Position numbers and translations under genes: made by a program | Notes under the pieces: model-generated | Database searches by the model: none | What the model saw: the letters and a program-made list of their open reading frames with translations, nothing else | What the model was told of the DNA's origin: nothing | Part shown: one piece after another, positions 1 to 64,000 of the stretch | Layout of the letters: every line of letters starts with the position of its first letter | How positions within the stretch are numbered: position 1 is the first letter of the stretch | Assembly (NCBI GenBank): GCA_018389105.1 | Contig: JACATO010000330.1 | Coordinates: 310,001 to 374,000, forward strand | DNA: 64,000 nt | DNA from: Nautilus pompilius | Taxonomy: Eukaryota; Mollusca; Cephalopoda; Nautilida; Nautilidae | Reading direction: 5' to 3'

Positions 1-158
1 AAAATTGCAAGACCTGCAGAAAGATGACTATCTAAACATTCTTTATCTAATGAAAAATATTTTCTCTCTCTGCTTTCTGTGAAAACAATTTATGCTTTAA
101 ATCATAAGATGAAAACTACACAAAATGGCATTTGGACAACTTTTTTTTTTTTTTTTAC
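1..158 (-). other. CBP intron, partial
   Basis: Intron after the last exon in view; it continues beyond the window edge. It begins (on the coding strand) with gtaaaa and a long A run. Nothing else is recognisable. Confidence 0.8.
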
Positions 159-362
159 CTGAGAATTATCTCCCTCCTCTCCAGCCTCACCAGCCTCCTC
201 AGCAGCAGCAGCTTCCGCCTCTTCCCTCTTTCGTTTTTCCTCTTCTTCTTGGTCCAGTTCCTTTATGCTTTCCTCAAGCACATTTGGCCAGAAATCCCCT
301 TCAAAATATGGCATGTCTGTTGCACTTGTGATATTGTTCTCAATGGCATCCTTTAGAATATC
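159..362 (-). CDS. CREBBP: CBP exon (window exon 21): HAT C-terminal part and start of autoregulatory loop
   Basis: 204 nt, 68 codons, phase 0. It encodes [40 protein letters not shown] and then [20 protein letters not shown] with an acidic end GEEGDNSQ. The [18 protein letters not shown] block matches p300. After it p300 has a Lys-rich autoacetylated loop; here the start of the loop is Glu/Ala-rich, and any Lys-rich part must be in the next exon outside the window. The acceptor is tattgcag and the donor is CAG|gtaaaa, followed by a run of A. Confidence 0.96.
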
Positions 363-3300
363 CTGCAATAGACAGACAGTCTTATCAGACAAATTCCAGA
401 AAGCAGCATACAAAGGCACAGATGTAGTCTCTCGCATGACCTACAATACTAAAGTCAAATGATGCAATTGCTTACATCATACTCCCATTTCTCAAATATT
501 CCACTAACTATTGCTGTTAAAGATTTAACAGATGGAATATCAGACTTTAACAACTAGTTTGTATAGAAATGCATGTGTTGAGATTAGTAAAAATTTCAAT
601 AAAAATCAATATTTTTCTTTTTTAAATCAGAAAATAAAAGTTGACTTTTTTGCTTTAAAAAATCCATCAATGTCCACGAAGTTAAACAAAACTATGTATT
701 AATAAACAAGGAAACACTTGCATACATACAGGTTATATACATTATAAAGTAGTACAAATTCATATTTTTCAGCCACTGGACCACATGCTTGCATGATAGA
801 CAGCAAACACTAACATCTTATATTCTTAAACACTTTTTTTAAAACAAACAAATGTGAATAGCCATTTTACATCCATCTTATATGTCCATCACAGCTATGT
901 TGTTGGGTCATTCATAGGGAAGCAACCCTGGTGGGTGGGGATGTCATGCCACAGCTGTCTACTAGTTTCTGCTGTCAATCCTGTCATGTGGGGCCCAACA
1001 CTTCCAACTCTGGTAGAGATAGCTCTACTAGAACTTCATTTTTTAGATGTAAGAGGAAACCCATAGTTTTCTGGTGGAGAAGAGAGAAGAAACTTCTGCC
1101 AGGAAAGAAGATATGTCCAACTGAGCCAGCCCCATCCCTGGCTCTCAACTAGCGGACTACCAGTGAACCTTGCCATCTATCAGTTACTTCTAAGACAATT
1201 TATAATATACCATGCTGTAGGAAAGAAACTTTAAAACAAAAACCTAGCAAAACACTTCAAGACGTACAATCATATTAAAATCTTAAAAACAGCCTCAAGA
1301 AGTTAATAAAATTTTAGAAAAATATTTTATATAAAGGCAAAGTTGGGAAATGGCTTTATGCTAAAGAATTCGCTAAAAATGATAACAAAAGCAGTGATTC
1401 TGTTGCTGGAGTAGATGTATAAAAGCTAATCTGGACATTTTCACATCAAATTTATATTTAAAATTTTTATAAACTTCATCAGTAAATTTCACACACAAAA
1501 TATCCATCTATATTTATTTCTTCCCCTCCAAGTCAAGGCAACTTCAAAACATTCAAGATTTAGTTTTGTTCAAACCAATACCCACCTTATAATCAATCAC
1601 AACACGCTCAATGATAGCTTTATCTAGCATCTTCTTGTACCATTCCTGTAGCCGCTTTGGTTTAGGTATTTTCTGCTCTGGAGGATGACAATGAAAGATG
1701 TAATCATCACCTTCACTTGGTGGGCATGCCCAAATATGGGCCATAGTGTAGCCTAGTCGTCTGACGTACTCCAGGTAGGCAATAAGAATTTCATGATAAA
1801 CAGCTGTCCTGAGATATCGTGGTTGAAAGAAATGAACACTATCTAAATATGATATATACACACGTCTGAAAAAAAAGAGAGAGAAAGAAATGCAAGCAAA
1901 TTAAGTAATAATCTAATGATATGGAACCAGCTGAAAAACACCCTACACTGCAGATAATGTTTAGCAAAAGAATGAAGTGGATAGAATTTTTTAGAGTTGG
2001 TAAACATTCTAAAAGATAAAAATTTTTAAAAAACTGAAATAGTTATGTAGTTTTTTTCTTTAATTTAAATTTCTGATAAGTGTAATTGCATGTAGAGTGA
2101 AAAACAATAAGGAAAAATCATCAACATTTCTAATTCCCTCAACATAAGCAGATGACACACCAATAACTTATTAGTTAAAACAACCAAGCTACCTAATTAA
2201 ATAACACCACCATCTAATTCAGCATTCCAATTATTCCAACAACTTATTGGGCAAATCTTTTCACAACCATCAGTTTGCAGATATTCAGTTAATCAACACT
2301 AAAAGGTACTTATTTACCAATCAAGCATCAGAAACTCTTTAGCCCATGCAGTAGCTAAAAGTTTCTATTATGGAAGACTGAGACATCTTTATAGAAAACA
2401 ATGCAAAATTTATAGTAGCAAAGAACAACAATTAGATCAAGATGGAAACTCATGTATATCTCAGGCCATCCCTCTTACTTTAAATTTTTCAAATTGTTTA
2501 ATATTAGAAACTCATTCATTTACCTTGTATTGGGATGAGCACACTGTGAACCATATTCTTGTACATGCATTCCAAAAAAGCAAACATCAACTCCATCGAT
2601 TTCTTCAAATGCAAACATAGCCTTTGCTCTATATGGAAAGTGAAAGGGCATTTCATCAAACCTGAAATAAATCACAATACAATTACCATACTGAAATAGA
2701 CACCACTTTTAAAAAAATTGCGTCCAATCAAAAACAAATGCTTCACATCCATCCCATTATAGTATTGATAAACTACTTAACATTAAAAAAAAATAAAAGC
2801 TTCATCAAAATTTTAAAAAACAGAAATCACCAAGGCTACAACCCAGCCATACAAATTGCTCTTTTTTAAATTTACTTATTAAAAATTAACTAACTAAACA
2901 ACATTATTGCATATTTTCATGGGAATAGCAAATCAAAAGAAAGTCAAATATGCTAGGAAATAATAGCAGCAGCTATCAGTGCAACAAATTAGTTCAGCAA
3001 CCTTTTATTCTAAAAATGATCATCATCCAGGACAGCATTCCAACAATAAAGAATCCAAAATGGCCTGATGGACCTCAAATATTTATCAAAAGCAAAATAA
3101 CAGCAAAAGGCTTATTTTACTTTTCACAAAATACAGAAACTGGTCAAAAGCAAAGCGAGTGACCATCTGTTTTCTACCAAACAACAGGCGAGGTACCCAG
3201 TCTTATTTCATATCTCATTAGTCCTACTCACCTTTGCTTCATTCCAGGTTTGACTTCAACAATCTTGTCTGAACTTGAAAGAACTCTAATAGTGACCTCT

Positions 3301-6300
3301 CCAGCACCAGCATCTTTCTTCTTTAAAAAATTATTTACACGATTCTCTAGATATATGCCAAGCTTAGTGTTGGGAAGTCCTGAAAACATAACAAAGATTG
3401 AAAATGACTTTAAAATAACATAACTTTCAACAATTAAATGAATTCCACACAACCAGAAACTTGCTCTTCAGTTCAGTCCATCCATTGAAAAACACAGATT
3501 ATGCACATATGTTCAAAGCATCTTTTAAACAACAGCAACATCTCAAGTATACTTACTTTTTGATGTGTATTTATTTTCTTTTTTCTTCATTCCTTTAGCT
3601 TTCAAGCAGTTATCGCAAACAAACCTTTAAAAAATAAACAAAAATGTCCTCCATTATAGCACATTTACAAGGAAAACTAAAAAAAAAAAATAAAAAAAAA
3701 TAAAAAATAAAAAAAAATAAAATAAAAAAAAGAAAGAAAATTTTGCTTGTGGCATGCACTTCGTTTTCTTCACATAACAAATGTAACACATTTACAACTA
3801 CATAAAAAAGAAATTTGAGAAATATCATCTATCAGGAAAAGAATTTGGTCTACTCTATTTTCCATTCTTTAATAAGCAAATAGTTGATTTTAAATGGACA
3901 AAACTCCCTACCTACATTTTTAAAAAGTCCAGTTCACTTTGACCAGATTTTCATTGGTGCTTAAATCAGTTTTTCAAATCAAGGTAAAAAAGATTAAATA
4001 TTAGATGATTTCTTTAGTTAAGAAATACACTTACAAATGGTTGCAAGGTACCACCCCACCAGCAAAACTGTGACCCTTTACATACCAGTATTTCCTGTGG
4101 GGGTGTGAAGAATGCTGGTCTACTTGAATGAGGCTGTGTCCTGATCCAATTCTGAATGACATTCAAGAACTTCAAAAAGATTCCTTTCTAAACCAAACAA
4201 CGCATTTTAAAACTCTGCAGTACTTTACCACATTCAAGCAGCAGCAGTGAACTGAATTTGCACATCCTAAATCCCAATGCAAATGGTACCCTACATCAGG
4301 GTATGTCTAGTACCGGTGGGGCCTGGGTTAGATTTCTGCCTAGTTCAATTGAGTACTGCTGCAGTTTCTTCTTGAATGTCTAGCCTCTGTGTGTGCATGT
4401 GAGTGGTGTGTTTTTCTGGGTACTCTGATGCCCTGTCAGCTCAAAATGAAAATGTTGGGTTGGGGTAGGGTGGGAATTTGTTAGCTTCTTTCCACTATTG
4501 TTAGCACCTACAATCCTCACTGCTCGGAGCTATTTCCATTAACACTTTTTGGGATTTCTTACATAAGAAAATTACACATTCAAAAGTTTGTAGCCATTAC
4601 CATCAATTAGAAAATAATAATAATAGTAATAATACAATTTCTGTTTTTTTTTTTTTTTAAGTGTTAGAAAGAACAAACAAATAAAAACTTACCCATTAGT
4701 CCAAATAGGCTCAAAGAATAACACGCAGATCTGATGGAGTTTTCGGCCACATTCCAAGCACTCAATAAATCTGGTTAAAAAAATTTCTATTTTTTAGAAT
4801 TAACTTTTGTTATAAATTAAAAAATTGTACAAATTCCATTTTTATAAAACTACTTCCCAACAAAATCAATGACAACTTTAAACATGATTAATAATACAAA
4901 GCAATTTTGTTTGTGTCATTTAGAATATGCAGCAGCTGCTGCAAACCTGAGCTATTACAAAGGAAATTTTTTTTTTGTTTCTACTAATTTTCTTGACTTC
5001 ATAACCAACAATTTATAAGAATTTCTCCATTTATTATGCAAAGTTAATTCAAGCTTTCATTATTACTGTCCAAAGCAACATTGTTACTGTGTCAAAAATA
5101 ATTTCATTCCAAAAATTAAAAACTATTGGTGCAAATACTGCAAATCTTCCATTTATTGGTAAATATTGAAACAGAATTAGTATACTTTGTCAAGCTAGAA
5201 AAGCATGTAACTGACAAATTTGCATAAAAAATCTTTTTCTTAAAAATGGAAGCATATATTTAAACAGTAAAACCCTAATCTGCATTTATAAAACAATGTA
5301 CAATTTGAACATGTACTATTTATACAAGGCACTAATAAATGATGGGGAAAAAAAATGTTCGCATTCACACACTTTGTGTACAGAGAACCCTCTGGGACTC
5401 AAACAGATTATTCCAGTTATATAACACAAGATAAGCACATAATTGCAAGCTATAAAGACAAGTTACAGGCTAGCAGATAGCCATGCCACAAACAGGAAGT
5501 TCATAGGCAAAAGCTAATGGACTTTGAAAAGGTGTGTGCATAGTTGGACAATGGGACATTGGTAGAAGCCAACAAAAAAAAAACAAACAAAAAAACTGCA
5601 AGACACTAAATATTTTGCTGTTGATTGTTAACAGGCTGATTGTCCAATTCAACAGAAGGCATAAGTCAACTGTGTGTGTACATTCTGGATGTCCAAAGCC
5701 AACAGAGCAAATACATCATGTTGTGAGCAGCAGCATGGAAACAAACACCAAACAGTTGGTTGGGTCAGATATCTAAAAGAACAATCAAATGTTTTGTCTA
5801 AAGCATGGTGGTAAAATGGAAGAATGGCAAGACCACTCTTCACCAAATACAATGTCACCACACCATCCCACCTTTTGGAACATTCCTTTTCTTCCATGAG
5901 TCCAGGCTTACACAGCAATATTTTAGGGGTGTGGTAACATCCAACATAAGAATTTTTAATGAACCATCTGCAAGCCAGGACAAAATATAACCAGCCATTT
6001 GTCATAGTGTGGGGTGAAATGTGGATTAACAAATGATTACAGCTGGTTGTCTGTGAAGATCTGATACATCAACATTCTCCAAGAGTCTGTTAGCTTCCTG
6101 TGTATGCCAATGATCATCTGTACAAAGAGGAAGTATTTACTTTTACGAAAGATGCAAAGAGGAGGAGAGTCGGGGCTTCAGAGCTAGCCGAATCAATAGA
6201 TGCCATTAAGCTATCCTTGACTAATGTGTGTGAAAGCGACCTTATAAATCCTGGAACTCCCTAAAAGTGTATGCCAGGAAGGGAATACAGTCCCATAAAC

Positions 6301-9300
6301 CAGAATTGCTGATCTCAGCCAGTTGACAATGCAGTGATACCTTATATAAGGTCAAAAGTTGTAACATAAAGTATTAACCCTTACTCAAGTTTTGCCAGCA
6401 GTATATATAGTTCTTTCAAATGTGGGTGTTGATTTACTTATGTCATGTCTCTGTATGTATCATATATAAAAGCTTAGAACTGACGTTTGGTTACTGTACT
6501 AAAGTTGTACTATTATTTGACATCACTAATACTTACGGTTCAAGATCTAACTGGTCGTTTTTCATCCTCACAAACTGATCCTTCTTTATCCGCCTGTATG
6601 AAGTAAAAACATGGGTTACTGCATTAACAAGCAATGAAAACAAACACACACTCAAGGATACACAGTAATTTTAACCCTTCGAATGCCACCACATGCTTTA
6701 TACACAGGCCTAGAGGCCTTCCCAAAGCACCTTCCTAAAACTTATTTCCAAAACATTTAAACCTTTCTGCGACTGTTTGGTTTTTGATTTTGTTTTTTCT
6801 GGAAACTGGTGTCAAGCAAGGGGCTCTGTGCACAATTGGTGACAAAGGGTTAAACCCACATTACACTTGTACCTTGCTAAAATGTATATGACACTTACGG
6901 CTCTAGAGATAACTGGTTGCTTTTCATCTTCACAATCAGATCTTTCTTTACTTGCCTGTATGAAATAAAAATAGTTGTCATGACATTCAAAGAGAGCAAA
7001 TAAACGACTGGAAAACAACTGTACTGTACTCAGGAACTAATTACCAAGTCTGTCGCTCTTTTCTGTTTGACATTATTGCCACATGTCAAATCTAGGTAAA
7101 AAAAAAAAGAAATGCGATGAACTTCCAAGACACGTGGAATCCAAATACTAATTAATGGATCTGTATTTCACAACTTTTTTTTTAAAAAAGTACACACACA
7201 CACACACACTTTGATTTAAGAGACAGCGAGACATGATCATCTGTAACATTAAATTCACCTCTTCTCCCCATTTATTTCCAAAGACAAACAATCGTTGTTG
7301 CCTGCAGAAATGAAGGTGACATCTCTGATTGCAGCTATTAACAAAATAGAAAACCACCAATTTGTTTTTTTTTTAAAAAAAAACTACCGTCATCTATGGG
7401 AGAGAAAAGTTTAAGCAAAAATAAAAGCCTATTTAAAGTGAAAAATTTGCTGTAAGAAAGTAAATAAATAGTTTGATTAATACAATGCTTTGGCCAGTCA
7501 GTCACTAAAGCAGCAATTTTATAACACTCACTATCGAAGGTGTTATGCACTGCTAAACAAACTGGCATTATTCAGAGAGCAGATATTATGTATAATTCTA
7601 GCTGTAATGTAAAAGGAGGTTTTTTTTTGTTTTTTTTTTTCATTTTGCAATGAAATATTTCTATTTAAGAAATAATCCTGAGCCATTCTTTAGTCTGTCA
7701 TTTAGAAGAAAGTCAGGTGTGTACACCATTTATAAAAAGCAGACAAGAGGTAGGTAGGTATCCACAGCTATGTAGTGAGGGTGATGTCCAATTTGAATGA
7801 ACAATGGTCAGAAGTTTAAAAACACCAAAACAGCCTTGAAAGCTAAGGGAAAAATTAAATAAAACTATTCAAACATAAGATGTTTCATCATAATACTGGG
7901 TTCATTACACTAGAAATAGTCAGGCTAGAAAACTGAATGCAGTTCCTATCAACATTTTCAGGGGTCTAGCTAGAAAAGAGCAGGATTTGGATTTTTTCTT
8001 CTTAGCTTCTTTTGTACTGTATTGTGGGAAAATCTCCAAGTATTCCATTAAAAAGAAATTTTTGGTGGATTAAATAACCAATCTGGCAGTCTGTTTCCTA
8101 AATACTAGGGAAAAAGTTTTTAAAATAAGATGAATGAATTACTGACATTTGCCAGCATAAATCAATTTTAAATTCAATGAAGCCTTACATAAGTTATGGT
8201 GGCTTCCTGCCTCCTCCTGGAGGCTAAGTAAACTAAGTCAGTCAGTTGGCATCATCTTTTGCCTGGTCTGCAATTTAAGGATATCTCTGACAGAAGTTCA
8301 GGTTTTCTACAGTGTTACAGAAATCATTGTAGAAGAAATAACTGCCATTATTATGCAGGAAAGTGGGTAATGCATCAATAGTCTTAACAAAAAGTAATTA
8401 TACCTGCCCATCTTAGCAGTGTTTAGTAGCAAAAGATCAATTTGCTACATAAAATTCTCACAGAAAAATAAGTGCCTCTATACTGATTCAGAATATCACA
8501 ATAAAAAGTAGATAAAAGCTGAAAGCTCATATAAAGAGCCTAAAGTGTGCCGGTCCATAATTTCCTGACTTCCGCAGAAAGGTTAGTTTTTTTTTAAAGA
8601 AAGAAAAAAGGACAGGTAAAGTACTTACGTGACAGGTTGAGACGGATCATCTGACAGTTCCACCTCTTCACCTTGAATATCTTGGAAACATTTTTCACAG
8701 TAAACATATCTGTCGGAGAGAAGGCCATATTTCCGTGAACTGCACAACCAGCCCATGAAAAATAAAAAAAGGGGAAGGGGGGAATGGAGATAAGCCACAA
8801 ACACACCAACATGCCACGAGAAGAAAATGCATACAAAAAAGTATTCTAACTAACATGCAAAGCAGCACCAAATAATATTCAGCCAAGCCAACAATATACA
8901 TGCTGCAAATCTATCAGCCACATTTCAACATAGCCCTGTAGTGAGTAGCAGCAGAATATTACATGTTTAAATGGTAAGTGATCTTTCTTGATCCTCATCA
9001 TCATCACTAAAATCTTACAGTCCATGTAGAATTTCCAGGCTCTATCAGCTTTTGTGGGTGGGTGGGTGGGGGTGGGAGAAATGACAGTTTATTACATACA
9101 CTAATTTTAGAAAGGAAAAAAAAAAACTGAAATTATATTTTAAAGAAGTTTGTTTGCCTTTCTTTTTTTCATTGTGTATTTAAATGAAGTCTATAAAGCC
9201 CTATATTTGTAATACTTCCTCGCTCGATATTAATTCATGGGCCCCCCCACCAGATATTACAGATTTTCTTTCTCTGTTAGCACTCTGTGACATCATATGT

Positions 9301-12300
9301 TCATGATTATCATTAGTAACCCAATTTTTTCTCCCAAAGTCAGTCAGGTCAGCAATCAGTATAGAAAAAACTAAACAGTTGCAAACGTAAGTATTTCAAC
9401 AATTTATGCACAGTTTCAACTTTAGGATACTAAAACTAATGAAGCAAGATATGATTAGAACAGAAATCATCAAAAGAATAATTTTTATATTATTTACAAT
9501 TTTAGATAGGTTTAACATCAACAACATGCAATGTCATCTTTGAAAATTTGAGGGGTTTAAAGCAGAGCATATAAGCTGGGGAAACCCTATTTGTAAACGT
9601 ACATCTACTGAGAGATTCCCGTGCACGTAGAGCATGCATGAAAAAGATGAATACATCAATGATAAAAAGTGAACAAAACTACACCCTCCCTCTCTCAATA
9701 CAATGAAATATTCAGCAACACAAACCTGAAAAAATTATTTTCATATCTAGTGAAAGTTTGTACATTCGTGCAGCAATTTTTTAAATAAAGAAAATATAGA
9801 TAATCTAATAATACAAGAAAAAAATTCCAAAGGACCTGAATTTTAGCGAGAGAAAAGGGAAAAAATGCAGCAGCATTCTTTGCTAAATAAAATAGAATAA
9901 AATTGATTTGCCTAAAGTAGATATAAAATGTTGAATTTCCTATTGTCTAATAATCTGCACAAACATATACAGTGAATTGGTCTTCACTATAACTGCCAGT
10001 ACATTACAGATAACACATACATCATTTGTTTGTTCACATAGTGCCCTTTTGTTACTGTTTCTTTCAGAAGCAATGCATACAATATTCTCAGATTGTAAAC
10101 AAATCTGGATGATACAAAAAAAAATTTTAATCCTACTTTAACAGTTGGTATATGGACCAGTGGTAACTAGTAAGTTTGCTATCAGAAATGCCTTTAACTT
10201 TTGTTTTTTTCTTTGATGTTCTATACAAAGTTAACCATAGAAAGCAACAGTGAAAATCAAACATCATAAAAATGCTGACAGTTCAGTTATCCAGAGCCAT
10301 CTGTTTATTCTACGAAGGATGAATATTCTCTTTCAACTGCCAGTGCAATCTATTCTTCATCTTTCGTGATATATCAGTGCACCAATGATCATCATTTAAG
10401 CTCAGATATTCATTGTTTTAATCATTTTCCATTCAAGATGGCCAAAACTTGTTGGGGCACGCCGACCACGTGGAAAGATGCTGGTCCACACCATCACTTC
10501 CTCTGGCTATTTATATTGCTTTGATTTCCCACATACTGGTGTTCATATCTGTTTAATAGAATCCGACACCGAATCCTTTCCTTCTGGTGGTCTGATGCAC
10601 CAAACAAACCCAGAATCGGGCAGGCAGATCTGACAACACCTGGATGAACATGACCAGGGAAGAAGTAAAAACTATTAGTTGTGAACATAATCATCGGTCT
10701 CCATTCTGTGCTATCCATTGAAGGTTATTGGAGGGAGAACAACAGATTTAGTGTCACAAGGATGTCAAAAGTAATGACAATGACAAAACTCAAGAAATTT
10801 AATCAGTATTGGTACCCATGACAACAGCCTGGCATCTGCCTATGACCATGCTGAAAGGGGCGTGTCTGTGATGTGGCCACTAGGAACCCTCAGACTAGGT
10901 ACTAGCCACATACAGAGATCAGCAGCAAAGGCTATGATAGCCTTCAAGAGCTGATGCCACGCGAAGCAGTGGCTCCCTGTCAAACTAATCAAGTGGAGTC
11001 TGAAGGCATTGGCAGCAACTGATGCACAGCATTTAGAGAGAAAAGACAGCATCAACCTCAGCAGGGGATGGGTGCATCTGTGGTGGAAAGCCATTCAAAA
11101 CACCTGTAGAGAAACCTTAATAACTACTTTGGCTGTCTAGAATTGTTGGAATAGTTGAGAGGAAAGGGGTTTCTTGCCTCTGCTGTTCATAAGATCGCCC
11201 ACTGACTTAAACAACAAACACCATCTGCAGCAAGGTGATATCAAGATGTGGAAAAGAGGATGATCTCTGACCATCAAGTGGCATGATAAACAAGATTTCA
11301 AACTGCTCAGTATCAAATGTAGCCCTAAGGAAGTCACCATACAAAGATACTAAAGTCCCCTGTCCATGAAACTGTACAAGCAGTTCATCAGTGTGGGTGG
11401 ACCTTGCAGATCATCACAGGTCATACCTTCTTCTGGGAGAAAAGTGTGTGAAGTATTGGTAGTAGTTGGCAAGGTTTGTGTCCAACATAGCCATTGTCAT
11501 TATTTTCATGCTGTACTCTGAATCCATCGAGGCCAGAAGCAGATCCAAATAAGCAGCAGCACTACATGGACGAAAACTTCTGGCTAGACATTGGAGAGGG
11601 TCAGAGAACCAACTTCTGCTCCAAAAATTGGGAGGCAACCAAGAGAAGTGATAGCCAGGTGCACTCAACAACAAAGACCACCACATCCTGGTAAAAACAG
11701 AAGAGAAAAAAGATCTGTGTGCTGTGTTCCCTTTGGGTTATGCAGTGGAGACCAAATTATGCTGCCAGCTCTGCCCCTTGCACAGGGTGGAATATTTTAC
11801 TCACTATGTGAATGGACAGTGACTGACCACTTCCAGGAAGTGAATGATTTTACTCTGCATTTTTCAATTTCTGCACTATAAATTAAAATTTTCCTTTCAT
11901 TTTCTGGACATATTCCCTTTTTATTTGGATTACTAAGTGTGCACTAAGCAATATGTATCATTTGAATATTTACGTATGCTGACGAGTTTATTTTAATGTC
12001 AAATTGAAACTTGTGCCAATAGTTTGGTCAGTATTTTGAAGATTCAAGATGACACTAATGGTTGTACATTTTAAACAGCCACCTTGAAAAATGTCTGAAT
12101 GTTTGTACATGTAAAATAATGTATTTCCTGGACAGAAAAGGGTTAAATAAATTATGGAGGAAAAATGCCCCAACTAGTATGACCAAAACAGTGACCAAGT
12201 ATCAACACTATAGGTCCCCTTGACACATTCTCTCCACCCATCGTCCAGCTTTGATTTTAAATGTAAGTTCATGTTTGAACAGAATTCTTCAATGAGGTAA

Positions 12301-15300
12301 AATAAGAAAAATATTAAAATTTAGAGTCAAGGAATACAATCAAAGAACTGTCGGGGTAGCTGGTCAATTTTGGCATTCAGTTCCTCAGATTAAAATTAAA
12401 GTACACTGTTACATTTCCATAAGTCTCTCTCTGTACCTGTAGATAGATCCCTGGGTTACTTGTGAAAATCTCTGCATTACTTAGTGCTTCGTTTGTAGAT
12501 TAAACTTTTCATAGCTCCTTAATTTTCCAAATGAAATAATTGCCAACTAAATTTACTAAGATGATAATTTTTAAATAATCCCTCAACATTCTGTTAACTT
12601 GTGTTCTTTGCAATTGTCCGACAGTAGCAGAGACTGAAATATTAAAGCTGTAAAGGTTGACAAAAACTGCTTTCCAGTTCAATTGTAATATATGATGATG
12701 TTACTACGAGTGAAGCAAATCTGGGGTCTGGGGATACATTATTCAAATCACTAGCATTATCATTAATAGTGCCAATAAGAATGACCTTACAATTTTGTTT
12801 CCTGATGACTAAAGTAATCCACTAGCAGATTTGAAATAATCAAATTACACACTTTATCAAGTTTTCCTACGATAGCAGTCATTTTATTTGTATACATTTG
12901 AAGTTAAAACACATCCTCAGAAGATTGTTGGAAGGCATTTTGAAGACACATGCAATCTTTGTTAATGCTAAAAAGGAAATGTTACAGAAAGCATTTAAAA
13001 TTTTAATAAAATGAGGGGATGCCTACCTTATTTTCTTCCTGTGTGGGGTTCATTTTATCTTTGTGCGCTATGAGGTTACACTTACCACGATACAATGCAC
13101 AAAATATTCCAAATAGCCAGCCATTATATGCATTGCATAATAACACAGCACACAGATAGCTTTCTCGAGCTGGAGAATATAGCACTGCATCCAAATGTGT
13201 TTTTGAATTGCCCTATACTAATGCATAAAACCAATTTGAAACTCACAGGAGTCTTTCTTTTTGTTCACTTTTACAGCTATGAATATCGTAACTGTTCCTC
13301 CTTTCAAACTTTTGAAATCAAATCTAATAAGTAAATTAAAATGCTTACAATAAAGCAGCTACAATAAATTTTTAAAAAATGCATTTCCTACTTACCTATT
13401 CTGGAAGCTATAATACACAGCATCTCTTGGGATTGTACACAACTGTTTTCCATAGCAACAAAGGACCTGTGGGCTGAACACATACTTTCTACCACAACAG
13501 TAGCCCAGACTCTGCATAACTCCATCTATTTCTCCTTCAAACACCTCAGCTAGCTAAAAGTTTATATCAAAAAAAAAAAAAAAAATCAAAAAAATCAGAA
13601 TATTCATTTTTATCATTAAAAAAAAAAAAACTAAAATATTCAGTCCCCTTGGGGCTGGTCAGATTTAATTTTCTGTCAAATGACAGGCTCATTTTCCAAA
13701 TCATGTCTGTTTTTTTTTTCCAGTCCCCATCAGCTTACCTCTTATCATAAACCATTTAACTACTCTCAAGGATAGTCACATCCCAGCTGCCATTCCCCAA
13801 ACACATTATTAGCTCCTAATAGCTACTCACTATCCTTTCTCTCCAACACAAACTAGAATCAAATTCATTAGCAGACTTTGTCTTCTCTTTGCTTGATTTC
13901 TAGAACATAAACTCAGATATGCTGCAGATGTCATTATCTACACAAGACTCAGCAAACAAAAGCCATGGTTTTAGCAGAAGGTTCTGAGAGAATTTATGTG
14001 CACTTCCTTTTAAATTGTATCTTACATATACACGAGACACCTGCAGTATTGTCATTCGCCATTCTTTTTCAATCAATTAAAGGGTTTCACTATGAAAAAT
14101 ACCCATAAAAGGGTAAGAACCCGCTGTACCACACTCACCTTTGTGCAGTATTTATAGACTCTTGAGGTTTTCCTGTTGTACAGCCAGGCGTTTTCCAGCA
14201 TGAGCCACACATCATCTACATACTCCCATGGGTCCTGATACTGGCCAGTGTCAAGCTTCCGCTTTATTGTCGACAGATCCATAGGTTTCTTTATGATTAC
14301 AAAATAGTCCTGAAATAAAAAGAAATGTTCATTTTCTAAAGCCAAAAGTCCAAGAACTGCATATCTTGGCTTAACTGGTTCTCTCTCTCACTCACTCTCT
14401 TTCTCTTACACACGAGATAGAAAACAACACAAATATCACTTTCCTTGGAATACATTAAAAAAAAAAACAACTATAAAGATGTACTCTGTAACTGTTATTC
14501 ACTAAAACCAAGTTAGGCAACAAAAAAAAACAACATCCAAAATCAGCAAACATTGCACCTTCAAGACATTATCCATATTTTCAATGGGAGAGTACAAACC
14601 GGACCTTTCAGACACCAAACAGCAGACTACATTAACTCAATGAACATCTATTAGTAAAGAGTGCTCTGAATATTTCATCTGTGTGTGTACTTGGCATTAA
14701 TTAGGCATTCACATGTTTCTAAATGGACTTAGTTTTTAAACTTTATTTGGCCCTGTTATTATATTTTATGTCTATTTGATCTGGCACTGAAATATCAAGT
14801 TACTTGTTTAGAAAATTCTCTCTCTTGTAACAACTATGACAACACCGTTTGTTTTTTCTAGTACCGATCCTATATACAAACATTATGATCCAAAACATAA
14901 CAAAGCTCAACATAATAGGTAATGCTTCCTCAATCTGGAAAAAAATCATATTAGTCAGCATCTACATGTGATTAATTAAAGTGGGATCTCCAAATCTAGA
15001 AAGTCATGTTTAAAAACTAGAGAAATTTAATAGGAGGGGCAACAGACAGACTTGGAGCATTTGAAGAAAAAAAAAAAAAAACTAGCAGAGAGGAAGGAAG
15101 CTTCCTTCATCCAAGTTTACCAGAAGAAGTGGACCTATAGAAAGCTTTTTCTTAATTAAATAATTTAAATGACACCCCCCCCCACTTTCTTCTCAAAGCA
15201 AAACAGAAGTTTCAGCCACCAAGACTTCCCTTATCACAAGTCCACAAAATCGACAACAACATGCATTTTTCTGAGATGATGATTTTGACATCTTTCCAAA

Positions 15301-18300
15301 ATTTCAGCCAGTAGCATCAAAGCCTGTAAACAACGACACAACCTGGCTTAACATACACAACAATGCAAAGACTTCACTTACTGGGATTTGCAAAAGATTC
15401 GGGTCAACAGGCTGTCTGAAAGGTAAGGATTCTGGATCCTGTCTATACAGTTTTTCTAATGTTGGCATCAATGCTTGCCTCAGCTCATCAGGCTTGAAAA
15501 CTGAAACATAAGAATTGTACAGCTGAGAATACAATCCAGAGAGCCAACCAAATAATACCCCACAAAAGTAGAAAGAGTTTGTCTATCCTATTTCCCTTTT
15601 TAACTTCCAATTTAAAAAAATGTGTAAAAATATATAGAATTTCTCATGATTTTACATAATGCTTAACACCAAATCAATACAAGCAAGGTAAGTAGAGATT
15701 GCAGCAGCAATTTGAAAAGTAGGACAAACCTGCTATAAGGCTCTGTTCACATTTGACATCACAATCTGTCACGTGCAACCACAATAGCAAAAATTTTAAT
15801 GAACAAAAATATGTTAAGAATGAGAACAAAACAAGGATTAGACCACGTTTATCTGGTTAGCTGATTTAAAATTATCGGTCTAAAACTAGCAGTGTAACAG
15901 TACATGGTTCCATGATCAAAAGTTGCTTACCTTTCTTTGCTCGAGGTTGTTTGGGAGGGGTAGCAGCTGATGAAGTTGATGGGGTTGGTGTTAAAGCTGT
16001 TTCATCGAGTGGACTAGGTTTAGAGTCTGCAGCATTGGAACCCTCTGCACTGTTGATACTAGCTGCTGATGATGGACTAGTAGGTTCAGGTACTGTAACT
16101 GAGGCAGGCTCTTCTTTTACTTGCACCTGTGACACTGACGATGATGGCAAACTGAACACCTCTTGTTTGATCTCTGTCTTTATCTCTTGTTTTATTTCAG
16201 TTTTTATTTCGCTAGATGCCACAGTGGTTGCAGTGGCACTGGTGGTGGTGGTTACAGCCGAAGTGACGCTTGTCGTGACTGTTGTAGTTGTCACTGTGGA
16301 CGAAGCCTGAGATAAACATTGTGACTGCTGAGTATTCTGCCCTGGTTCTTCTTTTATCTTCATATCTGGCAAAGACTCGTGGGTCTGAAATGTAAGTCAA
16401 CGAATAAAAAAACAAGATTCTATGGTGTCATTATCACAGAAATAATTACAGAAACTGTAATTTGCAGAGTTGGAGGGGGGATGCAGATTTTCTTTAAAGA
16501 ATTTTTTTTTTTTAAACTGACAGACAAAACTTAAAGGCTAACTACTATAATAAGAAAACTCCCAACTACTTAATTCTAAGGAAAAAGAAACCAAGCTTCT
16601 CACCAGAGTGACCATGTTTAATGTATACTCTAAAAATGGCTCACAAGAATACCTTGGCTTGTCTCTACTCTATACATTTCTGTGAGAAAACTCAACAGCG
16701 ATAGAATGTTTTTTAAATCCCCAGGATTACTTTCAAACAAAGATATGTAGAATATCGCTACCTACCTGCTTGGGTAACTGCCTAAGTAAAGAGTTTGGTA
16801 TTCCTTGCATCTGTTGTTGCTGTTGTTGTGGTGACTGAGGATGCTGTGGTGGTGGCAGTGGCTGCTGCTGTGGCAATGGTGGAAGCTGTTGTGGTTGTTG
16901 TTGAGGGGGTGGCTGAGGAGGAAGCTGCTGGGACTGCTGTGGTGTAAGTGGCTGCTGTGTTGGAGGAAGAACCTGTGGCAAGGTCAGTGATGGCTGCTGG
17001 TTCTGGGCTGATTGCTCAGCTTGTAGGGGCTGCTGCTGCTGCTGTAGGGTTTGAGATTCACTAAGGATACTTAAGTGGGAGTTGAGAGATATCTATAAAA
17101 AAAACATAATATTTACTCCATCAATAATGTTGACTATTGTTAATGATAATGACAAAATAAAAATAAAAAATTATCTGAAAACCCTGCATGATTAGCCATC
17201 CATTGAGGCTTTGCAAGCATGTGACTTTCTCGTGATACCTTGTTATGCTACCATTTTAAATGTCAAGTGGTAACAAAGCATCTAGCGGCTTCAAGATCAA
17301 GTTCTTTCAAGTCTTTTCACATGTTCACAACAGAAGTTATGAAATGTGATGCAGACTGTGCCAAATATTTCCTACCCTGACATACAACTGTTGTTTAACC
17401 CTTTGCCATACACGTCAGGACATAAAAGCTGGCAAGAACATTGTGGTAGGCTGAGTGACTAATCTTTAACAATTTGCTGTACAAGATAAAGGCTTAACAT
17501 CTAGATCTTTAGAGAGGTGCACTTGCTTTAACATGTTTAACAGATAAACAATATAAATGCTATGTTATTCATTAAAAGAAAGACAAATTAACTTTAAGAA
17601 TTTTAAGCAATAATTTTGTGCATATGGCATGTTTATTTTTTCCTCTATGATACATTTGTTTAAAATGAATACAAGTACAATTATAATTATTATTGAAAGG
17701 TAAAGGACAAAACAGTGACATATTTTAAATACTTTATTAATTCTGACAGTACTGATGATGTTCAACTGAAACTCAGCCACACACCATTACAACAATGCTA
17801 TTCCAGCTGAATAACTGCGGGCATCATTTATCTTTAAATATAAAAAAACTCAAGACAAATGAAGCTAAATTTCTTTCCTCTATAAAAATGTCTGAAGGAA
17901 TAGCCAAGTAGGATATAGTGATAAACAATATACTGTAATAAATATCCCTAGTACTGAATTCAGCAACTGGACATTAGTCTCTGGATGGGAAATTCGTTCA
18001 GCAATAGGTCCATGTGTATCACCTAAATTGTCCTGTTATACTTGCAGATAATAAAAGTGAAGTAACCCAATCTGAAATAAAATCCAACTGGGCATCTGTT
18101 CACCCTATCATGTGCTAAGGCCGTGTTTATTATTTCTTTTCTCTGATGAACTATGCAATAGACTGCTGCAGGAGTTACAAAGACTGTTTAGGCAGCAACA
18201 ACAAACGTGAACTGTGAGCGTAATTAATGACACAAAACAGGTGAGTTTGAGTGACAGACTTATCCAATTTGAAGTGATCACAGCAAAGCCAAGTGAATGG

Positions 18301-18570
18301 GGTTGGCTGCCAATCTTGCTTCATAGTCCTTATCCATCTCTGTTGTTTTCTGAGTCTGTTAGAAAACAATACAACAATAGCCTTGGCAGTTGCCCTTACC
18401 TGTTGTGGCATTCAACAGCATAACAAGCAAATCCTATGGTCACAAGATGACTAAATATATCTGATTACATGTAGACTGCCAGTGAGTATTGCTTTATCTC
18501 CGACATGACAAACATTGGTAAATCATGTGAACCAACTACATCACTTCCAAAGCCTCAGTACAACAAATAC

Positions 18571-18603
<33 letters not shown>

Positions 18604-21600
18604 CCTGTTGGTGAATTTTCAGTAAAATGACACCTTTTCTCAACACAAGTTTGCTTTAAGTTAATTTTAAGAGATAACCAAAGCCAGAGCTTCAATTATT
18701 TTAACTAAGTGAAGAGCCTTTTCTATATTCTATATCCCTACTGTTTTTTTTTTATAAGTTACAAACTCCAAAAAGGTAAACATCATGCTGCACTTCATCC
18801 CTTACACAAGTAGAAGCAAATGAAAGTAGTATTAATATACCCTTTAGCTGGTGTTCAGTCCTTTAGAAATGTGCCTGCCATTTAGTAGTTACATAGCACT
18901 AAATGTAGTATAGAACAAAAACAAAATTATCAGAGTATTAATAAACATTTTCTCCTTCCTTTTTAACACTTTCCTAAAATAACACACTTAACTTTTTCAA
19001 ACTTTGGAAACCACATAAGTTTCATGTGATTTCATGATTATCCATTTCTTTCAGAATGAAGTTCATTTAATTCCTGTGTACCTACTGAAGAACACTGAAG
19101 TGCCTCAAATGCTACCAAAAAGTGTCCAAAAAACTCTTGAGACTTAACGCTAATGTCACTGACTGAGATGCTTGCTGTGGTCCCCTTTGTTTAGCATTCT
19201 TTTTGTTTGTGGAAAAAAAAAAGTGACATACAGGCATTACCATAGTAACTGACTTAATTTCCTTGAGCCAAATGTGTTCATATAAAAGGTGTTTTCAACA
19301 TCCAGTTATGTGCTGTAAGTAATAAATAGGCTCTACATACATACCAACAAGAATCTAACCATTATCTACATTTTAGAAATAAATCTTAAGAAATGCTTTA
19401 GAACTACATCCTTAATCAAATATCTCTCCTTTCCAAAGTTAACAAAAAAATTAATTTCTTCCCAATTAGGTATTAGAAAAAAAAAAAAAAAATTTCCTAC
19501 TGTACTTCTGGAAAATTTAATAATTCAGTCAGAAACAGAGCTGGTAAATAATTAAAAAATCATGGCGGATTGTTGTTTAGAACTCATGCTAGCAAAGAGT
19601 TGTACAGTATCCACATTTAAAACCAGTGCCAATTCTACTTCCTTCCATAAATTATCTCATCAACATGAAGACTTTTCTCAGATATGAATAATAAACACAT
19701 GAAATTGCTGCAGTGGAGTTCTCAGAAAGAAGTTAATTTAATAAATTATGCATGGTCCAAAATCAGACTAGGCCCTTTCAGCTAAAACAAAAATTTGAAA
19801 ATCAAACAAAGTAAAAAGAACTTGAAGGACAAATTTATCTATATCTGTCAATATGTGATCTTGTGTTTTCATAAAAACCAAACTAAATAATCTGGTGTAC
19901 ACTGCTGTAAAAGTAAAAGATGTCAGTCAAAACCATTTTATCCTCAATGTTTTTTGCATGATTAGAAAATGTCTGACATTGCTGCAGGGACAGATTCCAT
20001 AGAAACACCACAAATGATGTATGCAGACCAACAAAATAGCATGCTGACAGTAGTAAAGAGGGCAAATTCTCATTGAATCTATCTAAAATGAAATTAAATA
20101 AATGTAATTACCTGGTATGAAGGACTTGAAGCTATTATTGAAGAAGGAGATACTGATGACACGAGCGGAGATGATAGTGGAGGAGATGGAGTTGGATTGC
20201 TGTTTGATGCAACAGACTGCCTTGTCACTGCTGTCTGGAACGGTGACTGAACCACTTCACTCACTCTGTTCGGTCGAATGTTCACCTGGGGTGGTGGAGG
20301 GGTGGTGTGAGGGGGTAGCAAAGGTAATCTCTGTATGTTGGGTATAGAGGGCGTTGGAGTAGGTGGTGGCAAGCTATATGGATCATTGGCTGTGTGCTGG
20401 GCTGGCATTCGCTGGCCTGGTGTATTGAGAAGAGGCCCATCTGAAAACAAAAATTTATGAAATTCTCAAAATTTGAATCAGGCTTGATAACAGAACACAG
20501 CAAGCTGTGAAACAAGCCATCATTTACACAAAGAATTTTCATTTGTAATAATTACAATCCACAGAAACCTATTTTATTAAAGTTGAATTAAATTTGAAAA
20601 TTACTCAAGTGAAAAGAAATACATCTTTATACACATCATTTCTCATTTATTCACACATTTAAAAAATAAAAATTTCATGACTTGTGTGAAAAAAAACTGA
20701 AAATAATGAGTGCTACAATCTCATTAGACACTATTAGCAATAATAAAATTTAATAGGTTAGCTGATTCTGCCTAACAAAGAGAAATAGAATTGCATCCCT
20801 TCTCTCAAAGTTAGAATCTAAATAAACTATTCAAAATGCAGCAGTTTCAGAAATATTTTCTTGCCCAGTAAAAGGACTTTCAGCATTAAATACAGTAAAA
20901 GCTCTTTTAACTGGCATTGAATTATTTGGAGTGTTCAAGTAGCCGGCATCTGATATCACTCATCATTTTCCCATTGTTTTCGGTAACTGTTGGTAGGTGG
21001 CGCCAGAATGTCATATTGATTGCAAACAAAATGTGCGCGGTCTCAAATCTGAACCTTCTCCAGTTTTTAGCAGTGATTATCAGCCTTATCTAAGACAACC
21101 TGAAATTATGAATGGCAATATGTTACAAACAAGAAGTGGGCAGAAGAGGAAGCACGTTGTGTTGACAATAACTCAGAAATTAGACAATTCGGCAATTGGA
21201 CGAAGGTGAGAAATGTAGCCAAATAATGAAGGACTTCAACATTAGCTCACCAAAGATCTACAATATCAAGTCTCAGAAGTCAGAGATGCTGAAGTTCGTG
21301 GCCAGTTCTGAGACCAGAAAAGCTGTTGATAAACGCTGTACTTTATGTAAACCTAAGATGGAGCAGTTGGACACCATACTGTATGAGTGGTTTTCCATGA
21401 AGTGATTGGAGGGAGCTGCAATTTCTGGTCCGATGTTGATTGAAAAAGCAAGAGAGTTTCATAGGAAAATGAAATTGATTGAGAGCTGCATTTTTCCCAA
21501 TGGCTGGCTAGACATGTCGGGAGAAAAGCAATCTGCCGATCCTGAGGCTGCCAACCAATATTGTGAATTCTTCCGGAAACAGATTGAGGAACATGGCTTA

Positions 21601-24600
21601 ACCACAGTGAACATCTACAATGCAGATGAAACAGGACTCTTTTGGCACTGTTTGCCAACATCAACTCTTGCTGGTTGTGATGAAACTGTTGCTTTAGGAT
21701 TTAAGAAGAAAAAGGATCATTTAACTATGCTAATGCTGCTGCTGTTGTTGTTGTTAAGCAATGCACAACTGGTTTTTCTGTTATAGCGATAACTCTCCGG
21801 GTTGCGAACTTCTGGAAGATCATTCTTATTCTTCCATTTCTCCCATTGTTGTAGCGTTCTTAGCAGTTCTCTCGCGATTAGCTCCAGTAGGTTGTCTTCT
21901 TCTTGTGGTAGTTGGTGGGTTCTGGGGCAGTTGAGGATGGCGTGTTCAGCAGTTTCATCCCCAATACATTTCCGGCATACCGTATCTTCCGCTCGCCCAA
22001 TTTTGTTCAACCAATATTTCAGGTACGGGTGGTGGCCGCTGTGAAGTTGGCTTAGGGTAACTTGGGCTGCCCGTGCTAATGCTGCTGGGACACAGTTCAA
22101 GTGTCCAAAAGCTTTTAAAGGTGTTGTTCACCTGCCAGTTGAGTACAAGGTACAAGCTAATGCACAGATGAATAAAGAAATTTTTCTTTACTGGTTTCAC
22201 CATGTTTTTGTTCCATCTGTGAAGAACAATCTGAGGGAACGTGGACTACCTGAAGATACAGAGATTGTTTTATTGCTTGATAATTGCTGAGCTCATCCTT
22301 CAGAAGCAGAGCTTGTTTCAGGCAACATCTTTACTATCTACCTACCAGAATCATCCAGAATCTCAAGGCCATTTACAGAAGGGATTTTGTGAGGAAGCTT
22401 GTAAACTTTGAGGGCACACTACAAGAGTTTCAGTCTGCTTTCAACATCAAGGTTGAAATTTTTACGATGGCCTGGAGGAAATTGTGGGCAGAAGTGATGT
22501 TTACCAAAGGCTCTTCTGATGAAGACAACTTTCAAAGCCTTAATTTAAGGCAGAAGATAGAAGTAAAGGAAATAATGGATATCCTTTGTAATGGAAACCC
22601 CACAAACCCAATCACTCAACTTCAGGATGAGGAGGTGGAGAAATGGGTGAACATCGACCAAGAAATGTAAGTGACACGAATCATGAATGGCAACCAGATC
22701 ATTGACATGGTTGTAAAACCTGAGAGCATTCCTACCCAAGCTGACATGGATTCCAAGGAAAAGGATCATGGTCAAGAAACCAAAGTTTCTTGGGCTACTG
22801 CTGCACAATGTTTGGAAACTTTCTTAAAGTTTGCTGAGCAGCAGTCTTCTGATTCTGCTCAAGAAATTATAAAGTTGAACATTCTGCATAATAACTTCCT
22901 CAAGAAAAGGTAACTGACTTCAATCGTTGACTCACTTATGAGTAGAGTATAAACATGTTTTTGCATACAGCATTTTTATCATTAAACATTACTTATATAT
23001 GGTTGTTTTGTTTTGTTTCATAATTTACACAATTCTTTCACCTTTGGAATGATCACATAACCGGCAGATTTGATTAACCAGCAACACCAATTCCATGAGG
23101 GTGCCAGATAAAAGAGCTTTTACTGTAGTTCACTTTTCATACTCATTTGGTTAATGTCCAGCATCATTTTTAACTTTAAATCTGTTATTAAGAAATGTAG
23201 AAAATATATTAAACTATTCTGTGTAGTTGCTTTGTCCCATGTCTGCCAAACTTGTTGGATTGTCAGGAGTAGAGCTGAAGTGTCTTCAGTAGCCACTAAT
23301 TTTGTGTACATATACTGGCATGTGTGCACGCTCATGTGCAAGAGACCACAATTAAAGGTAATGTGTAAAGAAATTTGAAAAATTATTAGATAACCTATAC
23401 TTAAATTCATAAAACTGTTAAAACAATCCAATTCATTATGGGTGTTTTTTCTTCTTCTTGAGCATGTCTAGGATGTGGAGTTTGTCATCCAAATAAAAAA
23501 ATTCCCCACTTATTGGACACTGATATAACATGGTTCATTGTATGGCATTTAATTTCTAAACAGATTGGAAAAGACCAAAGATACTAGATCCAAGACATCA
23601 AAAAAATGGTTAAAGCCATAAAGCAAAAAAGACTGCACCGAGTAAATACTGCCAGAATAACCATCATTAGTAAATCTAGTTAACTGTTTTGTTGCTAAGT
23701 TTTTTTCCCCTGTGACCTTATTTTAACAGTAAGCCAATCAAAAACACACTTTTATAAACTTTTGGTACAGGTTATGTAATAAAAATTGCTATTTAACAAA
23801 CTGAAGTGGCCGTTTTACAAGTTCCACAGGCCATAATGCTGGGCTTACTGCAGTTTTCAATGATGTTATCCCAGCCACAATGCTAAGTCTGCAGCAGTGA
23901 AAGAGTTAAGTCAAATGTTACGTAAACATGAAAAATGCTGTTGATTTTTTCATAAGCAAAAGATTTTAACATTTCAGATCATTCTCAAAACTAGCTCTAA
24001 AACCTGTGATTAATCCCGAAACTGCAAGAAATTACCAGTTACAAAAACAAACAAAAATGTGGATTTTGTTTTTCTTTGTTTAATTAGATTATAAGCTTGC
24101 TCCTCTTTATGTCTGGCCAAGTTTACTGTGAATAAAGCTAAATCTCAAAAACTGGAGCTGAAATAAATGTTTCATCATAGTTAAGGCAGAACATATCAGA
24201 TGTGCACCTCCAACAGATTAACTGCACTCTTTAAACCTTTGTAAATTATATAGAACCTATTGCATCAAACCTACTAGGAATAAACATTTGAAGACAGACA
24301 ACTTCTAGTTCAGTACTTACTTTGTTGTGTAACTGATCGCATCTGGTTTGGCATACCTTGATTCGTCTGTATTCGTTTCATCCTCTTTTCCTCAAGTTCC
24401 TTTTGAATTTTGTAAATTTTTTCAGCTAATAAATGGTAATATTCTTCCTATAAACAATATAAAGATATTCAGATTTTCATCCATATTTTAAACCTCTTTA
24501 GATCCTATGAAAAGTTAGTCTTAAAAGCCTATCAATTCTGCATATAAGAGATCAAATTAGATTGAAAAGTTTACTCTTATCTTTTCCTTCCAAATATTAC

Positions 24601-27600
24601 CATAGTGTGCCACCTAGTTACAAACATAATCAGAACAAAGCAGTACTTAAATATTATTCAATTAAGATTTAGAAAGCAATTTTGAATAGCTTTAATATTA
24701 ATCCATAGATTTTTTTTTTCTATTTCAGTACTAATGGTGAAAACAATGTGCAATTGAGTTAATTACTAATCTGTAACAAATTTTCAGTATGATCATAATG
24801 CACCTCCACGTACCCTGCTGTTCGCAGTTTCATACATATCACCCTCTACCTTTTTGGCATAAGCGACTAGATTTGTCATTCTCCTGTCCTTGTATGCAGC
24901 AGGATCGGGAGTAGGGAAAATAGCTTGAACCCTACAAAGAAAAAAGACAAACGTCCCAATAAAAACATGCCAGTTTGTTTAAGGTGCATTAACTGAAAAC
25001 ATCCTGAAAAACACATGTTGGTATATTGACGGAAAATAAAGAAAAGTCAAACCAATTCAGTTGCGTTGTGCACTATTTCTGTGTAATATTAACACACAGC
25101 TCCACTTTCAAAATTTTGTTAAACAGAGTATAAATAAGAAAATGTACAACTATTGTAATGTAATTAATACCCTTATTCATTCCTTTAAATATCATAACAG
25201 GTATCTTCTCACTTGCTCTCATGCACACATTTGCTGCTGTTTCTTTCCTTTGAACAAAACCTGCATAATTAACGAGAAAATCAATCAGACAGCTAACCTA
25301 AAATCTCAGCCAACTTTTGATCTCTAAGTAAATCAGAACAGTAGATAGCACCCTGCCAGCCAAAGGAGGCTGATCTCAATCTGTCAATCCTTGCCACTAT
25401 CGTGCAGAAGGGGTAATCTGTTGGTCACTGAGGTCCCTCCCTCTGAAGGTGTTCCTTGGGTGCTCTACTGTGGGTGGCAAAAGATTATTTTGTAGGGTTT
25501 TCTTTTCCGAAACCATGACAAAGATTATTCCATTTACAATAACTTCTTTTCCAAATAAAATTGGCATAAACAAAAAATTACTTAAACAATAAACTGGAAG
25601 TAAACAAATTCCAGTTGACTGTTCTGTTTTCACATTAGCAATCTTAAATGCTTTCTTTAACAAAGTGCCAACCACAGAGCAGACCTATTTCTCACTGAAC
25701 CGAAGACAAATCATATCCATATCATTTAAAAAGTTCTTCACAACATTAGAAACCAACAAAGTGGTTTCATTTAACACATAATAGAAAAAAGGGATTTAAA
25801 AGAGCTTTTAAATGAGGACTAAGAGACGAATATGCACTCCATTTAAATAAATTTGCGAAAAGTTGACAACTACCTCAGCATGAGCTTGACATTTTTTTTT
25901 GACTTCACTTCCAACATTGTGCTGACAATACAACTTTACTACAAGGAAAACTTCCATCTCACCATTTACACTTAGTGTACACTTATTTATACATAAATAC
26001 ATACAAAAATGGTTAAGATACATTAAGTGCAGAATGTATTAACTAACAAAAATTCTGTTTAGTTTCAAAGCCTTGGGAAATCTTTTCATTTAGAATTTAA
26101 AAACAAACTTCCATGCACTAGCATCTAATCTCTAGTCGATGTTTTATTATATGCAGAAAATAACAACTAAGCATTAATCTAAAGAAAAAAAAACTTTGTT
26201 TCTTATAGAATGCTAGAATAGAAGCCAAAAAAAAGACTGAAGCAGAAATTTCCACACATTCTCAAGTATAAATATATTTGTATAGAAGATGACTTGTCTA
26301 TCTTCTGCCAAGTATCATCTCATCATCAACAATTTCACTTGGGTCTTTTAGAAATTTTTCCAGATTTCACTTTTATCAAATCTATTAATGGACCATCAAA
26401 TAAGTTAGTTCAATGTTTTCAGGCTTTTCACTTTCTGTATACATATCAACTGTGCTATACTAGGTCAGACATGTTAATTTTAAAACAAAACAAACAAAAA
26501 ATCAGCATCATGTTTGGTTCGATAAAATTTCAATCAAAAATTGAATTTTGCACAACTTTTTTTTTACTTTAGTATAGAAACAATAAATAATGTGTTTGGC
26601 TTAAAATACATTGATGTACAAAAATTATTCAATCTGTCAAATAAGATAAATTACCAGCCATCAGATTAGTGATCAAGCACTGGTAAAATTAGTAACTAAT
26701 CTTTACCACACTAAAGCCACATCTAAACACACGGGCTAGCCCTAACCACAAACACCATTAGGAAAATTATAACAAATAGATCAGAAGCCAATGTACCATA
26801 CAAATGTGAAGAGTCTCAGAACTGTCTGATTATGTTAAGAATGCTATCTTTCAAATTTTATGAAGTCTCCTGATGTAGTTCATGTTTAAATGGCAGATGC
26901 TCTTTGATAAACCGAATGAAGAGTTATTCCACTTTCTTTGCTGGTAGTTAATAGATATCATAAAATCTTTTACAACCAAGTAGTTGAGGCAGCCAGGCAG
27001 CTTAATCTTAGCAGTTTCACCATTTAACACCAACCTTCTAAAGATCATCATAATTTTTAGGGTTTTGTTTTTGTTTTTTTTTTTCCCCTAATCAATATGT
27101 TTAATTTAAATTCACATGAAACTACATTAATGCAGAATGTGGCGGTGGTAACTCATGGTGATGGTGACTGCAATCAAATCACATCTTGCATACAAAAACT
27201 GAACAACAAAAACCTTTAATACTCAATTGGTAATTCCACTATCAGAATTCCTTGCTAAACATGACCACTCCAGAACCAAGCAGATTAATGGAAATATATA
27301 CTAACAATATATTTATAATTCCAATTAAAAAAGCAACTATTAGTGCAATAGTTATATTTCTTGATAATGAATACTAGTTAGGTTAAGAAACAAAGAGCTC
27401 AGTTTATGCTAATATTAGCATGTAAATATATCACATTCTTCTACAAGCAGGCATTAATGAGCTGACTGGGAAATAGCACCCACAGTTAGCTATGATGACT
27501 GGTTGTTGTTGCATAGTCAAATCTGTCAATTAATGACAAACATATGACAAGTATGGGACAATTCATAATTAAAACTATGCAAATTTTAATATAGCTTCTA

Positions 27601-30600
27601 CCAAAATTAGGACTAAAGAGAACAAAAGGCATGCATTTTCTTTCTTTTTTTTGTTTTATCAAGTGAAAAACTAGCAAATGTATATCTTGGATTTTGAGTT
27701 AGTTTATAGCAGCAGTTTAGAGATTGTGTGCACCTGTGAGACAAATCCTTCCACTAGTATAGTGTTCTTACAGGGATAATGCAAACATTAGATCAACTTA
27801 AAGACATTATATATTTCCTTCACTAATCCCTAGAGAAGAGAAAGAGAGAGGAATAAGAACATACCGATGAGTCTATTTGTATGAGAAAATCCCTGCCTAT
27901 TATTGGTAAAATTGGCATTTTATGATAAATAAAATATCAGCAGGTCTGACCAAGTGTAGCTACCTCAGCAGGAACAATTGTTTCACTTAATTTTATTTAA
28001 CCAGTAATTAAACTTTATTTGCTTATTACTTTTAGTTATTTAGCATCATGGTTAGCATGAGAGTACCTAGCTCCGAAACCTTTTAAGTAACAATGTCTTT
28101 TTTTTTAACAAGGAGTCATCCATATATCTCAAGATCAGCCTGACATACGTAACATATGCAAATCCCATACTGGTTTACAGGATGGTCTCATGGATCATGT
28201 CAAAAAATTTCAACACCACCCCAAATGCAGGATTATTTATTTGCCCAACAAAAAATTAAGTTATTTCCTTATCAATTTTCCACATCAATGATTTTAGATG
28301 CACAGTATATGATCTTCTTCCAAACCAGAGATGGGATAAATGTATATCCTGCAGGATAAAAATGTGAAACATGCAGCTGACATAGCCATCAGATTTAATT
28401 GTTTCTGTGTAATTTTTTTGTATGAATTAAGATTTTCAGACATGCTTTGACTAATGATCACGCTTAATTGTGTGACATACATGAGTTAAAAATTTGGCTT
28501 TTTTTTTTCTAAATCACAAGATGTATGGATGACCACCTATGCCAATGAAGTTCATTTCCCTCTGAAATCAAATGCATGGTAAGAGTCTTAATAAGCTACA
28601 AAGAATCTACTGTCACTGTTTATTTGTCTGCAAAAATTGTAATACATTTCAAAAGCTTTCTTTTTTTTTTTTCTGTGGTGTCAAACATAGACATTTATGT
28701 ACCTGTTATATCATCTTTGCAGTCATTCAACACACAAACAAAAAGACGAAGAGGAAAAATTGTGATGGTCTGTGACCTGGTCATAAAGAAATGCCAAAGT
28801 CAAATAAGTTACTGTAGAAAAGAATGGTGCCTGCCAATTGTTGAAAGGTAAACAGAATTTGCAGCAAACTTTTGGATACATCCCACTTACATCTTTGCAT
28901 AGCAAGTAATAATAATGAAATCAAATAGATTATTTAGATATCACCTGATACAAAATTCCTATTGATTATAAAGTAAACAAAAAATTGTAGGTGTGTGATA
29001 AAAATTTAAAAAATAAGACAAAACAAAAACCTTAACCTGATAAGATACTTTCAGTAAGTAATTTGTATAGACAACTATAAAATTAACTATATTGTTTGTA
29101 TAAAAAATGAAACATTTCAATATACAGGATTAATAGATCTAAAGCATGACATTTTTAAAAACTAAAATTCTGAAATTATGGAAAAAAAATTTTTTTTTTT
29201 AATTAAAAGGAATAATTTCCAAAATTGAAAAACTGTTTGAAAGTAAACTCTTACACAAATTGTTTTTTGTTGTTAAATAAATGCCTTAAATTGATTAATA
29301 TCAAATGTTTAAGCTTCATAGTCTGCTAGGAACTGTATCACCTAAAGCCAGAGATTTATTTAAAAAAGAAAAAAAGGTAACACAAAAATAAGTAAACAAA
29401 AAGTATGACATATCTAAAAAAAATTCCAAAGTATTTGAAGTCTAAAAGGGAGACAATTGAGCATATGCAACGTTAAGAAATCTGAATTATTACATTTGAA
29501 TTTTAAGCTAGAGTTAGAATCTCATGGCCTTGTACAATCACAATCGAAAAGTTGGCATGTCACCACTATAGATGTGATACAATAATACAATGCAATAGTG
29601 AAAATGTCTGTAGGGGGGAGAAAAAAATATTTAAGGGAAAGAAGGGAAAGAGAGAGAAAAAAATTTTTTAAAATTAATATTGTTGTAAATGTTAAATCAC
29701 ATCTGAAGTTGATTTAGCTACATAAATATCATAATGAACATGCTGAAGTTGAGGACATGAGTCTACTGTGGCATCTAATTTATAAAACAAAAAGTAAAGA
29801 AAATGAATACCAACTTTCCAAAATCCTGTCTCTAAAAGGAAAGCAAGCAAGATGAACTCTTATGCTGCAGACAAGGATTATAAAAAAATAATAACGAAAC
29901 AAGTTTACAATAGCTGATTGAATATCAATATATATATATATAATATATATATATTATATATATATAAGTTAACACAACATCAGCGTGTCTGGTTAATTTT
30001 TAAAAAAAAAATGTCAAGCAAAGCTAGTTCTCTTGGGTAATCTGTTAGTATTATCATCATAGAACGAGGTAAATTATAATCAAATTTAATGAAACAGCTT
30101 TCAAAAGCTTCAAGTGAAGATTTACTTTTAATTATTTCATTTCATTTCATTAGAAATACATTAATTGGGAAACAGTCTAATAACTACTCAGAACAGGATA
30201 TATAACATACATACAAACACACACACACACATTTGTTTTAAAAGTTTCATTTGCATAACTGTTCATGTTCATACTATTCGCCTTTAAAGCTACCCTAAGA
30301 GAAAAAAATACTGAAAAAATGTGTATATTTTTACATGCATTAAAAAAAAAAACAACAATTTGTTTAATATCTGTTAGGTGCCTATTTGACATTTTAGTTT
30401 ATTTGCTATATGGTAAAATTTGCTTACCTACAAAAATCTGATTTTTTCCCCCGTTTTTCATGATTACAAATCATAAAGAACTTTTTACCTAATCTGATGG
30501 CAATCTGAAAACTGTTTGCAATAGCCAATAAATGAGAAGATAAATAGCATTTTTAATTTCTAAAAGAATTAAGAAAATTAATTTGTAAAACTAAATATTT

Positions 30601-33600
30601 AAGACAGTTATAAAGCAACCAGAAAGTCATACATTGAGAACTAAAAATGACGTACAAAACAACACATCTGCTTTGAGCTACTCACTGCCGTCTGGAAAGA
30701 AATCAGTAAAACTTTATGCCAAGCAGTTCAGACAAAACAAAAGCTAATTTTTATACACTCTAATGTGAACAGACGAACAGAAAGAAAAAGCCTCGTGCTA
30801 CATATCAGGAAAACAAAAATAAGAGGAATTTTTAAAAATAACTTAGTTCTTTGAAGAACGAGTTTGTGGTGATGATACATACATAATTTAAATACATGTA
30901 ACTACAACCAGGAAAATATTTTAAACAATGTATATCTATTTTGCTTAAGGAGAAAAAGGAAGACAACTTGCATCATTTCTGTTTTTTTTTTCAGCCTATA
31001 ACGTAACAGTGAACAACATGTGTTGTTCCATGCTTCCTAACAGTCTAGTCTGAGCAAAGCTTGCAAGATGAAATTTCATGCAAATCAATTATTGCCCCAT
31101 ATACGACAGACTACCATGTAATTGAAGCTAGAACTTAAATTATAACAATACTAGAGTATTCTGTAAATAAATCAGATACAAGAAGCAGACACCATCTATT
31201 TTTTTTTTAAGTGGAAGGGGGGGGCAAAGGGAGAAATGGATATAAAAACCAATATAATGGGCAGCATGCATGTGGATTGAATACAGAAGTAGAACTGGAA
31301 TATTTGTAAATAACCGGAGTCCTGTAAATAAGTCAGTTTGTATTCGTATGTGACATGCCAAAGATGAGAGTGATCAGGCCCTATGTGAAAAACAGCGCGT
31401 TACCCACATATATCTTGTAGGGAAAAGCTTTTGTTGCTAAAATGGTAAAGTGATAGGCAAAGAACATTAGCCGCTGCTCAAATGCAACTCCCTCTTAGAC
31501 TTACGTGTTCAGGGCTGCAATTATTTTGAGAAGTTCTGTGTTGGTGGAAAAGTTACTTATTCGTCTCTCATGGCTGCAGAATTGTTGGAGGCCATCGCGA
31601 CTGTAATCATGAAAGATCTTGATGCTAAATTAAGAAACAGTAAGTATGTGTCAGTTTTGATTGAGTAATACAAACAGAATTATTAATACAGTACTGGTTT
31701 TTTTTTGGTCTTTTTTTTTTTAAGGAAAAAGTTAAAACAAGTCCTGTTGAAAATAATTTACTGGAGACGAATGTAATTTTATGCAACTGTTCATTTAGCT
31801 AGATAACAGCTGGTGTTATAATTGAGCTTTTAAATAAAGAGAAAAAAACAGGAGCGGATGCAGTTTAAAACCATTTTAAAATTCAGGAAGACACCCTGGA
31901 ATGTTGTATATATTGTCACAGAGTTTAGACAACTATTTGGTTCTTTGGTAAATCCATTAAAAAACAAAAAGTTGTTATAACTCTACAAGTTTTCCAGTAC
32001 TGATAAGAAAATAAGAAACACAAAATGTAAACAGAATAACTTAAAGGACAAAAACTAACAATAAAAATTATATATAAACGTTGATAACATCCCTAACAAT
32101 TAAAGTATGCACTTGTCTCTCATGAAATTATGTAACCCTGTCAGTGGGTTTGTTTCTTCTTTAATATCATTCAGGCCACTTTCTAAGTTTAATTTCATCT
32201 AAATACTTTTTAAATGTTTCTCCTTCATCATCATTAGAACTAAGCTTAATATTTAAAATCCCAGCATGAAGTAATGAAAAGAAAAGTAAATTAAAAGCCA
32301 TCATCAAGTATTTGACAAGCAGCCAGTATTTACATGATTTTGTCTCATTCTGCTAAGTGTGCAGACATTTTAAAAACAATACACCAACAAACATGATTTG
32401 TGAGCACCTTAAAAGAAGAAAAAAAGGGGGGACTACATAATAGTACAGTGGAAGCATAAGTTATTAGATAGCCAGAAAGAAGGATGGGATTATTCTCTTA
32501 CTTATTTAATCAAGTTTCAATTATCAAATGCCTCATAATAAAAAATACTGTAGATAGACAAATTTTTAAAAAATGTGAAGTACTTACCATTTACCCAAAC
32601 CATGATTTTTGTTGTAATTGTAGGTTCAAGCCTATACTAAGCCACCATATCAAGACATTTTTTTAAGCCAGCAAGTGAAGGTACAAAAGACACTGGATCA
32701 ACTTTTGGGCCTAGATTGATTTATTAAACAGAAATGCTAACTGGATTCTTAAGAGTTACAGACACATCATCCTCAATTCATCCAAGTGAAATTAAAAATA
32801 AAGACAATAATCACAAAGAATTAATTTGCATGTATTAAGCAGATGCAATACATTATATCAGCATTAAGCATAACAAAAATCTTGGCTATCAAAGTTGAGA
32901 ATGTTAATGGTAAACACTTAACCTTTTTACCTCAAAATAGCCCAAAATTAACTGCCAATGACCAACTTGAGGAGCAAAGGATAACTTAAAAAAAAAAAAA
33001 AACCTTTGAATTCTCAGTAAAACAGAGGTGGCAGAAATGCCAACTCTTGGTGCTAAATACTTCATTGAAGATTAGTTGCATTTTAACACAAGGAAGTCCT
33101 GTTGACATCATTATACATTCCAGTAATCTGATCTAAATGGGTTTTTGTTTGTTTTTAAAACTTTTTCTTTCTTTAAAAATGATTCAGAGGGAAAAAAAAT
33201 GCTTTAACCAGAAATATACACAATCAGTTATCCAGGATACACACATGAAATATAACCACTACTGAATTAAGTACATAGCAAAACACACGCAGGCATACTA
33301 TGAATATTTTGGCTGTGTAAACAGTTTATGAATGACCGTGTTTAGGCAGCTAAAACAATAACATATTTTTTTTCCATTTCTTTTCCACACAACTTTTCAG
33401 TTTAATCTGTGCAAGGAGTTCTGACTGACTGACTACATCCCTAAAGCATCATTAGTTCGCAGGTAGTGTGTTTTGTCTTATTTCATTAAGGAACAGGAAG
33501 TGCTAAGATCTTTGACTAAGCTAATTCCATTCAAATAATTATATACTAATAAAGAAAAAAACATTACAAAAGAAAATGTATGGGCAAAGCAATTTTACAA

Positions 33601-36600
33601 TATGATTTCTTTAATGCTGCTTACTTAGCTGTTTCTCAACAACAGGAAGTAGTATTCTGTACAAATATATTGCTGTGATGATATTGCATAAAAATAACCT
33701 TTCCTATATGCATGTAAGAAAAGTAATTTCTCGCAGTCTATGCAAAACTTTTGACAAATGTGACTTGTTATTTGCTGAAAGGATCACTGACAGTGCAGTA
33801 CTTTTCTTTTTATGACCATATTCATCAACAATAGCCACATTATCAACAATCCACTGTTGCTCATCTGCATAGTAGCAGGTACATGAGGACTGCCAAAGTA
33901 TGACAAAACATTTATGAAATTGGTTTCAAATTGCAGTACTGACAGCCTCATCATTTTAAATTTTAAGCATGTAACAGACCAGAAAGTATAGAACTGTCTT
34001 CATGCAACAGAACAGCAATCACGTAGACTATATTGTAGCATAGAAGTGATAGTGCAAATTCTTAACACTAATGTCTATGGACACAGGACTACTTTTGTGA
34101 GCACTGAGAAAGTGTCATTTCTCAGATGACAGAATTTCTTATCTAAAAGCAAAACATTTTACTAATGCTGCTTTTTAATCTGTTGGCAGATCTGAAAGTG
34201 GAAGCATCATGGTGTGGAGAGCCATTTCCAATACCACTACATTTTATCTGAACAAAGTGATATTTAGCATTCACAAGATGTCAATGTTGAAACAGACAAT
34301 ATTTTTCAGCAAGCCACTCTTCATCCAACACTGCTTGTCTGCCATGGTTTTCTGCAAGCAAATAGCCCTGAACTCCCTCCATCACCATTGCAGTCACTTG
34401 ATTTTTCTCCCATTAAATATCTGTGGAACCATGATAAACAGTTTTCTTCAATATAAAATTGATATAATCCTCTTATTTTTAAAATTGATTGTTGCTTTCA
34501 AAGTGAAGTGATTCAGAGTGTGTGTGTGCTCTCTTAGTTTGTTTTCTTTTAAATCAGAGATTTTTGAAAAGCAATTATAAACAGATTTAAGCTCAGACCT
34601 GATATTAGAAAGCTACCACAGAGTCATTCATGTTTAGACTGCCTTGTAAGAGATAAATCAACACTTCAAACCAAAAGCCAATCCGTGTCTTATTTTACCC
34701 CATGATACAAACAAATTATTTTTTTCAATATTAATTTCATCTAGTGCCACAGAAACCGCTAAAAAACAGCAAAAATAACTAGGCGTGCGTGCTGAAGCTG
34801 ACCAATACTTTTCAACTAAAATAGCTGAAAAAATGTTTGTACAGATTGGTTCTCAAAACTAAAAAAAGAACACAACAAAAAACACTGAATAAATTAAATA
34901 AAAGCAGTATCTCCAGACAAGCATTAGTACTGTAGGAGATATCCCTCTATATCTTATTTAGTTGTAAAAAATTTTACTTTAAAAAGATTTTGACAAATGC
35001 AATTACATAGCTTGAGTGGTCTCTAATTTATCTAGAAAAACAATATACACATACATTTTTATTTACATTCTATAATACTGAAAAGAACTATAGTGTACAT
35101 CTATGTACATATACACTGATAAGACACTTGATAAAAACATAACCAAATGATAAACAAACCAATTGTGTACATGTACACACACACACACACATGCACGCAC
35201 ACACAAATGTTAATATTTACACAATATTTATACTGTACAAATTTTCTGAAAAATCTATTTAACAGTTAAAAAATTACATAAAAGCTAAGCTAAGCTAAGC
35301 TCTCTCTCTCTCTCTCAGAAATTATATTTTTTTTCTTTCAATAAAAATACATTCTTCAAACTAAGAGAAAAAATGCTTTTCTGTATTTTTCAACAAAACT
35401 TGTTGTTTAGTATTTATGGTACAAACAAGAAAACAGTGAAGAAATAAAATGAGAATACAAGTAGGAGGGAAACTAATACAAATTTGAGAACAAAATGGCA
35501 ACAAATGATTTTCTTTGATTCTCTTACCTAATTTTCTGTTTTTACCTGCCTTTTACTATGTCACATTTAATTTTAGAATAAAAAAATCAAACTCAAAATG
35601 ACCATAAGGATGCCCTAAATTCTTGAGTAGCTGGTTAGAGCAACAGAGACTGAAAAATGTTTGAAGGTTTAACAATAAAACAAGATTTCTAGCTGGCATG
35701 TTGCACAGTTGTGCAGCGGTCAACCATTACAATAAATGAGCAGAATTATAAAGCAGCAAACTGAAATGCTAACTTACAGTTTATGCACTAGGTGGTTCCT
35801 CAAGTCTTGAGTGACAGACTGGTGCCATTCCTTCGAACCTCGGTTACTCTGAGCCAAAGCTTGCACAGGACCAGCTGAGCCTAATGCCCCAGTTGGAACA
35901 CTGGCAGGAGGTTGTGGAGCTGTCTGTGATCTCTGCAGCATGTCTTGCCTCTGCGTGTTCTGTGTACTGGGATTCATGGTCACAGACATCATTCCTGGTT
36001 GTCCTTGAACCTGACCTACAAAGTAATTGAGCTAAATCAGCACAGGCTAATCTTATCTTATTCTATTCTTTTATAAATGTTATCCAATCCAAAAGGTCTG
36101 CTGAAGTGTAGCTAAGCATCTTGGATAAACTGACCACAAATTACAGGAAAATGACAACCAGTAGAACATCACAAAAAATCCACAACAGTAAGCTTAAACA
36201 TGACAGCACAGCACTGCAACACTTTTTCTAAATTCAATATGCAAACCACTGAAGAATGTTATGTCAAAAGCAGCTGACTTCTGCACGCACCAAGACTGAC
36301 ACTTCCACAATATGGTAGCTGAGTGCGCGCGCACTTAACAACTTGGACATTGCACTGACATCCTGGACAAGTGAAATAACATCTTTGAAGCCAAGAACTG
36401 TGATGAATGTTACTGAAATTTCATTCCCAAAAGTAGCAGCAATGCACAAACTAATCCTAATTTTATTTCAATGTGTTTCCAGAAATCAAGATTAAAAAAA
36501 TGTATAAGAATTTGTTCTGAAGCCTTGGGTCAAAGTGGATTTTAGCAAATACTTCTTTTTTTTTCATACAAACAATAAAGTGTTAGATGCTAAACTCGGT

Positions 36601-39600
36601 CTGCCCCAAAATTTCAGAGTTAGCAGCATTTTATAGATTGCAACCACACTTCAACCTCAAGCAAATCCTTTCTGTTTTATAGTCTGCCCACACTGGTGTA
36701 CAGTAACAGCTTGAAAGTTTCCTCGCTGTACATCTGAACACCTACAACAAACATCAATTGAGGAACCGTACCCTGGGTCGATGAGATGGATGGCCTAGAG
36801 AGTGGTGAATTCTGCCCAGTAGCTCCCTGCTTGTACGGCAGACCAAGAGCAGCATAAGCTCTCTGCATGTCAGTAACACCAGGACCTTGTGTGCTCACTG
36901 GAACAGATGGATTCTGCTGCATCACTAAAAAAAAAAAAAAAAAAAAAAAATGTTTAAAACAATAAAATAATTGTTATAACTTTAATACATGGCACATGTA
37001 TAATCTTTTTCAATCAAAAGACAGCAGAATTTCAGATATTATTGGGCCTGTAATTAAAGATCCAAAAAATCATGATTGATTTGCACAACTATAAAAGTTT
37101 TGGTTGTACAACTTCTTTGTATCTGACCCAATTAGCATCCCAGGAACTTACAAAAAAAAAACTTTTAAATGCTGAAATGCAAGAAAAGAAAAGGCATATT
37201 TTATTCCTAAAATGAAATATTTGGTGTGTTAGTCACAAAATTTAGAAACTATATGTAAAGTAACAAACCATATACTGAAATATAAGTGACAATAAATTTA
37301 GAAATATCCTTAAGCCAAAAATGGTATGTATGCAACAACAAAAAAGTATTTTAATAAAAGTAAGTAATGTTATCACACTTCTAAAAGTTGCCGGATTTTA
37401 CTTTTAATGTATTATTTTTGCCAGAACTTATTATAAAGGTCAGCCAGTGCTTTCTACTCATCTGTCTGTGTTGAGCCATCAAAATTATTTAGTCCATTTT
37501 TTTTTTATTTTAAAAATCTTGAACAATGTTTTCAAAGGAACAGTTTATCCTTACGGTCCCAGTCATTATAAGAGAGGTGAGAGAATACCATCTAAGCCAA
37601 AACTACTATACTAGTTACCGAAACAAAACTCTTCAAAAATGCCTGCACAAAATTTATTCCATAGCCCACTCAGTGACAGTTTTACAACGTACATCTTTGA
37701 ACTTTCCACACAGATAGCACAATGCCACAGTAAACACCCTGATCAGACATATCTACATAGTTTGGTTAAGATTTAGGATTTTTAGTAAAGCAAAATGTGC
37801 AGATATCTAAATATTTACCCCAACCAGGTAAAAGCATCATGCATCATAAATTTCTTAAGACTAAACAAAATAACAGCTAATAATGTGTTAGTTATAACAT
37901 AATAAACAAAAACTACTCTGCCCAGATAGTGTACTGATAAGCAAAGTGATTCACAGTGACCTTACCTATTGTTGACATATTACTTTTACACTGACCATAA
38001 TGTTTAAGACTGTAGTCATGTAGCTTTAATTATTAAACACCTCAGCCAACAATTTTAAAAAGTGTGAAATGCTTTTATATAATCACTAACTTTTTTTTCC
38101 CCTACATAAAATGAGTTATACTATCTTATATCAACCACAAGAGGATCCATAAAAACTAGCTGAAGGGAGCAAAGTTATCCAAACTGTTGCTGCAATAAGA
38201 ATTCTTCTCAATTCCTTGAAAGCCAATCAGGATATTTTACATAGTGAAAGAGAGCGGCAGGTATCGTCTGGTAAGAAAATTCTCACTCTTCTTTTGTTCC
38301 TCTCTCACTCTGAGAAAGATTTTTCAAACAATTTTTATTTATATCTACCTCAAAGACAAAAAAAAAACAACAATGGTCAACAATTTACAGCGAGACCTGT
38401 TTGTTTTAGAGCAGAGACTAAACCAGCTGCTGATGCTGGTTCAGTCCTAACAAAAAAGACCATCATACTAAAGAGTATGTCGATTTTATTCATCTAATAT
38501 TTCAAATATGCTAACTTTATTTAAAAATATAGCCAAGATTTAAAAAAAAAAAAAAATTATTAACTGCTCCTAATTTAGAAAGTTTTCCATCTTTTTTTAG
38601 TTTTAGACTAAGTCCCTTTTCTCAAACAGAAATGTATTCATTAGTGGAGTGATTTCTGAAACTAGCTGCACTATTAAACTGTTTTAATTAGCCAACCACA
38701 GAACAGTGTATATCTCATTTCTCTTTCTATCCTAACTGGAGTGAACACTGGCTCAGAAATGAGTGTCATGTGATAAGGATGGTAATAAGCAATCTTTAAG
38801 CAAAATCTGTTTTTAAATCAAACTGGATGGCGGTTGCATGAACTCAAAGAATGATGATATTTTGATAATTCATACATTAACAACATTTAAAAATTAACCC
38901 ATAATGCAGAAAGCACTAGAATACATGTAGAGTCATGATATTTTTTTATTTTCTCTATTTGAAGAAACTAAAAGGGGATTCTTAATCTTCTCGGTTACTA
39001 CAAGATAGCTATGAAGAATTTAAAGGTTTATGCTAACAGTGTGAAATAAATCTTGCAAAGTGATCCATCTTCATCAGGCTAAAACATCAATTCTGATTCC
39101 AAACATTCTGTTTGAGATATTACAGAAGAACTGTCAGAAATTCTATATTTTACTTGGGAACATTGTTAGGCCATTACATTATTCAAGCCCCTCAAATAAT
39201 CAGTGCAGTTTTAGAAGCTTTATTGCTAGTTGATACATTCTTACATATTTTTGGGGTCTTATATGCTATTTGATTTGTGAGGTTCTACTTTCAGCTAAGT
39301 TCAATTCTCCTGTGCTAAGACTTTAGCTGAAGTTATTTTCTACCAACATTTTCTTGTTGCTACTACAAAGAAATCTAACTCAGGATTCATGCACTTTTCA
39401 GACAACCAAATTTCAAGACTTTTCCAGGCCTAGAATTAGATTTTTTCAAATTCCATGATGCAGTACTTTATGACCCACAGAAACTTTGCCAACTGCAAGC
39501 ATTCCCAGCTCTATACCATTTGACATTAAATTATCTATTACACTTAAATACAACTCAATTACATTCTCCCTTTATAAAGAAAAACAACTGAAAACATTTT

Positions 39601-42600
39601 GATAAATAGCTGAAGAATTCACCATAAAGCTCTCTGCATCATTTAACAAGATAACAAGATGATGGATTTCTAACAAGCAAAGAAAGCAGACAGTTTGTAA
39701 AATTAGATGATTTCATTGCAGTTCTTAATTTGCTGCTAAAATGCAATTTTACAAATGAGCGAACACCTCTACTCTTTAGCTGGTTTATCGTCAAATAATC
39801 TCAGAAGGTCCCTTGTTTTTATAATTGTTAGATTAAATTTGAAGTCTTTATAAAACTGAAATATTCAATGGACTACAATAAGGTAAATATATATGCAACA
39901 AAGTTGGATATCCTAGTACAAACTTAAGACTTTTGTTTAAAAAAAAACATCCAAAGATTAATTTTAAATGTGTTCATGCAAAACAAAGATCAATTAAATA
40001 TATTAAATATATTTGTTTATTCAAGCACAAATAAATATATGCAATTATACTTCATTTTTTAAATTTGCAATAATGGTCAATTCCAATCTTTTGCTTTTTT
40101 CTTTCTAAATGCAGAATTATGCTTTCTGATTTCTCATTAACCAAAAGAGCAGACTTTGTTCTCGTAGTTATGAGAGAAAATCAGTTAATTATGGCAGCTA
40201 AACCAGTCCTGCTTTTGTGAATTAATAAAATCCTATATTATTAGATTTGTTTTTTCTAAGATCCTTGCTATGGTAGGCAATGGTGTATTTTACTAAGATA
40301 AACTCTATACTTTTTCCATTCCCCTCCCACTCAGTGACAGTAATGAACCTTAATGATGATCAGACATCAAAAGGTCAAGGGCTTATATAGCCAAGCAAGC
40401 TGTAAATTTTAGACAGGCTTGCCAAGAATCAATGAGTCAGGTCAAGGTTCATGGCATCACAACAAAAAACAAACATGGTAAAGGTAGAATAACCTCATCA
40501 AAGCAAGCCAGCTATCTGGTTCACTCGAGCCCGAAAAACTCTAATTTGGGGGGGTTGGTGATTGTGTGTGCACGTGTGCACATGTGTCACTTCCATTGTA
40601 GCTGTAGAGAATTACAATCTTAAAAGGAAGTTCTATACAGTCTTCTCTGCAGACCAAAAACAAAACTAGTCTATAGTTTTCTTCTGAAACATGATCATCT
40701 ACTAAGTGATATACAGTCACCTGATCTTTCTTTTCCCAAAAGATGATAAAATGTAATATGGCTGAATCATGTGGTGGTTGTGACTGACTTGATGGTTTTT
40801 ATTGCAGAGTAACATCTTTAGCTCTCTCTCTTTTTTTTGCTTGGCTAATTCACCTGCAGTTTCATCCACTGACACATAATGAATGGTATCAATAGAGGCA
40901 ATTTCTCTAAAATGATTAACTAACTAAGGTGACAGCTTTTCCTAGATTATCAGAATAAAATGTTTTTAGATTGGCACTTAAACTGAATTTCACTTTGCAC
41001 AGAGTTTTAATTTTAATAGACAGATAAATACTGCATATCATATAATTCAGTCATCTGGTTGTTTAAGTCATGTAGAACACTTAAGCATTTGAAAAGTAAC
41101 AGTTTTTTCATTAAAGGTACTAACTATACTGTCTAAAATCATGTTATAACAGACCTCTCTAAACACACAGCATTTTATTACAGGTAGTTTAAAAACGTGC
41201 AACTTCCAAAAACAAATGTTAGACCAGTTTCAACTAATGTCTGCTCTGTTTTCAAGGTCAAAGTCAAATGGTTTTACAGTAGGCTGTGGTTGGCAGAAAG
41301 TCTGATGGACCCCAAACTTCTCTGATTTTTTTTGTTAATTCCCTACACCCAAAGACACATTTACTTACTTATATGTTAATATAACACAAATTGTTAAATT
41401 TCACTTAAAAGCAGACTGAAATGCCTTACCGTTTGAAGATATATTCAGTTTCAGACATTCCATAACATTCCCCTGGATAACTTTTTTTTCTTTTTTTTAT
41501 GAAATAAAAGGAAGACAGGTTTTATATGCAACAAGTAAAAGATTATAGAAACATAAATGCAAATGATAAAAGGAAAGAAAAACAAAATAAAAATATGAAA
41601 TAACCTTTTAGATTAATAATTAACACAGTAACTGTTTCAATCAATTATTAAAAGAACAAATCACCTCAGAAATTGAAAAGTAAAAAGACAAATCGTCAGA
41701 TGTAGTAGGAATCTTGAAAGTAGTAAAAAATTGTTTTAAAAAAATTTTTTTAATGTGTTTAAATTCTCCTGATTTAGCATAGTGTAATCAGTTCAGTTTT
41801 TTTTTTTTTAATCTACCTATTATTTTTCAAAAAAATCTATACAGTCATTAATGAAAATGAGTGTACGGTCTTTCTTTAATATTAAAAAATGTACCGCTCT
41901 CACTAAAATATCAGAAAAGGTACAAAACTGTTCCAGCTTCTGACTCTAACACAGTAATATTTTAAAGTAGCATTTAATATTCTCTCTATACCCTGTAGAG
42001 CTCTACAAATATACCCATCTCCTCGAGGCTAACAGAACCTAGCGTCCAGCAGGAGAAATTCAACCTAAGATGCGAAAGTCCGTTAAAACCAGCTAAATGA
42101 CAAATCATTTCCTACGATGACTACTGTATCTACAGAGATGCCTTCATACTGTTTTAAATCTTTAATAATTCACAAACTGATTACTGACTCGTATTTTACT
42201 ACAATATCTTTTTTGGCATTCACACCCCCCCCCACCAACCTGGATTAACTTTCTCCCAGTTAGATTCACGGCTTTTGGTTTTACAAGGCGGGAAGGAGTC
42301 AATCACAATGACGATTTTAATTTTCTGCCTACATCCAATATTAAAAAGTGTATGGAAAAAAAACTTGGAAATCTTAAATGGATAAAGGATTTTCTCCAGA
42401 AACAATACTTAAAAAAAATATTATTTAAACTATTCAAAGCCGTCCATCCGTCTCTAGTAGTGCCTTTCAACCTCACTTAGCACATTATGCTAATCCCATT
42501 AAAACACGGTAATGTAACCCAATGGATACCGTTCAAGTAGTAAACAGTCAGCAGTTCAATTAAACAATTATCCAAAATTCCTGCCTGAATGGCACAAAAA

Positions 42601-43980
42601 AAATTTTTTTTTAAAATTTTTTAAAATTAATGATTGGACATTTTATTTTATTCTTATCAAACACCCAGTCTTGACGATATAGAAAACAACCTCTCCAAAA
42701 GTTGGAGAATTATCGTTTTAAAGTGGAAAGGAAAAAAATGTGTTGATAAACTGAATGCACAAATATATCTTTGACCTTAAATTCAACACTAAAATTTATG
42801 AAAATGCTGCTTTACAGATAATAAAGGACAATTCTAACTTTAAGAAAGAGAAAAGGTTTTATTCATGAATATATTTGAAAATTACAAAAACCTATTATTA
42901 TTATTATTAAAAGAAATTATTTACATTTCTTCAATAATAGCTATTGTTGAAAGTTGGCATATCATTCATTTCTGTTTCTAGTCTAGGAAAGTCAGGTGAA
43001 TAAGTTAATGATCTTCTACAAAGTATTTTATAAGTTAGACCGAAAACACAGGTAAATCAGTTGTGGCCATTCTTCTCTAAAACTTGATAGAAAACAAAAA
43101 CCAAAAATTCCATTGTAAAAGAGCCTATTATGATAAACAAGCATCTTTCAAACTGGGTTATTTTTTAGTTTCTAGTTAAATGCACTAGACCCATTATGCA
43201 AACACTCTCTTCAGAAAACATCTCAAAGAGATCCTTACCTGATTATTCTTATGGTGAAAAGAACAAGAAATGGGAAGTTAACTATTTTAAGCTGCTTTAA
43301 ACCTGCCACCAAACATGTTTATAGTTATATAAAATGATAAATTTTGAAAAGCCAAGACTTTTTTTTTTAAATTTCATATTATTTCTAAATCTATCTTTCC
43401 TTTCAATACACGACTCTAACAGCCTTTCTAGACTAATATTTTGATCATCTGTTTATAACCCTTTCTAACGTCATTTCAGGTACTGATAAATAAGTACTTT
43501 TACCTAAACCACAGTCAGTCACAAACCAGTTACTTATTGGCAACAAAAGCGAAGACTGAGAATTTAAGTCAACACATCCACAGAAACTCAGAGAAATAAA
43601 CACAAGTTGGTTTTCACACTACTTTGAATTATTCTTCAGAACATACAAGCTTATCATTAGTTGACATTTAATTTTTTAACATTTTCATAAATGATTCATT
43701 TATTATCAGTATTTTGTTAAAATGAAAGTTTTTTTGTTTTTTTTTTTAAATTTCTTCATGTATGACTGGTTTCACTTTTGATGAATACTAAGTTTGAAAA
43801 GTAATGTATTTCAACAAGCCTAAAAATGTATTCTTTTCTAATTAATGATGGAATGGTGAATTTGCCTTTTCTGTTTCCAATACATAATAGTAAAACATTA
43901 TACTATGGTAGTAGCCAAATTAATGTATTACTTTTTGTGTTCAACCACACTACTGACTTCACAGTGGTGCGTGTACGTGT

Positions 43981-44024
<44 letters not shown>

Positions 44025-47000
44025 GCGCACACGTTTTACAGTGTAAAAATGCATTTGGATATAATAAAGCCCATCAAGCATCACTTTGCTGGTTATAGGG
44101 CCTTGCAACTACAAAATACAGAAAATTAATTTCAATAAATTCCCCACTGTGCAATTTCATTCTGACTAAAGAAATACATAAATGATAAATCAAACAAGAA
44201 AAGCTTAAATACTGCATTTGTCCTGATGGAAGTAGCCACACTTAAACATACCAAAAAAAAACTAACTCATGCAACAATTTTGGCCACTGCTGCATAGCTG
44301 AAGCTGTATTTAAAGACACAGCAAACACTAGAGAGAGAAAGCTGGTCAGAAAATATTAAAACTGGCTTGTGTTTGTATGTATGTTGTGTGTGGCTGGCCA
44401 ACATGCTGAAAAAGCAAAAATAAAATAGCCTAGGTTAATAACAATAAACAATCCTTTATCAACAAATGTGAACGTTAATAGACACAAATTTATTAAATAA
44501 AGTGAATCTTCCCATTTATTCAAGCTATTTATACATCTTGCTTACCTATTTGTCCAGCTGTTTAGTTTTAATTCACATTAATCATAATTCAACCAGAAGT
44601 TTGCATTGATCATTTGTTATTTTTAAGAAACACTTTTGTTGTTTTTTTTATACCTAATTAAGTCTTCTCAAAAGAAAAATACCCAAAAATATCCGAATTA
44701 TGTGAACAATGACTTTTGTTCTTTTGTTGTATGTTTTAATGGTATCCAGACTATCCAGGTTCAGATTAATTAATGATTTTTAAATATGGAAAATTCAAAG
44801 ATCAGAACAATGTCATTAGCTTTGACAGACTTCCAGTTCTATTGATGCCTAATTTTTCCCCCGCTTTTTCTCTGTATAGTGTCATTTTAAAAGTCCATAT
44901 CCCTAAAGGTATATCTTCAGCATTAAAGTCAGTTCTTGGAAATCTAGTGCAGGAAAGGCATGTCACTAGTTGCCATGCATTCAGTACATCTTATACTATA
45001 TACCAATAAAACTGATATTCAGAGCTTTAAAACAGTATGTACTTAGAGCAACTTGCAATGCTGAATTTCGTTTTATAAACAATGTTAATGAAATACTAGG
45101 CTATCAGCAAATAGTTTAAATATAGCTAATAGCATTTGCGAGTTGTGTTCAAATTACTGACAACAACAATATTAATCAAAAAGAAAATTTACCAAAAACA
45201 ATAATTAGCACAAAAGCACTGCCCAAGTCATAGATTCCAAACATCAGACAGTATTTATAATAATACGAGGTCTGTCGAAAGAGTATCCAACCTTAGACTG
45301 GGGAAAAAAAATTACGTACTTGGTGGGGTTCATTTGCTAATCCCCTTCAAAGTAGGCACCTTGTCTCTCCACACACTTAGCCCAGTGATCCTTCCACTGT
45401 TCGAAGCACGTCTGGAATGCTTCTTTCGAAATGGCTCTCGGCTCCGCCGTCACATTCCACATGATGTCCTCTTGGCTCTCAAAGCAGGAGCCTTTCAGTG
45501 GCATCTTCATTTTTGGTAACAATCAGAAGTCAGAAGAAGCCATGTCTGGAGAGTAGGGAGCCAGGCAAATGAGCAAAATGCCTTTCTTTGACAAGAAATC
45601 TTGGATCAGCTGTGACGAATGAGCCGGGGTGTTGTCATGATGCAGCTGCCAGTTTTGTGAGGCCCACAGATCTGGTCTCTTGCGCCAAACTGCATCACGA
45701 AGATGTCAGAGGACTTCCTGATAGTACTCCTTTGTAACTGTTTGTCCTTCTGGTGCATATTCGTGATGCACAACACCTCGGTAGTCGAAGAAAACAGTCA
45801 GTTTCACCTTGATTTTGCTCTGGACCTGACGTGCTTTTTTGGGCCTTGGCGACATTGGGTGCTTCCAATGTGATGACTGAGCTTTGGTTTCCGGGCCGTA
45901 CCCGTATACCCACGTCTCATCTCCAGTTATCACGGTATTCTGGAACTTAGGATCCCTGTTGGCAGTATCCAGAAGGTCCTGTGCAACCTCAAGACGAAGT
46001 TGTTGTTGTTCCTGAGAAAGCAGCTTGGGCACAAATTTTGCTGTCACTCTGCACAAGCCCAAATCCTCCTTTACAATTGCATGTGCAGAATCTTTACTGA
46101 TCCCAACCTCGTCACCAATTTCCCGCACTGTCAAACGGCGATCCTCCATTATGAAGGTCCACACTTTCTCGATAACAACTGCATTGCGGCTTGTTGACGG
46201 CCTCCCGGAACGCTGGTCATTCACCACCGATGCGCAGCCATCTTTGAACCTGTTGTACCATTCTTAGGTAACACCCTTGGCATTGTCACCAAAAGCCTGT
46301 TGAATTTTGCAAATTGTTTCCGCTTGGATATCTCCAAGCTTTTGGCAAAACTTGATGCAAGATCGTTGCTCCACACATTCTGTCATCACGGGCAAAATGA
46401 AAATGCGACGAGTAAGTAGTACATCACCTCACACGCTGGTTGCCTGACAGCGACTGATGCATCCAACAAGCCCGCCAAAAATCACGCATGCACATGAAGG
46501 CATGCAGCTCCACTATGCACACTTTTTGCCTCCCTAACGTCATTAATTCCCACGGGAAAAAATAAAGTCGGATACTTTTTCGACAGACCTCGTATTTTTT
46601 AAAAATTTTAAAAAAATTGTTTTCTTCTAAATTATTGCTCTATTTATTCTAGCCAGGAAAAAAAAAAAGCACCAACTAAAATACAAGAAATTTCTACTAA
46701 GAAAGTTTAATGAAAGGGCAGACCAGACCAAAAATGTTTTTTTTTACTATCATACAATAAACATTCATGCATGGTGAACTTCCAAAGGAATCAGCATTAC
46801 ACAGAAAACTGGTAATCCATAGACAGACGCACTTTTAAGAGAAAAATTCTTCTGGTGGTCAAGCAACATTTCATAGCATGTCAAAAAAAATCCTAGCCAG
46901 CCAGCCAGCCCTTTTTTTTTTAAATCATCCATCCAAATACACATTATATGTAAATTATAAAACTTGACATTTAAATAGTCTCCAAAATTAATGAAGGCAA

Positions 47001-50000
47001 GTTTACTAGTCAGTTTTAAACAATGCCACTAGTGACATCTCAAGGTGGTTTTTTAAAAAAAACTAATATCAAAGGTTACCAGTTATTTTCATCAAATCAA
47101 ACAGATGGTAACGACACAAAAGTGCCATAAAAGCAGAGTTCAGTCTTGAAAACAAAAATTACCTAAAAAGAGGATGTCTTTTTTTTTTAAAAAGCCTACA
47201 ATTGTAAATAGAGTAATCAACAAGAATTAAACAAAAATGATAAGCTAGACTTTAAAACTTCTATAACAACACTATGAATTCAGGGCTGCTTTAAGTTGGG
47301 TCAGTACAGAGAGCTGCTTTCTAGATAGAGCAAAATATTACGCTGTGTGATATTACCATTCATAAATGCTTTCATTATCTGGCAGTTGAAAATGCCACCA
47401 AAAAGGAAGAAATTTACAGAAATTGAAACCTACTCTTTAAAAGTGTTCTGATCCTTAGCTTTTAAAATTTAACAAGCAAAAGTTCTACTTAGATATTAAT
47501 TCAATAGTGTACTAATCAGAAAAAAAAAAAAATCCCATAGCTGGTAATTTAATAGTATTTTTGGCAGTTGAGAATGAAAGGTTGTTGAACTCAAAATATA
47601 AAGTAGGTACAATGAAAGAAATCAGTACTGATCTCTCCTAGAAAAGCTGGACTAACAGTGGACCTGTTGGATAACTGTTGTATCCAATAGTTAACAAAAT
47701 AAGCACCATGCAAAAATATTTCCAGAGAGGTCAGTACTGCTGTTCTTAAAATTACCTGCTGTATTGCGTTTATCTGAGACATGCTTCAAAGGCAAACAAA
47801 CAGGACAGTCACTCCTTGTACAGTTTTTCCAATGAGTAATGATCTGACGAGATGAAGCACAATGTGCAACTGAAAAACGAAAACAAAGTTAACTCTCCTG
47901 TAGTTTTCAATAGTTAAATATCTGAATAGTTTACTGGGTTAAAACAGTTTGTGTGTTTTTTTAAAGGGAAAAACCAATCAGAGTTGGTGAACAGAATGTA
48001 TTGGTCTAGCATCCAAAATCATTGACTGACAGGTATTGCCTCATTCACTGTTTATTGAGATGTCATCAAACTTTGATGGATGTTCAATATAAAGAATTTT
48101 TCACACACAATATTAAATATTTTTATTAGTGTTTACTAATAAACATGTTTATATAAAATAGATAAAAAATCATTTGTACATGCAACACCATCAGATTTAC
48201 AAATAAAAAAAAAATTTTTTAATTCCCTTTTCTCATTATTTGACACTTTTTCCCCCAGTACTAAAACTTGGGGGGGGGGCATGAAAATTGCATGGTGCCA
48301 AAACTCTTTTTTCTCCAAATTCTATAGCAGTGTTAATATTATCGCTCAGTTTGTAAATTTACTGTCATGCTGATAGTTGTTTTCATAGTAATTTCTAGTT
48401 ATCTCGTGGTCTAACTACTCAATCCATTTAAAATCTCTCCAGCTGGTACATTTAATGGAAAAACACTATATTCATTCACGTCTTGATGCTTCTGTACCCA
48501 TGCCTTTGGCACTGAGAAGATATAGCATCTTTTTTTTTCTCTCTCTGTGCATTACAAATACCAAATACAAACTGAAATGTTGAGTGCTTTAGTTGGAAAA
48601 GAAGAAGACATGGCTTAGGCCCCTGACAGTTCTGACTACAAATTTATAAGATGCTGGATTTTTTCAAGAGTCTATATAAATTCAATTTGCCAAATGATTA
48701 ACTTTACTGGTAAGAATCACAAACGAGTCTCTACACAGAAACAATGTCTAAACAAATAAACTAGAATATGTAACATATGTAGTTACTTTAATACTAAAGT
48801 ATAGAAATGTATAGTGGTCAGATGTTAAAGTTGAGGGCCCAGAGTTCAATTCCTACAAAAGACAAACTCAGATTGGCATATCTCCCTGGCATAGTTTCTC
48901 CTCCTCTTCAAAGCATTCCAGTTTCTTCCCACATCTAAAAATGAAAATATCTAGCAAAGTGTTTTTTTTGTTTTTTTTTTTTTTTAGTTTGTTTCCAGGT
49001 AGCATTGAAGAATTACAGGAGCACAGCATATGAGTACCCTTTCTCCCTATTCTATCTGAGATTGCGAATGTAACCCAGGACTATAGACCCCAAATCAAAG
49101 ATGGCACATGATAGAAATATAGTAGCAGCCTAACACACAACACTATATAATATAAAATTGTTTGAGTATTACTTTGCCTCATGCCTTGAAAAAAAAAAGT
49201 ATGTACTATCTACACCGGGTACCCTGGTGCAAGTTATTTTTTAGCATTAAAGAATAACCAACCTTGACAAGATTTTCCTGCATTACAAGTTGTCATGTGA
49301 TTCAGCACACTCTTCATCGTTCGGCAGTGTGGAAGGGAACAAGATGTCAGTTCACCATTAGTCTGTTCACGTCTTTGGCATTTATGAGCATGAAGCAGCA
49401 GCACCAATTGTTGTTGGATAAGTTTACGTTTCTCTGGATCTGCTGTTGGGGGTTGCTGTCCAGATCCATTACCACCAGGTTGCTGAGCAGTCTGCGAATT
49501 AAAAGGGAAACAGCTTAGCATTTATCTATGCACTTGTTCACATCTCAGATGGTTCCTTAAATGAGACCTATATATTTTACAAAAACTACAACAGCAACTG
49601 CAAATATGATAACAAGACCTAATATTTTCCAAGCATCAGTATTTAATCAAAAAAGAATAAATATTCCAGATATTACTGTTTTTGTCATCTTGGCTGCTAT
49701 TTCACTGTGGTATGACCTTTACCAATGTTATATTCAAATGAATACCCCAAGGTAAAAAAAAAAAAAAAAAAAAAGGAATATCCCATTTTACTCTCAATAC
49801 TTTGGAATTAATGGTTTAGAGAACCAGTTAGAACTTAACCATGATTCTTGGATATGCCATGCAGAGGACAGCTGGTGTGCAAGGATATTTCACCATTTAC
49901 ACCTGAGCATTTAGACTATGGTAAAAGTGAGACTGGTTACCACCAGTGACCTAGGACATTCTGTGCATAACAGCAAAGTGCTCTTTGCCAGGCATGATGG

Positions 50001-53000
50001 TTGAATCCAATAATTAACATTCATAACAGCCAATAAAAAGGTGTTGGAGATATTGCAAATGTTACAAGCTCAAGCCAAAGAATGGCAAATTAATGAACCA
50101 CATAATTCAATGAAACAAAAGAAGAAAACTGCAAAAGTTATGAAAGTTGGAGTGAATTGTGTTTAAATGTTAAGGACTGAATTAAATAAGGATTATTTCA
50201 CATCCAATAGTTGGAATTCAGCTCTTCTTGAGAAAACAGCAAAATATAAAACAAGTTTCATAAGGGTGGCTCTTCATAAACTTGAGTACCATGATAATGT
50301 AGTACCCTGGAATCCTTGATGCTTATGGAAGCCAACATTCAATGGACAAAAGAAAGCAACCAGCACATGAGGAGCAAGTCTCTGCAGTATCAGTAGTTTG
50401 TTTGCTTTCCACTAGATAGCAGATTCCAAAAGTTCATTACCAGCAGCAGCAGATAGGTGTACAGTTGGTTCTCCTGTTTACAAACAGTTAAACATTGTGA
50501 TTATCTGGAAAGCATTTGGCATGCTGGAAAAACTGACCTGGTATTCATAAAGGAAGCCCTTAAATCACAGTGGCTTATATGTTTGTCCTTAAAGACAAAC
50601 CTCTTGCCTATTTCAACAAGTTACTCTGCACTTTTTAACAGAGATTCTAGCTTCTTTCATTGGAATTGTTGTGACTGATCAAAATGTTCATAGTACTCTA
50701 GTGCAAATTTGCTAAAGGCAAGACTACTTCATCCATAACTTTATCTGGATTGATTAGCCTATATACTCCTTGCCTAACCAGGTTCTGGCTCTACATGATT
50801 TGTCAGATTTTTTTCTTTCTATACGTACTGTAGTTAACCATGTCAAGACAATTATTCTCTCTATTTGGAGGTACTCTTGATATTTTAATATTGCATATAC
50901 ACAAACAAGAAGCATAATATAAACGAAAATATGCAGTTCAATTAAAGCAAATATTTATTGTAAATTAAATTTTAGAAGCATGATCGAAAAGAGATTTCCA
51001 TGTATTTTTTTGAATTTTAATCGTTTCTCAAAATTAGAATTACTATCAGTTATCATAATAGTGAAAATTAATTTTTGTTGTTGATATTAACTAATTATAA
51101 TAAAATATGGTATAAAACTATATCCAGTGTTAGAAAACCAAACCAAATATTTGCATTCACTATGGAGATATTCATGAAACTTTCTATTCCACGTTATAGT
51201 TTAAAACACCACCACAAATTACATTATTTTCTACCTACTTTAAGTTAAAACAGTTATTCATAATTATGCTAACATAAATTAAAATGTACTAGAGACATTC
51301 AAGTGAAACTGAGGAGGGAGGTATGATTCCAGCAATCCAAGCTCAGCTGGATTTTATTTGAACATCCCAAGTATAAAAACAAAGGTAATTCAAATCAGTA
51401 ATTAATATTCTGTTGACAGTTTCCCCAACATAAAAACCTAAATTGCCCAAACTTTGAAGAGCATATTTATCATCAGCATGTTTTCAATGATGTCAAATTT
51501 TAATTTTAATAAAATGGTTTTGTAATTATGTGACAAAATGTGTTAAAGTTAAAACTAAGTTGATCAAGACCAGAATAATTAACCAAATGATGATTTTAAT
51601 GACTTAGAATGAGTTGACTGCTAATGAAAGTGCACGTAAGAATAACAAGATAAGCATATCCAATTCTGAAGGAAAGTATGAGACCCCAGCAAAAGTGGAG
51701 GAGAGAACAATGATTCGATTATTATCTCCTTTAATACACAGGTTTGTTCTTTCATAATACTGATACAGAATTTAGACAAGAATTTTGAAAATAATTTAAA
51801 CTGCCAGTGATTTTCACATTAAAGTAATATCAAACTACAAGCACACACTGAATATATATTATACTCTTCATATGAAAACAAAACCTTTTTGTTAACAGAA
51901 TTAATTAAATTGTGTGATTAGTCAATTACAGAGCAATTAGTACAGACAGTAAAACAGTAATCATCAAAATGAACATAATGTGATTTTTGTGCTTCCTTCT
52001 CAAATTGTATGCAAACTTCAGAACTGATAACAAGCATATCACATCCAAAAGAATCTGCGAGGGAAATTTTACTAATATATTAAAATATAAGCACTTTTGA
52101 AGTACAACTACATTCGATGAGTTTCGATTTTTAAATTCATTTATTATTTCTAAACAGTTCAAAATTTTTTTTAATCATTAAAGTATCAAAATTCTCATAT
52201 TTGCTTATAAGTTTTCACAAATGTGCATCTGCTGCTGGAGCAAGAAAGTGAGTGTGTGTGAGTGGTACAACAAAAGACAACCACTATGAAGAATTTATGT
52301 GCAAGTTCTGCTTGCTGAGTGTGCCTTTGGTGGTTGTGATACACAACGGTTAGCATATACAGCACAAGTTGATAAAATTTATTAATTATTTATTACTAAT
52401 TAATTACTATTAGTAAATTTTTAAGTATGATTTAAAATTGCATAGTAGTATTAACTGAACTATGTCTCCAGCCATATTTATTCCGCTGCAAAAAATATAT
52501 ATAACAGATTATTTTCAACAAAATTTAACATATTCAATCTTTCTGCAAATTAAATTAGTTTTAATAACAAATAAGGTGTTAAAATATCCATAACTAAATA
52601 TTACTAGAGAATTAAAATACTACTTAATGAGAGAGGCTAGGACTTTCACAACAATACAAATTGTTTCAGAAACAACAAGTGGCCAAACAAACTGCTTTGC
52701 ATCTCACTACATTACAGTGGTGATCACAGAAGTTTTCAAAATGGTAGTCTGGTTTAGATGGCAATTATCATCATTACAACTAGTCATGTGATTGCTAGCA
52801 CTAGATTGATCCCCACATCAAGTCAATGAGATGTGGTGTGTGTGTGTGTGTGTGTGGGGGGGGGGGGGCTTTGGCACTAGTTGGGCCTATGTGATTCTAA
52901 TTCCTAAAGTTAAAACTTGGAAAAGATTTCTAAAAAAAAATTGACTTGTAGCAAAATTATTATAGTCATCATAAGCACCAAAAATTTTTAACTTACAAGA

Positions 53001-54560
53001 GAGAATATGCTAAATGTTTTATACATTTTGTCATGCAAGTTTTTTTTTTAAAGTCCAAATGATTTCTAATAATGCTACCATTTTATTTACTCCATGTAAA
53101 TTTTAAAATTAATTATATAGCTACTAATTATCAGTTTTTAATTTAAATTAAAATCCTAAAATGTATTTAGTTTTAAATAATCACATCAATTCTTAGCACT
53201 AACTAGTCCTGGTTAAATGTGCGCTATAATAATAGTGTACAGGTATTACTTAAAGGAACAATAACTTTCCTTATCATTAATTTCAAGCAAATTTCACTAA
53301 ATATGAAACTTGCTATTTTTCAGATCAAGATGGCCACAAAAGGGGTGTGTGTGGTGCAACATGACATGCATGCTCTGTAGTGTTTGTCTAGGTTAATTTT
53401 GTCTCTATTCGCACTTCAGAAAAGCTATAAAAAGCACAAAGCAAGCAAGCTAGCTTGTGATCTCTGATGTATCAACAGGAGAATGTATTTTGCAACACCA
53501 AGAAAGTCTAAAGAGCTTAGCATCCTTTAACAAATCTGATATTTCATCTCTCTCCCAATGCATAACCAACCAAAAACAATGCTTGTCTGGCATTGCAATT
53601 GAGAATGAGCATGAGACTTCCCTTAAAGCTAACTGACTTGTCACATATTCTGACCTGTCTGATGGTAACATTCTCAAAAGTGCTCATGCTTTTTCTCCAC
53701 TACAATGCAGTATTAAAAAAAAAGAAAGAAAATAAAATAAAGTTTTAGTCTAAACACACTTACATCAGGGAAATAAAAATTAATATTTTCTTAAGTCAAA
53801 TTTTATGCTTTAGTCGTGAATTATTTACAGCTATAATTTTATGATCTTGCCAGCTGCTCTACATAGCTTCAGACAGGTTTGCCTTCAGAGCATCTTTATT
53901 ACTTTTTCAATTATTTCTAACTTATAAACAGTTTCTCTCTCCCCTTCCCTCCAGAAAACGTGTCCAGATACAAGTAGTGGGATAGACAAAAAAAGACAAC
54001 AAAAAATTAATTTCCTCTGGGCACATTTTGTGTTTCCCTAGTTTAGTAAGGGAAAGCAAGTGATCACAACATAATTATCAGGAAGTCCCAACAAAGGAAT
54101 TATTCACAAAAACATCACTAGTAGACAATTAACAACAACAAATCTTATCTGAATCACCACGAACAAAACAAACAGGCTCTTACCAATTCATGTGTGTATA
54201 ATCACAAATGTCTTGAAAACAATAGAGAGACACTAACAGTTCACCAGTTTTCTTTTGTTTACTACCTTTCAAAATCAGTTTTTTCTTTCTTTCTTTTAAT
54301 GAGAATTCCGAAACAAAATAAGTAAATAGTACATTTACCACAGCACAATTTTAAACTATTTAAAAAACAAGCAAACAAACTTAACTTACTGTGTTTACAG
54401 GCATGGAAACTGGGGGTGAGTTTATGGGCATAGTAGTGTTAATTGAAAGTGAAGTGGAAGTCATTGCATTAGACATTGGCTGAGAAAATGCTGCTGTCGA
54501 TGAAATTCCAGACCCAGGAAAGTTGTATGGTCCACTACCACTCACCAATGGCCCATTTGG
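159..54560 (-). CDS. CREBBP: CBP/p300 histone acetyltransferase, internal part (21 exons plus 1 duplicate)
   Basis: The gene reads right to left as 21 exons with GT-AG borders and matching phases, giving about 1254 residues. Domains in order: TAZ1 (about residues 70-165), KIX (about 280-350), Pro/Gln and Ser/Thr linkers, bromodomain (about 758-860), RING/PHD module (about 860-997) and HAT domain (about 1000-1254, incomplete). CBP/p300 proteins are nuclear coactivators that acetylate histones and transcription factors using acetyl-CoA, and bridge activators such as CREB to the basal machinery. The protein is normally over 2000 residues, so about half is here. N-terminal exons, the end of the HAT, ZZ, TAZ2 and the C-terminus lie outside. 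The symbol follows the vertebrate name; invertebrates usually have one CBP/p300 gene. Family assignment is certain from near-identical TAZ1, KIX, bromodomain and HAT blocks; exon borders are read by eye. Confidence 0.97.
363..1585 (-). other. CBP intron between HAT exons 20 and 21
   Basis: 1223 bases, AT-rich. A less AT-rich stretch at about 890-1160 has no open frame with family likeness and may be an old repeat. No RNA gene or element is recognised. Confidence 0.75.
1586..1865 (-). CDS. CREBBP: CBP exon (window exon 20): HAT catalytic core
   Basis: 280 nt. It encodes [60 protein letters not shown] and [20 protein letters not shown], then [13 protein letters not shown]. The acetyl-CoA and substrate-site residues known for p300 are all here: the Asp-Ser of YLDS, the Trp of HIWACPP and the Trp-Tyr of LQEWYKK (Tyr1467 in p300 is the proposed general acid). 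The enzyme should therefore be active. The acceptor is ttttcag and the donor is TATAAG|gtgggt. Confidence 0.98.
1866..3231 (-). other. CBP introns around HAT exon 19
   Basis: Two introns (1866-2523 and 2662-3231) flank exon 19. Both are AT-rich sequence with short A runs and no recognised element. Confidence 0.75.
2524..2661 (-). CDS. CREBBP: CBP exon (window exon 19): HAT domain
   Basis: 138 nt. It encodes [40 protein letters not shown] and AHPNTR. The [22 protein letters not shown] block is nearly invariant in the family and forms part of the central beta-sheet. The acceptor is atttcag and the donor is ACAAG|gtaaat. Confidence 0.98.
3232..3379 (-). CDS. CREBBP: CBP exon (window exon 18): start of HAT domain
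   Basis: 148 nt. It encodes [40 protein letters not shown] and EVKPGMKQR. This is the N-terminal subdomain of the CBP/p300 acetyltransferase; the GEVT-RV and VEVKPGMK blocks are hallmarks. The acceptor is gttttcag and the donor is CAAAG|gtgagt. Confidence 0.97.
3557..3624 (-). CDS. CREBBP: CBP exon (window exon 17): end of PHD, basic linker into HAT
   Basis: 68 nt. It encodes [20 protein letters not shown] then SK and the first base of Arg. CDNC closes the PHD zinc site, and the Lys-rich run matches the p300 linker (CLKKSARTRKENKFSAKRL). The acceptor is ttttaaag and the donor is CAAAAA|gtaagt. Confidence 0.96.
3660..3745. repeat. A-rich simple repeat
   Basis: Runs of six to eleven A broken by single T, then AAAG units, in the intron between exons 16 and 17. 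On the gene strand this is a T-rich tract about 40 bases downstream of the acceptor side. A replication-slippage repeat. Confidence 0.85.
4290..4480 (+). repeat. Possible decayed tRNA-derived SINE
   Basis: A less AT-rich stretch in the intron between exons 16 and 17. It has a tRNA box B-like segment (gggttagatttctgcc) followed by tttcttcttgaatgtctagcc, gtgtgtgcatgtgag, and a tail tttctgggtactctgatgccc. That wording resembles the body of animal tRNA-SINEs with a conserved central domain. The copy is old; family not assigned. Confidence 0.35.
4693..4770 (-). CDS. CREBBP: CBP exon (window exon 16): PHD zinc segment
   Basis: 78 nt. It encodes [20 protein letters not shown] and PIWTNG. The CLEC pair, HQIC and the following CDNC in the next exon are PHD zinc ligands as in p300. 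The acceptor is ttaaccag and the donor is AATGG|gtaagt. Confidence 0.97.
4771..6536 (-). other. CBP intron between exons 15b and 16
   Basis: 1766 bases. The open frames at about 5650-6030 have no family likeness and I treat them as chance. Otherwise AT-rich sequence without a recognised element. Confidence 0.7.
6537..6593 (-). CDS. CREBBP: CBP exon 15b (canonical copy) between RING and PHD
   Basis: 57 nt. It encodes [19 protein letters not shown], matching p300 INKEQFSKRKNDTLDPE at I, K, Q, F, K, N, D, L, D and E. It lies between the RING insert (CEKC) and the resumed PHD (CLECGRK). The acceptor is catacag and the donor is GAACC|gtaagt. The two last bases, CC, join A of the next exon to make Pro. 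This is the standard copy of a tandemly duplicated exon. Confidence 0.96.
6675..6849. mobile_element. Short TTAA-flanked MITE-like element (piggyBac type)
   Basis: About 175 bases between TTAA at 6671-6674 and TTAA at 6850-6853. The ends are imperfect inverted repeats: left cccttcgaatgccacc, right (reverse complement) ccctttgtcaccaatt. TTAA targets with CCCTT ends are typical of piggyBac-type elements. There is no coding capacity. It lies in the 305-base intron between the two copies of the duplicated 57-nt CBP exon. Confidence 0.5.
6899..6955 (-). CDS. CREBBP: CBP alternative exon 15a (diverged copy)
   Basis: 57 nt, upstream of its sister exon in gene order. It encodes [19 protein letters not shown]. 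The acceptor is ttcatacag and the donor is GAGCC|gtaagt. It shares 44 of 57 bases with the exon at 6537-6593 and the same phase, and the flanking intron ends also match. The sister copy is closer to p300 (INKEQFSKRKNDTLDPE), so this is the diverged copy. It is open, conservatively changed and has clean splice sites, so I infer it is used, as a mutually exclusive or an extra in-frame cassette. Only transcripts can say which. Confidence 0.85.
6956..8628 (-). other. CBP intron between exons 14 and 15a
   Basis: 1673 bases. It has a short CA run near 7191-7210 and several A or T runs. No gene or element is recognised. Confidence 0.75.
8629..8709 (-). CDS. CREBBP: CBP exon (window exon 14): RING part of CH2
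   Basis: 81 nt. It encodes [20 protein letters not shown] then DPSQPVT. The CEKC zinc pair and the DDPSQP turn match p300. The acceptor is ctccgacag and the donor is GTCAC|gtaagt. The last two bases, AC, complete a Thr codon with the first base of either copy of the next, duplicated exon, so both copies are in frame. Confidence 0.97.
9056..9076 (+). other. G-quadruplex-type motif
   Basis: Five G runs of three or more separated by single T bases. By the usual four-run rule this can form a compact three-tetrad quadruplex on the plus strand, which is the template strand of the CBP gene. It stands out in an AT-rich 4.7-kb intron. Function is unknown. Confidence 0.7.
10430..12142 (+). mobile_element. 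Decayed piggyBac-like DNA transposon
   Basis: Scattered frames on the plus strand spell out piggyBac transposase blocks in the right order. They are [13 protein letters not shown] (about 10632), AMIAFK (about 10931), [17 protein letters not shown] (about 10957), [11 protein letters not shown] (about 11118), [17 protein letters not shown] (about 11277), [21 protein letters not shown] (about 11397-11460), [16 protein letters not shown] (about 11480) and a Cys-rich end with CQLCPL (about 11770). The first catalytic Asp block (DExMxxFKG in the family) is altered. Many frameshifts and stops make it dead. A TTAA at 12143 preceded by aaaaggg may mark the right end; the left end is unclear. Confidence 0.8.
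13396..13553 (-). CDS. CREBBP: CBP exon (window exon 13): end of bromodomain and start of RING/PHD module
   Basis: 158 nt. It encodes [20 protein letters not shown] followed by [19 protein letters not shown] and [14 protein letters not shown]. This links the last bromodomain helix to the PHD domain that is interrupted by a RING in CBP/p300. The GYCCGRK and CCYGKQLC zinc-ligand pairs are kept. The acceptor is acttttag and the donor is AATAG|gtaagt. Confidence 0.97.
13554..15381 (-). other. CBP introns around the bromodomain core exon
   Basis: Two introns (13554-14138 and 14310-15381) with A runs, a CT-rich patch near 14380-14410 and a C run near 15175-15184. No gene or element is recognised. 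Confidence 0.75.
14139..14309 (-). CDS. CREBBP: CBP exon (window exon 12): bromodomain core
   Basis: 171 nt, 57 codons, phase 0. It encodes [40 protein letters not shown] and [17 protein letters not shown]. The pocket Asn in [10 protein letters not shown] that anchors acetyl-lysine is present, as is the [10 protein letters not shown] block. The bromodomain tethers the enzyme to acetylated chromatin. The acceptor is tatttcag and the donor is AAAG|gtgagt. Confidence 0.98.
15382..15500 (-). CDS. CREBBP: CBP exon (window exon 11): start of bromodomain
   Basis: 119 nt. It encodes [20 protein letters not shown] then [20 protein letters not shown]. This is helix Z and the start of the ZA loop of the CBP/p300 bromodomain, including the LPFRQPVDP acetyl-lysine pocket segment (the WPF-shelf equivalent). 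The acceptor is gtttcag and the donor is CCA|gtaagt. Nearly identical to vertebrate p300. Confidence 0.98.
15501..15930 (-). other. CBP intron between exons 10 and 11
   Basis: 430 bases, ordinary AT-rich intron, nothing recognised. Confidence 0.75.
15931..16384 (-). CDS. CREBBP: CBP exon (window exon 10): Thr/Ser linker with tandem IKxE SUMO-type motifs
   Basis: 454 nt, the longest exon seen. It starts [20 protein letters not shown], runs through a Thr/Val/Ala-rich segment, then an 18-residue array [18 protein letters not shown] (bases 16160-16207), then VKEEP and a Ser/Pro/Ala tail ending PPKQPRAKK. In p300 the same place, just before the bromodomain, holds the CRD1 repression motif LKTEIKEE, which is SUMO-modified. 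Here six hydrophobic-K-x-E sites are visible in all. The donor is AAAG|gtaagc; the last G completes the Val codon of the next exon. Confidence 0.94.
16385..16765 (-). other. CBP intron between exons 9 and 10
   Basis: 381 bases, AT-rich, nothing recognised beyond short T and A runs. Confidence 0.75.
16766..17092 (-). CDS. CREBBP: CBP exon (window exon 9): Gln/Pro-rich linker
   Basis: 327 nt, 109 codons, phase 0 at both ends. It encodes [20 protein letters not shown], a short mixed stretch, then dense Gln/Pro runs and a tail [13 protein letters not shown]. Gln/Pro-rich disorder here is typical of the KIX-bromodomain linker. CAG and CAA codons alternate in the runs, so they are not pure triplet repeats, although two short CAG runs could slip. 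The acceptor is tttatag and the donor is AAGCAG|gtaggt. Confidence 0.9.
18190..18435 (-). pseudogene. Decayed THAP-domain fragment
   Basis: On the minus strand, two pieces resemble a THAP zinc finger. The first is [11 protein letters not shown] (about 18431-18398), like the C-x-x-x-x-C-x-N-R start. The second is [20 protein letters not shown] then [16 protein letters not shown] (about 18370-18240), like the W...W.P....C.DHF half with its Cys and His ligands. The middle FHxFP part is out of frame or damaged. THAP domains are DNA-binding modules of P-element-like and some other transposases, and of host proteins. I see no transposase body nearby, so the source is open. Confidence 0.65.
18572..18601 (+). 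repeat. Poly-A run of 30
   Basis: Thirty uninterrupted A. No retrocopy body is recognisable next to it on the plus strand. Confidence 0.95.
20112..20440 (-). CDS. CREBBP: CBP exon (window exon 8): Pro/Ser/Thr-rich linker
   Basis: 329 nt. It begins by completing the [10 protein letters not shown] segment (p300 has NGPLPD at the same place), then runs through a disordered Pro/Thr/Ser-rich stretch with [39 protein letters not shown] and a Ser/Pro tail ending SSPSYQ. There is no folded domain. The reading frame is open throughout, and both borders (ttttcag acceptor, CAG|gtaatt donor) keep phase with neighbours. Confidence 0.92.
21153..22912 (+). pseudogene. Tigger/pogo-like transposase pseudogene
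   Basis: The reading order is an HTH start (about 21145-21390), a spacer with [20 protein letters not shown], the first DDE Asp in NADETG (21621), an interruption by a LINE piece at about 21730-22100, then [18 protein letters not shown], the second Asp in VLLLDN (22280) and a C-terminal tail ending LKKR (22912). A gap after IFTIYLPES removes the usual NVTSLIQPMDQG block with the third catalytic Asp. Several stops are also present. It cannot make a working enzyme. Confidence 0.85.
21725..22105 (-). mobile_element. LINE (non-LTR retrotransposon) 3' fragment nested in Tigger
   Basis: On the minus strand an open stretch reads [37 protein letters not shown], then [14 protein letters not shown]. 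This Cys-Cys-His-Cys ending after the RNase H region is typical of the ORF2 C-terminus in several non-LTR clades. It ends in an AAC/AGC triplet-repeat tail at 21730-21760, like the simple-repeat tails of some LINEs. Strongly 5'-truncated. No clear target duplication is visible, and some Tigger sequence seems lost at the junction. Confidence 0.8.
24321..24447 (-). CDS. CREBBP: CBP exon (window exon 7): end of KIX
   Basis: 127 nt, phase 0 start. It encodes [20 protein letters not shown] followed by [15 protein letters not shown] and a Gln-ending tail. This is the third KIX helix, including the [10 protein letters not shown] block that holds the conserved Tyr contacting phosphoserine of CREB. 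The acceptor is tttatag and the donor is CAAA|gtaagt. After the basic end of the helix the sequence becomes linker. Confidence 0.97.
24448..24813 (-). other. CBP intron between KIX exons 6 and 7
   Basis: 366 bases, AT-rich, nothing recognised. Confidence 0.8.
24814..24931 (-). CDS. CREBBP: CBP exon (window exon 6): core of KIX
   Basis: 118 nt. It encodes [18 protein letters not shown], then [21 protein letters not shown], the middle of the KIX three-helix bundle. Vertebrate KIX has Leu where this has Tyr in PAAYKDRR; otherwise the block is almost the same. The acceptor is tttgtag|GG and the donor is AGG|gtacgt. The residues contacting pKID and MLL lie partly here and partly in the next exon. 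Confidence 0.97.
29928..29967. repeat. AT dinucleotide repeat
   Basis: About 40 bases of alternating A and T with two phase slips. It is self-complementary and can form a hairpin. Confidence 0.9.
31555..31665 (+). pseudogene. Possible hAT-like transposase fragment
   Basis: A short plus-strand frame reads [20 protein letters not shown] then [14 protein letters not shown]. This resembles the segment in hAT-type domesticated or mobile transposases where a helix (I-x-x-A-I-x-x-x-I-x-x-D) precedes K-Y-V-S-V-x-x-D-E-S. It is followed by a stop and no further match. The flank is less AT-rich than the intron around it. Family assignment is tentative. Confidence 0.4.
34190..34460 (+). mobile_element. 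Decayed Tc1-like transposase fragment
   Basis: Plus-strand frames give [16 protein letters not shown] (34190-34237), like the GGSIMVWG block of Tc1 transposases. Later comes [20 protein letters not shown] (about 34375-34432) in another frame, like WPxQSPDLNPIExLW, with the third acidic site. The spacing fits a Tc1 DDE C-terminal half. Frameshifts are present and no inverted ends were found. Confidence 0.7.
35175..35190 (+). repeat. CA dinucleotide repeat
   Basis: Eight CA/AC units followed by interrupted copies to about 35205. Confidence 0.9.
35283..35316 (+). repeat. AAGCT and CT tandem repeats
   Basis: Four AAGCT units run directly into about eight TC units. Simple slippage repeat near the 3' end (in gene order, 5') of the 10.8-kb intron. 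Confidence 0.9.
35778..36015 (-). CDS. CREBBP: CBP exon (window exon 5): linker and start of KIX
   Basis: 238 nt. It opens with a Met/Gln/Ser/Pro linker, then [20 protein letters not shown], the first helix of the KIX domain. KIX binds phosphorylated CREB and the MLL and c-Myb activation domains. The exon stops inside the Leu codon of HKL at donor CT|gtaagt, and KIX resumes after a 10,846-base intron. The acceptor is ctttgtag. Identity to vertebrate KIX over this helix is very high, so assignment is secure. Confidence 0.97.
36016..36771 (-). other. CBP intron between exons 4 and 5
   Basis: 756 bases. An ordinary AT-rich intron with a short GC island (gtgcgcgcgcac, about 36326). Nothing else recognised. 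Confidence 0.75.
36772..36924 (-). CDS. CREBBP: CBP exon (window exon 4): linker with [10 protein letters not shown] motif
   Basis: 153 nt. It encodes a linker with [16 protein letters not shown] followed by Ser/Pro/Thr-rich sequence ending SISSTQG. The [10 protein letters not shown] block is a conserved short motif between TAZ1 and KIX in CBP/p300, and supports the exon although the flanks are low complexity. The acceptor is unusual: 24 uninterrupted T residues on the coding strand lead directly into AG. The donor is CAGG|gtacgg. Phases join the TAZ1 exon (1) and the next exon (1). Confidence 0.93.
36927..36950 (+). repeat. A24 run forming an uninterrupted polypyrimidine tract
   Basis: Twenty-four A on the plus strand equal twenty-four T on the coding strand, ending directly in AG at the acceptor of exon 4. 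It is both a mononucleotide repeat and the splice-site polypyrimidine tract. Confidence 0.9.
43983..44019 (+). repeat. GT dinucleotide repeat
   Basis: About 18 GT units, followed by mixed GT/GC and a short palindrome tgtgcgcaca. Alternating purine-pyrimidine sequence that can adopt Z-DNA. Open frames across it are artefacts of the repeat. Confidence 0.95.
45266..46592 (-). mobile_element. Mariner DNA transposon, complete ends, dead transposase
   Basis: 1327 bases flanked by TA on both sides. The ends are inverted repeats: cgaggtctgtcgaaagagta on the left, and the same with one change on the complement of the right end. Length and ends are typical of mariner. The single gene runs on the minus strand (46386-45337). 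Near-complete ends with few changes suggest a fairly recent insertion compared with the piggyBac- and Tc1-like relics. It lies in a CBP intron, in the same orientation as the gene. Confidence 0.95.
45337..46386 (-). pseudogene. Mariner transposase pseudogene (D,D34D)
   Basis: 350 codons in one frame with no frameshift, close to the usual 345 residues. The start is [19 protein letters not shown]; then come the helix-turn-helix region with [34 protein letters not shown], the first catalytic Asp in [11 protein letters not shown], the second in [10 protein letters not shown] and the third in [11 protein letters not shown]. The D-D spacing is 34, as in classic mariners. Three internal stops (after GVT at about 46267, after EVL at 45706, and after SSDF at 45525) fit C-to-T or G-to-A changes of sense codons, so it is inactive. 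Confidence 0.92.
47756..47869 (-). CDS. CREBBP: CBP exon (window exon 3): second part of TAZ1
   Basis: 114 nt between acceptor ttttcag and donor GCAG|gtaatt. It encodes [17 protein letters not shown], then [19 protein letters not shown]. This completes TAZ1, with the remaining Cys and His ligands and the CPVC zinc pair intact. The SDKRN tail matches the residues just after TAZ1 in p300. The exon joins the previous one through a split GTT Val codon and the next through a split GTG Val codon. A further small exon of the same phase could exist in the 10.8-kb intron that follows, but I see none. Confidence 0.97.
47870..49262 (-). other. CBP intron inside TAZ1
   Basis: 1393 bases. It holds a possible SINE remnant at about 48805-48945 and a short G run at 48272. 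The rest is AT-rich. Confidence 0.75.
48805..48945 (+). repeat. Possible tRNA-derived SINE remnant
   Basis: The stretch has a tRNA-like head: agtggtcagatgttaaag resembles a tRNA box A and D-arm, and gggcccagagttcaattcc resembles box B. A body follows with ttctcctcctcttcaaagca, then ttccagtttcttcccacatc. That body resembles a widespread SINE central domain. It is similar in plan to the stretch at 4290-4480. Old copy; family not assigned. Confidence 0.45.
49263..49491 (-). CDS. CREBBP: CBP exon (window exon 2): first part of TAZ1
   Basis: 229 nt, entering in phase 0 and leaving one base of a split Val codon. It encodes a short Gly/Gln-rich lead, then [20 protein letters not shown] and on to the [10 protein letters not shown] zinc-binding start, CSLPHC and [13 protein letters not shown]. 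This is nearly identical to vertebrate TAZ1, a three-zinc helical domain that binds activators such as HIF-1alpha and CITED2. The His and Cys ligands visible in this half are kept. The donor is CAAG|gttggt, weaker than most others in the gene but with the invariant GT. Confidence 0.97.
49754..49774 (+). repeat. Poly-A run of 21
   Basis: Twenty-one uninterrupted A; no retrocopy body recognised on its left. Confidence 0.9.
52836..52868 (+). repeat. TG repeat joined to G13 run
   Basis: About ten TG units lead directly into thirteen G. Both parts slip easily and the junction is prone to sequencing or assembly error. Confidence 0.9.
54390..54560 (-). CDS. CREBBP: CBP exon (window exon 1): linker before TAZ1
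   Basis: 171 nt, 57 codons, phase 0 at both ends. The acceptor is ttaaatag and the donor is ACA|gtaagt. It encodes a Ser/Thr/Pro/Asn-rich linker starting [18 protein letters not shown] and ending [10 protein letters not shown]. This fits the low-complexity Met/Asn/Pro/Gly stretch before TAZ1 in the family. It has no domain of its own, so the call rests on phase, splice sites, and reading straight into the TAZ1 exon. It is the most upstream exon I can find; nothing recognisable as the nuclear-receptor interaction region appears between here and base 64000. Confidence 0.82.
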
Positions 54561-57500
54561 CTATTTAAATAAAACAAACAAACAAATAAGAACATAAATA
54601 TCTAACTGAATTGGCAGACAAAAAAGAAGGGAAACAGGAATAAATCATAAAGTGCAACTTCTGTAAAAAAAAAAAATTTTTTTAAAACTCAAACAGAAAA
54701 AAAGAAAGAAGAAGACTAGTCAAGAATAATGGTATGGCTCATGGACAAAAATGCTACAAAACATTCTGAACTATACACAGATAAGCAACTTATCTAAAAG
54801 TTCTCTTTATACATGTTAGAAAGTTACTGTGTATTAAAAAGACATTTCAATAATTTAATCCATTTTGATATTTTAATATGTAGAATCAGTTAAATGTCTT
54901 TATCTGCTACTCGTACATACTTTAATATCTGCTGGTGGCACTAAGAGATGTTGTTTTCAAACTTCTAATTAATTTTTTTAAAAGATTCAGAGTAAATTAT
55001 ATAACTTGTAATTACAATGGCAGATTGGAATATTTTATTTTTCTACATCAGATCTAAAGGAAAAGAAATTTTAATACTGTTGTTATTAACTTTTTCTAAT
55101 ACCATCACTAAGCTACAAACACAGGGCCAGCCAACTGTTTACCTGAATATTTAATGTACAAAAATAAAAAGATGCACTTAATTCTTCTACTTACATTAAG
55201 TTGACAACTATTTACATTTTCTTAGTTTTAAGCATATCCCTCCTCCCATCTTTTTTCTCTCCATATTTCTTTTTAAGTTCTTTTGGTTAGATTGACAGCT
55301 AGGGTCATTGAATACTGCCACATCATGCACTGTAGTAATTTTAATTTTAGGGTAATATTTTATTTGTTCCTCTTACAACTAATCTAATCTACTTATATAA
55401 AATGCTCAGAAGATATGCATGAAAGCAACAATTTTACTATCATTAGCTACATTAAGTGATAGAAGATCATTATGCTACAACTTTTTAATACCAATATAAA
55501 TATAGTGGTTCTCTTTACATCATTTAATTGTCCCTTTACTTTTGCTCAAATCTGCTCTCCACAAAAATATATCAGTTTTTCTCTATTTTTAAATTTTCTA
55601 ATTTTCGAATATATAAATAATATACACAGAACATGAAAAGAAACAGGGTTTATTGTCATAATAAATTTTTAGTAGTTTTGTAGTGTATAGCATACAAAAC
55701 TGTTGGTGTACGTTCCATCATAAAGCAAAACTAAACTATTCATTTTACACAATATCAGACAATGAATAGGCCAAATTAAGGCTCAATCAAAATTAGTAAC
55801 AACAACAATGTAAAACAATAATAGCATTGGCTACCAAATGAATAACAAACTATCTAACATGTAAGAAATTTTATTACTTAGTAATTGAAGGCCTGATAAT
55901 TCCATTTGTGGTAAAAGAAATCTGTAAGCTTATTGGAACTAAAGGCTAAAGTAATAAAAAAAACTTTTTTTAATTGCAAAATCAATTCAAAATTAAACTC
56001 TTAATGACAAATATTTGCAACCTTTCTGAATTAAATAATCCTTAATCCAATATGTAAGAATACCATCCAATTCTTTGTTTATTTGGACTTTAGTACCTAG
56101 ATACACAAACTCAGCACTTGCAAAATAAAGTGATACATTCTGAATACTACTGCTGATAGTTAATTCCCTATCTTCATTTAAATTGGAACTACTACACTCA
56201 CAACCAATAGAAGTATCTCAATATAACTGGTCAATGATTGTACCATGTCAGGTTAATAAAATTTAATTTGTTACTTGGTTTATGCTCATTTTATACTATG
56301 GTCTTATTGCTAAGAAAACTAAAAACAGCAACATTATAACTTAAATAATGAACAGCAAACACATAGCAGTGTTGGAGTTACTGAAAAGAACAAACAGCTA
56401 ATGAAGCAAATTTTTTTTTTTTGAAGAACTAGCATTTTATCTTGTACTACTGAAAAAAAAAAGTACCATATTATATATATATATAATATGTAGGTATTAA
56501 GTGGGGTTCAAAATTAGCAAGCCCCCTGAAACTTCAATCTGGTCTATGAATTTCAAATTTAAGGGCCCAAGCAGCTCTCTAAATTATTATGACAACAAAC
56601 AATTAAGTAATTTTGTCCTTACATAATTTGAAATGATGCTGTGGTCTGCTAACAGAAAATTTGGACAGGCTACATTTTTATATCAGAAGAAAAGGAATCT
56701 AAAATTAGTCTGTTCCTCAAGCATGTATTCTTTCACATGGTTTATTTTGTACACAAGAACAAAAAACGAAACAGAATATTTACTGGGTGCTGAACAACCC
56801 TAAAAAAATAAAATAAATGGCAAAGCAAGAAGAGAAACAATGATCCTTTTTAACACTAATGGTCAGAGTACAAAGATAGAAAGATGTTTTTGACCATGAC
56901 AAATACACTATTAAAAAATCAGGAAAGGAATGATTAGTCAAAGGAACAAATAATTATGCACATTTTAGGCTAAAAAGCAGAATTCAGATGCTAAGTGTCA
57001 GTATGAAAAAAAACAACTCAAAATGTACCAAAATTAAAGGCTTCTTCTTCACTGATGTAACCAGAAAACCAAACTATAAAAAATATTGCCATCTTTTTTA
57101 TACTACATATACTTTGGTAGTCAATGGCAGAGTATTCACAAAGTTTTCATGTCGGCACTGACTTCAGAAGCAAGTGTGCAGTTGTTTCTCTGACAGTATT
57201 AAACATTTATATTTATGCATGCTCTTGGTTCCCTGATTTCACCTCCAGCATTGAAACCAAGTAGCTCCTTCATGTTTAAAGATTTATTTATATCCCTGCA
57301 AAATGAAGTTATTAATAAATGACTACTTTACTGGACAAATTGAAAATATTACTGATATTACTGGAATATTTTTAAAAACTATTTTTAAGGTATGAAGTCA
57401 GTTTAACTAATTCAAAAGATTAAAAGCTAAATAATACACTGATCGTTGAGCCTAGCCAGAAGTTTAAACACAAACAGCTGTTTTAGACGGATTCTCATTC

Positions 57501-60500
57501 AAATCAGTCTGAAACTAAATATGTAACATTGTTGGATTGCCAACACTTTCAACCCTTACTAATTATCAATAAATCTTAAGAATTTTTCTGATTTCAAGAT
57601 TCTACAGCCATAAGAAATATTTCTTATGAATTTTTGCATCTAGTGCATCGCTAAAAATGAGCTGTTTTAGGGCAATGAAAGTTGGGCGAGAGCAGATGTG
57701 TTGGAGCCCAAGCAGTTTGACCAATGAGATTGGATCTGCTACCCAATCATAGTCATTAATTGTTATATCCACCATTTTATCAAAGCGAGTAGTGCACGTT
57801 ACAAAAGGATGGCAGAACCACCAACCAAAAAGAAGGCATATTTAGACAATGTTTTGCTTATTACCATATGTAGTGCATGATTTATTCTGGATCTTATGGA
57901 TTTTAAAGCTCAATCTTAAGGGTAGTGCCTTCCAAGATAAACTCATTGAAGCCCAAGATACAGAAATTAGCAAAACCATTTTTAAATATATTTAAGCATA
58001 GTTTCATGCTTAATTAGTTTTTAACACAAGAATAACTACCTTAATTTTAGAGAGGAAACACACAAATTCTGGTTTTGTTCACTAAATATAAAATAAATAG
58101 ACCAGAAAAGTATTTATTCAAATATCACTGATTTTTTTTTTAATAGCAGATTTCCACCAACCAATCAACAATGAACAAGATGCACAACTTCATGAAATAA
58201 AAATGAGCAATGAATCAATTGATTTTAACTAGAAAGAAAAGGCGTTTATTAGTATAAAATGCCAGCTTGTCTTAGGAAGCAAGCAATGTGAAAATCTTAA
58301 ACTCACTAGGCAGGAACAATCTTGTGTATGATCAGCAGTATGGCTATAGACAAAAAAGATTTTGAGTAAAATTGAGAATTCACAATTTTTCATATGTAAA
58401 ACCAGAATATTTGATGTCTTTTTTCTTAACAAAAACTCAAAAATACCAAACTTTAGTAAAAAATTACTTGTTACGGTCTTATTACTTTTAATACCAATAG
58501 CTAGATGTTTAGTAGAGAATTTTCATTTTGCCTCACTTTATGATTTTCCATAAAAATTTGCGCTTAAGAATCAAAAGTTTAAAAATCTGCTAAAAGCAAC
58601 AATTGATTTATAAAATAAAATGAGGAAACTATATATATATTTAGTACACCTAAACTGAGCGGCCTTAAAAATATAATTAAAGGTTTTTTAAAAATCAAAT
58701 CAATCAAAACTGCCATTTATAGTGGTGTGAAATTCTATATTAAAAGCATCTCATACAGGAATTTCTGTATTCATAATTCTCTGCTGTTTTCTTAATTTAT
58801 TCAGTGTTTCCCTCAATATCAATACCTACAAATGTCCATCTCACTAAAAGGATGGAATCAACAAAAAGTATCAACAGGCAATGATACATTAGCTTTTCCT
58901 AAGCAAACTCTTAACTGAAAGTCAACCAAAAGAAAGACTAAACAACAATTACCTAGTTTCTTAAATTATTATTGTAAACCCTCAATATCTTCTTCAGCAA
59001 CATGTTTAATGCCATACATTTGATTTACTAAATTAAAAATTGAAAACCATCTGTCTTGAAAATAAAATACTATTTTTAAACTGTTTCAGAGTTCTCAAAA
59101 ACATGATAATTAGGAAAAAACATTCTATTACCTTTTGAAACATTAATGATCAAAATGTCTCCTCCTGTGAAATTATTATTTAAAAAGGAAAGTATCAATC
59201 AGTTCAAATGATCAAACTAAAAAAAAAAATTGTTTTTAAATGAAAAGGAAACTTACTGAAAATAAGAGATTCCCCATTATGTGTAACTAAGTTAAAAAAA
59301 TAAATACAAAATGAAATACAAAAAAATATAAATAAAGACAAATTACAAATAGATTTCATTTTTTTTTTAAAAAATGAGAGCAGCAAAAAATCCTATTTTA
59401 AATCTTGATAACATACCACAATTTTTGCTTGTCTATTTGCATTATAAAAAAGTGACAAGTTGTGCTTACAATTCACAGAGACTCATAAAAAGGAGAGAGA
59501 GAAAAAAACAGAGCCATCAAGAGATTAATACACCAACATCCTTCTGCTCTACTACTTCTGTCCAGGAGAAAAATGGGCAAGTATGCAAGCCATTGAATCA
59601 GGAAAGAAAAGAGAATGTAGCAGATACTACCGGATGTGACCTCTAGCCTGTCATCAGGCAATGTCCCAAGTTTAAGAATTTACTGAAAATATCAAAACTG
59701 AACCCATGTCAAGAGGACGATGCTTATACATAAACCATAAATACCTGCTAAGCATTAATGGCAACAAACAAAATTCTTCTGAAAGCTAATCTGTTGGTAC
59801 TATGCAAAATCTAATAAGACAAATTACAAATTTTTAGCTACCTAATGACAAGTTAATTTGCCATAATACCCTTTTCTTGTTTCCTTTTTAATAGAATTAC
59901 AAAAATTTTATGTTAAAACTGCATTTTTAATTTCATATATGCAAGTTTTTTTTAAAGGAATAATTTAAAAGATACCCACAAAACTTCCAAATATTTATCA
60001 TTGTTTCCAATTGTATGGTACAATTAAGTTTTCTAGCTTTTAATTATTATTTTTTTTAAGTAAGAGCAAGGGTTTTAAACAGTAAAATTTGTAAAAAAAT
60101 ATTCTTAAACAATTCAGGTTCTGTCTGCCATTCAATTATGGCGTGAAAATAAAGAGCCCAGAAAGATAGCTATATAAAAACATATCACAAAATAATGTAC
60201 CAGGTTCCTAAGCTATTTGCTAATCAACTTTAAATAGACTAGTTTACTTTTATTATTAAATCTACTAAAACATTTATTTGAAGAAAAATTGGCATTACTG
60301 CAGTTTGGTATATTTACAAAAGCATTATAAAAGAATCAGATTTGTTTTTGCAAGTCAATGCCATGGGATACTTCACAAATTATGAAAAAGATCACACATT
60401 ATAAAGGTTTATTCATACTAACTGAACATATATTAGGTGAACAAAACACCTAATTGATTTATTAGCTGATCAGGGGGCACATTCTTGAAATCAATGACAA

Positions 60501-61209
60501 GGATAGAAGCTAAATATAGATAGTTAACAGTAACAGATTAAATTTAGAATGTATTTCAATAAATGCCTATTTAGAATATTAAATATGGACAACCTTATAT
60601 ATGATTCAAGACATCAAACTATTCATCAGAGACAAGCAGAAACTGGGCACTATTGATAGAAATTTCTTAAACAATTAAAACAATTTCACTAATATACTAA
60701 TTTTCATAGTTTACTTATTAAATAACCAGTATATTAAAGAATTAGAAAAAAGCTATAAAATAACATTCTTCCTTCTGCAGCTAGTTAAAATTGCTAAAAA
60801 ATAGTCATCGTCATCATGAATACCATTAGTGGCACAATTCAAATTATCAGTGCAAAAGCCAAAAAAAAAAACAAAAACATTGCTGTTTCAGAAAGATCTG
60901 AGAATCTGAGAGCTATAACTGTCATAAATAAGCCAAGGTACAAAAAAGTGTTAAAAGTTACTGGCATACAATGTCACTCAATTGAAAGCAAAACAAGGCA
61001 GATGATTAGTGATTGGATCAGCAAAAAAGTGGACCTTTTTATAATACTCAAAAGACCTGTGATCCCCTGCTACACTTCCATAATTGAAAAAAATTAAATA
61101 AATTTAGCAAAAAAATCATATAAATAGTTTTATTTGAATATATTGACAGTTTTGAGAGAAATTCGCCAGGAAAAAACATTTTACACTCATCCTTCAACAC
61201 ATCCTTCTT

Positions 61210-61951
61210 TCTCAAAATTTAGTGACCTAATGTGATGCTTGTTGTTGTGTCTGGGCAGCTAGCTTGGAAATTCACGGCTGTATATTTGCCAAAGCCAGCC
61301 TCATATCCTCCTCAACAGAAATCTACTGGTATCAGTGAACTCTACCTCTGATCAGAACAGCTACGTGGTGTCGTGTTGGTGCCCAAGTTTGCCTAAAATC
61401 GAGCTGGCTAGTGTGCATCCAGCTGAAGTCACAGTCCAGTCCTTGTAGCTTTGCCTACCCCAGGCGTCGTGGTCCAAGTCTTTTAGCTGCAGGCCCCAAT
61501 GGCATTAGCCAATAGGAGCGCGGCTCGATTGTGTCAGTCCTACTGTTGTAACAGTTTGAGTTCCGGCCTTTGTTGCCAGCGTGTATTGTCTGTGTTTCTA
61601 TGAGGGTGGCAGAGCGACAGAAAGCCGCAGTGTGATGCAAGTGTGTCACCGCAGGGGCCCGTGGTGCAACCGGCAGTGCCTGCCGTGAGAGACAAGTCTT
61701 ACACCTTCGGTGTTCGGCCTCCCATCGGTGATACTGGCGTATTGGACGCAGGGTAATTTTTGTATACTTTTTTCTGGAAAAAAGTGAGTCTTATAAGACA
61801 GCAAATACGGTACGTATAAAAACAAATACATACTCATGAATAGTTTCTTGACTCAGTCATTCGACAAAAATTGAAACTTCCAGGGTTCCACCCCCCTGAA
61901 AACACTTCACGACCCCCTTAGGGGGTCACGACCCACTAGTTAGGAACCACT
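61210..61951. repeat. GC-richer composite repeat zone
   Basis: About 740 bases clearly richer in G and C than the surrounding intron. Parts include a tRNA-like piece (ggggcccgtggtgcaaccgg to tgttcggcctccc, 61653-61724) and a piece accgtatttgctgtcttata on the complement near 61810. The right end is cccactagttaggaaccactg (61931-61951). No coding frame with family likeness. Probably several old repeats side by side. Confidence 0.6.
61915..61951 (-). repeat. hAT-like terminal repeat
   Basis: On the complement this reads cagtggttcctaactagtgg then gtcgtgacccc. CAGTGGTTC ends with a GGGTCGYGACCCC hairpin are typical of hAT-type elements in animals. The matching other end was not found nearby, so it is a single end or a broken copy. 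Confidence 0.5.
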
Positions 61952-62391
61952 GATGTAGACAAAAAATATTCTGATCAAACAAAAGACAGCCATTTCTTTT
62001 CCTAAGCATCATCTGGAACAATCTAAATGCCTGCAAGCATTTTCAAAATTATAAACATTTTATATTTTAAAAACTGGCCATTTTCCCCAAAAAATGAACT
62101 TATTTTCATTACATAAAAAAGATGTAGCACTTCACAATTTCAGCTAAGGTTTTTAAAAAACAAAAAGATTAGCACAGTACATACTTTCATTAAAGTTGAG
62201 AAAAGAATCAAAGATTAGGAAGCCACTTCATTTTGTTTATTTACTAGTTAGTACCATGAATAAATTCCAGCCTTTCAAAGCAAAATTCTAAATTTAAAAA
62301 GCTAAAAAATTAGTTACCCAGCAGTACTTGTGCAGTAACCAACTGACAGAAGCAAGGTTTCCTTTGTAACAATCACCACCAATATTCAGTT

Positions 62392-62415
62392 TATAATAAT
62401 AATAATAATAATAAT
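62392..62415 (+). repeat. TAA trinucleotide repeat
   Basis: Eight TAA units, an ordinary microsatellite. Confidence 0.95.
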
Positions 62416-64000
62416 ACTTTAGTGCTTTTCATTCAGTAATTAAGCCTCTTGCAAACTGCTCCAAACACTGTCAGATAGAAATTACATTTTATAAAACATT
62501 AATCAAATTCATTGGCAATTTTAAAATTACATAATAAACTGAGACTGATTTTGCATGCATTCTGTATTTCTAGTTTTGAAAGTGAGGTGAGGCCAGGAAG
62601 AAAGTGAAAATCTTGCTGTCTATTTTGTATCTAACAAGATCCCAATGTCTGTAATCATCATCTTTGACACTTTTAGGGTTCACAAAACAGTTAACACTTA
62701 GCATGCAGACTATTAATAGGTTGTCAGATGTGTGTGTGAAATTTCATGATTTCATATCCTAAACCAGACTTTGACTTTAGAGGTATGAGTTATTGATCTT
62801 GCCATAGCTTCATCAAAAATATGTCAAGTCCCTATATAAACATAATAATTGTATTGAATCTGCTTATGTATTGCAGTTCACAGATGATGATTCCTTTACC
62901 TCTGGCATTCAGGCAATCTCTGCTGCTATAATTGAAAATAAATAGGAATGTTAAAACTGTCAGAGAAAAATTATTCATTTTTAAGAATTTCTGTCAAGTG
63001 AATCTGACTAATAATTTTTTTTTGTTTTTTAAGATTCACAATGACTAAACCTTGAGCAAAATATCTATTAGATAGAAAAAAATAGTCCAATTCTAGCTCC
63101 AAAAGTGATCTCGTTTCATAACTTTACCACAAAATTTCAGTGATTTACACCACAACTTTCTCAGTTAAAGCACAAGTCAAGCAGAATAGCTGGATGCATC
63201 AAAGCTAGTAATTCTGGAACTGTACATCAATATTTTAAATCTTTGCGGCTACCATTTTGTTGGATACTTTGTGGACATAAGACTGTTGCCAATATGAGCA
63301 GGGCTTGGGGTCTCTTAAATTATGTTCAGAAATGATCACAGTGGTTGTGAATATTCATTCATTTCAGCTTCTAATTCAAAATAAATACAATTCTTTAAAT
63401 TACTATCATTTAGCAGGCATTAAAAGAATGATTTTCCTAAGAGAAAAAGATCAAATTTAATTTAGGAGGCAGAAAGTGGTTTAAGAGAATTCATTAAATA
63501 ATTAAATATATACAATTTTTAAAAATAAAAATACCTGGTCCTTAAAAATAGATCCAGCCTTGAGATTTATGGGGGAAAACAAATTAATTGAATGTGATGA
63601 GATTGTACAGTAAATTTTTAAAAAATCAGAAAAATTATTTCTTTCAAAGCTATATATATAGTGCTATAGAGATAGTTTTCTAAGAAAATGTTGTCTAAAC
63701 AATCAACCTTTTTCCCTTCTATTTTTTAGTACTTAAAAAAAAAAAAAATACTCAGAGAAACTCGACCTTACACAATTTAATGTCTACATTAAGAACTGCT
63801 GGTACAACAATACATGAATCTAAATTTCTCTTAAACAGTATTATTCAAAGATTAGAATTGCTACTATCAGAACTTTCAAGAACATCAGAAATCAATATTT
63901 CAAAAAATCCAGTGACATTGAAAGCTGAAAAACAGTTAAAATTCTGATTGTGAATATGAACCAGCACTGATGTATTTCGGCTCTAATTCTATGTTTGGTG

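What the first reader, a model, noticed from the sequence alone, without database searches (positions are those of the whole stretch)
6537..6955. Tandemly duplicated 57-nt exon in the CBP RING/PHD region
Two exons of identical length and phase lie 305 bases apart on the minus strand. Each has a good acceptor (catacag) and a consensus donor (gtaagt). They share 44 of 57 bases and 10 of 18 full residues, with mostly conservative changes (R/Q, I/V, F/I, R/K, N/S, D/N). Copy 6537 matches the single p300 segment. Copy 6899 has lost the ND and D acidic positions. All three outcomes keep frame: either copy alone or both. The segment sits between the RING insert and the resumed PHD in the CH2 module, which in p300 helps control HAT activity. 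Switching copies could tune acetyltransferase regulation. I do not know of this being described.
Basis: partly seen in the sequence, partly recalled or inferred. Interest (0 to 1): 0.82.

Follow-up and report, generated by a model that had tools for sequence, protein, structure and literature searches.

The report
Duplicated alternative exon in CBP acetyltransferase
An unidentified animal's gene for the transcription co-activator CBP carries two versions, side by side, of a small exon in the part that restrains its enzyme, so the cell may be able to swap one for the other; this still needs RNA evidence.

Summary
On the minus strand of a CBP/p300 gene, exons A (6955-6899) and B (6593-6537) are both 57 nt, share phase, splice-site sequences and 44 of 57 bases (best other place in the window: 32), 305 nt apart. 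Of 15 CBP exon pieces searched against the window (16 queries), only this one has a second copy.

The segment equals human CBP 1261-1279 and contains Glu1278, i.e. p300 Glu1242, a residue tied to RING-HAT autoinhibition. Both copies keep that Glu. B resembles the human exon (12 of 19 residues); A resembles it less (7 of 19).

Proof of use is missing. Differences fall 4/5/4 over codon positions, so the pair alone shows no clear protein-level selection. Against plain decay: intact splice signals, open frame, no indels (modelled joint probability 0.0007-0.0035 at the observed divergence), and introns with no detectable similarity left. No relative was found and no RNA data were available. Best reading: an old tandem exon duplication used as an alternative exon. 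Mutual exclusion is unproven; frame, spacing and splice type do not enforce it.

The parts
6899..6955 (-). Exon copy A, 57 nt, encodes (T)[18 protein letters not shown](P); diverged copy
   Evidence: catacag acceptor, gtaagt donor, open in phase
6537..6593 (-). Exon copy B, 57 nt, encodes (T)[18 protein letters not shown](P); human-like copy
6594..6898 (-). 305-nt GT-AG intron between the copies; no detectable similarity to flanking introns beyond the 16 nt before the acceptor and the 6-nt donor
8629..8709 (-). Upstream constant exon, 81 nt, [27 protein letters not shown]
4693..4770 (-). Downstream constant exon, 78 nt, start of the resumed PHD ([25 protein letters not shown])
   Evidence: Pfam PHD_P300 match
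13395..13553 (-). Coding stretch of the CBP exon holding the end of the bromodomain region and the RING start (end taken from the translated stretch, donor not fixed)
14139..14309 (-). CBP bromodomain exon, 171 nt
1586..1865 (-). CBP acetyltransferase exon (HAT_KAT11), 280 nt

Best explanation
An old tandem duplication of one exon in a CBP gene gave two interchangeable 57-nt exons. B keeps the ancestral sequence; A has diverged. Transcripts most likely carry B by default and A as a regulated substitute, giving two CBP forms that differ in the 19-residue strap joining the RING to the rest of the PHD finger. Shown: the duplication, equal phase and length, intact splice signals, and that the strap contains Glu1278 (p300 Glu1242), kept in both. 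Inferred: that A is spliced into mRNA, that it replaces B rather than adding to it, and that A's changes beside the Glu (N1272S, D1273N, D1276S, Q1266L, F1267I) alter how tightly the RING covers the acetyltransferase site.
For: 44/57 identity, z 8.5; same phase, all splice outcomes in frame. Both copies have GTAAGT donors and nearly the same 16-nt acceptor tract (15 of 16), and both acceptors rank high among AG sites of the strand (63rd and 30th of 3720, matrices recalled and approximate). Similarity stops at the splicing signals: the flanking introns give no alignment above shuffles (42 of 200 upstream without the last 20 nt, 139 of 200 downstream), whereas 100 nt or more of co-duplicated intron at 23% divergence would have been seen (P of missing it 0.003 or less). 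Under neutral decay of A, intact donor, acceptor, frame and no indels have joint probability 0.0007-0.0035 at p 0.228. Residue mapping. RING-HAT role of E1242: passage of PMC12547938.
Against: No RNA evidence and no relative. Differences 4/5/4 by codon position and dN/dS 0.47 from 4 synonymous and 9 nonsynonymous changes; number of identical residues is what random mutation gives (P 0.38-0.66). Polarised replacements are 6 on A against 1 on B, and A loses residues kept between B and human, as a relaxed copy would. If B is constrained and only A drifts, 23% divergence fits a moderately old neutral copy (P 0.26 at p 0.275). At p 0.15 the joint probability of intactness rises to 0.014-0.035. If under 50 nt of intron had been co-duplicated, its loss would be unremarkable (P 0.08-0.25). 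No pairing or motif that would enforce a choice stands out.
Confidence: 0.55

Rival explanations
1. Exon A is a decaying duplicate: a tandem copy that is skipped or rarely spliced, with no function. B alone is the working exon.
For: Codon-position spread 4/5/4 and the number of identical residues match random change. Six of seven polarised replacements lie on A. A has fewer CpG than B (1 against 3 with the junction base), as expected if CpG decayed, though this is a tiny count.
Against: No stop, no indel, perfect donor and 15 of 16 acceptor bases kept; joint probability 0.0007-0.0035 at the observed divergence, 0.014-0.035 if only 15% of A had changed. Introns have lost all detectable similarity while the exon and its splice signals have not.
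Confidence: 0.25
2. Both copies are always included, so this lineage has a CBP with a 19-residue longer link between RING and PHD, as a repeat rather than a switch.
For: Both-included mRNA is in frame, the 305-nt intron is long enough to be spliced, and Pfam still sees RING and PHD in the doubled product.
Against: The linker length is unchanged between the single-copy model here and human CBP and p300 chains (no gaps), which suggests that its length matters. Tandem homologous exons are more often used as substitutes (PMC9741552, abstract; PMC5224494, passage).
Confidence: 0.15
3. Chance resemblance or an assembly error.
For: None found.
Against: 44/57 against a window maximum of 32; the copies differ at 13 bases and the introns differ throughout, so it is not a repeated assembly stretch.
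Confidence: 0.02

Closest known systems
Tandem duplicated exon substitution (mutually exclusive homologous exons), e.g. U2AF1 exons Ab/3 and the 236 human events of PMC9741552
   Same: Adjacent homologous exons of equal length and phase; in the human set most changes are conservative and key residues are kept (abstract); here the Glu1278 position is kept in both.
   Different: No transcript evidence here. In the parts of PMC9741552 that I saw, CREBBP and EP300 do not occur in the main text; its supplementary lists, including the Drosophila list, were not read.
CBP/p300 (KAT3) catalytic core, RING-PHD region
   Same: Bromodomain, atypical RING, PHD, HAT, TAZ1 and KIX pieces recognised; the B form aligns to human CBP without gaps over the 223 aligned residues.
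   Different: Human CBP and p300 chains show one such segment; this gene has two exons for it. The Lymnaea CBP study reports that no mRNA isoforms were found (PMC9828244, passage).

Membership tests
Tandem duplicated / mutually exclusive exons | Adjacent exons that are homologous | tested here: met
   44/57, z 8.5; tblastn E 6e-5 both ways
Tandem duplicated / mutually exclusive exons | Same phase and compatible length | tested here: met
   57 nt each, same phase
Tandem duplicated / mutually exclusive exons | Both copies bear usable splice signals | tested here: met
   GT-AG, gtaagt donors, catacag acceptors; by sequence only
Tandem duplicated / mutually exclusive exons | mRNAs carry one copy or the other, not both | not testable with these tools
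   no RNA data held
Tandem duplicated / mutually exclusive exons | A device that enforces exclusion (frame shift, too-short intron, U2/U12 mix) | tested here: not met
   all outcomes in frame; 305-nt intron with a branch-point candidate 23 nt before B; both GT-AG with gtaagt donors. Not all exclusive exons use such a device
Tandem duplicated / mutually exclusive exons | Competing RNA pairings | tested here: inconclusive
   best intron pairings reached by 18, 25, 87 and 11 of 100 shuffles; one genome only
Tandem duplicated / mutually exclusive exons | Second copy conserved in relatives | not testable with these tools
   no relative in the collections offered; no animal genomes are held
CBP/p300 (KAT3) | Bromodomain, CBP-type RING and PHD in order | tested here: met
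   Pfam Bromodomain 69.7, RING_CBP-p300 86.4, PHD_P300 45.3 bits; best solved chain CREB-binding protein, E 4.5e-127
CBP/p300 (KAT3) | KAT11-type acetyltransferase | tested here: met
   HAT_KAT11 above cut-off in 3 of 4 exon pieces, the fourth at 20.8 against 22.5
CBP/p300 (KAT3) | TAZ1 and KIX upstream | tested here: met
   zf-TAZ 42.9 bits; KIX 27.1 against a cut-off of 27 on a 21-residue piece
CBP/p300 (KAT3) | ZZ and TAZ2 downstream | not tested
   the gene runs off the low end of the window

The most novel reading that the evidence does not exclude
Alternative splicing swaps the RING-PHD strap that carries the Glu1278/Glu1242 autoinhibition residue, so this lineage sets CBP's basal acetyltransferase activity, or its auto-activation threshold, by tissue or stage through exon choice.
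Probability: 0.25. Interest if true: 0.78.

Novelty: new member of a known kind. Interest (0 to 1): 0.5.

Why it matters
CBP/p300 activity is known to be restrained by the RING lying over the acetyltransferase site and by the autoinhibitory loop (PMC12547938, passages). A splice switch in the strap that carries a residue of that contact would be a genetically encoded way to set the restraint, and a natural pair of variants with which to dissect it. My ten literature searches listed no paper on an alternative copy of this exon; they cover open-licence PubMed Central only and I judged most hits by title and abstract start.

Tried and rejected
Searching for relatives: three protein scans of viral contigs and two of genome contigs gave pattern matches but no confirmed relative; these collections hold no animal genomes by design. 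The window's own genome is not held, so the species stays unknown; 'invertebrate-looking' is my impression from the protein, not a result.

Chance or repeat: rejected. Wider duplication of the gene's exons: rejected for the 14 other pieces tested; these pieces are not the whole gene. Rfam and tRNA scans of the window found nothing.

Exclusion by RNA pairing: no pairing beyond shuffles. Regulatory motifs: a CTCTCT/TCTT stretch (PTB-like) lies about 40 nt before exon A and not before B, and a TG repeat lies upstream of A; motif names are recalled and single hits carry no weight.

Selection from the pair: NG86 and random-mutation tests are inconclusive. Structure prediction was not attempted, because the spliced protein is not read from the window in one frame.

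Exon-likeness alone is a weak argument: with A's own scores as threshold, 27 open acceptor-donor pairs occur on the coding strand and 5 on the other; only part of the 27 are known exons.

Full report
What is there. The minus strand of the window encodes a CBP/p300 gene whose 3' part runs off the low end. TAZ1, KIX, bromodomain, CBP-type RING, p300-type PHD and KAT11 pieces are recognised by Pfam (KIX at 27.1 against a cut-off of 27, one of four HAT pieces below cut-off). The spliced bromodomain-RING-PHD product aligns without gaps to human CBP chains (E 4.5e-127). I placed only part of the exons and did not assemble the whole gene.

The pair. Between the 81-nt exon 8709-8629 and the 78-nt exon 4770-4693 lie two 57-nt exons, A 6955-6899 and B 6593-6537, both with catacag acceptors and gtaagt donors, in the same phase, separated by 305 nt. 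They share 44 of 57 bases; the next best of 255,772 placements in the window is 32. By tblastn each finds the other at E 6e-5, while none of 14 other CBP exon pieces has a second hit below 0.019. All four splice outcomes (A, B, both, neither) stay in frame.

Where it sits in the protein. Counting from N1168 of CBP (recalled), the segment is human CBP 1261-1279, p300 1225-1243. Its last full residue but one is Glu1278 = p300 Glu1242; a published mutagenesis primer for E1242K (PMC12598636, passage) reads as Leu-Asp-Pro-[Glu]-Leu-Phe-Val-Glu-Cys-Thr by my own translation, which fixes Glu1242 at this place independently. A review (PMC12547938, passages) says that mutations such as R1645E and E1242K disturb the RING-HAT interaction, that breaking this interaction raises HAT activity, and that E1278K of CBP was found in a Rubinstein-Taybi patient and placed in the PHD finger. 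Both copies here keep the Glu and the Pro after it.

Which copy is ancestral. Against human CBP, B matches at 12 of 19 residues and A at 7 of 19; of the replacements that can be polarised, 6 lie on A, 1 on B, and 1 site is unpolarised. The whole model scores 425.7 bits with B and 413.7 with A against the best solved chain. A changes I1262V, Q1266L, F1267I, N1272S, D1273N and D1276S; net charge goes from +1 in B to +2 in A (human -1).

Is A real? For: the donor is identical, 15 of 16 bases before the acceptor are identical, the frame is open and there are no indels. If A had drifted freely to its present 23% difference, these together have probability 0.0035 or 0.0007 for an indel-to-substitution ratio of 0.05 or 0.12; at 15% drift, 0.035 or 0.014 (the ratios are assumptions). 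Similarity between the copies ends at the splice signals: the upstream flanks without the last 20 nt give a best alignment that 42 of 200 shuffles reach, the downstream flanks one that 139 of 200 reach. A simple tandem duplication of period 362 would have carried about 305 nt of intron; at 23% divergence that would be seen (P of missing it 0.003 or less for 100 nt or more; 0.08 for 50 nt and 0.25 for 30 nt; upstream side only). So the introns have aged further than the exon, unless very little intron was copied or the gap grew later. Acceptor and donor of A rank 63rd of 3720 and 94th of 3669 on the strand (approximate recalled matrices); B's acceptor is better (30th) and has a TAAC branch-point candidate at -23, A's a TGAC at -23, which fits B as default.

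Against: the 13 differences fall 4/5/4 on codon positions, 4 synonymous and 9 nonsynonymous, NG86 dN/dS 0.47; 12 identical residues of 20 (with the shared Thr and Pro) is what random mutation gives (P 0.38-0.66), and the BLOSUM sum is only mildly high (P 0.03-0.18). With B constrained and A free, 13 or fewer differences has P 0.26 if A drifted to p 0.275. So pseudo-exon decay of moderate age is not excluded. No relative was found in the collections, and there are no RNA data.

How it would work. Nothing forces exclusion: frame is kept, the intron is long enough, both exons have gtaagt donors of the ordinary kind, and no RNA pairing exceeds shuffles (18, 25, 87 and 11 of 100). Exclusion, if real, would rest on regulated repression or activation of one copy, as described for U2AF1 exons Ab/3 (PMC5224494, passages). 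That paper also states that most invertebrate tandem exon duplications with exclusive splicing came from recombination engaging the upstream intron, in line with the acceptor-side similarity here. The functional step is inference: the strap lies at the RING-PHD junction, keeps the Glu, and in A loses neighbouring acidic and hydrophobic residues, so RING placement over the HAT site could differ.

Known or new. Tandem exon substitution is an established kind: 236 human events, 214 human genes and 154 Drosophila genes in PMC9741552 (abstract and sections 9 and 14). Its main text does not name CREBBP or EP300; its supplements were not read. My ten literature searches listed nothing on a second copy of this CBP exon. 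The Lymnaea CBP paper reports no mRNA isoforms found (passage). I file this as a new member of a known kind, in an unusually consequential place, with use still to be shown. I put the chance that A is spliced into a meaningful share of mRNAs at about 0.7, and that the choice alters acetyltransferase control at about 0.25.

Noticed in passing
window 46263-45340, minus strand: Mariner-like transposase pieces in a CBP intron; Pfam Transposase_1, 42.3 bits on the piece 46263-45709. The reading is interrupted by stops or frame changes.
   Followed up: partly
window about 21184-22667, plus strand: Pogo/Tigger-like transposase pieces antisense to CBP: CENP-B_N 24.7 bits at 21184-21402 and DDE_1 36.8 bits at 22045-22287, in separate frames.
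   Followed up: partly
window 22127-21720, minus strand: Open frame with a Cys-x2-Cys...His...Cys pattern resembling the end of a retrotransposon polymerase (impression only; no Pfam match to the 95 residues tested).
   Followed up: partly
window 8204-8709 and 7150-7215, minus strand: The intron before exon A carries a TG repeat about 250 nt upstream of it; TG repeats can bind CELF-type splicing factors (recalled).
   Followed up: no
window 4769-4692, minus strand: The PHD part reads [10 protein letters not shown] where human CBP has LHYDIIWPSG, a local departure within an otherwise conserved core.
   Followed up: no
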